This document shows positions 1 through 34,456 of a stretch of 34,456 bases of DNA, one piece after another. Position 1 is the first letter of the stretch; each line of letters opens with the position of its first letter. The position numbers were made by a program, and so were the translations under genes. This DNA comes from Planctomycetota bacterium (GTDB lineage: Bacteria; Planctomycetota; Phycisphaerae; Phycisphaerales; SM1A02), in NCBI GenBank assembly GCA_016873255.1, contig VGXR01000028.1:1-34456 (forward strand). Direction: 5' to 3'. Below the pieces are notes generated by a model, which was not told where the DNA came from, ran no database searches, and was given only the letters and a program-made list of their open reading frames with translations.

Positions 1-412
1 CAACCCCCGAGGGGACCGCCGTGCGCCCGGCCGCAATGCCCGCCGCGAACTCCGAGAGCTCCCTGCCCGCGAGGCGCGCGGCCACCACGGAACCGTCGGC
101 TGCCACCAGCGCGCGTCCTTCGCCGAGCGCCGCAAGCCGCGAACGCAGCGCGGCGTCGAGCGCCGCATGCAGCCGCCCGTTGACGCACAGCGCCGCGGCG
201 GGCACCGCGAACGCGGCATCGCCATGGCGTTCGCGAAGCACGGGCTGCAGCGCTCCGCCGACGGCGGCGTGGATGCGCGCGCCGGTGGCGCGCACGCGCT
301 CGAGCATGGTGAAGCCGCCGGCCCGCTGCTCGAAGCTCGCGCGCAGGTCCGACAGCGGGCCCAGATCGCCTGAGCCGTCGTCGAAGAGGAGCGTTGCGGT
401 GGCGGGGTCCAT
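1..412 (-). CDS. GlmU-like sugar nucleotidyltransferase, N-terminal part (3' end outside window)
   Basis: The 137 visible residues open with a short beta strand (TLLFDDG) followed by the signature GPLSDLRASFEQRAG. This resembles the start of the alternative GlmU family of Bacteroidetes and Planctomycetes (UDP-N-acetylglucosamine diphosphorylase / glucosamine-1-phosphate acetyltransferase), where PLTDLRP-SFELR-TG precedes an unusual nucleotidyltransferase domain. If correct, it makes UDP-GlcNAc for wall and envelope glycans. The C-terminal left-handed beta-helix expected of the family lies outside the window. The gene follows mreD by 16 bp. The ATG at 412 has no Shine-Dalgarno but has TAGTCT six bases upstream, so it may have its own leaderless promoter. 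Family call by eye; the exact substrate is inferred. Confidence 0.6.
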   Translation of the reverse strand, partial: MDPATATLLFDDGSGDLGPLSDLRASFEQRAGGFTMLERVRATGARIHAAVGGALQPVLRERHGDAAFAVPAAALCVNGRLHAALDAALRSRLAALGEGRALVAADGSVVAARLAGRELSEFAAGIAAGRTAVPSGV

Positions 413-418
413 GGCTGA

Positions 419-424
419 AGACTA
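419..424 (-). promoter_or_regulatory. Putative -10 box TAGTCT for the GlmU-like gene
   Basis: TAGTCT on the minus strand ends 6 nt before the ATG at 412. A transcript initiating at the usual distance would begin at or next to the start codon. No clear -35 is visible. It lies directly after the mreD stop codon. Part of a pattern seen at nine genes in the window. Confidence 0.4.
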
Positions 425-428
425 TCGC

Positions 429-1025
429 TCAGGCACCCTGCCTTGGCCCGCGGCCGCCGCCGAAGCGCGGCCCCGCCACCTCGAAGTCCCACGCCGGCAC
501 CGTCCACTGCAGGGCCCATGCCGGCAGGATGCCGACGACGGCCGACACGAGCACCTCGAGCGCGTCGTTGCCGAGCGCCGCCGCCCCCGACCCTCCGCCC
601 CAGAGCGGCGAGGGGTCGGCGTAGGACGAGCGAAGCCCGGCCACCGCCACGAACGTGAGCGATGCGGCCAGCCCGCACGCCGCGGCCGCGAAGGCCACGG
701 TGAGCGCGTTGCGGCGGTAGAGCCATGCGCGGAGCTCGAGGATGGTCCATGCCCCGGCCGCGCAGGCAAGGGCGTGCGGCCCGAACACCGGCACCGCGCG
801 CGGCGCCATCGACCCGATCCCGAGCGCGGGATTGAGCGCGTCCATCCAGAGCCCAAGCACCACCGCAGCCCACATCGCGCCGCCGCGCGAGGCGTAGAGC
901 GCGATGAACGCCAGGAGCGTCGGCCAGAGCTGCGGCGACATCCCGCGCCATGCGAAGGCGGGCATCAGGGCGGCGTCCGCCATCAGCACGACGGCCAGGG
1001 CGATGGCGCAGACCCACCACCTCAT
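429..1025 (-). CDS. mreD: Rod shape-determining protein MreD-like
   Basis: A 198-residue, strongly hydrophobic protein beginning MRWWVCAIALAVVLMADAAL, with about five predicted membrane segments spread over its length. Small size, multi-pass topology and position directly after mreC identify it as MreD, the inner-membrane partner of MreC in the elongasome. MreD sequences diverge strongly, so context carries most of the call. Its ATG overlaps the mreC stop codon in an ATGA junction (1022-1025), which implies translational coupling. A run of about 15 Gly/Ala/Ser residues (GGGSGAAALGN) sits in the second half. The C-terminus is basic and Gly-rich, presumably cytoplasmic. A longer reading of this frame upstream into mreC is rejected because it would overlap mreC extensively. 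Confidence 0.75.
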   Translation of the reverse strand: MRWWVCAIALAVVLMADAALMPAFAWRGMSPQLWPTLLAFIALYASRGGAMWAAVVLGLWMDALNPALGIGSMAPRAVPVFGPHALACAAGAWTILELRAWLYRRNALTVAFAAAACGLAASLTFVAVAGLRSSYADPSPLWGGGSGAAALGNDALEVLVSAVVGILPAWALQWTVPAWDFEVAGPRFGGGRGPRQGA

Positions 1026-1936
1026 CGCGCGCCCCCCTGGACCGCGGACTCGCGCACCTTCACCACCAGGCGGCTCGTGCGCGCCGGGTCGCTCTCCATG
1101 CGCACGGTGATGCGCCGCCGGAGCGGGTTGGCATCGAGCGCACCCACCGACTCCACCAGCCCGATGCGCATCCCCTGCGCCGCCGGCCGCCACGATGCAT
1201 CGCTCAGGAGGACCGCGTCGCCCGCGCGGACATCGGCGGCGCGGCCGTCGGCGCCTGGCTCGAGTTCGCCGACGAGCGTGCGGTTGCCCTGCGGCAGGAG
1301 CTGGACCAGGACCGTCGGCCGCGGCCCCCTGCCCGGTTCGCGGCCGGCGGCGCCCTTCCCGGTGCCCGCGGCGCCGGAGGGATGCACCACGGCGTCGATC
1401 CGGCCGGCCCGGCGGTCGTCGAGGGGGACCACCCACGAACGGCCCTCGGAGCCCCCCGCCGCCACGATCCCGAGGAGCTGGCTGCCGCCGACGACCGCCG
1501 GGTCGCCCTCGGAGACACCCTGCGCCACGCCGATGTCGATCCCGAGCAGGCCGCCCGGCCGGGCGCCCCCGCGCTCCACCACGTTCGCCAGGCGCGGCCG
1601 CCATCCCGCCCGGTCGGCCGGACGGTAGCCGGTGAGCTCGCCGACCTCACGCTCGAGCTTGCCGATGCGAAGGTCCGCGGCATCGAGCTCGCCGCGCAGG
1701 CGATCGCGCTCCTCGAGCGCGGCGCGCAGCTCGTCGGGCAGGTTCGGGTACGGGTCCTCCGGGGCGCGCACGCGGTCGCGCAGCCAGGCGAGCGCCGCGG
1801 TGCCCGGCCGGAGCGGTGCCCACAGGAACGATGCCAGCCGGCCCGACCACGGGGCCTGCGCCGACTGCGGCAGCACCGCAAGCAGCGCGGCCGCGCACAG
1901 GACGACCGCGAGGATTCGACGGCTGGCCAGCAGCAT
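1022..1936 (-). CDS. mreC: Rod shape-determining protein MreC
   Basis: A 304-residue protein with the MreC architecture: one N-terminal membrane segment (about residues 6-26), a short periplasmic linker, a coiled coil (about 68-101, with alternating Leu and charged residues), then a beta-rich C-terminal domain. Within that domain, VVERGGARPGGLLGIDIGVAQGVSEGD matches the conserved MreC pattern in which a 'vnkG...GV..G' loop precedes the second beta barrel. It links cytoplasmic MreB filaments to periplasmic wall synthesis. A Gly/Ala/Pro-rich insert (around residues 194-207) separates the two halves. It starts 42 bp after the mreB stop and its 3' end overlaps mreD by 4 bp. No good Shine-Dalgarno precedes the ATG. 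Confidence 0.85.
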   Translation of the reverse strand: MLLASRRILAVVLCAAALLAVLPQSAQAPWSGRLASFLWAPLRPGTAALAWLRDRVRAPEDPYPNLPDELRAALEERDRLRGELDAADLRIGKLEREVGELTGYRPADRAGWRPRLANVVERGGARPGGLLGIDIGVAQGVSEGDPAVVGGSQLLGIVAAGGSEGRSWVVPLDDRRAGRIDAVVHPSGAAGTGKGAAGREPGRGPRPTVLVQLLPQGNRTLVGELEPGADGRAADVRAGDAVLLSDASWRPAAQGMRIGLVESVGALDANPLRRRITVRMESDPARTSRLVVKVRESAVQGGAR

Positions 1937-1978
1937 GGCGGTTGCGTTCGGTCAGCGCCGGCGGTCCGGCGCCCGCGC

Positions 1979-3040
1979 TCAGACGGAGTCGGCGTCGGAC
2001 TCGAGGGTGTCCTTGAACAGGTCCAGGTTCTCGAGGTAGTTCGCGGTGCCGCGTGCCACGCAGGTGAGCGGGTCGTCGGCGATGCGGACGTCGAGGCCGG
2101 TGGCCCTGTTGAACACCTTGTCGATGCCGCGCAGCAGCGCACCGCCGCCGGCGAGCACGATGCCGTTGTCCACGAGGTCGGCGCTCAGCTCGGGCTTGGC
2201 CTTCTCGAGGACGCGCACCACGGCCTCGGCGATCAGGTTGACCGGCTCGGCGAGCGCCTCGCGGATCTCCTGGCTGGTGACCTCGACCTTGCGCGGCAGG
2301 CCCGACTTCATGCAGCGGCCGCGTACGTCCATCTTCATCTCGGGGCCCGCGGGGGCGGCCGAGCCGATGTCGATCTTGATGCGCTCGGCGGTCTGCTCGC
2401 CGATCACCAGCTGGTGCGCGCGCTTCATGTGGTTGATGATGGCGTCGTCGAAGTCGTCGCCGGCCACGCGGAGGCTCTCGCACTCGGCGATGGAGGCCAG
2501 CGAGATGATGGCGATCTCGCTGGTGCCGCCGCCGATGTCGATGATCATGCTGGCGGTCGGGTCGGCCACCGGGAGGTCGGCGCCGATGGCCGCGGCCATG
2601 GGCTCGTACACCAGGTACACGCGGCGCGCGCCGGCGCGCTCGGCGCTCTCGTACACGGCCTGCTTCTCGACGCTGGTGATGCCCGACGGGATGGCGATGA
2701 CGACGCGCGGCCCGAAGATGCGCGTGCTCTTGCCGTTCACCTTCTTGATGAAGTAGCCGAGCATGGCCTCGGTGACGGCGAAGTCGCTGATGACGCCGTC
2801 CTTCAGGGGGCGCACGGCCACGATGCCGCCCGGCGTCTTGCCGAGCATCTTCTTGGCCTCGTCGCCCACGGCCTCGCCGTCGTTGAGCACGATGTTGGTG
2901 CCCTTGCGGACGGCCACCACGGACGGCTCGTTCAGGACGATGCCCTCGCCCCGGACGCACACGAGCGTGTTGCAGGTGCCGAGGTCGATCCCCATGTCGA
3001 CGCTGAAGAGGCGCGAAAGCCAGTCGATCTCGAGAGCCAC
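1979..3040 (-). CDS. mreB: Actin-like cell-shape protein MreB
   Basis: 353 residues with all MreB/actin ATPase landmarks. Phosphate 1 is near the start (MGIDLGTCNTLV), followed by GIVLNEPSVVAV. Phosphate 2 is in the middle (IDIGGGTSEIAIIS), and the adenosine motif is near the end (GIVLAGGGALLRGID). MreB forms membrane-associated filaments that guide lateral wall synthesis. The GTG start at 3040 was chosen because AGGAAGGAG lies 6 nt upstream and the resulting N-terminus (ALEIDWLSRLFS) matches usual MreB length, including an amphipathic membrane helix. An in-frame ATG at 3109 would add 23 residues and is itself preceded at 7 nt by TATCCT, so a longer form cannot be excluded. First gene of the mreBCD-GlmU block. 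Confidence 0.95.
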   Translation of the reverse strand: MALEIDWLSRLFSVDMGIDLGTCNTLVCVRGEGIVLNEPSVVAVRKGTNIVLNDGEAVGDEAKKMLGKTPGGIVAVRPLKDGVISDFAVTEAMLGYFIKKVNGKSTRIFGPRVVIAIPSGITSVEKQAVYESAERAGARRVYLVYEPMAAAIGADLPVADPTASMIIDIGGGTSEIAIISLASIAECESLRVAGDDFDDAIINHMKRAHQLVIGEQTAERIKIDIGSAAPAGPEMKMDVRGRCMKSGLPRKVEVTSQEIREALAEPVNLIAEAVVRVLEKAKPELSADLVDNGIVLAGGGALLRGIDKVFNRATGLDVRIADDPLTCVARGTANYLENLDLFKDTLESDADSV

Positions 3041-3046
3041 TGCTTG

Positions 3047-3055
3047 CTCCTTCCT
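3047..3055 (-). promoter_or_regulatory. Shine-Dalgarno deciding the mreB GTG start
   Basis: AGGAAGGAG on the minus strand ends 6 nt before GTG 3040. It is one of the strongest ribosome-binding sites in the window and favours the GTG over the upstream in-frame ATG at 3109. Confidence 0.65.
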
Positions 3056-3066
3056 GAAGCCACGGA

Positions 3067-3090
3067 CCGAGGCGGGCTCCGCCGCCTCGG
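3067..3090 (-). other. 9-bp hairpin in the mreB leader
   Basis: Perfect inverted repeat CCGAGGCGG / CCGCCTCGG with a 6-nt loop, located between the putative mreB transcription start (about 3111) and its Shine-Dalgarno. It has no U-tract, so it is more likely leader structure than a terminator. Confidence 0.45.
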
Positions 3091-3116
3091 GGGCCGGTCT
3101 ACGGCCCATCGGACGG

Positions 3117-3122
3117 AGGATA
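3117..3122 (-). promoter_or_regulatory. Putative -10 box TATCCT for mreB
   Basis: TATCCT on the minus strand, 7 nt before an in-frame ATG (3109). It would start transcription around 3111, giving mreB a leader of about 70 nt (GTG 3040) or a leaderless mRNA (ATG 3109). No convincing -35 is present. Confidence 0.4.
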
Positions 3123-3166
3123 GCGGTTCCCCCGGAGGGCGCGGGGGCGTGGGCCCCGGAACGCAG

Positions 3167-3197
3167 CGCCGCCGCAGCGTGGGGCGCTGCGGCGGCG
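3167..3197 (-). terminator. Hairpin between two minus-strand units
   Basis: Perfect 13-bp stem (CGCCGCCGCAGCG and its complement) around a 5-nt loop. It sits between the stop of the small membrane protein gene and the mreB promoter, where a terminator is expected. No T-run follows on either strand, so intrinsic termination is uncertain. Confidence 0.45.
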
Positions 3198-3272
3198 GGA
3201 GGAATCGAGTTGCGGATGCAGGCGCGAGGCGGCCTCGGCGGAGGCCCGGACCGCGCGATAGCAGACCGATTG

Positions 3273-3351
3273 TGGTGCCGGACCGATAGGTGCCGGACCG
3301 ATCTGGTGCCGGACCGATCTGGTGCCGGACCGATCTGGTGCCGGACCGATC
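3273..3351. repeat. 16-bp tandem repeat, about 4.9 copies
   Basis: On the plus strand the unit is TGGTGCCGGACCGATC. Copies run at 3336-3351, 3320-3335 and 3304-3319 (identical), 3288-3303 (one mismatch, T to A at its first base) and 3273-3287 (15 nt, last base missing). The array begins inside the TGA stop of the minus-strand gene ending at 3350. Junctions of adjacent units can fold as CCGGCACC / GGTCCGG with one bulge. There are no unique spacers, so it is not a CRISPR array. Confidence 0.9.
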
Positions 3352-3523
3352 AGCGGCCGCGGATCATGTCGAACGGGCCCTGGCCCGAGGCGTCCATGTT
3401 CATGAGCGCGATCACGCCGGCCCCGAACACCGCGAGGAGGAGCGCGATGGTGAGGAGGCCGGTGTAGACGTTCAGCTGCGGCTTCGCGCGCTTGACTTCG
3501 TTGGCGGGGGTGGCTGCGGCCAT
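3350..3523 (-). CDS. Small single-pass membrane protein, unknown function
   Basis: 57 residues: a polar N-terminus (AATPANEVKRAKPQ), one hydrophobic segment (about residues 18-41, NVYTGLLTIALLLAVFGAG...), then a short polar tail (MDASGQGPFDMIRGR). The positively charged N-terminal side predicts N-in topology. The ATG at 3523 was chosen for the GGAG about 7 nt upstream; an upstream GTG (3547) would overlap the preceding gene. It lies 20 bp after the coiled-coil protein gene and probably shares its transcript and perhaps its complex. I do not recognise the family. Its stop codon is the first base-pairs of the 16-bp tandem array. Confidence 0.7.
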   Translation of the reverse strand: MAAATPANEVKRAKPQLNVYTGLLTIALLLAVFGAGVIALMNMDASGQGPFDMIRGR

Positions 3524-3543
3524 TGATGCTCCGTGGATGGGGG

Positions 3544-4443
3544 TCACTCACCCTTGCGGGCGATGGCGCGCTGGCCGGACTTCACTTCGCCGCGGGTGCC
3601 GGCGTCCTCGAGCTCGACGATGCCGACGGCGCGGTTGACGTCCACCTGCACGATGCGGAGGTTGCCGATGAAGTTGGACCCGTCGGCGATGGTCATCACC
3701 CAGCCCTCCTTCACGCCGTCACGGGTGCCGGCGTTGATCTCTGCGAGGGTGGCGTCCGGCTCGCGCTTGACGTCGATGACGGTGGCGCTGAGCGAGCGGT
3801 CGGCGACGACGGGGAGCGCGGTGTCGGCGGTGGCGCCGGCGCGCGGGGTCACCGAGCCGTGCAGGGCCGCGTAGCGCTGCACGTCGGCCATGGCGCGCTC
3901 CTTGTCCTCGGACACCTTCTGCAGCTGCTCCTGGAGCTGGCGCTTGGCGGCGGTCTCGCTGTCGAGGTCGCCCTGGAGGCGGGCCATCGAGTCCTGCAGC
4001 TCGACGCGGGCCTTCTCGGCCGCGAGGTACTGCGTGCGCGCGTTGTCGATGTCCTGGCGCATCGCGTCGATCAGCTTGGTCTGCAGCGTGTCGTTGGCGC
4101 TGGCCGACGCGAGCTGGCCCTTGAGGTCGGCGATCTCGATGCGGATGCGCTCGAGCTCGCGCTCCTTGTCGGCGCGCATCTGGATTTCCTTGTCGCGCTC
4201 CATGCTGGCGGCCGAGAGGCGCGCCTCGAGCGTGGAGATCTTGGCCTGCACCGCGGCGACGCTGGCGTTGTACGCGTCCTGGGCGACCGACACCTCGGCC
4301 GCGGAGGCCTTGGCGGCGGCCTGCGCCTCGGCGGCCTGCTGCTTGAACGAGGCCTGGTTCGTCGACGAGACCGCGGCGAGCGGCACGAGGGCGGCGACGA
4401 GGATCGCAACGAGCACGACGAGGATCTTGGTCAGTAGGTGCAC
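3544..4443 (-). CDS. Membrane-anchored coiled-coil protein, unknown function
   Basis: 299 residues. An N-terminal membrane anchor (about residues 5-25) is followed by a long Ala/Glu/Lys/Gln-rich coiled coil (about 30-190). After a linker comes a compact beta-rich C-terminal domain (about 213-299) with the pattern ATVIDV...INAGTRDGVKEGWVM...GNLRIVQVDVNRAVGIVEL. That 'N.G.rdGV..G..' loop recalls MreC and FlgT-type C-terminal domains, so the layout is MreC-like: anchor, coiled coil, periplasmic barrel. It might therefore act in envelope organisation beside mreBCD, but this is inference. Start GTG at 4443, with GAGG about 9 nt upstream. It is the first gene of a two-gene unit with 3350-3523. Confidence 0.75.
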   Translation of the reverse strand: MHLLTKILVVLVAILVAALVPLAAVSSTNQASFKQQAAEAQAAAKASAAEVSVAQDAYNASVAAVQAKISTLEARLSAASMERDKEIQMRADKERELERIRIEIADLKGQLASASANDTLQTKLIDAMRQDIDNARTQYLAAEKARVELQDSMARLQGDLDSETAAKRQLQEQLQKVSEDKERAMADVQRYAALHGSVTPRAGATADTALPVVADRSLSATVIDVKREPDATLAEINAGTRDGVKEGWVMTIADGSNFIGNLRIVQVDVNRAVGIVELEDAGTRGEVKSGQRAIARKGE

Positions 4444-4553
4444 GGTGAGTGCCTCTGGGGTCCCGGGGCGGGCGACGCGCCCGCAACGGGAACTTCATCT
4501 TGTTTCTGAACCAACCGCGGCCCGACGCGGACGGACCGCGCGGGACGTTATCA

Positions 4554-4583
4554 GTAATACCCGAGACCTATACGCCCTGTCAA
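4554..4583 (-). promoter_or_regulatory. Promoter of the coiled-coil gene: TTGACA-18-TATTAC
   Basis: Minus-strand TTGACA (4583-4578, a perfect -35 consensus) is separated by 18 nt from TATTAC (4559-4554). The -35 overlaps the stop codon of the Lnt/HEAT gene. Predicted start is near 4548, leaving a leader of about 100 nt before GTG 4443. It is the only clear two-box promoter I found. Confidence 0.55.
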
Positions 4584-7354
4584 TGGCCTGCGGTTGCAGC
4601 GAGGATGGCCTTTGCTGCGGCAAGCTGGACCTGCGGGAACGGGTCAAGGAGCATCGCCTCGAGTTCCGGGACGACGGCCTGCCCGCCGGCGGTCCCCAGG
4701 GCCACGGCCGCCTGCGCCCGGACCGCCGGCTCGCGGTCCTGCAGGAGGGTGCGGGCGAACTTGGTGACGGTGCCGGCGTCGGCCGGGCTGATCTGGGCAA
4801 GTGCCCCGGCGCAGCAGATCCGGACCTCGGTGGGCCGGGCGGAGATGCCCGTGCCGTCGATGAGGCGCATCAGGATGGCGCGCGACCCCTCGTCCCTGAG
4901 GCGGGCGACCTGCCCTGCCGCGAGCGCCGTGAACTCGGCCTGCTCCCCGGGCGCGTACAGCGCGGCACGGATCGGCTCGATGCCGTCGGCCTCGCCGAGG
5001 CGCACGAGGGCCTCCGCGGCCTGCAGCTCCACCACGCGCACGCGCGCCGGGTTCACCTGGCGCATGCCCTTGCCGAGCGAGTCGCGGATCATCGCCACCG
5101 CGCTCTTGTTGCCGAGTTCGCCGAGCACGAGGTACGCGTTCGAGCGAACCTCCGGATCGTCGGAGCGGACCATGGCGCCGAGCGGCGACGGGTCGACCGG
5201 GCGGCCGAGGCGCGTGAGCGCGTAGATGGCGGCCGCGCGCACCGACGGGCTCTCGTCGACGAGGAGCGGCTGCACCGCGTCGGCCGCGGCAGCGAGCTTG
5301 GCGCGACCGACCTCCATGGCGGCGACGAAGCGCACGCCGCGGTTGGGGTCGGAGAGGAGCGGCGTGACGGCTGCCTGCAGGTCGGCCGGCGACGCGCCGA
5401 GCGCCTCGCACGCGTTGGCCCGGTACATCGGGACGTCGGAGGCGGTGGCCTGGCGAAGGAGCGTCAGCGCGGCGTTGCGCGCGTCGCCGTTGGACTCCAC
5501 CGGCAGCGCCACGGGCATGGCGCGGCCGTCGGCGGAGAGCTTCACCTCGCCGTCCTTCTGGATGCTCTGCCCGCGGCTCGACCACGGCTGCTCCTGCACG
5601 GACTGCTCGCAGCCGGCCACGAAGGGCACGAGCGCGACGGCGAGCACGGCCGCCGCGGCGGGGCCCGGGAGCGGGCGACGACGGAAGAGCCCGACGACGG
5701 CAGTGCCTGCGCAGGTGAGCATGAGTGCGATCGATGGTACTTCGCCCACGGTCGCGAAGGGCGGGACGCGACCGTCGAGCGGCGGCGAGGCGAGCAGCCA
5801 GCCCGAGGTGCGCGGCGCCGTGGGGCCGGACACCACCCTGCCCGATGAGTCGATGCCCGCGCACAGCCCGGAATTGGCGGCGCGCACCATGGGCGTCCGC
5901 GTCTCGATGCAGCGGAAGCGGGCGATCTGCAGGTGCTGCGCCCGTCCGGGGTCGTACCAGCCGAACCAGCCGTCGTTGGTGATGTTGACCAGGAGGTCGG
6001 CCGCGCGGCCGCGCCCCGCTGAGGCGGGGAACACGAGGTCGCGCGTGACCCATGTCATCGCGTCCTCGAAGCAGATGGCCGTGGCGATGCGCACCGTCCC
6101 GCCCTGCCACGGGACCTCGAAGCGGACCGGCTCGCCGCCGCGGTCGAGGTCGAAGGTCATGCCGGCGGCACCCATCGAGAGCAGCGCGCGTTCCAGCCAG
6201 TCCCAGTTGGAGATGTAGGGCATGGTCTCGCCGAACGGGGCCAGGAACACCTTGTCGTAGCGCGGGTACGGGGGCGGGCCCGGGTTGACGAGGTAGGCGC
6301 TGTTGAACTGGCGGTCCCACGTGAACCGGTCACCCTCCGGGCGAAGGCCGATGAACGCCGCGCTCCCCACGAGGAGCGGCGCACCCAGCCGCGCCGACAG
6401 CCCGGAGACAATCGTCCGGAAGCGGTCCCCCGGGAACCAGCCGTTGCGTTCCTGCAGGTCGATGGTGGCGGGCTCGAGCCCGTAGCCCGCGAGCATGGTC
6501 TCGGGCCACACCGCAAGGTGGATGGGCTGGCGATGCTCGGCGGCGTCGATGGCGCCGCGCAGGGTGAGTTCCGCGAACGACGGGACGTCGCGGGCCTGGT
6601 CGCGCGCCGCCCATGCCACCTTGTTGCTGGTGGCAAGGTCGGTCTGCACGAGGAGGACGGACGGCCCGCTGCCTGCTGGCGCGGACGAAAGCCGCCACAG
6701 GCCGTAGCCGAGGGCCCCGGCATGGAGCCCGCATGCCAGCGCGATGCCGGCAAGCGCGGTGCGGCGCCGTGCGATCGACGGGCTTCGCCGCGCGGCAACG
6801 GCATCGAGCGCGGCGCCGGCGAGCGCAAGCGGCAGGAGCGACGCGAGCATCTCGCCGCCGAGGTCGCAGCACTGGACGAGCGCCGGCGACTCCACGAGCG
6901 GATGCCCCCACCTGAACCACGGGTAGCCGTCGAAGAGGACGAGCGCCCGGAACGCCTCCTCGGCGCCGAAGGCGAGCGGGACGAGCGCTGCCCAGGGAAC
7001 CCACGCCGGGAGCGCGCGCGCGCAGCGCACGAGGAGCCAGAGCGCAAGCAGGTCGTGCAGCGTGCAGTACGCCGCGAGCGCGGGCGTCCCCGCCACGGTG
7101 ACCTGCAGCAGCCAGGCGTGCAGCACGAACCACTTCAGCCACAGCACCCCGGCGACGGCCCATGCCGTGCGCCAGCCGAACGCGGCGCGCACCGGCCCGC
7201 CGTCACGGGCGACGATGGCCGCCAGCGGCGCGGCCGCCACGAGCACGAGCGGCCACGCGCCCACCGGCGCGAACGCGCATCCGAACGGCACGGCGGACGC
7301 GACCGCCAGGAGCGCGGCGCGGCGCGCGGTGATCGGCGCATGCGCGTCGGGCAC
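4580..7354 (-). CDS. lnt: Apolipoprotein N-acyltransferase fused to a lipoprotein-like HEAT-repeat domain
   Basis: 924 residues in one uninterrupted frame. Residues 1 to about 560 are Lnt: several N-terminal membrane segments, then a nitrilase domain with Glu285 (VWPETM), Lys368 (YDKVFLAPFGE) and Cys428 (ICFEDAM), matching E. coli Glu267/Lys335/Cys387. It also has ITNDGWFGWYDPGRAQHLQ and a last membrane segment (about 541-557). Lnt adds the third acyl chain to lipoproteins. Then comes RRR (558-560), a second hydrophobic stretch and VAGC with Cys582, i.e. a lipoprotein signal peptide and lipobox. The remaining ~340 residues are HEAT/PBS-lyase-type repeats (e.g. DPNRGVRFVAAMEVGR, DPEVRSNAYLVLGELG). 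It starts at GTG 7354, 3 bp after accD. It could be a true fusion, a self-cleaved polyprotein, or two products using an internal start. Confidence 0.9.
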   Translation of the reverse strand: MPDAHAPITARRAALLAVASAVPFGCAFAPVGAWPLVLVAAAPLAAIVARDGGPVRAAFGWRTAWAVAGVLWLKWFVLHAWLLQVTVAGTPALAAYCTLHDLLALWLLVRCARALPAWVPWAALVPLAFGAEEAFRALVLFDGYPWFRWGHPLVESPALVQCCDLGGEMLASLLPLALAGAALDAVAARRSPSIARRRTALAGIALACGLHAGALGYGLWRLSSAPAGSGPSVLLVQTDLATSNKVAWAARDQARDVPSFAELTLRGAIDAAEHRQPIHLAVWPETMLAGYGLEPATIDLQERNGWFPGDRFRTIVSGLSARLGAPLLVGSAAFIGLRPEGDRFTWDRQFNSAYLVNPGPPPYPRYDKVFLAPFGETMPYISNWDWLERALLSMGAAGMTFDLDRGGEPVRFEVPWQGGTVRIATAICFEDAMTWVTRDLVFPASAGRGRAADLLVNITNDGWFGWYDPGRAQHLQIARFRCIETRTPMVRAANSGLCAGIDSSGRVVSGPTAPRTSGWLLASPPLDGRVPPFATVGEVPSIALMLTCAGTAVVGLFRRRPLPGPAAAAVLAVALVPFVAGCEQSVQEQPWSSRGQSIQKDGEVKLSADGRAMPVALPVESNGDARNAALTLLRQATASDVPMYRANACEALGASPADLQAAVTPLLSDPNRGVRFVAAMEVGRAKLAAAADAVQPLLVDESPSVRAAAIYALTRLGRPVDPSPLGAMVRSDDPEVRSNAYLVLGELGNKSAVAMIRDSLGKGMRQVNPARVRVVELQAAEALVRLGEADGIEPIRAALYAPGEQAEFTALAAGQVARLRDEGSRAILMRLIDGTGISARPTEVRICCAGALAQISPADAGTVTKFARTLLQDREPAVRAQAAVALGTAGGQAVVPELEAMLLDPFPQVQLAAAKAILAATAGH

Positions 7355-7357
7355 GCG

Positions 7358-8191
7358 TCACTTCCCCGAGTAGTCGATGATGCGGCTGATCTCGGTGCGG
7401 AGCGCCGAGCGGTGCACGATGCGGTCGACGAAGCCCGCCTTCTCGAGGAACTCGGCGGTCTGGAACCCTTCCGGCAGCGCCTGCCGGATGGTCTGCTGGA
7501 TCACGCGCGGCCCCGCGAAGCCGATCAGGGCCTTCGGTTCCGCGAAGATCACGTCGCCGAGCATGGCGTAGCTGGCGGTGACGCCGCCCGTGGTGGGGTC
7601 GGCGAGCACGGAGATGTACAGCCCGCCCGAGTCGTCGAAGCGCGCGAGCGCGGCGCTGGTCTTGGCCATCTGCATCAGCGAGAAGCCCGACTCCTGCATG
7701 CGCGCGCCGCCCGAGCAGCTGACGATCACGAGCGGCAGGCTGTGGTCGGTGGCGTGCTCGATGCAGCGCGTGAGGCGCTCGCCGACCACGCTGCCCATGG
7801 ACCCCGCCATGAACGTGAAGTCCATCACCCCGACCACGAGCTTGCGGCCCTTGATGAAGCCGGTGCCGGTCTGCACGCCGTCGATCTCGCCCGACTTGCG
7901 CTGCGTCTCGCGGAGCCGGTCGATGTAGGGCTTCTGGTCGACGAACCCGAGCGGGTCCATCGGCGACATGTCCGCGTCGAGGGGCTCGAAGGTGCCGGGG
8001 TCGAGCAGCTGCTCGATGCGCCGGCGCGCGGAGATGCGCAGGTGGTGGTCGCACTTGGGGCAGACCATCAGGTTGGCCTCGAGGCTCTTGCGGAAGATGG
8101 TCTCCTCGCACTCGGGGCACTGCGTCCAGAGGCCGTCGGGGACGGTCTTCTTGACGGCAACCGTGGCTTCGGTCCAGGTGGGTTCGGGCAC
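7358..8191 (-). CDS. accD: Acetyl-CoA carboxylase carboxyltransferase subunit beta
   Basis: 277 residues. It has the AccD-specific N-terminal zinc ribbon (Cys25, Cys28, Cys44, Cys47; CPECEETIF...MVCPKC) and the crotonase-fold carboxyltransferase domain, with SGGARMQESGFSLMQM, DPTTGGVTASYAMLGD and EPKALIGFAGPRVIQQT. With AccA it transfers carboxyl from biotin to acetyl-CoA, the committed step of fatty-acid synthesis; accA is not in the window. The GTG start at 8191 lacks a Shine-Dalgarno but lies 7 nt after TACACT, so the mRNA is probably leaderless. The gene ends 3 bp before lnt, so acyl supply and lipoprotein acylation may be co-transcribed. Confidence 0.95.
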   Translation of the reverse strand: MPEPTWTEATVAVKKTVPDGLWTQCPECEETIFRKSLEANLMVCPKCDHHLRISARRRIEQLLDPGTFEPLDADMSPMDPLGFVDQKPYIDRLRETQRKSGEIDGVQTGTGFIKGRKLVVGVMDFTFMAGSMGSVVGERLTRCIEHATDHSLPLVIVSCSGGARMQESGFSLMQMAKTSAALARFDDSGGLYISVLADPTTGGVTASYAMLGDVIFAEPKALIGFAGPRVIQQTIRQALPEGFQTAEFLEKAGFVDRIVHRSALRTEISRIIDYSGK

Positions 8192-8198
8192 GGGTCGG

Positions 8199-8204
8199 AG
8201 TGTA
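8199..8204 (-). promoter_or_regulatory. Putative -10 box TACACT for accD
   Basis: TACACT on the minus strand, 7 nt before GTG 8191, inside the 21-bp gap after the histidine-phosphatase gene. Same hexamer and spacing as at the SDR gene (26143-26148). The -35 region is not recognisable. Confidence 0.5.
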
Positions 8205-8212
8205 GCCGCGCG

Positions 8213-8809
8213 TCAGCCCGCGGCCGCGCCCGGGACGTCGATCGCGCCCTCCGGCACCAGGTACTGCGTGCACCAGCTGCGCCCGTCCACGCGCTCCCAC
8301 AGGCGCGAGCCGTCGCCGCGCGCGAGCGCGTCCCGCACCATGGCGAGCGCGATCGGGTGGAGGACGATGCCGATGCGCCGACCCTCGTTGCGCTCGACGA
8401 CATCGAGGAAGGCGGCGAGGATCCGCTCGCGCGCGTCCGCGAAGGGCTCGCCCTCGGGCGGCACCAGCGTCAGCGGCGAGTCGCGCCACTCGGCGTGCCG
8501 GCTCTCGAAGCGGCGCTCGAACTCGGCCATGCTGAGGCCCTCGAGGAGCCCGAGGTCGGGCTCGGAGAGGCCCGCGTCGGCGCGCACCCGGCACGCGAAG
8601 CGGCTGGCGACGACCCGTGCGCTCTCGGTGGCGGCCTCGTCGGGCGGATGGAAGAGGACCTCCGGGCCCTCGGGCAGCCGTGCGACGCGCTGGCGCAGAT
8701 CGGCCAGCGAATCCTCGGTGGCGGGAAGGTCCACGGTGCCGCGCAGGCGCTGCGCCTCGTTCCAGGCGGTCTCGGCAGGCCGGAGCAGCCAGAGCGAGGT
8801 GGCGCCCAT
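8213..8809 (-). CDS. Histidine-phosphatase superfamily protein with altered active site
   Basis: 198 residues with the phosphoglycerate-mutase fold: LLRPAETAWNEAQRLRG aligns with the usual L-x-RHG-E-T-x-W-N...R-x-x-G. PPEGE (118-121) and a late HP (His151) also match. The catalytic His of RHG is replaced by Pro11 and the Gly by Ala12; by eye the second active-site Arg is also replaced by an acidic residue (around 58). His151 and the PEGE glutamate remain. It is therefore unlikely to work through a phosphohistidine; it may bind a ligand or be a lineage variant. I recall planctomycete homologues with RPG at this position, so it is probably conserved rather than decayed. It lies 4 bp downstream of rpe. 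Confidence 0.75.
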   Translation of the reverse strand: MGATSLWLLRPAETAWNEAQRLRGTVDLPATEDSLADLRQRVARLPEGPEVLFHPPDEAATESARVVASRFACRVRADAGLSEPDLGLLEGLSMAEFERRFESRHAEWRDSPLTLVPPEGEPFADARERILAAFLDVVERNEGRRIGIVLHPIALAMVRDALARGDGSRLWERVDGRSWCTQYLVPEGAIDVPGAAAG

Positions 8810-8813
8810 GGCG

Positions 8814-9503
8814 TCAGCCGCGGAGCGCGGCGATGGCCGCGGCGTAGTCGGGGGCGCCGAAGACGGCGCTCGCGCTCATCAGGACGTCGATGCCGGCCGC
8901 CCGGCACGCGGGCGCGGTCTCGGGCGAGACGCCGCCGTCGATCATGAGGCGCTGGCCCGGGCGCATGGCCGCGCGCAGCTCGGGCACCTTGCGCAGCACG
9001 CCCTCGATGAAGCGCTGGCCGGAGTAGCCCGGGTGCACCGACATCAGCATCACGGTGTCGACCAGCGGGATGGCATCGACGCATGCGGATGCGGGGGTGT
9101 CGGGGTTGAGCACCACGCCCGCTGTCATGCCGAGCGCGCGGATGCGCTCGACCAGCGCCGCGGGGCGCGGCACCGCCTCCACGTGGAACTGGATGTGCCC
9201 CGCCCCGGCCTTCGCGAAGGGCTCGACCCACTTGCCCGGGTCCGTGCACATGAGGTGGACGTCGAGGAACGCGCCCGGCACCGCGCGGTGCGCTGCCTCG
9301 CAGAGCGCCGGGCCCATGGAGAGGTTCGGCACGAAGTGGCCGTCCATCACGTCCACGTGCAGCGCGTCGCCGCCGGCGTCCATCGCCGCGCGGCACTCCT
9401 CGCCGAGGCGGGTGAAGTCCGCGGAAAGGATCGACGGCTCCACGAGGAGCCGTCGGTCGGTGAGGTACGGGTTGCGGCGGGCAGCGGCCACGGAGGCGGT
9501 CAC
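8814..9503 (-). CDS. rpe: Ribulose-phosphate 3-epimerase
   Basis: 229 residues of TIM-barrel sequence with the Rpe landmarks in order: VEPSILSADF near the start, HVDVMDGHFVPNLSMGP (metal and catalytic Asp/His), DVHLM, VVLNPDTP, LMSVHPGYSGQRFI and LMIDGGVS. The usual 'SVNPGFGGQ' reads SVHPGYSGQ here. It interconverts ribulose-5-phosphate and xylulose-5-phosphate in the pentose-phosphate pathway. The GTG start at 9503 overlaps the stop of the upstream thioredoxin-like gene (GTGA), giving a short N-terminal extension before the first strand; a later start is possible. Confidence 0.92.
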   Translation of the reverse strand: MTASVAAARRNPYLTDRRLLVEPSILSADFTRLGEECRAAMDAGGDALHVDVMDGHFVPNLSMGPALCEAAHRAVPGAFLDVHLMCTDPGKWVEPFAKAGAGHIQFHVEAVPRPAALVERIRALGMTAGVVLNPDTPASACVDAIPLVDTVMLMSVHPGYSGQRFIEGVLRKVPELRAAMRPGQRLMIDGGVSPETAPACRAAGIDVLMSASAVFGAPDYAAAIAALRG

Positions 9504-10549
9504 TTGGCGTCCGCGCCCTTGGACTTGGTCTCGTAGACCTCGAGCGCGCGCTTGAACGCGGGCTTGGCGGTCGGGGCGGCCGACATCCAGGCGTCGTACT
9601 GCATCTCGGCCGCGCCGGAATAGTCGCCGGAGGCCGCCGAGACCGCAGCCAGCGCCGCGAGCGTGTCGGGGTCCTGCATGGCGCCGGACATGGCCTTCAG
9701 CTTGCCGGCGGCGTACTTGGCCGCGTCGAGGTCGCGCTTCTTGAGCGAGGGATCGGACGCGAGGTAGGTGGCGGCCTCGATGAGCGCGTAGCGGTCGTCC
9801 TTCACGCCGTCGATGGTGGCGGTGATGAACGACTTGGCCTTGGCATCGTCGCTGGCCTGCTCGCCGAGCATGCGCCAGCACTCGAAGCTGTAGTCCATGA
9901 GCGTGACAGGCCCCTCGGCGATGGCCTTCGCGTAGAGGCCCTCGGCCTCCTTGTAGTTGCGGCGCTTGGCCGCGGCGCGCGCGGCGGCGATGGTCGGCTC
10001 GACGCGCGACGTCAGCTCGGGGTCGTAGCGGTTGGCGAGGGTCAGCTTGAGCACGCGGTCGAAGTTCGGGTCGAGCGGGTTGCCGATGTGGACGATCTCG
10101 CCCTTGCGGCTCACGACGAAGGCGCAGGGGATGCCGTTCTGGCCGGCGGCCTTCATCCAGGTCTGGTAGATGTGCGTGTCGTCCTTCTTCTGCGCGGCCA
10201 CCGCGTAGTCCATGGCCGAGCCCTTCTCCTTGACGAACTTGCGCACCGTCTCGACGGGCTCGTCGCTGATGCCGACGATCTGCAGGCCGCGGGGGCCGTA
10301 GTCGCGCTGGAGCTCGGTGAGGTGCGGGATGGAGCGCTTGCACGGCGCGCACCAGGTGGCCCAGAACTCGATCACGTAGACCTTGTCCTGCGCATAGGAC
10401 GAGACGGCCTCGCCCTGCACGAAGTCGAGGTGCTCGGCCAGGCCCTCGGGGGCCTTGGAGCCGACCTTGAGCTTCGACTCCTGCGCCGAGGCGAACGGGG
10501 ATGCGACGAGGGCGACGGCGGCGGCGATGGCGGCGAGGTGCATGCGCAT
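9500..10549 (-). CDS. TlpA-like exported thioredoxin-fold protein with helical C-terminal half
   Basis: 349 residues. A Sec signal peptide (residues 1-22, cleavage after ASA) precedes a thioredoxin/AhpC-type domain with redox motif WCAPC (Cys67, Cys70) in EFWATWCAPCKRSIPHL and the cis-Pro loop NGIPCAFVV. The second half (about 185-349) is Ala-rich and helical, with TPR-like spacing (EAEGLYAKAI, DYSGAAEMQYDAW). TlpA-type proteins reduce periplasmic disulfides, often in cytochrome c or thiol maintenance; the target is unknown. The ATG at 10549 was chosen for the signal peptide and the GAGG upstream; an ATG 21 nt earlier adds MFLRTPT. It overlaps rpe by 4 nt and lies 60 bp after pgk. Confidence 0.85.
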   Translation of the reverse strand: MRMHLAAIAAAVALVASPFASAQESKLKVGSKAPEGLAEHLDFVQGEAVSSYAQDKVYVIEFWATWCAPCKRSIPHLTELQRDYGPRGLQIVGISDEPVETVRKFVKEKGSAMDYAVAAQKKDDTHIYQTWMKAAGQNGIPCAFVVSRKGEIVHIGNPLDPNFDRVLKLTLANRYDPELTSRVEPTIAAARAAAKRRNYKEAEGLYAKAIAEGPVTLMDYSFECWRMLGEQASDDAKAKSFITATIDGVKDDRYALIEAATYLASDPSLKKRDLDAAKYAAGKLKAMSGAMQDPDTLAALAAVSAASGDYSGAAEMQYDAWMSAAPTAKPAFKRALEVYETKSKGADAK

Positions 10550-10573
10550 GGTGGGGGTCCTCAGGAACAACGC

Positions 10574-10579
10574 ATGATA
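10574..10579 (-). promoter_or_regulatory. Putative -10 box TATCAT for the TlpA-like gene
   Basis: TATCAT on the minus strand in the 60-bp pgk/TlpA gap, 24 nt before ATG 10549. Unlike most boxes here it leaves a short leader containing a GAGG ribosome-binding site. Confidence 0.35.
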
Positions 10580-10609
10580 GACGCCCCTGTTGCGCGTCCG
10601 CGCCGCGGA

Positions 10610-11851
10610 TCAGGCCGCGTCCAGCGCATCCACGGACTCGAACCGCTTGCCTTCCAGCATCTCGAGGCTGGCGCCGCCGCCCGTGGAGACGTGGGTGAGC
10701 GCGTCGGCGAGGCCGAGGACGTCGAGCGAGGCGGCCGTGTCGCCGCCGCCGGCGATGGTCACGGCGCCGGCCGCGGTGGCCTCGGCCACGGCACGCGCCA
10801 CGGCGAGCGTCCCCGCGTCGAACGGCTTCGTCTCGAACGCGCCCATCGGGCCGTTCCAGACCACCTGCCTCGCGGCGCGGCAGGCCTCGGCGAAGAGCGC
10901 CTGCGAGCGCGGACCGATGTCGAGGCCCATCCACCCGTCGGGGATGGCGCCGGCGACGACGGCGGTCTCGGTGCCGGGCTCGAGCTTGCGGCCGCACACG
11001 TGGTCGACCGGGAGGAGGATGGTGCGCCCGCGCGCGTGCGCGTCGCGCAGGATGCCCGCGGCCCTCTCCACCATGTCGGGCTCGACGAGGCTGCTTCCGG
11101 TGGCCACGCCCTGCGCGCGCAGGAACGTGTAGGCCATCGCGCCGCCCACGACGATGGCGTCGACCTTGTCGAGGAGGTTGGAGAGCGCGGCGAGCTTGTC
11201 GCTCACCTTCGCGCCGCCGACGATGGCGACGAACGGCCGCCGCGGCGACTCCAGCGCCGCGCCGAGGAAGCGGAGCTCCTTCTCGAGCAGGCGGCCGGCG
11301 ACCGCGGGCTTGCCGGCGGCGCGCATGGCGCGCGGCAGCGCCACCATCGACGCGTCCGCGCGGTGCGAGGCGCCGAAGGCATCGTTCACGTAGGCCTGCG
11401 CGTAGGCGGCGAGCTTGCCGGCGAAGGCGGCGTCGCCCTTCTTCTCGCCCTTCTCGAAGCGCAGGTTCTCGAGGAGGAGCACCTGCCCCGGCCGGAGGGC
11501 CGCCACGGCCGCGGCGCTCGCGGCGTCGGTGGGCACCTCGCCCGCGAAGCGCACCTCGGCCTTGCCGGCGAGGAGCTGCTTCAGGCGCTCGAACACCGGC
11601 TTCAGGCTCTCGCCTGCCTCGTAGCCGGTGCCGGCCGGCCGGCCGAAGTGGCTGGCCACCACCACCGCGGCGCCCTTCCCCAGCAGGCACTCGATGGTGG
11701 GCAGCGCGCCGCGGATGCGGCGGTCGTCGGTGATGGCGCCGGCATCGTCGGTGGGCACGTTGAAGTCGGCGCGGACGAAGACGGTCTTGCCCTTCGCGTC
11801 GAGGCTGTCGACGGTGCGGCGGGGCGCGGCTGCGGCGTTGGCTTCGGTCAT
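10610..11851 (-). CDS. pgk: Phosphoglycerate kinase
   Basis: 413 residues, the normal bacterial length. Landmarks in order: VFVRADFNVP (substrate Arg and Asp, about 25-33), ASHFGRP, LLLENLRFEKGEKK, YVNDAFGASHR, VAIVGGAKVSDK, VVWNGPMGAFE and the ATP-site GGGDTAASLD. It transfers phosphate from 1,3-bisphosphoglycerate to ADP in glycolysis, or the reverse in gluconeogenesis. The ATG at 11851 has no proper Shine-Dalgarno (GGAAG is only 1 nt away) and sits 6 nt after TATAGT, so the mRNA is probably leaderless. It is divergent from miaA, with 15 bp between start codons, and heads the unit that continues to the TlpA-like gene and rpe. Confidence 0.97.
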   Translation of the reverse strand: MTEANAAAAPRRTVDSLDAKGKTVFVRADFNVPTDDAGAITDDRRIRGALPTIECLLGKGAAVVVASHFGRPAGTGYEAGESLKPVFERLKQLLAGKAEVRFAGEVPTDAASAAAVAALRPGQVLLLENLRFEKGEKKGDAAFAGKLAAYAQAYVNDAFGASHRADASMVALPRAMRAAGKPAVAGRLLEKELRFLGAALESPRRPFVAIVGGAKVSDKLAALSNLLDKVDAIVVGGAMAYTFLRAQGVATGSSLVEPDMVERAAGILRDAHARGRTILLPVDHVCGRKLEPGTETAVVAGAIPDGWMGLDIGPRSQALFAEACRAARQVVWNGPMGAFETKPFDAGTLAVARAVAEATAAGAVTIAGGGDTAASLDVLGLADALTHVSTGGGASLEMLEGKRFESVDALDAA

Positions 11852-11857
11852 ACTTCC

Positions 11858-11865
11858 ACTATACG
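11858..11865. promoter_or_regulatory. Overlapping bidirectional -10 for pgk and miaA
   Basis: On the minus strand TATAGT (11863-11858) lies 6 nt before the pgk ATG. On the plus strand TATACG (11860-11865) has TTGGCT 16 nt upstream (11838-11843) inside pgk. The two hexamers share the central TATA, so only one polymerase could occupy the 15-bp gap at a time. The plus-strand start would fall just after the miaA ATG, which leaves miaA initiation unclear. Confidence 0.4.
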
Positions 11866-11866
11866 A

Positions 11867-12847
11867 ATGGAACCGACGCACGGAACATCGCCTGCGCACG
11901 CACACGCGCCCCGCACGGTGCTGGTCCTCGGCCCCACCGCAGGCGGCAAGACCGCGCTCGCGGTGGAGCTTGCGCTCGCGATGCCGGGCGCAGGCGAGTG
12001 CGTGGGCGCCGACAGCATGCAGGTCTACCGCGGCATGGACATCGGCACCGCGAAGCCCACGGACGAGGAGCGCCGCGGCGTGCCGCACCACATGATCGAC
12101 GTGGCAGACCCGCACGGCGGCGCGTTCACGGTGGCCGACTGGGTGGACGGCGCGCGCGAGGCCATTGCGGCGATCCACGCGCGCGGGCGGCACGCGGTGG
12201 TGGTGGGCGGCACCAACCTCTACGTGAAGAGCCTGGTGGACGGGATGTTCGAGGGCCCGCCGGGCGACCCGGAGATCCGCGCGCGCCTCGAGGCGCTGCC
12301 CACCGAGATGCTGCGCGGCGACCTCGAGCACCACGATCCGCGAGCCGCGTCGCGCATCCACTTCAACGACCGGCGGAGGACCATCCGGGCACTCGAGGTG
12401 TGGATGACGACGGGCCGCCGCATCAGCGAGCTGCAGCGGCAGTGGAGCGACACGCCGCGCGCCCTGCCCGACGGGATGCACGTCGTGGGGCTCGAGTGGC
12501 CGGTCGACATGATCAACCAGCGGATCAACGCGCGCGTGCACGGCATGGTGGAGCGCGGGCTGGAGGCCGAGGTCATGCGGCTCCTCGCCCGGGGGCCGCT
12601 CAACCGGCAGGCGATCGAGGCCGTCGGGTACCGAGAGGTGCTGCGGCACTTCGCGCACGAGACCTCGATCGCGGAGGCCGAGGAGGAGATCAAGGTGCGC
12701 ACGCGGCAGTACGCCCGGCAGCAGCGGACGTGGCTGCGGCGGTTCAAGGCGATCCCCGGGGCGATCTGGATCGACGGGCCGAGGACCGGCACCGCGGAGG
12801 CGGCCCGCGAGGTTATCGAAAAAGTTTTTCGCCCCTCCCCGCGGTAG
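11867..12847 (+). CDS. miaA: tRNA dimethylallyltransferase
   Basis: 326 residues with the MiaA pattern: P-loop GPTAGGKT (22-29), GADSMQVYRGMDIGTAKP (catalytic Asp and substrate loop), VPHHMIDV, the GGTNLYVKSL loop and a late KVRTRQYARQQRTWLRRF helix that contacts tRNA. It prenylates A37 of tRNAs reading UNN codons using DMAPP, the product of the MEP pathway to which nearby ispG belongs. The ATG at 11867 gives a 16-residue leader before the first strand; a GTG directly before LVLGPT is an alternative. The C-terminus is short and lacks the zinc-finger seen in eukaryotic homologues. Confidence 0.95.
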   Translation: MEPTHGTSPAHAHAPRTVLVLGPTAGGKTALAVELALAMPGAGECVGADSMQVYRGMDIGTAKPTDEERRGVPHHMIDVADPHGGAFTVADWVDGAREAIAAIHARGRHAVVVGGTNLYVKSLVDGMFEGPPGDPEIRARLEALPTEMLRGDLEHHDPRAASRIHFNDRRRTIRALEVWMTTGRRISELQRQWSDTPRALPDGMHVVGLEWPVDMINQRINARVHGMVERGLEAEVMRLLARGPLNRQAIEAVGYREVLRHFAHETSIAEAEEEIKVRTRQYARQQRTWLRRFKAIPGAIWIDGPRTGTAEAAREVIEKVFRPSPR

Positions 12848-12863
12848 GCCTCGGGGCCCGCGC

Positions 12864-12884
12864 CGTCCCCCCGGAGGGGGGACG
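12864..12884 (+). terminator. Hairpin after miaA
   Basis: Perfect 9-bp stem CGTCCCCCC / GGGGGGACG with a GGA loop, 17 nt after the miaA stop. No T-run follows, so the strength of termination is uncertain. Confidence 0.5.
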
Positions 12885-12956
12885 ATCGGGCGGCAAACCG
12901 GGGGCTTCGGATGCGGCGCGGCTCCCGCGGAGGCCACGTCCGACCTGCCCGGGGGC

Positions 12957-12988
12957 TTGACCCGGCCTGCATTTGCTCCTCATATAGA
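12957..12988 (+). promoter_or_regulatory. Possible topA promoter
   Basis: TTGACC (12957-12962) and the AT-rich CATATAGA (12981-12988) lie upstream of topA in an otherwise GC-rich gap. Spacing is 18 nt to CATATA or 20 nt to TATAGA, so the fit is imperfect. It would leave a leader of about 70 nt. Confidence 0.35.
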
Positions 12989-13063
12989 TCCCCCTCGTGG
13001 GCCGATGGAGCCACCGGGTCGGCCGACGCCGCCCCTCCACCGGCCGCAGGGCCCCGTGTTTCC

Positions 13064-15952
13064 ATGGCAAAGCGCACCACCAAGCCCGCAGCCCCCTCCG
13101 CCGACGCCGGTGACGACAAGCCCGCTCCCGCCAAGGGCGCGTACAAGCTGGTGATCGTCGAGAGCCCCGCGAAGGCCAAGACCATCACCAAGTACCTCGG
13201 CTCGGGGTTCAAGGTGGAGGCGTCCAAGGGCCACATCCGCGACCTGCCGCCCCGGGCGCCGAAGGGAACCAAGCAGCCGGTGCCTGGGGTCGACCTCGAC
13301 AACGACTTCGAGCCCACCTACGAGGTGAGCGACGACCGCAAGGCGCAGGCGACCGCGCTCCGGAAGCTCGCCAAGGGCGCCAGCGAGATCTGGTTCGCGA
13401 CCGACCTTGACCGCGAGGGCGAGGCGATCGCGTGGCACCTGGCGGAGCTCCTGGGCGTGGACCCGCTCAAGGCCAAGCGCGTCAAGTTCGACGAGATCAC
13501 CCGCAGCGCGATCCTGAAGGCCTTCCAGGACCCGCATGCGATCGACCTCAATCGCGTCAACGCGCAGCAGGCGCGACGCATCCTCGACCGCATCGTGGGC
13601 TACATGGTGAGCCCCGTGCTCTGGAAGAAGGTGGCCGGCGGCCTGAGCGCGGGCCGCGTGCAGAGCGTGGCGCTGAAGCTCGTCGTCGACCGAGAGCGCG
13701 AGATCCGCGCGTTCCAGCCCGACGAGTACTGGAAGGTCGAGGCGGCGATGACGCCCGACCCGGCGAAGGGCCCTGCCCTTGCGAAGGAGTGGTCCGGGTT
13801 CATGGGCCGCCGCGACGAGCGCGGCAAGGGCCCGACCGTCAAGGAGCAGGCGCACTGGCTGGCGGAGCGCGACGGCATCGAATGCGAGCTGGTGCAGGTG
13901 GGCGGCGCGGCGCTCGACCTCGGGCGCGAGGTGCCGAAGTACGAGGACCTCCGCGGGTTCGGCACGGCGGCGTGCGGCCAGGCAGTGCCCGACTGGGTGC
14001 TGCGAAAGAAGGAAGAGGACAAGAAGTCGAAGACCCCCATCCCGCAGGAACCGGGCTGGTACGACGCCGGCGAGGCGCTGGCGGCGCGCGTGCGGACGGT
14101 CGCCGAGGCGGTGGGGCTCGAGGGCGTGTCGGTGGACCTGGCGCCCGCCGCGGCGGCGGTCGATGCGCGCAACGAGGTGGAGGCGGTCGGGTTCGCCCGG
14201 TGGAAGCGCACGGTGCGCGGGACCATCGGCGCCGGCGTTCGCTACCGCGTGAGGAGCATCGAGCGCAGCGCCACGAGCAGCAAGCCGCGGGCGCCGTTCA
14301 TCACGAGCACGCTGCAGTCGAGCGCGAGCTACGCGCTGGGGTTCGGCACCGACCGCACGATGCGCGTGGCGCAGATGCTCTACCAGGGCGTGAACGTGCC
14401 GGGCGAGGGCCTGGTGGGCCTGATCACCTACATGCGTACCGACAGCACCAACCTGAGCGGCGAGGCCCTCGGCACCGTGCGGTCGTTCATCGAGGAGAAG
14501 TACGGCAAGCGGTACCTGCCCGAGAAGGCGCGCTTCTACGGGTCGAGCAACAAGGACGCGGAGGAGGCGCACGAGGCGATCCGCCCGACCAACGTGCGCC
14601 GGACCCCCGAGAGCCTGCGCCGCGCGCTCGAAGAGGAGCAGTGGCGGCTCTACAACCTGATCTGGCAGCGGTTCGTGGCATGCCAGATGACCGACGCCGA
14701 GTACGACTCGACGAGCGTGCTCCTCGAGCGCAGCGACAAGGCGACGGGCGCCGTTTTCAAGGCCAACGGCCGCGTGCAGACCTTCGACGGCTACACGGTC
14801 ACGGGCATCCGGGGCGAGGGCGACGACCAGGAGCTGCCCGCGCTGAAGGAGGGCCAGGAGATGGCGCCCTTCTGGCTGGCGCCGCAGCAGAAGTTCACGA
14901 GCCCGCCCGGCCGCTTCAACGAGGCCAGCCTGGTGCGCGAGCTCGAGAAGCAGGGAATCGGGCGGCCGTCGACGTACGCATCGATCATCAACACGATCGA
15001 GGAGCGCAAGTACGTCGAGCAGGAGAGCCGCGCGTTCCACGCGACGGACATCGGGATGGCGGTGTGCGAGTTCCTCGAGGGCCCGTTCAGGGACGGCTTC
15101 ATGGACGTGGGCTACACGCGCCGCATGGAGGAGGAGTTCGACGAGATCGCCGAGGGCAAGCTGAAGTGGCAGGCGATGCTGCGCGATTTCTACGTGCCGT
15201 TCCGGTCGATCGTGGCCGGGATGGGCGCGGCGACGACGGGGCACGTGAAGGCGGAGGGCACGCCGTCGCCCTACGCGTGCCCGCTGTGCGGCCGACGCTG
15301 CGAGTACCGACTGGGCAAGGTGGGCAAGTTCCTCAGCTGCAGCGGCTTCCGCGAGCAGGTCGAGGTGAAGCAGCCGCCCACCAAGACGGGCAAGGCGCGC
15401 AAGCCGAAGCTGGAGCCCGCGTGCAGCTACGCGGCGCCCGTGAACCGCGCGGGCAAGCCGCTCCTCCCGGAGAAGGTCGACATCCGCTGCCCGGTCGACG
15501 GCGCGCCGATGATCCTGCGCACGGGCCGCTTCGGCGACTTCCTGACGAGCATCAACCGCGAGACGGAGTTCGTCCTCAACATCGACCGCAAGGGCGGCAT
15601 CAAGTTCCCGTCCCCGAAGCCGTACCTGACCGACCTGCCCTGCCCCAAGTGCGGCACCATGATGAACCTGCGCACGGGCAAGCGCGGTCCGTGGCTCGGC
15701 TGCAGCCGATTCCCCAAGTGCCGGGGACGCGAGAGCTGGGCGAAGATCCCCGTCGAGCGCCAGAAGGAGCTGGAGAAGGCGATCGCCATCCACGAGGCCA
15801 ACCAGCCCCGGTTCGAGATCACCGCGCTCGACGGCACGCCGCTCAGGGAAGGCACGCCGGTCGCCGCGCTCGTGATCCCCGGCGAGGAGGCCGCGCTGAG
15901 GTTCCACGCCGACTGGGAGCGTGAGCAGCGCGCCAAGGGCGCGACGGGCTAA
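13064..15952 (+). CDS. topA: DNA topoisomerase I with an enlarged internal domain
   Basis: 962 residues. The Toprim domain starts at LVIVESPAKAKTITKYLG and has the acidic FATDLDREGEAIAWHL. The catalytic tyrosine is Tyr456 in GLITYMRTDSTN, followed by the EAHEAIRPT motif. The C-terminus has zinc-ribbon modules: CPLCGRRCEYRLGKVGKFLSC, a degenerate CPVDGAPM unit, and CPKCGTMMNLRTGKRGPWLGC. It relaxes negative supercoils by single-strand passage. Between DEYWKVEA (about residue 218) and YRVRSIE (about 392) there are about 170 residues where typical enzymes have roughly 55; the extra part is charged and Ala/Gly-rich. The N-terminal tail is Lys/Ala/Pro-rich. Start ATG 13064 with weak ribosome-binding sequence; longer in-frame readings upstream look non-coding. 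Confidence 0.95.
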   Translation: MAKRTTKPAAPSADAGDDKPAPAKGAYKLVIVESPAKAKTITKYLGSGFKVEASKGHIRDLPPRAPKGTKQPVPGVDLDNDFEPTYEVSDDRKAQATALRKLAKGASEIWFATDLDREGEAIAWHLAELLGVDPLKAKRVKFDEITRSAILKAFQDPHAIDLNRVNAQQARRILDRIVGYMVSPVLWKKVAGGLSAGRVQSVALKLVVDREREIRAFQPDEYWKVEAAMTPDPAKGPALAKEWSGFMGRRDERGKGPTVKEQAHWLAERDGIECELVQVGGAALDLGREVPKYEDLRGFGTAACGQAVPDWVLRKKEEDKKSKTPIPQEPGWYDAGEALAARVRTVAEAVGLEGVSVDLAPAAAAVDARNEVEAVGFARWKRTVRGTIGAGVRYRVRSIERSATSSKPRAPFITSTLQSSASYALGFGTDRTMRVAQMLYQGVNVPGEGLVGLITYMRTDSTNLSGEALGTVRSFIEEKYGKRYLPEKARFYGSSNKDAEEAHEAIRPTNVRRTPESLRRALEEEQWRLYNLIWQRFVACQMTDAEYDSTSVLLERSDKATGAVFKANGRVQTFDGYTVTGIRGEGDDQELPALKEGQEMAPFWLAPQQKFTSPPGRFNEASLVRELEKQGIGRPSTYASIINTIEERKYVEQESRAFHATDIGMAVCEFLEGPFRDGFMDVGYTRRMEEEFDEIAEGKLKWQAMLRDFYVPFRSIVAGMGAATTGHVKAEGTPSPYACPLCGRRCEYRLGKVGKFLSCSGFREQVEVKQPPTKTGKARKPKLEPACSYAAPVNRAGKPLLPEKVDIRCPVDGAPMILRTGRFGDFLTSINRETEFVLNIDRKGGIKFPSPKPYLTDLPCPKCGTMMNLRTGKRGPWLGCSRFPKCRGRESWAKIPVERQKELEKAIAIHEANQPRFEITALDGTPLREGTPVAALVIPGEEAALRFHADWEREQRAKGATG

Positions 15953-15957
15953 ATTCG

Positions 15958-16042
15958 CTCCTGGTTACGTTGGCGCCGTTCCTTCTCTCCCGAGAAGCCG
16001 GTGATCTCGGGAGGAGTCAGTCGGTGCCAACGGAGCCAGGAG
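15958..16042. terminator. Three-tier hairpin between convergent topA and MFS genes
   Basis: Three nested inverted repeats: CTCCTGG 15958-15964 with CCAGGAG 16036-16042; CGTTGGCGCC 15968-15977 with GGTGCCAACG 16023-16032 (one G-U pair); and CTCCCGAGA 15987-15995 with TCTCGGGAG 16005-16013 (perfect, 9-nt loop). The outer arms enter the last codons of the MFS gene. It probably serves as a bidirectional terminator, although it lacks a clear U-tract. Confidence 0.65.
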
Positions 16043-17333
16043 AGGATTTCTTGCTGGGGTAGGCGAGGAGCATGATGCCGAAGCACCCGAGCGCCATCCA
16101 CATGGGGACGCTGAAGAGCTTCTGGTAGTCCATCGAGCCGCCCTTCGAGGCCCAGCCGCCGACGATGTTGGCCGCGAAGATGCTGCCGACGATGGTCCCG
16201 ATGCCGACGATCACCAGGTTGAAGAGGTTCTGCGCCGTGGCACGGACGTCGGACGTGGTGTTCTCGTCGACGATCATGAACGCGACGAAGATGAAGCACC
16301 CGAAGCACAGCCCGTGCAGCGCGATGCCGGCGATCACGAACGGCAGCGTCGGCATGAACGCCCACAGCGCCATGCGCGCCGCGTAGGCGAGCAGGCCGAC
16401 GAGGAGCAGCTGCTTGCGCGACAGCACCTTCGTGAGGAACGGCATGGCGAAGAGCACGAGGATCTCGGTCATCTGCCCGATGGTCATCAGGCCGCCGCCC
16501 ACGCCGAACACCTGGCTGATGGCATTGTCGAACCAGGTCTTCTCGGTGACCTTGGCCTGCACGCTCCCGATGAAGCCGTCGGCCTGCACGAAGTAGAACT
16601 GGTGGATGATGCTGACCGGCACCGCGACGAGGAACAGCACGACGAGCGGCATCCGGAAGACCTCGCCGAGCGCCTCGAGCCACGCCGTGTTCTGCTTGGC
16701 GTTCCGCGACGGCGGCGTGTCCGGGAGCGTGAAGCAGTAGAGGCCCATCACGACGCCGATGGCGGCGCTGACCTGGAACGCCACCGCACGTCCCGCGTTC
16801 TGCGCGGCGGTCACCTCGTCCGCGCCGACTCCCGCGGGCGTGTGGTAGCGGAACAGGACCTGCCCGACGGTGATGCCGACGACGATCCATCCCACGGTGC
16901 CCCAAACGCGGACCGGCCCGAAGTCCTGGTCGCGGTTCGGCAGGTGCGCGAAGGCAAGCGAGTTGGTCAGCGCCATCGTGGGCGCGTAGACGAAGCCGTA
17001 CACCGCCGAGAGCGCGAGGAACGCGTTGAAGTCCTTGGTGACGCCCATCGCGTAGACGAGGCCCGCGCCGACGAGGTGGCTGACGCCAAGGAGCTTCTGC
17101 GTGGCGAAGGTGCGGTCGGCCAGCTGGCCCGCGATGAACGGGCCGAAGATCGCGCCGATGGCACCCGCGGAGAAGCAGTAGCCGATCTGCTCGCCGGTGA
17201 ACTTCAGGTGGCCGCTGAGGTACGCGTAGAGGATCGGGAGCCACGCGCCCCAGGTCGCGTACTGCAGGAACATCATCACGGACAGCCGGCTGCGGACGTA
17301 CGGGGCGGGCGCTGCGGCGGTGGCCTGCGTCAT
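16017..17333 (-). CDS. MFS transporter, nucleoside:H+ symporter-like (NupG type)
   Basis: 438 residues with about 12 hydrophobic segments. The opening RSRLSVMMFLQYATWGAWLPIL is typical of the nucleoside:H+ symporter branch of the major facilitator superfamily, and a cytoplasmic loop near residue 210 (PPSRNAKQN) separates the two halves. It probably imports nucleosides or a similar small solute across the inner membrane; the substrate cannot be read from sequence. The ATG at 17333 has an excellent ribosome-binding site (AGGAG 6 nt upstream), with a small hairpin directly before it (17345-17360). TATGAT at 17400-17405 is a plausible -10. It is divergent from ispG and convergent with topA. Confidence 0.85.
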   Translation of the reverse strand: MTQATAAAPAPYVRSRLSVMMFLQYATWGAWLPILYAYLSGHLKFTGEQIGYCFSAGAIGAIFGPFIAGQLADRTFATQKLLGVSHLVGAGLVYAMGVTKDFNAFLALSAVYGFVYAPTMALTNSLAFAHLPNRDQDFGPVRVWGTVGWIVVGITVGQVLFRYHTPAGVGADEVTAAQNAGRAVAFQVSAAIGVVMGLYCFTLPDTPPSRNAKQNTAWLEALGEVFRMPLVVLFLVAVPVSIIHQFYFVQADGFIGSVQAKVTEKTWFDNAISQVFGVGGGLMTIGQMTEILVLFAMPFLTKVLSRKQLLLVGLLAYAARMALWAFMPTLPFVIAGIALHGLCFGCFIFVAFMIVDENTTSDVRATAQNLFNLVIVGIGTIVGSIFAANIVGGWASKGGSMDYQKLFSVPMWMALGCFGIMLLAYPSKKSSPGSVGTD

Positions 17334-17344
17334 TCGAGTCTCCT

Positions 17345-17360
17345 CGCCCCCGTGGGGGCG
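17345..17360 (-). other. Small hairpin abutting the MFS ribosome-binding site
   Basis: CGCCCC / GGGGCG with a 4-nt loop, directly upstream of the AGGAG (17340-17344). Its position could affect ribosome access, but it could equally be chance in GC-rich DNA. Confidence 0.3.
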
Positions 17361-17399
17361 CGTGTCCGAGGCGGGCCGCCGACGGCAGCCGCCCCGACG

Positions 17400-17405
17400 A
17401 TCATA
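17400..17405 (-). promoter_or_regulatory. Putative -10 box TATGAT for the MFS gene
   Basis: TATGAT on the minus strand is a good match to the -10 consensus, leaving a leader of about 60 nt with a strong Shine-Dalgarno. The -35 is weak. Confidence 0.4.
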
Positions 17406-17450
17406 ACTATGGCCCGCGGAGCGTGCAGGTCGGGTTCCGGCAGGCGGGGA

Positions 17451-17456
17451 TACACT
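17451..17456 (+). promoter_or_regulatory. Putative -10 box TACACT for ispG
   Basis: TACACT lies 9 nt before the ispG ATG, giving a leader of only about 3 nt. Same hexamer as before accD and the SDR gene. No -35 is recognisable. Confidence 0.45.
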
Positions 17457-17465
17457 TGCCGAATC

Positions 17466-18719
17466 ATGCAGGACCGCAGGAAGACGCGCCAGGTCTGGAT
17501 CGGCGACTCCATCACCGGGCGCAAGGCGATCGGCGGCAATGCCCCGATCCTCGTGCAGACCATGACGGCGGGCTATACGCACGACATCGACGCGTGCGTG
17601 GCCGAGATCGAGCGCTACCGCCAGGCCGGCGCCGACGTGGTCCGCGTGGCCGTGCCCGAGCGCAAGGACACCGAGGCGCTCAAGGAGATCATCCGGCAGG
17701 TGAAGGTCCCGGTGGTGGCCGACGTGCACTTCCACTACCAGCGCGCGCTGGAGGCCGTGGAGGCCGGCATCCACAAGATCCGCCTCAACCCCGGCAACAT
17801 CAACGACCGCGACCAGGTCAACAAGGTGATCGACGCCTGCAAGGAGCGGAAGATCCCCATCCGGATCGGCGTGAACGAGGGCTCGATCATCGAGCGCAAG
17901 GACAAGCAGAAGCGCATGGAGGAGCTCGGCAAGTACTTCGCCGGGCACAAGTCCGGCCACCTGCTGGCCCTGATGATCGCCAAGCTCGAGGAGTACCTCG
18001 AGATCTTCCACGCGCGCGACTTCCACGACATCGTGATCAGCGCCAAGAGCATGGACCCGGCGCTGGTGATCGACATCTACACCGAGATCGCCAACCGCTT
18101 CGACTACCCGCTGCACCTGGGCGTCACCCACGCGGGCCCGAAGTCGACCGGCGCCATCCGGAGCGTCGCCGCGCTGAGCACGCTGATCGCCAACGGCATC
18201 GGCGACACCCTGCGCATCAGCTACGCGAGCGACCACATCGACGAGGTGAAGGACGGCCTCGAGATCCTGTACTGCCTGGGCAAGCGCGAGCGCAAGGGCG
18301 TCGAGCTGATCGCCTGCCCCACCTGCGGCCGCATCCAGGTTGACCTCTTCACGCTGGTGAAGGAGGTCGAGGTGAAGCTCGCCGCGGAGATCGAGCTGCC
18401 GATCAAGGTGGCCGTCATGGGCTGCATCGTGAACGGGCCCGGCGAGGCCGAGGGTGCCGACGTGGCGGTGTTCGCGGGCGACCGCCGCGGCATCATCTAC
18501 GTGCAGGGCCAGCGCGTGGCGAACGTCCCCGAGGAGGAGATCCTCGACCGCCTCCTGAAGGAGTGCAAGGACTTCGAGGCGAAGGTCAAGCGCGGCGACG
18601 CGAGGCTCGGCGACAAGGTCGTCGACATCGTGCCGCCGGACCCGATCGGCGAGCTCGGCTCGGGGGCGCAGAAGATCAACGCTGGCCTCGTCGAGAAGGT
18701 CACCGTGCGCGCCACCTGA
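17466..18719 (+). CDS. ispG: 4-hydroxy-3-methylbut-2-enyl diphosphate synthase
   Basis: 417 residues. The N-terminal TIM-barrel half includes PILVQTMTAGYTHDIDACVAEI, VPVVADVHFHY and KIRLNPGNIN; the C-terminal half carries the 4Fe-4S site. Cys284 and Cys287 (CPTCGR) with Cys320 and Glu327 (MGCIVNGPGEA) have nearly the spacing of E. coli Cys270/273/305 and Glu312. The enzyme performs the penultimate step of the MEP isoprenoid pathway, reductively converting MEcPP to HMBPP. It is about 45 residues longer than the E. coli enzyme, mostly in the C-terminal tail. ATG 17466 lacks a Shine-Dalgarno. The gene is single, with a tRNA gene following. Confidence 0.97.
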   Translation: MQDRRKTRQVWIGDSITGRKAIGGNAPILVQTMTAGYTHDIDACVAEIERYRQAGADVVRVAVPERKDTEALKEIIRQVKVPVVADVHFHYQRALEAVEAGIHKIRLNPGNINDRDQVNKVIDACKERKIPIRIGVNEGSIIERKDKQKRMEELGKYFAGHKSGHLLALMIAKLEEYLEIFHARDFHDIVISAKSMDPALVIDIYTEIANRFDYPLHLGVTHAGPKSTGAIRSVAALSTLIANGIGDTLRISYASDHIDEVKDGLEILYCLGKRERKGVELIACPTCGRIQVDLFTLVKEVEVKLAAEIELPIKVAVMGCIVNGPGEAEGADVAVFAGDRRGIIYVQGQRVANVPEEEILDRLLKECKDFEAKVKRGDARLGDKVVDIVPPDPIGELGSGAQKINAGLVEKVTVRAT

Positions 18720-18761
18720 GCGCGCCCGCGACGCGCGGAGGCCGCGCATGCATGCACATCG

Positions 18762-18848
18762 GGTGGGGTGGCTGAGCGGTTGAAAGCACTCGACTTGAAA
18801 TCGAGCAGACCCGCGAGGGTCTCAGGGGTTCGAATCCTCTCCCCACCG
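18762..18848 (+). tRNA. tRNA-Ser (anticodon TGA)
   Basis: 87 nt. The acceptor arms GGTGGGG and CCCCACC pair perfectly. The D arm is GGCTGAGCGGTTGAAAGC, the anticodon stem-loop CTCGA-CTTGAAA-TCGAG carries TGA, the long class II variable arm pairs GACCC with GGGTC, and the T loop is GGTTCGAATCC. The discriminator base is G, as required for serine identity. The 3' CCA is not encoded. It reads UCA and probably other UCN codons. Confidence 0.97.
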
Positions 18849-18855
18849 CTCCGAG

Positions 18856-18880
18856 ACGCGCCGGCGACCCCGGCGCGTTT
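18856..18880 (+). terminator. Intrinsic terminator after tRNA-Ser
   Basis: Stem ACGCGCCGG / CCGGCGCGT (9 bp) with a 5-nt loop, followed by TTT, 7 nt after the tRNA. This is the most conventional terminator in the window. Confidence 0.7.
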
Positions 18881-18907
18881 CCCGTTCGTGCGCGGCTGAT
18901 CCCGGGG

Positions 18908-18961
18908 TCACTTCACCAAGGCGTCACTTCACCAAGGCGTCACTTCACCAAGGCGTCACTT
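18908..18961. repeat. 16-bp tandem repeat, 3 copies plus 6 bp
   Basis: Plus-strand unit TCACTTCACCAAGGCG at 18908-18923, 18924-18939 and 18940-18955 (identical), then a partial TCACTT at 18956-18961. On the minus strand each unit begins AAGTGA, which is the last Lys codon and the TGA stop of the SMP-30-type gene, so the stop context is repeated downstream four times in all. No unique spacers and no protein reading frame, since 16 is not a multiple of 3. Confidence 0.9.
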
Positions 18962-20104
18962 GGTCGGCTCGACCGCCGGCGCCGCGGCCGGCGCCGCGAT
19001 GGATGCCGGCGCGGGGGCCGCCGCCTTCATCGGCGGTGCACCGCCCTTCGCGGTCCAGTGGCCCTGCACCAGCGTGGGGAGCACGTAGATGCCGTCGCGC
19101 GCGGTGATGTAGAGGCTGCGTCCGTCGGGCCCGCCGAACGCGCAGTTGGACGGGTAGTTGGGCAGCATGATGCGTCCGAGCGGCTTGCCCTGCGGGTCGA
19201 ACACCACGATGGCGCTCGCGCGCGGCACCGCCACCCATACGTTTCCGAGGACATCGACCGCCAGCCCGTCGCCGCCGAGCACCTGCTTGGGGTCCCCGAC
19301 CACCGACAGCGACGCGAACGGGCGACCCTCGCCGAGCTTGGCGGGGCCCTCGACGGGGAATGCCCACACCTGCGGAAGCTTGTAGTCGACGACGTAGAGC
19401 GTGCGGCCGTCCGGCGAGAGGCGGATCCCGTTGGGGGCCTTGACGGCGGGCACGTCGAAGCGGACCGGCTCCGTGCCCGTGTCCGTGGTGTAGAAGACGC
19501 CGCGCAGCTCCGATCGCCGCGGATCGCCCATGTTGCTGAACCAGATGCCGCCGGCGCCGTCCGTGACGAGGTCGTTCGCGCCGGTCATCGGCTTGACGTC
19601 GAGCGCGGGCACGATGCTGCGCAGCGTGCCGGTGCCGTCGGCCGCAAGCACCACCTCGACCACCTTGCCGCCCGAGAACTGCGTCCCGAAGAGGCGCCCG
19701 TCGCGCGACCACGCCAGCCCGGAGGTGCTGAGCGTGCCGTCGGCGACCACGTCGGCACGGATGCCGGTGGCGGTGCGCACGATGCGGTAGATGCGGCTCC
19801 CCGACATGTCGCAGAAGTAGGTCTGGCCCTGCGCGTCGGAGGTGGGACCCTCCGCGAACTGCAGTCCGTTGATGATCAGGTCGGGCCGTGCATCGGCAGC
19901 CAGCAGCATGGCGATGCCGGGCGCGCCGGCGGCATCGCAGGCGGGCGATGCCGAGTCGGGAATGCGGCCGGAGACGGTGACCGGTGCGGCGGGTGCGGCT
20001 CCCTTGGGTGCCGCGGGCTCCTGGGCGGCGGCCGGGGCGGCGGCCGGGGCGGCGGCCGGGGCGGACTGGGCGAGGATGACGGCGAGGAAGGCGTGCGTCA
20101 GCAT
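18956..20104 (-). CDS. Exported SMP-30/gluconolactonase-like beta-propeller protein
   Basis: 382 residues. A short signal peptide (MLTHAFLAVILAQSAPA) is followed by an Ala/Pro-rich linker encoded by three 12-bp repeats. The propeller has SMP-30 hallmarks: FAEGPTSDAQGQTYFCDMSG (metal-ligand Glu), GANDLVTDGAGGIWFSNM, KAPNGIRLSPDGRTLYVVDY (Asn ligand) and GGDGLAVDVLGNVWVAV (Asp ligand). Such proteins are Ca2+/Zn2+-dependent lactonases or related hydrolases acting on sugar lactones; the substrate is unknown. The C-terminal 25 residues are again Ala/Pro. It lies 13 bp after the DUF1570-like gene, with which it is probably co-expressed. The stop codon forms the first unit of the 16-bp array. Confidence 0.85.
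   Translation of the reverse strand: MLTHAFLAVILAQSAPAAAPAAAPAAAQEPAAPKGAAPAAPVTVSGRIPDSASPACDAAGAPGIAMLLAADARPDLIINGLQFAEGPTSDAQGQTYFCDMSGSRIYRIVRTATGIRADVVADGTLSTSGLAWSRDGRLFGTQFSGGKVVEVVLAADGTGTLRSIVPALDVKPMTGANDLVTDGAGGIWFSNMGDPRRSELRGVFYTTDTGTEPVRFDVPAVKAPNGIRLSPDGRTLYVVDYKLPQVWAFPVEGPAKLGEGRPFASLSVVGDPKQVLGGDGLAVDVLGNVWVAVPRASAIVVFDPQGKPLGRIMLPNYPSNCAFGGPDGRSLYITARDGIYVLPTLVQGHWTAKGGAPPMKAAAPAPASIAAPAAAPAVEPTK
20028..20063. repeat. 12-bp in-frame tandem repeat, 3 copies
   Basis: GCGGCCGGGGCG at 20028-20039, 20040-20051 and 20052-20063, encoding an Ala-Pro-Ala-Ala linker after the signal peptide of the SMP-30-type protein. Copy number could vary between strains without a frameshift. Confidence 0.85.
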
Positions 20105-20117
20105 GGGTGGGGGTTGG

Positions 20118-21236
20118 TCAGCGTGGCGGTGCGGCGGGTTGCAGTGCGGGGGCCGGGGCGATGGGCGACTCGCCTCGCATGATCCGGTCCCACGCGTTCG
20201 ACTCGACGAGGCTGCCGACGAAGCGGTCGTAGCCGCGCTCGAACCGGTCGTAGTCATCGTCAAGGTAGGCAAGGACGAGCCAGATTCCCGCCTTCGACTG
20301 CTCGGCAAGCCGGCGCCCGCGGGCGTCGGGGATGGCCGGCGAGCTCCGGATGCGCGCGGGGATGCCGCCGCTCACCGCGTCGGCGAGCAGCTGCTCGAGC
20401 CCCGCGCGGTAGCGACCGCCCTCGCCGTCGCGGATGAAGTGCACCAGGGCCCACACCTGCGCGTAGTAGGAGAGCTGGGAGTCGCGGCTGAACTCGAGGA
20501 ACGACTGCGGCGAGCCCTCGAGCACCTCGCGCAGCGACGCAAGCCGCTCCTTGCGGGCAGCCGAACGGAGCTCCGCGTAGCGCTCCGGGTTGCGCCAGGG
20601 CAGGAACGAGGGCTCCGGCGCGCCGGGCGGCTGGCGGAAGCCCTCCATGAAGCATGCGATGCCCTCCTCGAGCCACACCGGGAGCGAATGGCGGAAGGTG
20701 GTCTGCGAGTACTGGTGCCAGCCCTCGTGCGCTGCGATGGCCAGCGTGTCGCGCGGCCCGATGTCGTAGAGCACGGCCTCGCCGCCCGACGTGAACCCGC
20801 CCCGCCCCATCTTGAGGTACGGCGCGGCATCGGCGCCGAGCCGGTGCTGGGTGTAGCGCGACCACTCGTCGCGGGTGCCGAAGACGCAGGCCTCCAGCGG
20901 GCGCGGCGGTGCGGGAAGCGGGACCAGCCCCGTGCGGTAGTTGCGCAGCGCGGCCTCGTAGAAGGCTGGGAGCGCGCCGGACAGCGCCGAGTTCCGAAGC
21001 GACGACCGGATCACCCAGTGGCGCGTGTCGATCTCGATCCCCTCGGTGGAATTCCAACGCCACTGGCGGGTGCCCGTCACGGGGCTCGTGACCAGTTCCA
21101 CCGGGAGCGCACCGCGCGCGGAGCCGGGCGACGCGGGCGGCGCCGCAGACCGCGCCGGTGCGCACGCGGGCAGCGCGAGCGCCGCGACGGCGAGCGCCGA
21201 ACGCAGGGTTGCCGGGAGTGTCGCCGCGAAGGCCAC
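20118..21236 (-). CDS. DUF1570-like zinc peptidase, putative lipoprotein
   Basis: 372 residues. The N-terminus has a hydrophobic stretch ending ALPAC (Cys25), a slightly unusual lipobox with Pro at -2, so the protein is probably exported and perhaps lipid-anchored. HEGWH (170-174) in IAAHEGWHQYSQ is a zincin HExxH motif, and VWLEEG about 17 residues later supplies the third-ligand Glu, as in gluzincins and the DUF1570 family common in Planctomycetes. Substrate unknown. Start GTG 21236, 4 bp after the valS stop, with AGGGG just upstream and TAGGCT 6 nt upstream; the second overlaps the valS stop region and may be coincidental. It is followed by the SMP-30-type gene. Confidence 0.75.
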   Translation of the reverse strand: MAFAATLPATLRSALAVAALALPACAPARSAAPPASPGSARGALPVELVTSPVTGTRQWRWNSTEGIEIDTRHWVIRSSLRNSALSGALPAFYEAALRNYRTGLVPLPAPPRPLEACVFGTRDEWSRYTQHRLGADAAPYLKMGRGGFTSGGEAVLYDIGPRDTLAIAAHEGWHQYSQTTFRHSLPVWLEEGIACFMEGFRQPPGAPEPSFLPWRNPERYAELRSAARKERLASLREVLEGSPQSFLEFSRDSQLSYYAQVWALVHFIRDGEGGRYRAGLEQLLADAVSGGIPARIRSSPAIPDARGRRLAEQSKAGIWLVLAYLDDDYDRFERGYDRFVGSLVESNAWDRIMRGESPIAPAPALQPAAPPR

Positions 21237-21240
21237 GCCC

Positions 21241-24200
21241 CTAGCCTAGGGCATCGAGCGCCCGGCGCGCAGCGTCAACGTCCGCCTTTGCCTGCGCCAG
21301 CATCGCCCGGGTCTCCTCGACGACCTTGGGAGGCGCCTTGGCCACGTAGCCGGCGTTCCCCAGCTTCGACTCGTAGCCCGCGATCACCTTGGACTTGTCG
21401 GCCACCAGCCGCTCGAGGCGGCTGCGCTCGGACCCGACATCCACCGCGTCGACGAGGTTCACGAGCAGGAGTTCCTGGCCCTCGAAGGCCAGCGGCACCG
21501 CGCCGGACGGGCGGTCGGCAGGCAGGTCCGCGACGGCCTCGAGCCCCGCGAGCGCCTCGACCACGCCGCCGGCACCCGACACCAGCGCGCGCACTCCCGC
21601 GGGCGCAAGCAGCGTGATGCGCCGCTTGGGCGGCACCTGTCGCGCGCCGCGCAGCGTGCGGATGGCGTCGACGAGCTGCTGCACGCGGGTGAAGGCGGCG
21701 AGGGCCTCGGCATCGGCCGCCGCGGGATCGACCTCGGGCCACGCGGCACGCGTGCAGAGGTCGCTCGCCGGGACGCGCACGCCCCGGAGGCCGGCAGCGC
21801 CCGTGGCCTGCACTGCGGGCCAGAGCTGCTCGGTGATGAACGGCATCTGCGGATGCAGGAGCCGCATGCTCGCGTCGAGCACGGTCCGGAGCACCTGCTG
21901 CTGCGCCGGGTCCTGCTTCACCGTGTGCTTGATGGACTCGAGGTACCAGTCGCACACCTCGCGCCAGACGAAGTCGTACGTGGCATCGGCCGCCTCGTTG
22001 AAGCGGTAGCCCGCGATGGCCTTCTCGTACGAGGCGAGCGCGTGGGCGAGCCGGGCCACGATCCAGCGGTCGACGAGCGGCCGCGCGCGCGGGTCGATCG
22101 ACGCGTCGCCGGGCACCTGCTGGAGGCTGCCGAGCGCGAAGCGGGTGGCGTTCCAGACCTTGTTGGCGAAGTTGCGGCCGACGTCGAAGCGGGCGCTCGT
22201 GTTGCGGGCGAGCGGCGCATCGGGGCCGGGGGTGGCCTTGCCCGTCGACGCGCCGTAGGCGCTGGTGATGCGCCTGGACGGGTCCTTCGGGCTCTTCTGC
22301 ACGGGCGCGGCCACGGTGTAGCCGGCCGAGTCGGTCACGGTCGCGGGCGCGAAGGTCTCGCCGCTCCACGGGTCGAGCATGTCGACCGGCATGCGCACGT
22401 CCTGCGTGTCGGTCGTCATCTGCACCAGCGTGAAGCGCATGGCGTCGGCGCCGTGCGTGGCGATGATGTCGCGCGGGTCCACGCCGTTGCCGAGGGACTT
22501 CGACATCTTCTGCCCGAAGCCGTCCTGCACCATCGCATGGATGAAGACATGGCGGAACGGGAGCCGCCCGCCCAGGAAGTGGCGGTTGAACATCACCATG
22601 CGGCTGACCCACAGCGTGATGATCTCGCGCGCGGTGGAGAGCACCGCGCTCGGGTTCCACGCCTCCAGCCCGCCCTGCATGCCGAAGCGCGCGGGGTCCG
22701 GCCAGCCGAGCGTGGAGAGCGGCCAGAGCGCGCTGCTGAACCAGGTGTCGAGGACGTCCTCGTCCTGGCGGTAGCCCGCGGCCTCGAGCGCGGCCACGGT
22801 CGCCGCCGCGCCCTGCTCGGGCACGCACACGAAGCGCTCGTAGGCGCCGTCGGGCCGGCGTCGCACGGCCTCGGAGCAGCCCGAGGCGCGCCACGAACCC
22901 TCGGAACGCACGAGTTCGCCGCGCGCGGCGTCGACGGCGGCGCGGTCGGCGACCTCGGCGGCCGGAACCTCCGCGCTCCACACGGGAATGCGGTGGCCCC
23001 ACCAGAGCTGGCGGCTGATGCACCAGTCGCGGATGTTCTCGTGCCACTGCTGGAACGTGCGCGCGTAGCGCGGCGGGAAGAAGGTGAGGCCGCCGTCGCC
23101 GGGGGCGGCGGGGCCCGCGGACGCGGCGCCGTCGCGCTGCTGCGGGTTCATCGCGCGCAGGGCCGCGCCCTTCAGGCGGTCGTCGGTGACGCGCACGTAC
23201 CACTGCTCGGAGAGGTAGGGCTCGACCGGCACGTGGCTTCGGTAGCTGTGCCCCACCGAGTGGCGGTAGGGCTTGGCTGCCTCGAGCAGGCCGTTGGCGC
23301 GGAACCACTCCACGACGCGGGCGCGCGCGTCCTCGCGCGAGAGGCCGATGAAGGCGCGCGCCTCGGCGGAGGCGTCCTCCCACCCGTGGCGGTCGCTGAT
23401 GGAGCCGTCGGGCGCCATCACGTTGATGGCCTGCAGGCCATGGCGGATGCCGATGTCCCAGTCGTTCGGGTCGTGCGCGGGCGTGACCTTGAGGAAGCCC
23501 GAGGCGAACTGCGCCTTGGCATCGGCCGGGTCGCCGCCGTGCTCCACGGGCATCACGACGTAGTCGTCCTCGACGATGGGGATGACGCGACCCACGATCG
23601 GGAGCCGCAGGCGCCTGCCGCGCAGCGCGGCGGCGCGCGGGTCCCTGGGGTTGACGGCCACCGCGGTGTCGCCGAGCATCGTCTCGGGCCGGGTGGTGGC
23701 CACCGTCACGTGGCCGGAACCGTCCTCGAGCGGGTAGCGGAGGTACCAGAAGTGGCCGTCCACCTCGTGCATCTCCACCTCGTCGTCGGCGAGCGCGGTG
23801 CGCGTGACCGGGTCCCAGTTGACGAGCCGCTTGCCTCGGTAGATGAGCCCCTCGTCGAAGAGCCGCAGGAACGCGTGCCGCACCGCGGCCGCGCACACCG
23901 GGTCCATGGTGAAGCGGGTGCGGTCGTAGTCGCACGAGGCGCCCATGGCCCGAAGCTGCCCGAGGATGGTGGCCTCGTACTCGTCCTTCCACTCCTGGAC
24001 CTTGGCCACGAACTCCGTGCGCGAGAAGTCCGCGCGGCGCCTGCCCTGCTGCAGCAGCCGCTTCTCGACCACCGCCTGCGTGGCGATGCCCGCGTGGTCG
24101 GTGCCCGGCATCCACATGGCGTTCATGCCGCGCATGCGGTGGAAGCGCGTGAGCACGTCCTGAAGCGTGTTGTTGAGCGCGTGCCCGAGGTGGAGCGCGG

Positions 24201-24393
24201 CCGTCACGTTGGGCGGCGGGATGAAGATCGAGTACGGGGCGCCGGCATCGCCGGGCTCGGCGTGGAAGCACGCCCCGCCCTGCCAGCGCTCCCACGCGTA
24301 CCGCTCGGCATCGGCCGGGGTGTAGGCTTTGGCGAGCTGGAACGCGGAGGCGCCCGCGGGCGCGCTCGGTTCGATGGGCGTGGCGCTTGACAT
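21241..24393 (-). CDS. valS: Valyl-tRNA synthetase
   Basis: 1050 residues. The class I HIGH motif reads HLGH in PPPNVTAALHLGHALNNT; KMSKS appears as QKMSKSLGNGVDP. Editing-domain signatures (TTRPETMLGDTAVAVNP, KVTPAHDPNDWDIG) and FQQWHENIRDWCISRQLWWGHRIPVW confirm ValRS. A C-terminal coiled-coil arm (about 980-1050) fits ValRS. Insertions make it longer than E. coli ValS (951 aa): a segment of about 30 residues around 690-720 (TVAAPVQKSPKDPSRRI...) follows the KMSKS region and may be lineage-specific. The ATG at 24393 overlaps the start codon of the divergent TPR gene; TAGAAT lies 9 nt upstream and there is no Shine-Dalgarno. Confidence 0.97.
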   Translation of the reverse strand: MSSATPIEPSAPAGASAFQLAKAYTPADAERYAWERWQGGACFHAEPGDAGAPYSIFIPPPNVTAALHLGHALNNTLQDVLTRFHRMRGMNAMWMPGTDHAGIATQAVVEKRLLQQGRRRADFSRTEFVAKVQEWKDEYEATILGQLRAMGASCDYDRTRFTMDPVCAAAVRHAFLRLFDEGLIYRGKRLVNWDPVTRTALADDEVEMHEVDGHFWYLRYPLEDGSGHVTVATTRPETMLGDTAVAVNPRDPRAAALRGRRLRLPIVGRVIPIVEDDYVVMPVEHGGDPADAKAQFASGFLKVTPAHDPNDWDIGIRHGLQAINVMAPDGSISDRHGWEDASAEARAFIGLSREDARARVVEWFRANGLLEAAKPYRHSVGHSYRSHVPVEPYLSEQWYVRVTDDRLKGAALRAMNPQQRDGAASAGPAAPGDGGLTFFPPRYARTFQQWHENIRDWCISRQLWWGHRIPVWSAEVPAAEVADRAAVDAARGELVRSEGSWRASGCSEAVRRRPDGAYERFVCVPEQGAAATVAALEAAGYRQDEDVLDTWFSSALWPLSTLGWPDPARFGMQGGLEAWNPSAVLSTAREIITLWVSRMVMFNRHFLGGRLPFRHVFIHAMVQDGFGQKMSKSLGNGVDPRDIIATHGADAMRFTLVQMTTDTQDVRMPVDMLDPWSGETFAPATVTDSAGYTVAAPVQKSPKDPSRRITSAYGASTGKATPGPDAPLARNTSARFDVGRNFANKVWNATRFALGSLQQVPGDASIDPRARPLVDRWIVARLAHALASYEKAIAGYRFNEAADATYDFVWREVCDWYLESIKHTVKQDPAQQQVLRTVLDASMRLLHPQMPFITEQLWPAVQATGAAGLRGVRVPASDLCTRAAWPEVDPAAADAEALAAFTRVQQLVDAIRTLRGARQVPPKRRITLLAPAGVRALVSGAGGVVEALAGLEAVADLPADRPSGAVPLAFEGQELLLVNLVDAVDVGSERSRLERLVADKSKVIAGYESKLGNAGYVAKAPPKVVEETRAMLAQAKADVDAARRALDALG

Positions 24394-25432
24394 GGAGCGA
24401 CGATTCTACGAGAGCAGGAACCTCCGCCGCGCGGCGATGCTTGCGTTGGCAGCGGCGCTTTCGGGCTGCGGGGACGCGCCGGAGGCCCCGGCGCCTCCTC
24501 CGGATGCACGGCAGGTCGATGCCGCGATCCGCGCCACCGAGGCCTACCTGGCCGCCGACAAGCCGAGCGAGGCCACCTTCGTGTCGGAGAAGCTCGCCGC
24601 GGAGGCCCCGGGGCTGATGCGGGCGCATGAGCTCCACGGGCGTGCGCTGATCGCGCTTGCGATGCGCGGCGACCTTCCGCCGGGCGACCGCGCCGCGGTG
24701 ATCGCGCGCGCCGCCGATGCGTACGCGCGGGCGTGCGCGATCGACCCCGCGAACGCCGCGCTCCGCCATGCCGCGGGCGTGGTGTGCGACACCGCCGACC
24801 GCCGCGCCGAGGCCGTGGGCCACTACGAGGCGGCGCGCGCGGCCGACCCGCGCAACCCCCAGTACGCGCTCTACCTCGGTCTGGCGCGCGCGCGCGACGG
24901 TCGCCCGGACGAGGCGCGCGAGCTCCTCGAGGAGGCCGAGCGGGCGATGCCCGAGTCGCCGGACCCCAAGGCTGCGCTCGCGGACCTGGCGATGCGGCGC
25001 GGCGATGCCGAGGGCGCGCGCAGGAAGATCGCCGAGGCGCGCTCGCTGGCGCCCGCGTCATTCGAGCTGCGGCTTGCCGATGCGCGCATGCGGAGGCTTG
25101 CGGGTGATGCCCAGGGCGCGCTCGAGCTGCTCCTTGCCCTCGACCCGCCGATCCGCCGCGAGCCGGGCTTCGCGGAGGAGATCGCCGCCGCGCACGAGGC
25201 GCTCGGGGATGCCCGTGCCGCCGCGGCAGCGCTCGACGACAGCGCGTCGGCAGCGCCCAACGACTGGAAGCGGTCGCTCCGCGCCGCGTCCGCGTGGGTG
25301 CGGGCGGGCGACCCGGTGCGCGCGACGATCTGCGCCGATGCCGCCGGCGTGGCCGGCGCCCCCGCATCGGAGGTGGGCGCGGCGCTCAGCGGAGCGAGCG
25401 GCCCCCGTCGAGGCGAATCACCGTCCCCGTGA
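24392..25432 (+). CDS. TPR-repeat lipoprotein, unknown function
   Basis: 346 residues. A textbook lipoprotein signal peptide: basic n-region (MERRFYESRNLRR), hydrophobic core and lipobox LSGC (Cys26). The rest is Ala-rich tandem helices with TPR spacing, e.g. AADAYARACAIDPANAALRHAAG, EAVGHYEAARAADPRNPQYALYLG and EARELLEEAERAMPESPDPKAALA. It is probably a periplasmic scaffold anchored in a membrane; partners unknown. The ATG at 24392 shares two bases with the divergent valS ATG (CATG). A later ATG (24437) would remove the charged n-region. Its last 47 bp overlap the 3' end of the convergent SDR gene. Confidence 0.8.
   Translation: MERRFYESRNLRRAAMLALAAALSGCGDAPEAPAPPPDARQVDAAIRATEAYLAADKPSEATFVSEKLAAEAPGLMRAHELHGRALIALAMRGDLPPGDRAAVIARAADAYARACAIDPANAALRHAAGVVCDTADRRAEAVGHYEAARAADPRNPQYALYLGLARARDGRPDEARELLEEAERAMPESPDPKAALADLAMRRGDAEGARRKIAEARSLAPASFELRLADARMRRLAGDAQGALELLLALDPPIRREPGFAEEIAAAHEALGDARAAAAALDDSASAAPNDWKRSLRAASAWVRAGDPVRATICADAAGVAGAPASEVGAALSGASGPRRGESPSP
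24403..24408 (-). promoter_or_regulatory. Putative -10 box TAGAAT for valS
   Basis: TAGAAT on the minus strand, 9 nt before the valS ATG, located inside the 5' end of the divergent TPR gene. It predicts a leader of 3-4 nt. No -35 is evident. Confidence 0.4.
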
Positions 25433-26135
25433 CGTAGGGCATGTCCTCGACGATCGACCGCACCAGGCGGGCGGCATCGGCGGGTGTGCCGGGACGGGCC
25501 AGCGGGATGCGGGCCTCGTAGGCGGCGCGCTCCTCGGCGGGTGCGTCATCGGGCCATGCGACGACGCCGGGCGCGATGGCATTCACGCGCACGGCGGGCG
25601 CAAGTTCGAGCGCAAGCACCTCCACCATGGCATGGAGCGCGGCCTTGGACATGAGGTACGGCGCGAAGGCCCTGCGCGGCCGCCCCGCCGCATGGATGTC
25701 GCCGAAGGCCACGATGGCGCCGCCGCCCTCGAGCGCGGACCGAGCGAGCGCGGGGGCAGTGGCCTGCGCCAGGAGGAGCGGAGCCACCGAGTTGGCGCGC
25801 AGCTCGCGCTCGGCCGAGTCCGCGTCGATCGAGCCGAACGGCGTGCGGCGGTAGCTGGCCGCACTGAGGACGAGGGCGTCGATGCCGCGCTCCGCCGCCT
25901 GGCGCCCGAAGCGCTCGACGGCGGCGAGGTCCTCGAGCTCGAGGTGGGACGCCTCGGCACGGCAGGTCCGGCCGCGCTCGGCGGCGGCCTTCGCGGCGTC
26001 GGCGGCGGTGGCCTCGGCTTCCTCGCGACGGCTTCGGTACGTGAGCAGCAGGTCCCAGCCGGCGGCCGCGAGTTCCAGCGCCACGGCGCGACCCACGCGA
26101 CGCGCGGCACCGGTGACGATCGCGGTCCTGCCCAT
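25386..26135 (-). CDS. Short-chain dehydrogenase, pteridine-reductase-like
   Basis: 249 residues of SDR Rossmann fold. The cofactor motif is TGAARRVG, i.e. TG-x3-R-x-G, which marks pteridine reductases (PTR1, FolM) instead of the usual TG-x3-G-x-G. Position-appropriate GDIHAAG supplies the Asp that replaces the usual Ser, with Tyr/Lys in YLMSK, followed by ELAPAVRVNAIAPGVVAWPDD. It probably reduces dihydro-pterins or folates with NADPH and can support a folate cycle lacking classical FolA. The ATG at 26135 has no Shine-Dalgarno but lies 7 nt after TACACT. It is divergent from the AsmA-like gene with 53 bp between starts. Confidence 0.8.
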   Translation of the reverse strand: MGRTAIVTGAARRVGRAVALELAAAGWDLLLTYRSRREEAEATAADAAKAAAERGRTCRAEASHLELEDLAAVERFGRQAAERGIDALVLSAASYRRTPFGSIDADSAERELRANSVAPLLLAQATAPALARSALEGGGAIVAFGDIHAAGRPRRAFAPYLMSKAALHAMVEVLALELAPAVRVNAIAPGVVAWPDDAPAEERAAYEARIPLARPGTPADAARLVRSIVEDMPYVTGTVIRLDGGRSLR

Positions 26136-26142
26136 CGTGGCC

Positions 26143-26148
26143 AGTGTA
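26143..26148 (-). promoter_or_regulatory. Putative -10 box TACACT for the SDR gene
   Basis: TACACT on the minus strand, 7 nt before ATG 26135: the same hexamer and spacing as at accD. Predicts a leaderless mRNA. No -35 is visible. Confidence 0.5.
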
Positions 26149-26174
26149 CGAGGCGCGGACCGCGGACCGCCGCG

Positions 26175-26180
26175 TAGCAT
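26175..26180 (+). promoter_or_regulatory. Putative -10 box TAGCAT for the AsmA-like gene
   Basis: TAGCAT lies 8 nt before GTG 26189. It supports that GTG over other starts and implies a leader of 2 nt or less. It shares the 53-bp divergent gap with the SDR promoter. Confidence 0.4.
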
Positions 26181-26188
26181 CGACGGCG

Positions 26189-29100
26189 GTGACGGACCAC
26201 AGCAACGGCCTTCCTCCTGACGAGGGCACGCCGCCCGAGGACCGGGTGCCGGACCTCCACCTCGACCGGCTCGAGGCGCTGGCCCGCCGCGCGCCGCGCG
26301 ACCTCGCGCGGGCCGCCGACGAGGCGATCGCCCGGCACGCGCCGGCACTGGCCCCGTCCCGCCTTCGTCGGCGCTTCCGCCGCCGCACGGTGGCGCTCCT
26401 CTCGCTGCTCGGGCTGATGGCGCTGGCCGCGTCCGCGTGGGCGGTGCTGCGGGAGACCACCATCCTGCGGACCGCGATGGAGGCGCAGCTCTCCGAGCGC
26501 TTCGGCGGCGAGGTCACCATCGGCTCGGTCCGCTGGGACGGGTGGAACACCATCGACGCGCGCGACCTGGAGCTGCGCGCGCGGGGCTGGGACCGCGAGG
26601 CCGGCAAGGTGGCATCGATGCGCCGGGCCACGGTGGTGTTCTCGCCGTGGAGCCTGCTGCTTGGCCGGGTGGAGCTGGCGGACATGGAGGTTGACGGCCT
26701 GACCGTCCGGCTCGTCGAGCTCGAGGACCAGCCCGGCGAGTACGCGTTCCTCGCGCTGCGGCCCACCGCGGGCGGGAAAGGGGGCGGCTTCCGGCAGCCG
26801 TCGCGTGCCCTGCTCCGCGACCTGCGCCTGGAGTTCGCCACCGCGCGGAGCGGGCGGGTGACGCCGTCGCTTGACATGCGCTTCGACGCCGACTTCACGC
26901 ACCAGGCAGGCGACGCATCGCGGTACGAGTTCGAGCTCCGCGAGGCCGAGCGCAACGGCCAGCCCGTGCCCGAGGGCATCCGCCTGAAGGGAACCTGGGA
27001 CGAGCAGGTGTTCGGGTACGAGGCGACCATCGAGGGCCTCGACATCGGGCCGACGCTGCTGCGGGCGCTTCCGGTGAAGGCGCGCCGGTGGGCCATCCGC
27101 TCGGGCCTCACCGGGCGGCTGGAGCGCGCGCGCATCGCGGGCAGCCCGGAACGCCCGCTTCGCGAGGCGGACCTGGAGCTGCGGGGCGTGTCGTTCCGGG
27201 AGCGCGACGCGGTGCGCGAGCTGGAGTGGGGCCGGATCGAGGCAGGCAAGGTCACGCCCATCCGCGGCGACCTGTCCGTGTCGCTCGGCGAGGCGACCGC
27301 GCGCGTCCGCGGCCGAGAGCTGACCGTGGAGGCGCGTTCGGCCTCGCTGCAGCCCGGCGAGCCCGGGGCGAGCACGATGGCGGTGCCGCTCGAGCTGCGG
27401 CTCTCGACCGAACTCCTCGCCATCGGCGGCAGCGCCGAGCAGGTGGACGACGACGACTCCTGGCTCGGCCGCTGGCTTGCGGCCGTCCCCTTCTCGCTCG
27501 AGCTGCGCGCCCGGGGGCTCGATGCACGACCGACCGCCGACGGAAGCGTTCGATTCGTGGAGCTGCCGATGGAGGCGGCGGAGGCGCTCGCGCGCATCGG
27601 CCTGGGCGACTGGGCGGCGGACGTCGAGACGACCATCCGCCGCGGCCGGCGGCCCGCGGGCGCGCAGGCCTCCGGCGCCAGGATCGAGGTGACCGCGGCG
27701 CTCACCCTGCACGCGGGCACCATCGAGAGCCCGGAGGTCCCCTACCGCCTGCGCGACGTGTCCGGGCGCGTCGCGCTGCGCGGCGGCCGCATCGAGATCC
27801 GCGGGCTGAGCGGCCGGGGCGCGGGGCGCACGGCGCTGGCCGTCGACGGCGACCTCGACATCGAGGGCGACGACCCGGGCTACTCGTTCCGGATGCGCGG
27901 CACCGACGTGCTGCTCGACCGGGCGCTGGTGGGAGCCGTCCAGGGAGCGCCCTCGCGCATCTTCGAGGCCGTTCTCGACGACGAGGCATGGACTTCGCTG
28001 CGCGAGGCGGGCGTGCTCGACGACGCATCGCAGCCCGGCGGGAACCTCGACCTGGAGCTTGAGGTGCGCCACGCGCGCGGCGGCGGCGAGCGGGTGGAGG
28101 TCACGGGCCGCATCGACCTGAAGGGCGTGCGCATGGTGCTCGATGCGTTTCCCTACCCGATGGTGGCGACGGGCCGGCTGGCGGTGCTCGACGAGCGCGT
28201 CGACTTCCTCGACGACGGGGTGACGCTGCTGACCCACGGCGGGGGCCGCGGCGCGCTGCGCGGGCACCTCGAGCTGCCGCGCGTGAACGACCGCCGCCTG
28301 GTGCGCAGCTACCTGGAGTTCTCGGTGCAGGGCGAGCGCGTGAACCCGGCGCTCCTGGCGGCCATCCCGCCGAGCTTCGAGGATCCGCGGACGCGGCCGC
28401 AGGGATGGCCCGGCGCCACCCTCGCGCCCATCTCGTCCATCCTTCGCGAGCTGGGCCTCGACGGCCGCCTCTCCGCCACCGGCACCGTGCGCACCCGGCC
28501 CGACGAGAGCGACGCAGTGACCGTCAACGCCAAGGTGTCCGAGGGCGCGATCCGCCCGACCGCGCGGCTCGCGGCCGTCCTCCGGGAGAACGGCCTGAGC
28601 TGGCCGGGCCGCACCACGCTCGACGACGTCCGGGGCACGATCATCGCCGACTCGGAGCGCGTGCAGGTGCTGGGGGCCACCGCCACGCACGGCACGGGCA
28701 TCGTGCGCGCGCAGGGAGGGTTCGACCCCGAGGACGGCGACGGCACGCTGAGCATCGAGTTGGAGCGCTTCCCGCTCGAGCGCGACCTGGTGCTGGTGGC
28801 CGATGGGCCGGCCACCGAATCGGCGCTGCAGGCGTGGGACGCGCTCGCGCCGACGGGCACCATCGATGCCGAGGTGGCGTGGATGCGCGACGCACGGGGG
28901 CAGGACACCTATGCGCACGTGCGGCCCACGGCGCTGACGCTCGCCGGGACGGTGGCGCTCGAGCCGGTGTGCGGCGACCTCTTCTACCGCAACGGCGTGC
29001 TCAGCATCGACTCGGTGGACCTGCGCGGCGCCGATGCGGACGACACGCCGCTGCGCATCGAGGCGCACGGCACCATCAATGGCCCGAGCCCGGCGTTCGA

Positions 29101-30508
29101 GGCATCGGTGGAGACGATGGCCATCCAGAGCCCGCTGCTCTCGAGCGTCGCGCGCGCCTTCGGCGCGAGCGTGGCGGAGGAGGCCATCCGCGAGCTGCGC
29201 ATGACGGGCGCGCTGGACGCGCGCGTGGCCCTGCCCGGCACGGGCGGCGCGCCGTGGGAGGTGTCCATCGAGCCCTCGTGGGTGCGCGGCGAGCGCGACG
29301 AGCACGCCTTCGAGGTGCGTCGCGATGCCGGCAGGCTGGTGGCCGGGCCCGCGGGGCTGCGGGTCGACGGATTCGCGGCGTCGATCGACCGCGGCACGGT
29401 GCGCATCGACGGCGCCCTGTCGCCCACGTCGTCAAGCGCGCTTGCAGGCGAGCTGACCGTCGACGCGCTGGTGTCGGGCTACTCCGATGCGCTCCGGGCA
29501 CTGGTGCCGCCGAACGCGCGCCGCGCGCTCGAGTCGGTGGACTTCGCTGCCTCGGGACCGGTGTTCACGCGCGGCATGCGCACGCTGGTGGACGTCCCGC
29601 GCAGCGGCCCGGAACGGGTGTCGCTGGTCGGCGACCTCGGCATCGCGGATGCAAGCCTGCGAGCGGGGGTCGACCTCGACCGGATCGAAGGCTCCCTTGC
29701 GTTCGACCTGACCGCCATCGCCGGGGAGCCGGTGGGCACGATCGGCATGCAGCTTGACCAACTGCGGGCGATGGGCCGGCGGGCCACGAGGATCGCGGGA
29801 AGCTTCATCTTTGCCTCGGACGCCGGGCTCGTGCGGCTGGAGGACCTGACGGCGTCGCTCTACGGCGGGCGGGTCACCGGGCGCGCGGCGTTCGACCCGG
29901 TGGGCGGATGGGAGGCGCACGTCACGTGCGCGAACGTGGGCTTCGGGCGCTTCGTCGACGCCGACGGCGGCACCGGGGCGGCCGATGCCGAGGGCGAGGG
30001 CCTGCTGCGCGGCCGCATCGACATCCGCGGCGAGGCGCTGTCGTCCGGGACCCGCCGCGGCTCCGGCCGCGTGGCGGTGCAGGACGCGCGCATGATGGAG
30101 TTCCCGCTCGGGCTGAGCGTGCTGCAGCTGACGCAGCTGATGCTGCCCCTCAATGCCGCGATGGAGCGGGCCTCCGCCCGCTTCGACATCGACGACACGC
30201 GCATCCTCGTGCGGGAGCTCGACCTCTCGAGCGGCACCCTGCGCCTCGAGGGCTCGGGCGAGGTGCGCACCGCAGACGGGGCGCTGGCGCTGCGAATGCG
30301 CAACCGCGGGACCGTGCCGCTCCTCAGCGACCTCTACGGCGTGGTCACCGACCAGGTCTTCGCGATCGACGTGGGGGGTACGCTTTCCGATCCGCGCCCG
30401 CGCCTTGCGCCGATACCGGTGCTTGCGCCCTCCCCCGAGCCCGGACAGGACGGCGCGCCCACGAGGACACCCGAGCATGACACAGGATCGACGCCGCGAA
30501 GCCAGTAA
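26189..30508 (+). CDS. Giant AsmA/YhdP-like envelope protein
   Basis: 1439 residues. A cytoplasmic N-terminus ends in an Arg-rich stretch (RRRFRRR), then a single membrane segment (about 67-87). The remainder is a very long periplasmic region of repeated amphipathic beta strands (patterns such as GRIEIRGLSGRGAGRTALAV and RLEGSGEVRTADGALALRMR). The C-terminus resembles the AsmA-like C-terminal domain. AsmA/TamB/YhdP proteins are thought to bridge inner and outer membranes and move phospholipids. A phosphatidyl-transferase gene lies three genes downstream, which fits a lipid role (inference). Start GTG 26189; an upstream ATG (26144) would pre-empt the TAGCAT box. Its 3' end overlaps the LOG-family gene by 32 bp. 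Confidence 0.7.
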   Translation: MTDHSNGLPPDEGTPPEDRVPDLHLDRLEALARRAPRDLARAADEAIARHAPALAPSRLRRRFRRRTVALLSLLGLMALAASAWAVLRETTILRTAMEAQLSERFGGEVTIGSVRWDGWNTIDARDLELRARGWDREAGKVASMRRATVVFSPWSLLLGRVELADMEVDGLTVRLVELEDQPGEYAFLALRPTAGGKGGGFRQPSRALLRDLRLEFATARSGRVTPSLDMRFDADFTHQAGDASRYEFELREAERNGQPVPEGIRLKGTWDEQVFGYEATIEGLDIGPTLLRALPVKARRWAIRSGLTGRLERARIAGSPERPLREADLELRGVSFRERDAVRELEWGRIEAGKVTPIRGDLSVSLGEATARVRGRELTVEARSASLQPGEPGASTMAVPLELRLSTELLAIGGSAEQVDDDDSWLGRWLAAVPFSLELRARGLDARPTADGSVRFVELPMEAAEALARIGLGDWAADVETTIRRGRRPAGAQASGARIEVTAALTLHAGTIESPEVPYRLRDVSGRVALRGGRIEIRGLSGRGAGRTALAVDGDLDIEGDDPGYSFRMRGTDVLLDRALVGAVQGAPSRIFEAVLDDEAWTSLREAGVLDDASQPGGNLDLELEVRHARGGGERVEVTGRIDLKGVRMVLDAFPYPMVATGRLAVLDERVDFLDDGVTLLTHGGGRGALRGHLELPRVNDRRLVRSYLEFSVQGERVNPALLAAIPPSFEDPRTRPQGWPGATLAPISSILRELGLDGRLSATGTVRTRPDESDAVTVNAKVSEGAIRPTARLAAVLRENGLSWPGRTTLDDVRGTIIADSERVQVLGATATHGTGIVRAQGGFDPEDGDGTLSIELERFPLERDLVLVADGPATESALQAWDALAPTGTIDAEVAWMRDARGQDTYAHVRPTALTLAGTVALEPVCGDLFYRNGVLSIDSVDLRGADADDTPLRIEAHGTINGPSPAFEASVETMAIQSPLLSSVARAFGASVAEEAIRELRMTGALDARVALPGTGGAPWEVSIEPSWVRGERDEHAFEVRRDAGRLVAGPAGLRVDGFAASIDRGTVRIDGALSPTSSSALAGELTVDALVSGYSDALRALVPPNARRALESVDFAASGPVFTRGMRTLVDVPRSGPERVSLVGDLGIADASLRAGVDLDRIEGSLAFDLTAIAGEPVGTIGMQLDQLRAMGRRATRIAGSFIFASDAGLVRLEDLTASLYGGRVTGRAAFDPVGGWEAHVTCANVGFGRFVDADGGTGAADAEGEGLLRGRIDIRGEALSSGTRRGSGRVAVQDARMMEFPLGLSVLQLTQLMLPLNAAMERASARFDIDDTRILVRELDLSSGTLRLEGSGEVRTADGALALRMRNRGTVPLLSDLYGVVTDQVFAIDVGGTLSDPRPRLAPIPVLAPSPEPGQDGAPTRTPEHDTGSTPRSQ

Positions 30509-31601
30509 CCACGCCGACGACCGCGAACGCGGCGGACTGGCCCCCGAGATCTCCGAGATGGCGGACCGGCTGGTGGAGGCGGCGGCGGCCGTCGCGCACG
30601 GGCCCGACGCGCACCGCCCGGCCCGGCGCACGGCGCTGGTGGAGGACATGGTCCGCTCCTCGCTGAAGGTGCTGGAGGACGGCAGCGACCTCGGGCAGGT
30701 CAAGGTGATGGAGCGGGCGCTGCGCGAGATGCGCAACGCGTACAAGGTGTTCAACCGCTACAAGGGCGTGCGCAAGATCTCCATCTTCGGCAGCGCGCGC
30801 ACGCCCGAGACGCACCCGGACTACCACGCCGCGCGCGAGTTCGGCCGGCTCATGGCGGCCGAGGGCTGGATGGCCATCACCGGCGCGGGCATGGGCATCA
30901 TGAAGGCCGGTCACGAGGGGCCGAGCCGCGAGTCGAGCTTCGGGCTCTCCATCCGCCTGCCCTTCGAGACCAACGCCAACGAGATCATCAAGGGCGACCC
31001 GAAGCTCATCAACTTCAAGTACTTCTTCACGCGCAAGCTGATGTTCGTGAGCCACTCCGACGCGGTCGCCTGCTTCCCGGGCGGCTTCGGGACGATGGAC
31101 GAGATCTTCGAGACGCTCACCCTCATCCAGACCGGCAAGTGCCACCCGATGCCCGTGGTGCTGGTGGAGGGCGCGGGCACGGACGGCGGGCCGTCGGGGT
31201 ACTGGAAGCGGTGGGAGGCCGGGGTGGTGCACAACCTGGTGGAGGCCGGCTGGATCTCGCCCGAGGACACGTCGCTCTACGAGATCGCCGACGGGCCGGC
31301 AGACGCGGTGGCGCGGGTCACCCGCTTCTACCGCCGCTACCACAGCTCGCGGTACGTGGGCGACACCTTCGTGGTGCGAGTCAAGCGTGCCCTCTCCCGC
31401 CGACAGATTGAGGAGCTCAACGACGCGTTCTCGCACCTCGTGAAGACCGGCACCGTCGACCAGCACCTCGCTCCCCTCGAGGGCGAGGACGACCACGTGC
31501 ACCTGCCCCGCGTGGCCTTCCACCACACCAAGCGCGGGTTCGGGCACATCCGCAGGTTCATCGACCGCATCAACGAGATGCCGGACGAGGCGGACGGCTG
31601 A
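30477..31601 (+). CDS. LOG-family (TIGR00730) nucleotide phosphoribohydrolase-like protein
   Basis: 374 residues. After a polar, probably helical N-terminal region of about 95 residues comes a Rossmann-like domain with ISIFGSARTPETHPDYHAA, the glycine loop ITGAGMGIMKAG and the family signature PGGFGTMDE (about residue 200). LOG proteins release free base from nucleoside 5'-monophosphates; some activate cytokinins and others handle damaged nucleotides. The enlarged N- and C-terminal regions fit the 'long' bacterial subgroup. ATG 30477 lies inside the end of the AsmA-like gene; its stop overlaps the next ATG (TGATG), so translation is probably coupled. Confidence 0.85.
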   Translation: MTQDRRREASNHADDRERGGLAPEISEMADRLVEAAAAVAHGPDAHRPARRTALVEDMVRSSLKVLEDGSDLGQVKVMERALREMRNAYKVFNRYKGVRKISIFGSARTPETHPDYHAAREFGRLMAAEGWMAITGAGMGIMKAGHEGPSRESSFGLSIRLPFETNANEIIKGDPKLINFKYFFTRKLMFVSHSDAVACFPGGFGTMDEIFETLTLIQTGKCHPMPVVLVEGAGTDGGPSGYWKRWEAGVVHNLVEAGWISPEDTSLYEIADGPADAVARVTRFYRRYHSSRYVGDTFVVRVKRALSRRQIEELNDAFSHLVKTGTVDQHLAPLEGEDDHVHLPRVAFHHTKRGFGHIRRFIDRINEMPDEADG

Positions 31602-32512
31602 TGCCGACGACCGCCGCACGGCTTGCGTGCGTCGCGCTGCTGGCGGCGGCGGGCTGCGCCGGCGACGGGACGACGCCAGGGGCGCCCGACCTTCCCCCGG
31701 CGCTGGCCTCGGCGGCGCGCACGCGCATCGCGCCGGGACAGACGGGGCTCGAGGTGATCACCTGGCAGGTGACCGACGACGGACGGCGCTTCGACGACGC
31801 GCTGCTCGCCAACGCGGCGCAGGTGGTGGCGCCGATCGACGAGCTGGCGCTCCGGCGCAACGGCTTCGTGGTGTGGGCGGTGCGGGCCGACCGGCTCGAA
31901 GCGCTCCGCGAGGCGCTCGGCGGAAGCCCGCTCGACGTGCACACCTGGCTCGGCACGGCCACCACGTGGCGCGAGCTGGTGGCGGTGCCGGTGCCCGACG
32001 CGATGGTGGAGGTCGACGGCGTGGCGCGCGAGCGGCCGGGGGCGCAGGCGCGGCTGATGGCCCGCAGCTGGCCCGTGCCGATGGAGGACGGCACGCGCAT
32101 CGCCGTGCAGGCCGTCCCGCAGCTCGTCACGGACGCCGCGCAGGCAAGCCTGGTGCGCAATGCCAACCGCCTCTCGGGCGAGGTCGTGCGCAGCTGCGCG
32201 ATCGAGCTGGAGCTGGTGCCGGGAGTGGCCTGGGCGATCTCCTGCGACCCGGGCGGCTTCGTGGAGACGGATGCGGAGGCCGCGGAGCGCGTGGCCGAGC
32301 AGCGGTCGATGGAGGGGCCGCCGGCGCCCGGGCAGCCGCCCGCGTCCGGGAAGATCGGGTCGCGCGTCGTCACGCTCGGGGCGGCCACGCTGCTGGCCGC
32401 ACCGGCGCGCCAGGGACTGCCCGCGAGGCGTACCGTGCTGCTCCTCGTGCCGCACCTCGACGGCAGCGCCGCTCCAGAGGCGGATGCGAACGAGCCGATC
32501 CAAGGTGATTGA
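31601..32512 (+). CDS. Putative lipoprotein, unknown function
   Basis: 303 residues. The signal peptide (MPTTAARLACVALLAAAGC) ends in a lipobox-like AAGC with Cys19, followed by a Gly/Thr/Pro-rich linker. The mature part has alternating strands and helices, e.g. GLEVITWQVTDDGRRFDDALLAN and GFVVWAVRADRLEALREAL, with no catalytic motif I recognise. A Pro-rich stretch (about 245-255, EGPPAPGQPPASGK) precedes a last hydrophobic strand. The start overlaps the LOG gene by 1 bp and the 3' end is close to the pssA-type gene. It may belong to envelope maintenance with the AsmA-like protein; this is context only. Confidence 0.65.
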   Translation: MPTTAARLACVALLAAAGCAGDGTTPGAPDLPPALASAARTRIAPGQTGLEVITWQVTDDGRRFDDALLANAAQVVAPIDELALRRNGFVVWAVRADRLEALREALGGSPLDVHTWLGTATTWRELVAVPVPDAMVEVDGVARERPGAQARLMARSWPVPMEDGTRIAVQAVPQLVTDAAQASLVRNANRLSGEVVRSCAIELELVPGVAWAISCDPGGFVETDAEAAERVAEQRSMEGPPAPGQPPASGKIGSRVVTLGAATLLAAPARQGLPARRTVLLLVPHLDGSAAPEADANEPIQGD

Positions 32513-32516
32513 CCCC

Positions 32517-33464
32517 GTGACCGACCGCGCCACCGAACGCCCGCACCACGATGCCGCGGCGCCCCGCACCCGCGGGGTGCGCGGTCGGCTTCGTCGGCGC
32601 GGCGGCCGCGCCCTGCCCGGCGTGAAGGTGCTGCCCACGGTGGCAACGCTCGCCAACCTCGTGTGCGGGTTTGCCGCGATCTACTACTCGGCGCGCGCCG
32701 GAGAGGTCGGCGGGCCGACGCCCTTCGGATGGCACCCGCTGACGGTGGCCGGCGTGCTGGTGTTCCTGGGCATGGCGTTCGACGCCGTCGACGGCTCGCT
32801 CGCGCGCCTGACGCGCTCCACGAGCGACCTCGGCGCGCAGCTCGACTCGCTTGCCGACGTGGTGACCTTCGGCGTCGCGCCAGCCTTCATGATGCTGCGG
32901 CTGGTGAGCGTCTACTACGGCCCGGACGACGGCACCGCGATCCTCGGCCCCGACGCGGGCAACCTGTACGCGCGGCTCTGCTGGTCGGTGGCCGCGATCT
33001 ACATCTGCTGCACCGCGCTGCGCCTGGCGCGCTTCAACGTGGAGTCCACGGGCGCGGGCGAGGACGACCACCTGTGGTTCAAGGGCCTGCCCTCGCCGGG
33101 AGCCGGCGGCGCCGTGGCCAGCCTCACGCTGCTGCACCAGCACCTGGTGCTGGTCACGTGGAAGGATGCGCTGCCCGCGGGCTTCGGAGCGACGAGCTCG
33201 CTGATCATCCCCGCCACCACCCTGCTCTGCGCGCTTGCGATGGTGGGCAAGGTCCGCTACCCGCACTTCGTCAACCGCTACCTCAAGGGCCGCAAGCCGC
33301 TTGCCGGCGTGGCCGCCGCCATGGCGGTGGTGCTGCTCTCGGTCTGGTGGTTCCACGAGGCCCTTGCCATCGCGATGACCGCCTACGCCCTGAGCGGCCC
33401 CGCGGCCGCGCTGTTCCGCCGCCCGCCGATCGAGGTGCCCGATGCCGCCCACCGCCGTCCCTGA
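32517..33464 (+). CDS. pssA: CDP-diacylglycerol-serine O-phosphatidyltransferase-like
   Basis: 315 residues. A basic N-terminus ([13 protein letters not shown]) precedes [16 protein letters not shown], typical of PssA. The CDP-alcohol phosphotransferase signature D-x2-D-G-x2-A-R-x8-G-x3-D-x3-D begins at Asp89 ([26 protein letters not shown]). About eight hydrophobic segments follow. It forms phosphatidylserine from CDP-diacylglycerol and serine, the precursor of phosphatidylethanolamine. The serine specificity is inferred from the N-terminal pattern and [12 protein letters not shown] 32517 was chosen because it avoids the upstream gene; GTG 32505 is an alternative that overlaps it by 8 bp. 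The 3' end overlaps trpB by 23 bp. Confidence 0.85.
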
Positions 33465-34456
33465 CCACCGCGGCCGCTTCGGCCGCTTCGGTGGCCGCTA
33501 CGTCCCCGAGACCCTGGTGCCCGCGCTGGAGGAGCTTGATGCCGCCTACCGCGCGGCACGCGCCGACCCGGCCTTCGCCGCCGAGCTCGACGCCCTGCTG
33601 CGGGACTTCGTGGGTCGCCCCACCCCGCTCACCGAGGCCCCGCGCCTCACGGCCCACGCGGGCGGCGCGCGCATCGTCCTCAAGCGCGAGGACCTGGCTC
33701 ACACCGGCGCGCACAAGATCAACAACACCATGGGCCAGGCGCTGCTGGCCCGGCGCATGGGCAAGCGCCGCATCATCGCCGAGACGGGCGCCGGGCAGCA
33801 CGGCGTGGCCACCGCCACCGCGTGCGCGCACTTCGGGCTGCCGTGCGAGGTCTACATGGGCGCCGAGGACGTGCGGCGGCAGTCGCTCAACGTGTTCCGC
33901 ATGCGCCTGATGGGCGCCACGGTGAACGAGGTGCGCACCGGCAGCCGCACGCTCAAGGACGCCACCAACGAGGCGATGCGCGACTGGATGGGCTCGGTGG
34001 GTGCCACGCACTACATCCTCGGGAGCGTGGTCGGCCCGCACCCGTTCCCGCAGATCGTGCGCGACTTCCAGTCGGTGATCGGCCGCGAGTGCCGTGCGCA
34101 GTGCCTCGAGCTCTATGGGCGGCTGCCGGACGCGGTGGTGGCCTGCGTGGGCGGCGGCTCGAACGCCGCCGGGATCTTCTTCCCCTTCGTCGAGGACGGC
34201 TCCGTGCGCCTCGTCGGCGTGGAGGCCGGCGGGCGCGGGCCCGCGCCCGGCGAGCATGCGGCGCCGCTCTCGCACGGAACGCCGGGCGTGCTGCACGGCT
34301 CGATGAGCTACGTGCTCCAGGATGCGTCGGGGCAGACCGCGGACGTGCACAGCTGCAGCGCGGGCCTCGACTACCCGGGCGTCGGCCCCGAGCACAGCTT
34401 CTGGAAGGACGAGGGCCGAGTGCGGTACGAGGCGGCCACCGATACCGAGGCGCTCG
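33442..34456 (+). CDS. trpB: Tryptophan synthase beta chain (3' end outside window)
   Basis: 338 residues visible. Landmarks: [19 protein letters not shown] at the start, [11 protein letters not shown], the PLP lysine Lys92 in HTGAHKINN (E. coli Lys87), [23 protein letters not shown] (phosphate cradle) and [11 protein letters not shown] near the window end. It condenses indole with serine to form tryptophan; serine is also the co-substrate of the upstream PssA-type enzyme. The ATG at 33442 lies within the end of that gene. trpA, normally adjacent, would lie beyond the window. Confidence 0.96.

Follow-up and report, generated by a model that had tools for sequence, protein, structure and literature searches.

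A candidate Lnt-lipoprotein polyprotein: in-frame fusion of Lnt and a HEAT-repeat protein in one bacterial family

The window, which is the whole stretch of 34,456 nucleotides that was analysed, contains a reading frame in which Lnt, a lipoprotein-maturing enzyme, appears to run on without a stop into what resembles a complete lipoprotein. The locus raises the question of whether the two are genuinely one gene and, if they are, whether the product stays in one piece or is taken apart into an enzyme and a lipoprotein that could itself be a substrate of that enzyme.

The fused reading frame and its parts

The fused gene and its upstream neighbor are both transcribed leftwards, and their parts are as follows, with coordinates of the window and residues of the predicted protein.

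4580..7354 (-), the whole fused ORF, 924 codons plus stop, with a GTG start and no internal stops
5678..7354 (-), the Lnt part, residues 1-559, with the membrane helices and the nitrilase domain, including Glu285, Lys368 and Cys428
5678..5740 (-), TM8, the last Lnt membrane helix, residues 539-559, a helix in the AlphaFold2 model
5663..5683 (-), the loop RRRPLPG, residues 558-564, predicted to be cytoplasmic and to play the part of a positively charged n-region
5612..5665 (-), a hydrophobic helix, the predicted h-region of the internal signal, residues 564-581 (helix at 564-580 in the AlphaFold2 model)
5609..5620 (-), the lipobox VAGC, residues 579-582, with Cys582 as the predicted point of lipidation and cleavage
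5483..5608 (-), the disordered linker of the predicted mature lipoprotein, residues 583-624, with low model confidence at 581-611 and WSSR at 591-594
4583..5482 (-), the HEAT-repeat solenoid, residues 625-924, from Pfam and the AlphaFold2 model
7358..8191 (-), accD (acetyl-CoA carboxylase carboxyltransferase beta), the next gene upstream, with 3 nt between it and the lnt start

Downstream of lnt, and also leftwards transcribed, are a gene at 3547-4443 whose product has a hydrophobic N-terminus and only weak, coiled-coil-like Pfam matches below the cut-off, and mreB at 1982-3109, so that lnt sits by a cell-shape gene.

The first part of the ORF is a full-length Lnt. The Pfam domains LNT_N (21-180) and CN_hydrolase (269-511) are present, the NCBIfam profile TIGR00546 (lnt) scores 191 bits with a cut-off of 132.9, and the 24 best structure matches are all Lnt proteins, the first being 8aq2 (E 5.2e-20). 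Glu285 lies within a WPET motif and is invariant in alignment A1 (17 rows), and we take it to be the counterpart of E. coli Glu267. Lys368 and Cys428 align in the structure alignment with the catalytic Lys335 and Cys387 of E. coli. Following the E. coli residue numbers in PMC3850990, which include the required residues W237, E343, Y388 and E389, E376 and E430 match E343 and E389, and the required Tyr388 is replaced by Phe429; this phenylalanine is invariant in A1, and the profile marks CFE as kept. The complete Lnt with Glu285, Lys368 and Cys428 that an earlier note on this DNA had described is thus borne out by the profile score, the aligned Lys and Cys and the invariant Glu.

Only one match to the LNT_N profile in this genome exceeds the cut-off. 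A candidate second Lnt, scoring 24.8 bits with LNT_N (cut-off 27.1), was rejected, because the ORF resembles by eye a von Willebrand-type protein.

The C-terminal part contains four stretches matching Pfam HEAT_2, the best at residues 664-733. An AlphaFold2 model of the fused protein (mean pLDDT 91, pTM 0.72, from an alignment of 40 rows), which we read for confidence and secondary structure and not for helix packing, places TM8 at 539-559 and, after a short turn, a second helix at 564-580; a low-confidence stretch at 581-611 starts at the lipobox (residue 581), and HEAT helices span 625-921. The HEAT repeats reported in the earlier note are therefore present, but they account for about 300 of the roughly 340 residues that it had assigned to them, because the HEAT helices run from 625 to 921. 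The RRR, hydrophobic core and VAGC that it had placed after Lnt are found at residues 558-560, in the helix at 564-580, and at 579-582, respectively. The signal-like segment is therefore internal, with about 557 residues of Lnt before it, and not at the N-terminus where a type II signal is placed.

Fused and split loci among relatives

We examined 147 loci, and 142 of them, including the window's own, have both halves and could be classed: 56 have one stop-free frame across the junction and 86 have two genes (84 distinct loci, two having been fetched twice). The duplicates (L148 and L149, of L031 and L032) were excluded from the split count and from the tree; L001 and L002 were left unclassed, and L014, L016, L021, L078 and L130 have one half only. 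The 56 fusions come from 56 genomes in nine genera, all in the window's own planctomycete family, with 16 in genus g26, 15 in g47, 11 in g1, seven in g48, three in g6, and one each in g2, g35, g54 and g56; in eight of the fusions a contig end truncates the Lnt side. A further 14 fused, 58 split and eight partial loci share contigs with genomes already in the set and are not an independent count.

The family search covered 181 genomes, of which 124 were classed first and two more, both split, later. The remaining genomes had no match, had the match at a contig edge, or were unlisted or unfetched, and the fused share is not to be read as a rate because these many unclassed genomes include several of the most diverged genera. 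Outside the family, none of 34 loci (16 from other families of the order and 18 further ones) is fused. The 20 loci fetched later, 18 of them outside the family, are all split, each with a HEAT gene following lnt; the 18 were chosen, partly for a long open frame, among the matches listed in a class-wide search of 248 genomes, and there may be fusions outside the family beyond those matches.

In the split loci the two genes are direct neighbors in the same order as in the fusion, and in 40 of the 84 split relatives a start codon of the HEAT frame lies exactly 4 nt before the lnt stop. The earlier note had proposed looking both for the same fusion in related genomes and for the halves as separate neighbors, and both occur. 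With fusions in 56 genomes and separate neighbors in 84 plus 20 loci, neither arrangement holds throughout the homologues.

These counts also bear on an explanation in which the fusion is an artifact, an assembly or sequencing error that masks a frameshift or a stop codon separating two normal genes, a danger that the earlier note had recognized. The records of the relatives are mostly metagenome assemblies, which gives the idea some footing, but the same stop-free frame is found concordantly in 56 genomes of nine genera, which in effect refutes it, and both halves are under purifying selection at the 24 loci measured; we consider an artifact scarcely credible. The other part of that note's claim, that Lnt and a lipoprotein-like HEAT protein share one frame, is accordingly confirmed by the stop-free 924-codon ORF and by the same fusion in 56 genomes.

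A tree of the Lnt part was built from 138 rows (54 fused and 84 split, with L137 and L138 left out as too short) and rooted on an outgroup of 16 rows taken from the order's other families, all of them split. Built by a quick method, it has no bootstrap values and some of its branches are long; the fused or split label changes six times on it, and at least three changes are forced by well supported branches. A single clade containing all fusions is rejected (AU p 0.00034 on the quick tree), and therefore there has been either repeated fusion or fusion followed by re-splitting. From these sequence comparisons, the fused state had either several gains or several gains and losses, two histories that the AU test does not tell apart. 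The fusions probably arose where lnt and a HEAT-lipoprotein gene were neighbors, often with an overlap.

The junction as a predicted lipoprotein signal

The segment between the two domains has the features of a type II signal, namely a positive n-region, a hydrophobic h-region and a lipobox with Cys at +1, although at an internal position. The Cys is kept in all 56 fusions, with residue -1 being G in 44, A in ten and S in two, and in residues 538-628 of A1 Cys582 is the only invariant column, W591 and S592 being the next most kept (at least 90%). When the 56 fusions are aligned on the Cys, the positive residues lie mostly at -28 to -16, acidic residues are nearly absent upstream of the h-region, K, R, D and E are absent from -11 to -1 in every fusion, and polar residues follow the Cys. 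This profile of offsets is free of a bias that affects the loop rule, by which each loop ends at K or R by construction, so that the net positive loop charge counted in all 56 fusions is in part a product of the rule.

The rates of evolution change at the same place. Measured in five groups of closely related loci (24 in total), dN/dS is 0.24-0.75 for the loop and signal, 0.02-0.26 for the stretch from the Cys onward, 0.09-0.15 for Lnt and 0.04-0.12 for HEAT; three of the groups show a strong step at the Cys, and g47 (0.33 to 0.16) and g26 (0.41 to 0.26) a weaker one. A fast-evolving loop and signal followed by a constrained stretch from the Cys is the pattern expected for a signal peptide in front of a constrained mature part. 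Beyond the Cys, a W-S/G-S/T-R/K motif is found within 45 residues in 55 of the 56 fusions (residues 591-594 in the window, DNA 5573-5584), and a similar motif is present in the N-terminal part of 47 of the 84 split HEAT proteins. Several members of genus g26 (L074, L080, L084 and others) have a much longer, Pro/Ala-rich linker between Cys and HEAT.

By a simple rule, a lipobox with an upstream start is found in 74 of the 84 split relatives. Four of the ten that fail it are in the window's family (L082, L086, L092 and L103) and may only have been missed by the rule; the other six are in families f5 and f6, where six of the seven neighboring HEAT proteins (L028, L141, L143, L145, L146 and L147) seem to be without a lipobox and L142 has one. 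These six seem instead to carry an ordinary secretory signal of the signal peptidase I type, so that lipidation is apparently not needed for the HEAT protein everywhere.

The junction could alternatively belong to a bifunctional membrane protein that is never cleaved, in which a ninth span holds the HEAT domain in the periplasm by the Lnt active site and the Cys is perhaps lipidated by Lgt and left uncut. The AlphaFold2 helix at 564-580 comes right after TM8, as such a span would, and lnt and HEAT genes are adjacent in every classed unfused locus, and therefore the two proteins may work together. A lipobox is superfluous for a working ninth span, however, and yet the segment evolves fast with its composition kept and with G, A or S at -1 and Cys at +1 in all 56 fusions; moreover, most split relatives seem to produce a free lipoprotein, by the simple rule above. 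We regard a permanently uncleaved protein as unlikely.

Separate initiation is a second alternative, in which an internal start near the end of Lnt yields the lipoprotein and the Lnt-HEAT read-through is a by-product; the earlier note had suggested ATG545 or a nearby GTG. Coupled starts probably predate the fusion, given the HEAT starts 4 nt before the lnt stop in 40 of the 84 split loci, and 29 of the 56 fusions have an ATG, GTG or TTG in the loop (ATG in 11). In L038, for example, an ATG lies 19 codons before the Cys, and in such fusions a separate start may add a product. The window's own sequence argues the other way, as ATG545 is inside TM8 and codons -36 to -13, counted from Cys582, include no ATG, GTG or TTG. 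Counting only these three codons, the loop is without a start in 27 of the 56 fusions, the window included, so that internal initiation cannot account for the fusions in general; furthermore, Lnt has no stop of its own and must carry the HEAT part whatever starts inside. This makes separate initiation quite unlikely as the explanation, and the start sites put forward in the earlier note are disfavored.

A proposed polyprotein and its relation to known systems

We favor a polyprotein, with a probability of roughly 0.7 resting on the sequences and the structure model, in which an internal type II signal would be modified by Lgt and cut by LspA to give Lnt and a HEAT lipoprotein. The two are translated as one chain, there being no stop between the parts in the sequence. 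Unless a frameshift or early termination intervenes, the missing stop after the Lnt part means that Lnt should become free only by proteolysis. From topology, composition and the model, TM8 would end in the cytoplasm, and the positive loop and hydrophobic segment would together serve as an internal signal of type II, exporting the HEAT domain across the inner membrane. Lgt and LspA act at the outer face of the membrane. Lgt would add diacylglycerol to Cys582 and LspA would cut before it, and the cleavage would free mature Lnt and leave the HEAT apolipoprotein as a substrate for Lnt itself. The outcome would be a fixed 1:1 supply of Lnt and HEAT, with release of Lnt dependent on the two earlier enzymes of the pathway. 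The topology on which this depends, proposed already in the earlier note, agrees with PMC8048626, where both the N- and C-termini of Lnt are cytoplasmic, and with the model, in which TM8 (539-559) is followed by the helix at 564-580; with both ends of Lnt in the cytoplasm, the segment after TM8 would cross outward and the Cys would be at the outer face.

Genes for both LspA and Lgt are present in the same genome. Two Lgt matches exceed the cut-off there (L152 on contig C46 and L151 on contig C55), the second of which may be a diverged paralogue. An apparent Lgt fusion (an open frame of 721 aa) was rejected, because its long upstream stretch lies over an antisense ORF that looks by eye like an anthranilate phosphoribosyltransferase, leaving what reads as an ordinary Lgt.

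Several points weigh against the polyprotein, among them the possible starts in the loop of 29 fusions, the weaker rate step in g47 and g26, and the HEAT proteins of f5 and f6 that seem to be without a lipobox. In addition, the signal helix would still be tied to a polytopic protein when Lgt and LspA act, given a short tether between TM8 and the h-region (median eight residues across fusions by the loop rule, about 3-7 in the window), and Lgt modification without cleavage would equally preserve the Cys. The fuller account has a polyprotein with several gains, or gains and losses, in one family, its splitting by Lgt and LspA, and Lnt acylating its own former C-terminus; we lean towards it with some reserve.

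If the polyprotein is real, a signal still attached to a polytopic membrane protein is open to processing by signal peptidase II, and an enzyme that matures lipoproteins starts out as a precursor in the pathway to which it belongs. The polyprotein would then be one that signal peptidase II processes, the maturation pathway would complete itself, and the HEAT lipoprotein may be a partner of Lnt. The HEAT lipoprotein has a strong genetic link to Lnt, and the fused and split relatives are a natural set for seeing how operon genes merge, or part again, with a signal peptide kept.

The window's Lnt is like known Lnt proteins (TIGR00546; PDB 5n6h, 5n6m and 8aq2) in its fold and its catalytic Lys and Cys, but whereas those have a cytoplasmic end after TM8 (according to PMC8048626), it continues into a signal-like helix, a lipobox and a HEAT domain. 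Lnt was known before to occur fused to another domain, as in the mycobacterial Ppm1-Lnt fusion Rv2051c / BCG_2070c (PMC3850990). There too Lnt is joined to a second functional domain, and the partner gene is separate in M. smegmatis, but the partner is a Ppm-like (polyprenol-monophosphomannose synthase) domain, whereas that of the window is a predicted exported lipoprotein.

In other Phycisphaerae, lnt and a HEAT-lipoprotein gene lie side by side, with homologous halves in the same order and the lipobox rule satisfied in 74 of 84 loci, but each of the two genes starts and stops on its own, where the window has both halves in one ORF. The earlier note knew of no described Lnt-lipoprotein polyprotein, and in the open-licence literature we likewise found no report of one, nor of any Lnt that carries HEAT repeats or any polyprotein with an internal lipobox. 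A bacterial polyprotein cut by a signal peptidase was known before, namely the Bradyrhizobium fbcH cytochrome b/c1, which resembles the fused gene of the window in that a polytopic membrane protein is followed in frame by an internal signal and an exported protein. In fbcH these are a signal peptidase I signal and a cytochrome, whereas the window has a lipobox, hence signal peptidase II, and a lipoprotein-maturing enzyme. The layout of the fbcH kind, with one ORF, two proteins and an internal signal after a cytoplasmic end, is found in the window as well, the cytoplasmic end of Lnt being taken from PMC8048626.
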